Source: Verrucomicrobiota bacterium
GTDB taxonomy: Bacteria; Verrucomicrobiota; Verrucomicrobiae; Chthoniobacterales; UBA10450
Length of the DNA stretch: 7,785 nucleotides
Reading direction: 5' to 3'
Assembly: GCA_005887855.1 (NCBI GenBank)
Contig: VBQB01000172.1
Coordinates: 3,729-11,513 of the forward strand
A model generated the notes under the pieces. That model had not been told where the DNA came from. It did no database searches and saw only the letters and a list, made by a program, of their open reading frames with translations. The translations under genes were made by a program, and so were the position numbers. Below are positions 1 to 7,785 of the stretch, one piece after another. The first letter of the stretch is position 1, and the number at the start of each line of letters is the position of its first letter.

Positions 1-42
1 CGAATTTGATTATCGTTTTCATACTCTGCTCCAAAAGAAAGC

Positions 43-84
43 CTGGTTCGGCGCGACGCCGAAACCAGCACGCGAGACGCGTGC
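43..84 (-). terminator. Tandem hairpins after argG, probable terminator
   Basis: Two adjacent inverted repeats follow the argG stop codon. The first, at 68-84, is GCACGCG / CGCGTGC around a 3-nt loop. The second, at 43-68, pairs CTGGTTCGGCG with CGCCGAAACCAG, with one bulged A and a 3-nt loop. On the minus strand the second hairpin is followed by an interrupted T tract (CTTTCTTTT), as expected of a weak intrinsic terminator for the leftward operon. The T tract is impure, so this could also be a dispersed extragenic palindrome that happens to end transcription. Confidence 0.5.
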
Positions 85-85
85 G

Positions 86-1345
86 CTACCCAACGCCGCT
101 GTCTCGAATCGCTCGGAGTTTCAGCCTGAGCGCATTCAAGCGAATGAAGCCGGTGGCGTCGCTTTGATCGTATGTTGATGCATCGGTTCCCTCCATCGTT
201 GCGATCTGCGGGTCGTACAAACTCTTCGGGCTCTTGCGGCCAGCGACGATGATGTTGCCTTTGTAGAGTTTTAGCCTAACGACGCCGGTCACATCGCGCT
301 GTGTTTCTGTGACCAGAGCTTGAAGGGCCTCGCGTTCGGGCGAGAACCAAAAACCGTTGTAAACAAGCTCGCTATACTTCGGGATCAGGCTGTCGCGCAG
401 GTGCATGACTTCGCGGTCCATGGTCAGCGTTTCCATTTGCCGATGGGCAAAATGAAGAATGGCGCCTCCCGGCGTCTCGTAAACGCCCCGTCCTTTCATT
501 CCGACAAAACGATTCTCGACAATGTCAACGCGACCGATGCCGTGTTTTCCACCGAGCTTGTTGAGCGTCTGCATGACTTGAAGTGGCGTAAGCGCCCCCG
601 CTTGCGCGTCGGCATCCCGCAACCGAGACGGTCGCGCTACATTAATGCAATTGCCGTTTTCGAACGTAAGATCGAGATACTCTGGTTCGTTCGGGGCATC
701 TTCGGGCGCGACGCTTAGTTTATACATGTCGCGCATTTCGCGTGAGCTGGCGTCGAACCAAGGATCCTCCAGCACACCGCTCTCGTAACTGACGTGGAGA
801 AGATTGCGATCCCTAGAGTACGGCTTTTCCGCGCTCGCCTCTACCGGGATTTCGTTCGCCTTTGCGAACGCGATCATCTCGGCGCGACCGGAAAATTGTT
901 TGCGAAAGCGTTGTTCGCGCCAGGGCGCAATTATGCGCAGATCAGGCGCAAGAGCGGCCGCGGCAAGTTCAAAGCGAACTTGATCGTTCCCCTTCCCCGT
1001 CGCTCCGTGCGCGATCGCGTCTGCTTTTTCCACCCGCGCGATCTCCACCATTCGTTTGGTGATCAGCGGTCGCGCGATGCTGGTACCCAGAAAATATTGA
1101 CCTTCGTAGATCGCGCCGGCCTGAAACATTGGAAAAATGAAATTTCGGGCGAATTCTTCGCGCAGATCTTCGATGATGCACTTCGCTGCGCCGGTCTTGA
1201 ACGCCTTTGCTTCCAAGCCATCAAGTTCTTCCTCCTGGCCGATGTCCGCGCAAAAGGCAATCACTTCCGCCTGATAATTCTCTTTGAGCCAGCGGAGAAT
1301 GATCGATGTGTCGAGCCCGCCGGAATATGCGAGGACAATTTTCAC
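86..1345 (-). CDS. argG: Argininosuccinate synthase
   Basis: Cytoplasmic enzyme that condenses citrulline and aspartate, using ATP (released as AMP and PPi), to argininosuccinate, the penultimate step of arginine synthesis. The 419-aa protein is full length for the family. Residues 6-14 (AYSGGLDTS) form the N-type ATP pyrophosphatase P-loop. [12 protein letters not shown] (84-95), [13 protein letters not shown] (114-126) and [13 protein letters not shown] (178-190) are family signatures that contribute to the citrulline, aspartate and ATP sites. The start is GTG. An in-frame TGA at 1364-1366, only 18 nt upstream, rules out a longer start, and no clear Shine-Dalgarno site is present. It lies 48 nt after pfkA on the same strand and is probably co-transcribed. 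No other arginine-pathway gene is in the window, so the linkage to pfkA looks incidental. The stop codon is TAG. Identification is very secure. Confidence 0.97.
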
Positions 1346-1356
1346 GAATGATAAAT

Positions 1357-1377
1357 GCGACGGTCATAGACCGCCGC
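1357..1377. repeat. REP-like palindrome between pfkA and argG
   Basis: GCGACGGTC (1357-1365) and GACCGCCGC (1369-1377) form a 9-bp stem with one mismatch around an ATA loop. The palindrome fills nearly half of the 48-nt pfkA/argG gap and ends 11 nt before the argG start. It is too close to the start and lacks a T tract, so it is not a convincing terminator. It looks like a dispersed extragenic palindrome. It might affect argG translation or mRNA stability, but the sequence does not show this. Confidence 0.5.
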
Positions 1378-1393
1378 TATAGAAGATCGACAA

Positions 1394-2470
1394 TCAATCG
1401 CCGAAGGAGATTTCGACGTCACGAGCGGTTTGCACCATCTCGCCATTAGGTGGAACCAAGCGCAGACGATTGACGGCGTCGGCAATGGGCACATGGCGTA
1501 CTTGATAATTTTGATAGCTGACCATCGATCCAAAGTGTCCTTCGTTGGCTAGTTGCACTGCTTTCACTCCGAAGCGCGTGCCGAGAATCCGGTCGAGCGT
1601 AGTGGGCGCACCGCCGCGCTGTAGATGCCCAAGGACACAGGAGCGCGTCTCTTTGCCGGTACGGTGGGCGATTTCACGCGCAACGATTTCGCCCATGCCG
1701 CCGAGCTTAAATTCGCCATCCTTCGTCTCGCGCATGACTTGCTGGCCGTCTTTTGATTTCGCGCCTTCTGCCACAACAACCAGCGAGCCGAGATAGCCGG
1801 CGGCATCGCGCGCCTTAATTGCAGTCGCAATCCTGTCGTAATCAAACGGGATCTCCGGAATCAAAATGATATCCGCGCCACCGGCAATTCCACCATGCAA
1901 TGCGATCCAGCCGGCATGGCGTCCCATCACTTCCACGACCATGACGCGTTTGTGGCTCGTGGCACTGGTGTGTAATCGGTCGAGCGCATCCATTACCATC
2001 GCGACTGCGGAATCAAAGCCGAAAGTCATCGCCGTGGCTTCGAGATCATTGTCGATCGTTTTAGGGACGCCGATGCAATTGATGCCCGCCTCTTGCAGTT
2101 GCTGCGCGGTGACCATCGAACCGTCTCCCCCTATAACGATCAAAGTTTTCACGCGCAGCTCATTCAAAACTCGCCGAGCATTCTCGATTACTTCTGCCGG
2201 GACGATGGTGCGCTCTCCCGCGCCGACTTTGGCGACGAAATGGCCGCGGTTGGTGGTACCGATAATCGTACCTCCCAGAGCCATGATCCCATTAATGCTT
2301 TTGCGATCGAGAATGACGTGATCGCCGGGCGGAAGAAGTCCTTCGAATCCATCACGAAAACCGACCACTTCCCAGCCGAGTTTCTCCGCCGCAAGCACAA
2401 CTCCGCGCAGAACAGCATTCAGTCCCGGGCAATCGCCACCACTGGTCAGAACGCCAATTCGTGGCTTCAT
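1394..2470 (-). CDS. pfkA: 6-phosphofructokinase (Gly/Lys-type)
   Basis: Cytoplasmic glycolytic enzyme that phosphorylates fructose 6-phosphate to fructose 1,6-bisphosphate. The protein is 358 aa from ATG 2470. An in-frame extension upstream would overlap the preceding gene and precede the conserved N-terminus KPRIGVLTSGGDCPGLN, so it is not used. GGDGS (114-118) carries the Mg-binding Asp and, at its fourth position, the Gly typical of ATP users. PKTIDND (136-142) carries the catalytic Asp140 but also Lys137, the residue typical of PPi-dependent enzymes, where E. coli PfkA has Gly. MGRHAGW (182-188) and GHLQRGG (281-287) bind fructose 6-phosphate. The mixed Gly/Lys signature occurs in group III bacterial enzymes and plant ATP-PFKs, so ATP is the likelier phosphoryl donor, but this cannot be settled by reading. 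It starts 16 nt after the carboxypeptidase stop, which implies co-transcription. Confidence 0.95.
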   Translation of the reverse strand: MKPRIGVLTSGGDCPGLNAVLRGVVLAAEKLGWEVVGFRDGFEGLLPPGDHVILDRKSINGIMALGGTIIGTTNRGHFVAKVGAGERTIVPAEVIENARRVLNELRVKTLIVIGGDGSMVTAQQLQEAGINCIGVPKTIDNDLEATAMTFGFDSAVAMVMDALDRLHTSATSHKRVMVVEVMGRHAGWIALHGGIAGGADIILIPEIPFDYDRIATAIKARDAAGYLGSLVVVAEGAKSKDGQQVMRETKDGEFKLGGMGEIVAREIAHRTGKETRSCVLGHLQRGGAPTTLDRILGTRFGVKAVQLANEGHFGSMVSYQNYQVRHVPIADAVNRLRLVPPNGEMVQTARDVEISFGD

Positions 2471-2486
2471 TTTCGTAATCGCTCGA

Positions 2487-3467
2487 TCAGAGCATATTTT
2501 TTGAATCGGCGAGGCGACCGCCAGCGGCCCATTGGTCGTAGAGCTGCCACCCGCGTTGCACAAGCCCCGCGCCCTCGCCGAATCGATTCGTGCTGCCAAG
2601 GAGCACCACGATCAAATGGCGCGGATACACCGTTATCGCCTTGCCTTGGGTCACGATCTCTGGCTCGCGATTGGCGGTTAGAATCAAACAATCGCCTGCT
2701 CGCGCTGTGCGGCCGGTCTTGACTCCGTCGACGCCCATTTTGCCAAGAAGCTCGTTCGTGTTGCGAAGTATATAATTTAATTGATGTCCACCGCGATCGA
2801 ATGAAATTTGACGCTGCTTTTGCGACACATAAAAACGGAAACTTGCTTTGTTCATAGCGTAGCGGGTCAGACGCGCCATATCCTCCGCGGTTGAAAACGG
2901 CATCGGCCGGACTTTATCGTCGACGCCATGTGGATTGACAAACCGGGTGCGCTCCATCTTCAACTGTTTGGCCAGCGCGTTCATCTGGGTAACGAACGCG
3001 TCGACCGACGTCATTTGCGATCCCAATTGCGAGCCGACGTGCTGTGCCAACGTGAACGCGGCAATGTTGTCCGACTGAACGAGCGCGGCATAGAGAAGAT
3101 CGCGCAACGCGATCCTGTCGCCAGGCTGAAATCCGATATTATTCTCAAGGCTTCCGACGAAAGCCTCCGGCGGAATCGTCGCAACCTGATTGAGGTTCCC
3201 GCCTTTGCGCTCTGCCCAATCAAGCACCACGCTCGCGGTCGCGATTTTTGTTAGACTTCCGACTTGGCGTTTCTTTCTCGGCTCCTCGCTTTGTAAAATG
3301 TAGCCGGTCTGCGAATCGACAATGATGAATGCTTGGGCGCCAGCGGCCGAACGGAGAGTGACCGCAGTCGCAATAAATGCCAAAAAGGCGATGAGATATC
3401 GGTGTGAAAATGTCACGGTTAGGCTCGAACCGCAGCACCTTAATCGGCGTGTTCTGATTGGCAACAT
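2487..3467 (-). CDS. Secreted D-alanyl-D-alanine carboxypeptidase (peptidase S11)
   Basis: Low-molecular-weight penicillin-binding protein that trims the terminal D-Ala of peptidoglycan pentapeptides in the periplasm. All three active-site motifs are present: SLTK (71-74, nucleophile Ser71), SDN (132-134) and KTG (250-252). A hydrophobic stretch (about 25-38) followed by AAGAQA gives a signal peptide, probably cleaved near residue 46. At 326 aa it lacks the C-terminal beta domain and amphipathic membrane anchor of E. coli PBP5 (about 400 aa), so it is probably soluble or loosely bound. ATG 3467 gives an unusually long, Arg-rich n-region. GTG 3416 would give 309 aa with a textbook 29-residue signal peptide and is a serious alternative. 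No strong Shine-Dalgarno site favours either. It lies 77 nt after the DUF2062 gene and 16 nt before pfkA. Confidence 0.9.
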   Translation of the reverse strand: MLPIRTRRLRCCGSSLTVTFSHRYLIAFLAFIATAVTLRSAAGAQAFIIVDSQTGYILQSEEPRKKRQVGSLTKIATASVVLDWAERKGGNLNQVATIPPEAFVGSLENNIGFQPGDRIALRDLLYAALVQSDNIAAFTLAQHVGSQLGSQMTSVDAFVTQMNALAKQLKMERTRFVNPHGVDDKVRPMPFSTAEDMARLTRYAMNKASFRFYVSQKQRQISFDRGGHQLNYILRNTNELLGKMGVDGVKTGRTARAGDCLILTANREPEIVTQGKAITVYPRHLIVVLLGSTNRFGEGAGLVQRGWQLYDQWAAGGRLADSKNML

Positions 3468-3544
3468 CAATCAACCGCAAACTGGATTGCACGCAGGATC
3501 TTGCGAGACGTGTAAAGCAACTTCAGGCGATAAAACTCGCTGCC

Positions 3545-4069
3545 TCAGCTGGTTTTCTGAGGCGCCCGCGCGCGGCTCACCAGCAAGCGCATCAAAAAAT
3601 AGACAATTAAAGCGGACGGCACCGCCAGGAAAAGCGAACCGACCAATGCTGGCCAGACGATTCGCGAAAAGAGGTGCCAGCTTAGATAATCGTGCAAGCC
3701 GAAATGCCCAAAGCGCACGCGATCCGGCGCGGAATGATGCAAAGTCCACCAACCAAGTTTGTATTCCGCTAAATAGATCGCCGGCATGGCGAAGATCAGT
3801 ACGTCATGCAACGTCACGGCGATTGCCGCCGCGATTTTATTACATCGACATATCCATGCGACGACGATGGAAAGCAGCGTTTTTAAGCTCCAGAGCGGAG
3901 TGAAACCGAAAAAGATTCCGATGGCAGAGCCGAGTGCAATCGAATGCGGGCTGTCGGCGATTGTCATCAGCGTCATGTGGTGCGCAATCAGCCAGCGCTT
4001 CAGCCGCGCCAGCGGCTGTGGCAAACGTGACTCGTAAACTGGCGTTGCCGCCGGCTGTGATTCCTGCAC
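3545..4069 (-). CDS. DUF2062 membrane protein
   Basis: A 174-aa inner-membrane protein of the DUF2062 family, whose function is not known. The family pattern is visible: a basic N-terminal helix (LARLKRWLIAHH), then DSPHSIALGSAIGIFFGFTP (39-58) leading into a membrane hairpin (about 43-100) that contains CRCNKIAAAIAV. A second pair of hydrophobic segments lies at about 136-165, and the tail is basic. The GTG start at 4069 is chosen because it keeps the conserved basic helix. The internal ATG at residue 32 would cut that helix away. It starts 14 nt after the DUF72 stop codon, so the two are probably co-transcribed. Some DUF2062 domains are fused to glycosyltransferases or found with envelope genes, but nothing here fixes a role. 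Confidence 0.8.
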   Translation of the reverse strand: MQESQPAATPVYESRLPQPLARLKRWLIAHHMTLMTIADSPHSIALGSAIGIFFGFTPLWSLKTLLSIVVAWICRCNKIAAAIAVTLHDVLIFAMPAIYLAEYKLGWWTLHHSAPDRVRFGHFGLHDYLSWHLFSRIVWPALVGSLFLAVPSALIVYFLMRLLVSRARAPQKTS

Positions 4070-4083
4070 GGCCGAAGCGTAAA

Positions 4084-5010
4084 CTAAAACAGCTCAAGTG
4101 TCTGGGGCGGAGCTGAGAACAATTGGCCGAGTGCCACGCGCAAACGAGCGGCCGCTCGCGGGGCGTAATCGAGATTGTTGTTATTGAAAATCACGTGTAG
4201 CTCGCGCGTCTTCCGGACCAGCTTCTTGCTTCGCTCCGCAACTTCCGCAATCTCCGTATCGCTGTAATCATAATCAAAGCGCGCCGCCACAGTTTTTCCG
4301 GAGAGATAGCCACGTGCGTTTCGTCCGTGAAGCCGGAGATAAGCAGTGCTTGGATTGGTGATTTCATCAAGATCAGAAGGCATGATGGTGAAATGTTCGG
4401 CCATTGGCCCGTCGACGTTGACAAAGATCGCATTGTGCTCCTTCAAGAAATCGATTGTCGGTTTTAACTGTTCACCGATCGCCCAGTTGCGATTTCGAAA
4501 TTCAATCGCCAGTCGATAATCGCCCAACATATCGATTAAATGCTCAAGCTCGCTCAGCTGATGCTTTCGTGGAGAAAATGCCGGCGAAAGCTGCAGAAGA
4601 AGCACGCCAAGTTTCCCGTCGGCACGCAAAATCGACATCGAGCGCAAAAAGACGCTGAGCATCGCTTCTTCCAGAGCCGGCGTGAGCTTTACTTTACCTT
4701 TTCCGTCGGTCCCCGCGCGCTGCTGCAAATCCGGCGGCAACAATTTCGCCGCTGTCGAATGAAACGAAAAGAGCTGGTGCAGTTTCACATCGAAGGTAAA
4801 CCGATCCGGCGTGGCGGCACACCAACGCTCAACCATTCGCAGATCAGGCACCGAATAAAACGTCGAATTCACCTCCACCATGTCAAAGTGTTGCGCGTAC
4901 CAACCGAGCCGCTCATCCGCGCGCATCCCTTTCGGATACCAATGTTGAACGAAACCCGGATCGGACCAGCTCGCAGTTCCGACGAGAATTTTGCCGCTTT
5001 TCGATTGCAC
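4084..5010 (-). CDS. DUF72 (YecE-like) protein
   Basis: Member of the DUF72/COG1801 family, a TIM-barrel-like fold of unknown biochemical function. From GTG 5010 it has 308 aa, normal for the family. Visible signatures are ILVGTASWSDPGF (8-20), VEVNSTFYSVP (46-55), LLLQLSPAFSP (137-147), AIEFRNRNW (168-176), YLRLHGR (224-230), the FDYDYSDTEI stretch (245-254) and HVIFNNNN (272-279). The start is uncertain. The frame stays open upstream to GTG 5121, but that leader (WRGRPRRQF and onward) is unlike the family. GTG 5028 is a further option, and no Shine-Dalgarno site separates them. The upstream end lies close to the displaced tRNA-fMet fragment, so the insertion there may have changed the original promoter or 5' leader. 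Confidence 0.88.
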   Translation of the reverse strand: MQSKSGKILVGTASWSDPGFVQHWYPKGMRADERLGWYAQHFDMVEVNSTFYSVPDLRMVERWCAATPDRFTFDVKLHQLFSFHSTAAKLLPPDLQQRAGTDGKGKVKLTPALEEAMLSVFLRSMSILRADGKLGVLLLQLSPAFSPRKHQLSELEHLIDMLGDYRLAIEFRNRNWAIGEQLKPTIDFLKEHNAIFVNVDGPMAEHFTIMPSDLDEITNPSTAYLRLHGRNARGYLSGKTVAARFDYDYSDTEIAEVAERSKKLVRKTRELHVIFNNNNLDYAPRAAARLRVALGQLFSAPPQTLELF

Positions 5011-5144
5011 CGAGCTTTTCTGAGGCACGCGAAACAGGAACCGCGAGTCGTGGAGAAAGCAAACAACTCTCCACTGGATGCAGGAGCGGAAGAATTGCCT
5101 GCGAGGGCGGCCCCGCCACACGCGGCGCTAAAGAACCACCGGAG

Positions 5145-5177
5145 AATTGGTTGCGGGGGCGGGATTTGAACCCGCGG
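5145..5177 (-). repeat. Displaced copy of tRNA-fMet 3' end (att-like)
   Basis: A 33-nt stretch identical at every position to 5470-5502, the CCA end, 3' acceptor strand and T arm of the nearby tRNA-fMet gene, plus 3 nt beyond CCA. The anticodon and D arms are absent here; the sequence instead continues into a palindrome at 5178-5193. It is in the same orientation as the tRNA. The geometry is that of a tRNA 3' end displaced by site-specific insertion, with the GIY-YIG gene between the two copies. A degenerate duplicate of the tRNA gene is the main alternative. Confidence 0.8.
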
Positions 5178-5193
5178 TCCCGCAGTTGCGGGA
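5178..5193. repeat. 16-nt palindrome next to displaced tRNA end
   Basis: TCCCGCA (5178-5184) and TGCGGGA (5187-5193) pair perfectly around a 2-nt centre. The palindrome fills the whole space between the GIY-YIG stop codon (5194-5196) and the T-stem edge of the displaced tRNA-fMet fragment. It could be a transcription terminator stem, a recombinase or nuclease recognition site, or a folded DNA end. No T tract follows on the minus strand, which weakens the terminator reading. Confidence 0.6.
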
Positions 5194-5457
5194 TTATGTG
5201 CCTATTCGTCCTATACCGGTCAACTGGTAAAATCCCGCGCCTCCTTTTTGCCTCTTAATAAGAAGTTCCAGTTTCCGAGCCTCCGAGAGATTCAGCGATT
5301 CGCTCTGCCAAACTAATTTCCAAGGCCCTTTACCTTTGGTCCATCTGGAGAAGCCGGAATTATGCTGCTCGATTCTACGTGCAACATCGTCGGATAGCCC
5401 AACGTAAAACTTTCCTTCGCGATTTTGGAGGACGTAGACGCGATAAGTTGCCGGCAT
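5194..5457 (-). CDS. Small GIY-YIG nuclease-domain protein
   Basis: Single-domain GIY-YIG protein of 87 aa, resembling the UvrC N-terminal nuclease and the YhbQ/UPF0213-type small proteins. The catalytic framework looks intact: Tyr8 in YRVYVLQN, Tyr18 in FYVG, Arg27/Arg28, His32-Asn33 in the EQHNSG segment, and Glu64 in SEARKLELLIKRQKGG. There is no DNA-binding domain such as homing endonucleases carry. The ATG lies 15 nt after the CCA of tRNA-fMet with no Shine-Dalgarno site, so the message is probably made with the tRNA precursor and freed by tRNA 3' processing. The stop codon abuts a palindrome and a copy of the tRNA 3' end. Related small GIY-YIG genes often lie near tRNAs in environmental bacteria. 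Cellular function is unknown; a role in the mobility of this unit is inference. Confidence 0.85.
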   Translation of the reverse strand: MPATYRVYVLQNREGKFYVGLSDDVARRIEQHNSGFSRWTKGKGPWKLVWQSESLNLSEARKLELLIKRQKGGAGFYQLTGIGRIGT

Positions 5458-5469
5458 GCGGCACGAAGA

Positions 5470-5502
5470 AATTGGTTGCGGGGGCGGGATTTGAACCCGC
5501 GG
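5470..5502 (-). repeat. 33-bp direct repeat copy inside tRNA-fMet
   Basis: The partner of 5145-5177, identical over all 33 positions. It includes the encoded CCA and T arm of the functional tRNA-fMet gene plus 3 nt of downstream flank. The two copies are 325 bp apart start to start and bracket the GIY-YIG gene and its palindrome. Confidence 0.85.
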
Positions 5503-5549
5503 CCTTCAGGTTATGAGCCTGACGAGCTACCAGGCTGCTCCACCCCGCG
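5473..5549 (-). tRNA. Initiator tRNA-fMet (CAU)
   Basis: A 77-nt cloverleaf with CAU anticodon and encoded CCA. Initiator features are present: the unpaired C1:A72 end of the acceptor stem (CGCGGGG against CCCCGCA) and the purine-pyrimidine A11:U24 pair in the D stem (GAGC with GCTC). The T loop TTCAAAT and the D loop AGCCTGGTA match bacterial initiators. The anticodon stem is TCAGG/CCTGA, so the usual three G:C pairs at 29-31:39-41 read A-U, G-C, G-C. The gene is followed 15 nt downstream by a GIY-YIG ORF, and its 3' end is duplicated at 5145-5177. Confidence 0.95.
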
Positions 5550-5555
5550 TCTTTA

Positions 5556-5583
5556 CTTATGTCGACGAAGACGGCGAAAGCAA
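5556..5583 (-). promoter_or_regulatory. Candidate promoter of tRNA-fMet
   Basis: On the minus strand, TTGCTT (5583-5578) and CATAAG (5561-5556) resemble -35 and -10 boxes with a 16-nt spacer. The -10 box ends 6 nt before the tRNA 5' end, so the precursor leader would be very short. The match is partial (4 of 6 at -10) and untested. Confidence 0.3.
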
Positions 5584-5591
5584 ATTGAAAA

Positions 5592-5828
5592 GTGATTGTC
5601 GGCGAGGATGATCTTAGAAATCCAAAGATTGGCTCCAGCGGTAGGAATTCGCGAACCTACGGAACCGCCTCTGATCGAGAGGCGGTTACGCATGATGACG
5701 CACATCCTGACGCACTCGATTTAAGCCGGTTGGTTGCGGCGTGGCCACTGCTTCCGGCGACGCTGCGATCAGCGGTGCTGGAAATTGTACGATCGTTTGT
5801 CGCAGAGATGGAAGGGAGCCGACCATGA
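5592..5828 (+). CDS. Small ORF, possible integrase-tail remnant
   Basis: A 78-codon ORF from GTG 5592 to TGA 5828. Its first part (residues about 13-25) is only the antisense reading of a displaced tRNA-Asn 3' end, so a real product more likely lies in the second half. From residue 38 the sequence DALDLSRLVAAWPLLPA, followed by a helix ending SFVAEMEGSRP, looks like genuine coding sequence. The Trp-x-x-LP motif with flanking helices recalls short C-terminal tails or trailing ORFs of tyrosine recombinases in Verrucomicrobia and Planctomycetes; this is from memory and uncertain. ATG 5825 overlaps the stop as ATGA and opens a 22-aa ORF to 5893 (MTPAELLQQILRGS...), which suggests translational coupling or the broken start of another gene. 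No recombinase catalytic domain is present. Confidence 0.35.
   Translation: MIVGEDDLRNPKIGSSGRNSRTYGTASDREAVTHDDAHPDALDLSRLVAAWPLLPATLRSAVLEIVRSFVAEMEGSRP
5628..5662 (-). repeat. Displaced, altered copy of tRNA-Asn 3' end (att-like)
   Basis: The first 19 nt (5628-5646, attggctccagcggtagga) match 6924-6942 exactly: the CCA, discriminator, 3' acceptor strand and part of the T arm of the tRNA-Asn gene. Both T-stem strands (GTAGG, CCTAC) are kept, but the loop is 10 nt, TTCGCGAATT, instead of the 7-nt TTCGAAT. The anticodon and D arms are missing, and a hairpin at 5663-5687 follows directly. It cannot be a functional tRNA. Confidence 0.7.
5663..5687. repeat. 10-bp perfect hairpin next to displaced tRNA-Asn end
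   Basis: AACCGCCTCT (5663-5672) and AGAGGCGGTT (5678-5687) form a perfect 10-bp stem with loop GATCG. It begins directly at the T-stem edge of the displaced tRNA-Asn fragment. The palindrome at 5178-5193 holds the same position next to the displaced tRNA-fMet fragment. Confidence 0.65.
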
Positions 5829-5981
5829 CGCCAGCGGAGCTGTTGCAGCAAATTCTTCGCGGATCTACACCACCTTGCGTAGTGCGAAAATAATAGGCTT
5901 ACTAAAAATTGCCCGGGTGATCAAACTCGACCAAAGGTAGGCCTCTCAAACCTAAAATCGCTTTGGGCTATTGCTATCGCT

Positions 5982-6518
5982 TTGGTCGCCACCGGTCGGC
6001 TTGTCTCCGCAAATCTCATTGTTAATCCCGGCTTTGAGACCGGCGACTTCACCGGCTGGACAACCACACCCGCTGCGAGCGGAAGCATTTTTGCCGTCGT
6101 CCCCACCTTCGCGCACTCCGGCACCTACGCCGTCTCCTTCGGCGCGTTCGGCGCGGATTTGGACGCCATCAGTCAGACCTTCGTGACGACACCCGGCACT
6201 CTGTACGACCTAAGCTTTTGGCTAACCAACAGTTTTGATAACAACGAGTTTCGGGTAACCTTTGGCGGTGTTACCGTGTTGGACCTCATTGATTCGGGCG
6301 ACCTACCTTATACGCAATTCACCTTTACCGGCCTTGCAACGGGCAGCTCAATGACCTTGGAGTTCGCCGGACGAAACGCCCCCAGCTTCTCTTATCTCGA
6401 CGACGTTTCGGTGACGCCCAGCTCCGGCGTCCCCGATTCCGGTTCCACCGCAATGCTGTTCGGGGTAAGTGCTGCTGCCCTGCTTCTGGCCAGGATGCGT
6501 TTCCGCCGAATCGCCTAG
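5982..6518 (+). CDS. VPDSG-CTERM exported protein
   Basis: Predicted secreted protein with a C-terminal sorting tail: VPDSG (residues 150-154), a short hydrophobic span (about 157-170) and a basic end (RMRFRR). This is the VPDSG variant of PEP-CTERM known from Verrucomicrobia, thought to be cut by an exosortase and linked to extracellular polymer. The body begins NLIVNPGFETGDFTGW (11-26), usual for beta-rich, carbohydrate-binding-like PEP-CTERM proteins, and ends YLDDVSVTP. The start is problematic. The only conventional codon in frame is TTG 5982, which cuts into the signal peptide. The frame is open back to 5883, and codons from about 5946 read SNLKSLWAIAIALVATGRLVSA, a complete signal peptide without ATG, GTG or TTG at its head. 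AAGGTAGG at 5934-5941 would suit a start near 5946. The start may be mutated or non-canonical. No exosortase gene is in the window. Confidence 0.75.
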   Translation: MVATGRLVSANLIVNPGFETGDFTGWTTTPAASGSIFAVVPTFAHSGTYAVSFGAFGADLDAISQTFVTTPGTLYDLSFWLTNSFDNNEFRVTFGGVTVLDLIDSGDLPYTQFTFTGLATGSSMTLEFAGRNAPSFSYLDDVSVTPSSGVPDSGSTAMLFGVSAAALLLARMRFRRIA

Positions 6519-6580
6519 CGGCCAGCTCGTTGGCATCAGAAATAGTGGCGAACTAATCACTTATCACCATTCACTTCCGC

Positions 6581-6697
6581 TCAACGCAGCATCGGCTGCT
6601 CCATATTCGCGAGCGCATAAGCGAAGACCGCGACGACAGCGGAGTTCTCGGCCAGTTCTTTGGGCACGATTTTATCGAGAGTGTCGGCCGCCTTGTC
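6581..6697 (-). pseudogene. 3' end of an M28-like peptidase gene
   Basis: An in-frame stretch of 38 codons plus TGA reads DKAADTLDKIVPKELAENSA, then a helix VVAVFAYALANMEQPMLR. The DTLDKI segment and the final helix closing in a Pro-x-x-Arg end resemble the C-terminus of bacterial M28 zinc aminopeptidases, where DTLDKID lies just after the last metal-binding His. No start codon, signal peptide or other peptidase motif lies upstream. The frame instead runs into the GIY-YIG gene in another phase (junction about 6690-6705). It is therefore a gene remnant, probably truncated by the rearrangement that placed the GIY-YIG gene here. Family assignment is by eye. Confidence 0.55.
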
Positions 6698-6917
6698 CCG
6701 ACTTGAGCGCGTTTTCGCGAGCGAGAGCTGCTGATCGAGACGACAACATCTCCAAATAGATCACCTTCCACGAGCCGCGAAAGCGTTTCGTCGTTCTTGT
6801 GAGCTTGTGCATTGGGTCGTTGTCCTGAATAGACCTGCGTTTAAGATCATCAGTTTGCCCGATGTAGAGCTTGCCATCGGGATTTTGCAGAACGCAAAAA
6901 CGAAGAAGCTCATCCAT
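6672..6917 (-). CDS. Decayed GIY-YIG domain protein
   Basis: An 81-aa GIY-YIG homologue that lines up residue for residue with the intact copy at 5194-5457 over the first 34 positions: VLQNPDGKLYIGQTDDLKRR here, VLQNREGKFYVGLSDDVARR there. Tyr18, Gly20, Arg27 and Glu68 remain, but the first catalytic-motif Tyr is Cys8, and the His of the usual His-Asn pair is Asp32. The typical C-terminal helix after KSGQG is lost; the frame ends GRHSR where it meets the peptidase remnant. The ATG is 8 nt after the CCA of tRNA-Asn, with only ATTTTTAA between and no Shine-Dalgarno site. It is probably inactive or decaying, though the open frame does not exclude expression. Confidence 0.65.
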   Translation of the reverse strand: MDELLRFCVLQNPDGKLYIGQTDDLKRRSIQDNDPMHKLTRTTKRFRGSWKVIYLEMLSSRSAALARENALKSGQGGRHSR

Positions 6918-6923
6918 TTAAAA

Positions 6924-6942
6924 ATTGGCTCCAGCGGTAGGA
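6924..6942 (-). repeat. 19-bp direct repeat copy inside tRNA-Asn
   Basis: Partner of 5628-5646, identical over 19 nt. It comprises the CCA, discriminator base, acceptor 3' strand and start of the T stem of the tRNA-Asn gene, plus 2 nt of flank. The copies are 1296 bp apart start to start and bracket the decayed GIY-YIG gene, the peptidase remnant and the VPDSG-CTERM gene. Confidence 0.7.
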
Positions 6943-7000
6943 TTCGAACCTACGACCAATCGGTTAACAGCCGACCGCTCTACCACTGAGCTACGCTGGA
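6926..7000 (-). tRNA. tRNA-Asn (GUU)
   Basis: A 75-nt cloverleaf with encoded CCA: acceptor TCCAGCG/CGCTGGA, discriminator G, D stem GCTC/GAGC with loop AGTGGTA, anticodon arm GTCGG-CTGTTAA-CCGAT, T arm GTAGG-TTCGAAT-CCTAC. The anticodon GUU reads Asn codons. All stems pair apart from one G-U at the base of the anticodon stem, so the gene looks functional despite the insertion directly downstream. No convincing promoter was seen at 7001-7080. Confidence 0.95.
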
Positions 7001-7257
7001 TCGTTTTCGCGCTCGATTGAGAGCCGTACATGTTGCCCACACGCCGTTGCGCGGCAAGTCGTACCTTAATCCAATCAAAATCGATATGGAAAACAAAAGC
7101 CGTGTCTTGATTATTCAGATCGCTTGGCTCAGTTCTGGCGCAATATCAGTATGACCCGGCCAGATCGCACGCGTACGGCGAATACAAATAAACCTTTCGA
7201 ATCGAACCGCTGTCTTCCCTAAGATCAACCGATGGCCATTCGCGCGCTCTTATCGTC
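7001..7257. other. Intergenic stretch with no clear gene
   Basis: This stretch lies between tRNA-Asn (leftward) and the membrane protein (rightward) and should hold divergent promoters. I see no convincing -35/-10 pair, operator, repeat or small ORF. ATG 7232 may belong to the downstream gene (see that entry). Confidence 0.4.
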
Positions 7258-7785
7258 GTGCTTTTCCTCGGCGGTGTTCAACTGCGCCGATGGACTTGGG
7301 ACGAAACGAGGCACGTTCGTTTCCAGCACGATATCGTCAACGGCTTTTACTGGGGCAGCGAAACATTGGCGGAAGCTCGTCGATTATCACCCGACGAAGC
7401 CTCTGCTAATTCTTGGACGGCATTCGTCCGCGGCTATTTCGCACTCTATGACCGGGTGAAGCGCGAGGCATACGAGAACGATTATCGCCTGGATTATCCA
7501 CCATTGCGCCTTCTGGTGATGTCGATTTGGGCGCGGCAGGTGCGCAGTGACTTCCCGGGAGTCGATGACGGACACCCAAAGCACGTCAAACCGCTGCTGA
7601 ACGTGAATCTCTTCTGCGAATTGCTTTCCGCAGTGGCGATTTTCCTCCTCGTCCGTTTGTGGGTGCGGCGATCGTCTGGTGCAACGCGCTCGCGCTTGCT
7701 GCGTGGTATGCCACTGCCGCATCGCGCTGAGATTTGCGGTCTGGCGGCGGCCGGCGTTGCCTGGCTTGAACCGTCAATGATTCTC
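7258..7785 (+). CDS. Multi-pass membrane protein, probable glycosyltransferase (partial)
   Basis: An open frame of 176 codons runs off the right edge. The readable protein has a hydrophobic N-terminus, then LRRWTWDETRH, then a long extracytoplasmic loop with FQHDIVNGFYWGSE, GYFALYDRVKREAYENDY, LDYPPLRLLVMSIWARQV and VKPLLNVNL. Membrane segments LLSAVAIFLLVRLWV and GLAAAGVAWLEPSMIL follow. An acidic WDE after the first helix, a Tyr-Pro-Pro loop and alternating helices are typical of GT-C lipid-linked-sugar glycosyltransferases and related DUF2029-like proteins, so transfer of a sugar from a polyprenyl carrier is likely but unproven. GTG 7258 is the first usual start in this frame but removes part of helix 1. 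ATG 7232 is in another phase: removing one CG from the CGCGCG at 7241-7246 would give MAIRALIVVLFLGG, so a 2-nt frameshift or sequence error is possible. Confidence 0.7.
   Translation, partial: MLFLGGVQLRRWTWDETRHVRFQHDIVNGFYWGSETLAEARRLSPDEASANSWTAFVRGYFALYDRVKREAYENDYRLDYPPLRLLVMSIWARQVRSDFPGVDDGHPKHVKPLLNVNLFCELLSAVAIFLLVRLWVRRSSGATRSRLLRGMPLPHRAEICGLAAAGVAWLEPSMIL

Follow-up and report, generated by a model that had tools for sequence, protein, structure and literature searches.

A single-gene GIY-YIG unit behind tRNA-fMet in Verrucomicrobiota: a candidate minimal mobile element

RESULTS

Layout of the tRNA-fMet locus

The window, that is, the whole stretch of 7,785 nucleotides analyzed here, carries on its minus strand, in this order, a tRNA-fMet gene, a small GIY-YIG nuclease gene, a hairpin, a displaced copy of the tRNA 3' end, and a DUF72 gene. 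A second GIY-YIG open reading frame (ORF) lies behind a tRNA-Asn gene. The features discussed below are as follows.

4084-5121, minus strand: DUF72 gene, downstream neighbor of the fMet unit
5145-5177 and 5470-5502, minus strand: 33-bp perfect direct repeat, copies 325 bp apart
5145-5177, minus strand: second repeat copy, the displaced tRNA-fMet 3' end
5178-5193, no strand assigned: terminal hairpin TCCCGC-AACT-GCGGGA, in place of tRNA positions 39 to 47
5194-5202, minus strand: anticodon-like GGCACATAA, counterpart of the fMet anticodon-arm stretch GGCTCATAA
5194-5457, minus strand: GIY-YIG nuclease gene, 87 amino acids (ORF and Pfam)
5470-5502, minus strand: first repeat copy, comprising T-arm, acceptor 3' strand, CCA, and 3 nt beyond
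5473-5549, minus strand: intact tRNA-fMet, anticodon CAT, CCA encoded (ARAGORN and Rfam)
5631-5690, minus strand: degenerate tRNA-Asn 3' end with the long-stemmed hairpin CCGCCTCTCGATCAGAGGCGG
6672-6917, minus strand: second GIY-YIG ORF, family 2, with a 3' end shorter than in relatives, 8 nt behind tRNA-Asn (ORF and Pfam)
6926-7000, minus strand: tRNA-Asn (ARAGORN and Rfam)

An earlier note on this DNA had described a perfect direct repeat of 33 bp, one copy being the 3' end of tRNA-fMet, and 325 bp from repeat to repeat holding only an 87-amino-acid GIY-YIG gene and a palindrome. Both descriptions were borne out, the latter by ORF analysis, Pfam, and shuffling. ARAGORN reports the gene at 5473-5549 as the sole tRNA-Met (cat), and Rfam concurs at 65.1 bits. 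The displaced copy comprises tRNA positions 48 to 77 plus 3 nt, and nothing other than the GIY-YIG gene and the hairpin separates it from the intact tRNA. The palindrome occurs once in the window, against a mean expectation of 0.01 from shuffling.

The stop codon of the nuclease gene is the TAA of the anticodon-like GGCACATAA, which stands at the right end of the element where tRNA-fMet has GGCTCATAA. The displaced piece is therefore a pseudo-tRNA half, in which the hairpin substitutes for the 3' strand of the anticodon stem and the variable loop. Folded as single-stranded DNA, this piece forms the hairpin and a T-arm, just somewhat above shuffled sequences (z = -1.5). By analogy with the empty-site comparison in a relative described below, the 3' part of the window's tRNA-fMet probably belongs to the inserted unit as well.

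Between the repeats, which are 325 bp apart, there is one GIY-YIG ORF and no integrase gene; in relatives, too, the spacing is commonly near 320 bp per unit. No intron family was found in an Rfam scan of window positions 4900 to 7100 at E values up to 1, and the tRNA is uninterrupted. An intron or other known RNA element was rejected as an explanation, given that only tRNAs exceeded the gathering score in the scan; subthreshold matches on the displaced piece were to a viral tRNA-like element (E = 0.65) and to a tmRNA end (E = 0.00021).

The GIY-YIG protein

The 87-amino-acid protein matches the Pfam GIY-YIG family PF01541 (E = 2.5e-12). Pfam matches on the window ORF were to GIY-YIG and T5orf172, with no transposase and no HUH tyrosine transposase among them, and NCBIfam provides no name for the protein. 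In an alignment of 40 sequences, Y8, Y18, and E64 are invariant and R28 is nearly so; we take these four to be the catalytic residues of the nuclease. The AlphaFold model is confident (pLDDT 91.3, pTM 0.82). Closest by sequence among solved structures are the UPF0213 proteins 1ZG2 (E = 6.6e-11) and 1YWL (E = 4.9e-6), which also appear at ranks 1 and 4 in Foldseek, where one match alone had an E value below 0.001. Slx1, a structure-specific nuclease, is a further fold neighbor. Intact GIY-YIG genes are under purifying selection, with dN/dS values of 0.086 to 0.301 in the 12 computable of 14 chosen pairs of relatives (the 2 saturated pairs were excluded).

Of 120 relatives listed by a protein search at metagenome scale, 54 have GS as their last two residues, the ending expected from GGCTCATAA; of 70 listed members of the second family, 45 end in GC, as expected from GGCTGTTAA of the tRNA-Asn anticodon arm. 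Peptide motifs of tRNA ends that we chose ourselves were matched by 17 of the 190 listed proteins of both families.

Recurrence of the layout and coupling of hairpin and protein

Relatives were collected in a scan of bacteria and archaea with one genome per species, which yielded 78 loci from the best 80 of 82 confirmed stretches (here L and G numbers are our handles for loci and genomes); nearly all host genomes are metagenome-assembled genomes (MAGs). A tRNA was counted if its end lay between 900 bp before and 40 bp after the start of the match. By this measure, a same-strand tRNA-Met stands upstream of the GIY-YIG relative in 53 of the 78 loci; 52 of the 53 are of the initiator type (GGAGCAG test) and 44 end within 200 bp. 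The remaining loci have a tRNA-Met downstream (5), another tRNA (3), or no tRNA within these limits (17), and 9 of the last 17 show a T-arm motif upstream. Neither tRNA nor T-arm motif was found nearby in 8 of the 78 loci, 5 of which are patescibacterial with a different layout, and one of which (L065) has an adjoining tRNA-Pro. A hairpin follows the GIY-YIG match within 75 nt in 53 of all 78 loci and in 46 of the 53 tRNA-Met loci, and the anticodon-like xCATAAT/TGTTAAT stretch is present in 56 of the 78. The hosts are mostly Verrucomicrobiota, with a few Lentisphaerota, Kiritimatiellota, and Planctomycetota, an Armatimonadota MAG, Patescibacteria, and others; Brevifollis gellanilyticus and Verrucomicrobium sp. 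BvORR034 are among those with relatives of the unit. Thus, the arrangement of tRNA, GIY-YIG gene, and repeated 3' end, a search for which the earlier note had proposed, recurs across Verrucomicrobiota and some other phyla.

The T-stem of the remnant equals that of the host's own tRNA in 35 of 44 loci and differs in 9, with 14 T-stem sequences overall, in a table that favors close copies by construction, as it covers loci with a detected copy at no more than 5 mismatches in 25 (two N-masked rows were excluded). In L059 and in most copies of L010, the differing T-stem is itself fully paired. No phage or plasmid record covering 80% of the query was found, and among viral contigs there were four distant matches (30 to 36% identity), none with a tRNA nearby.

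The hairpin varies together with the protein. Among 58 units with an intact hairpin (16 of the 74 rows have none), the Q[G/R]RG protein motif is present in 9 of 9 units with a TCCGGC hairpin and in 0 of 49 units with a TCCCGC hairpin, 47 of which are of the QKGG kind and 2 frameshifted at this place. The 16 rows outside this count include L012, which has the GRG motif and a decayed hairpin, and L164, frameshifted at the motif. On the element tree the TCCGGC type needs two changes, and one origin is possible. The tandem array of L004 holds one unit each of KGG/TCCCGC and GRG/TCCGGC. The best reading of these sequence patterns is that each nuclease would be paired with its own hairpin. The CATAA-hairpin end pattern has 21 matches across 83 genomes, with no genome having more than 2, and the reversed pattern has none; 17 matches are next to tRNA-fMet and the other 4 are not, by which dispersed REP-like hairpins are ruled out for this family.

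Unoccupied sites, trees, arrays, and decay

The search for empty sites that the earlier note had also suggested revealed relatives free of the unit at the same site. Two units (573 bp) are present in L003 and none in L196, the flanks being 98.1% identical over 1,499 bp and 97.5% identical over 569 bp. The 573-bp insert lies between CTGAAGG and CCGCGGGTTC, with the insertion point falling within the shared T-arm/acceptor block, and the two-unit array differs from the empty site as one block. In the family of G003, the unit was found (at E = 1e-20) in 18 of 83 genomes, many of them incomplete MAGs, and a tRNA-fMet match of some strength in 73. At the fMet-DUF72 site of the window, 6 loci are occupied and 14 have no detectable unit, a GIY-YIG match being absent from 700 bp and a hairpin of this kind from 500 bp. 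One of the latter (L194 in G051), otherwise unit-free, has a T-arm-like GGTTCAAAT 146 nt after tRNA-fMet, perhaps the remnant of a lost unit.

The flank tree of the fMet-DUF72 site, from which duplicate loci of the same contigs and the unoccupied L185 (alignment too short) were left out, implies at least 4 changes of occupancy, 3 of them forced by well-supported branches. In the element tree, built without 7 of the 74 proteins that were frameshifted, fragmentary, or distant, elements mostly group by host lineage. This tree joins the window with L001 (100/94), and the flank tree places it with L059 and L009 (98/97). Both element types, TCCCGC/KGG and TCCGGC/GRG, occupy this orthologous site in relatives. 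Judged from these comparisons, the occupancy pattern and the conflict between the trees are what repeated insertion would give; precise loss via the direct repeats may also have contributed.

Repeated unit copies occur in L003, L004, L008, L027, L038, and others. L010 has three gene-less 60-bp repeats of hairpin and T-arm, and L170 and L193 keep both unit ends with most of the gene gone. These truncated or GIY-less copies look like the decay of a parasite.

Other tRNA targets and the tRNA-Asn unit of the window

As paralogs we took lower-scoring GIY-YIG genes of these genomes, in 40 regions picked on score and genome irrespective of context. A same-strand tRNA lies within about 400 bp in 22 of them, representing many isotypes, and 18 have no nearby tRNA; every tRNA listed near paralogs is on the strand of the GIY-YIG gene. 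A stretch matching the neighboring tRNA was detected in 15 of the 22 regions, a few of these stretches being so short that they may be due to chance. Visual inspection clearly shows a partial tRNA with a hairpin in 10 of the 22, at Asn (L113, L114, L117), Ala (L119), Ser (L120), Lys (L118), His (L149), Met (L115, L136), and Gln (L133), and likewise at tRNA-Pro in L063 and L065. Control loci, comprising 15 cold-shock and 30 ParE genes searched in the same 25 genomes, have a tRNA within 400 bp in 0 of 45 cases and two anywhere in the roughly 3 kb fetched. A relative of the window gene itself (L023) lies behind tRNA-Asn, with a copy of the Asn 3' end and a hairpin. In a further, 5'-type layout (L013, L033, L037, L063, L065, L117, L119, L149, and L202), the hairpin-bearing 5' part of a tRNA comes first and the intact tRNA after it, with or without a GIY-YIG gene. 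The hairpin, its covariation with the protein, the other tRNA isotypes, and the 5'-type arrangement go beyond the earlier note, as do the anticodon-like stretch at the stop codon, the second GIY-YIG ORF, and the degenerate tRNA-Asn 3' end.

The tRNA-Asn of the window was apparently the target of a second, degraded unit. L218 provides an intact family-2 unit behind tRNA-Asn, with the hairpin TCCGCC-TCA-GGCGGA, and by comparison with it the degenerate tRNA-Asn 3' end at 5631-5690 is possibly the right end of a family-2 unit. Roughly 1 kb separates this 3' end from the truncated GIY-YIG gene of the Asn unit, with the gene for a VPDSG-CTERM protein (5982-6518) in between. L268, a relative of L218, has the fMet-Asn pair without the unit; the downstream flank of L218 is unmatched there, and this Asn empty site therefore rests on one side only.

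DISCUSSION

Since relatives lack the unit and similar units are found at other tRNA genes, it looks like a minimal, little-known mobile element. We consider it likely, with a probability of about two in three, that the stretch in the window represents a member of a family of minimal, single-gene mobile elements that target tRNA genes. Comparison among genomes supplies the architecture, presence and absence at orthologous sites, arrays, internally deleted derivatives, and other isotypes, as well as purifying selection, disagreement between element and locus trees, and the coupling of hairpin and protein; it is the mobility of the unit that we infer from sequence. The surmise of the earlier note, a tiny tRNA-targeting unit with a GIY-YIG nuclease as its only protein, is thus supported both by the unit-free relatives and by the recurring layout. 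Either of the two mechanisms named in that note, mobility in trans or repair provoked by the nuclease with the tRNA as homology, may apply.

The element would consist of the nuclease gene and, as its right end, the short TCC...GGA hairpin. Insertion would take place between the anticodon arm and the T-arm of the tRNA gene, with the element supplying its own version of the tRNA 3' half and the native 3' half being displaced downstream, behind the hairpin. As the element would bring its own 3' half, the tRNA would stay whole. It is tempting to speculate that the nuclease recognizes its own hairpin and a similar stem-loop in the tRNA gene, probably in single-stranded or cruciform form, and cuts there. 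Because the unit has no recombinase or transposase gene, we invoke host recombination or replication, which might use tRNA homology to copy it into the tRNA gene that has been cut, in a homing-like manner. Classical homing accords poorly with the intact left tRNA, which retains the tRNA sequence: a classical homing nuclease directed at the tRNA gene would therefore cut its own site.

Integrases provide the main alternative, since integrase islands use tRNA-fMet and one tyrosine-recombinase transposon is known to have a GIY-YIG accessory. On this view the unit would have no mobility of its own: as a minimal satellite of tyrosine-integrase islands, it would depend on integrases that attach at the same tRNA-fMet and act on it in trans, with the GIY-YIG gene as cargo or accessory. 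In L034, L036, L040, and L048, a Phage_integrase gene indeed stands beside a displaced fMet 3' half adjoining a GIY-YIG unit, and in the transposon Tsy, the GIY-YIG nuclease is a helpful, non-essential accessory (PMC10293859). However, the unit of about 325 bp has no integrase, the hairpin that replaces positions 39 to 47 precedes the native half, which a simple crossover in the anticodon loop would not give, a like plan is seen at several tRNAs with different hairpins, and hairpin and protein covary. We therefore regard a satellite origin as unlikely.

It is improbable, in our estimate, that the locus goes back to an ancient partial duplication of the tRNA, passed on vertically together with a GIY-YIG gene that became domesticated, in which gene conversion keeps the 3' ends identical and empty sites are losses. 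Such a history would agree with the grouping of elements largely by host lineage, with direct repeats that permit precise loss, and with the identity of remnant and tRNA in 35 of 44 loci, but it fits poorly with an element present in only 18 of the 83 genomes of one family (at the above cutoff and with many incomplete MAGs), with two element types at the same orthologous site and conflicting element and flank trees, and with units at other isotypes that carry copies of those tRNAs. A related proposal, considered in the earlier note, that the displaced copy is what remains of a full second tRNA-fMet gene present in the ancestor, was not borne out: the unoccupied relatives compared have one fMet there and no second copy. 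We give very little credence to a site-occupying defense or addiction module that does not spread by itself, in which the nuclease and a hairpin decoy would shield an essential tRNA gene from integrases and phages. The anticodon/variable region of tRNA genes is used by one class of integrases, and the hairpin sits in this region of a tRNA that is an integrase target; yet integrase islands lie beside units with an open gene and a hairpin (L036, L040), so that protection would be incomplete, and the truncated or GIY-less copies of L010, L170, and L193 resemble parasite decay.

Off-target insertions outside tRNA genes, with a 5'-truncated tRNA as the left end (L025, L026, L034, L036, L040, and L048), were also considered and rejected. 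For the last four, which have a Phage_integrase gene upstream, classical islands that took the 5' half are the better interpretation; an IS66 transposase is encoded upstream in L025, and L026 is near a contig edge. The idea of a left end of the unit at GGCTCATAA was dropped together with this reading.

No known family tested fits the tRNA-targeted element fully. The UPF0213 proteins (1ZG2, 1YWL) are nearest by sequence and fold and similar in size, with a GIY-YIG domain, and to our knowledge no tRNA or hairpin context has been described for them. Ssn proteins are site-specific single-strand nucleases of Neisseria, associated with NTS hairpin repeats; the dRS3/NTS palindromes are of the TCCCGC...GCGGGA type and have many dispersed genomic copies. 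By analogy, these nucleases may be the closest functional parallel, since in both cases a small GIY-YIG nuclease goes with short palindromes of this type, here its putative targets. Unlike in Neisseria, the hairpin end hardly occurs outside the element (the 21 matches mentioned above, at most 2 per genome); it is built into a tRNA half, and the unit behaves like an insertion. The T4 seg genes encode free-standing GIY-YIG endonucleases that perform intronless homing. They share with the unit a stand-alone nuclease gene beside its presumed target and a spread that could proceed by break repair, and homing endonuclease elements in general share the empty allele in close relatives (L196 versus L003, and the 14 unit-free orthologous sites); in contrast to intronless homing, the tRNA gene is intact here, there is a hairpin end, and a replacement tRNA half is supplied. 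A group I intron with a homing endonuclease in tRNA-fMet differs in that no intron RNA is present here and the tRNA is uninterrupted.

Tyrosine-integrase islands, which are found at the same tRNA-fMet, likewise restore the tRNA 3' end and leave a displaced copy at the far end, whereas the unit has no integrase, measures about 0.3 kb, carries a hairpin in the displaced tRNA, and also occurs in the 5'-type layout. In REP/RAYT and IS200/IS605 systems, short hairpins are recognized by a dedicated nuclease, a tyrosine HUH enzyme. The plan of hairpin and nuclease is similar, and the GIY-less derivatives resemble non-autonomous copies, but the nuclease here is of the GIY-YIG type. Tsy also encodes a GIY-YIG nuclease, the removal of which impairs transposition, but it depends on a tyrosine recombinase and TnsF, with the nuclease being non-essential, and targets comM (PMC10293859).

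More broadly, and at somewhat less than even odds, these units might constitute a previously unrecognized class of mobile elements that are autonomous and rank among the smallest with a single gene, their entire mobility machinery being a GIY-YIG nuclease and the hairpin matched to it. Lineages of this class would have specialized on different tRNA genes, carrying or capturing the host's own tRNA sequence. In Verrucomicrobiota, Planctomycetota, Lentisphaerota, Patescibacteria, and other phyla, they would have left tRNA pseudo-halves in which a hairpin replaces the anticodon arm. In the literature searched, outside of which much subscription literature lies, no description of such units was found. 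If this is true, a nuclease of fewer than 90 residues moves DNA without recombinase or transposase by rebuilding the tRNA gene that it invades. A minimal mechanism would thereby join the known modes of DNA mobility, and it could account for many unassigned small GIY-YIG genes and tRNA fragments with hairpins. The units would, in addition, offer a system for studying nuclease-hairpin coevolution, with two natural specificities (KGG/TCCCGC and GRG/TCCGGC) in one tandem array.

Several loci show further variations of hairpins and flanks. In L019, L053, L058, and L068, a second similar hairpin interrupts the T-loop of the displaced tRNA half, 3' of the GIY-YIG gene. A Patescibacteria MAG (L066, positions 3682 to 4280) has an array of six TCCCGC...GCGGGA hairpins with partial tRNA-Met copies. 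In the patescibacterial loci L072 to L076, inverted sequences of the TCCCGTTARAGA / TCTYTAACGGGA kind flank the GIY-YIG genes and resemble the terminal inverted repeats of a one-gene element that has no tRNA.
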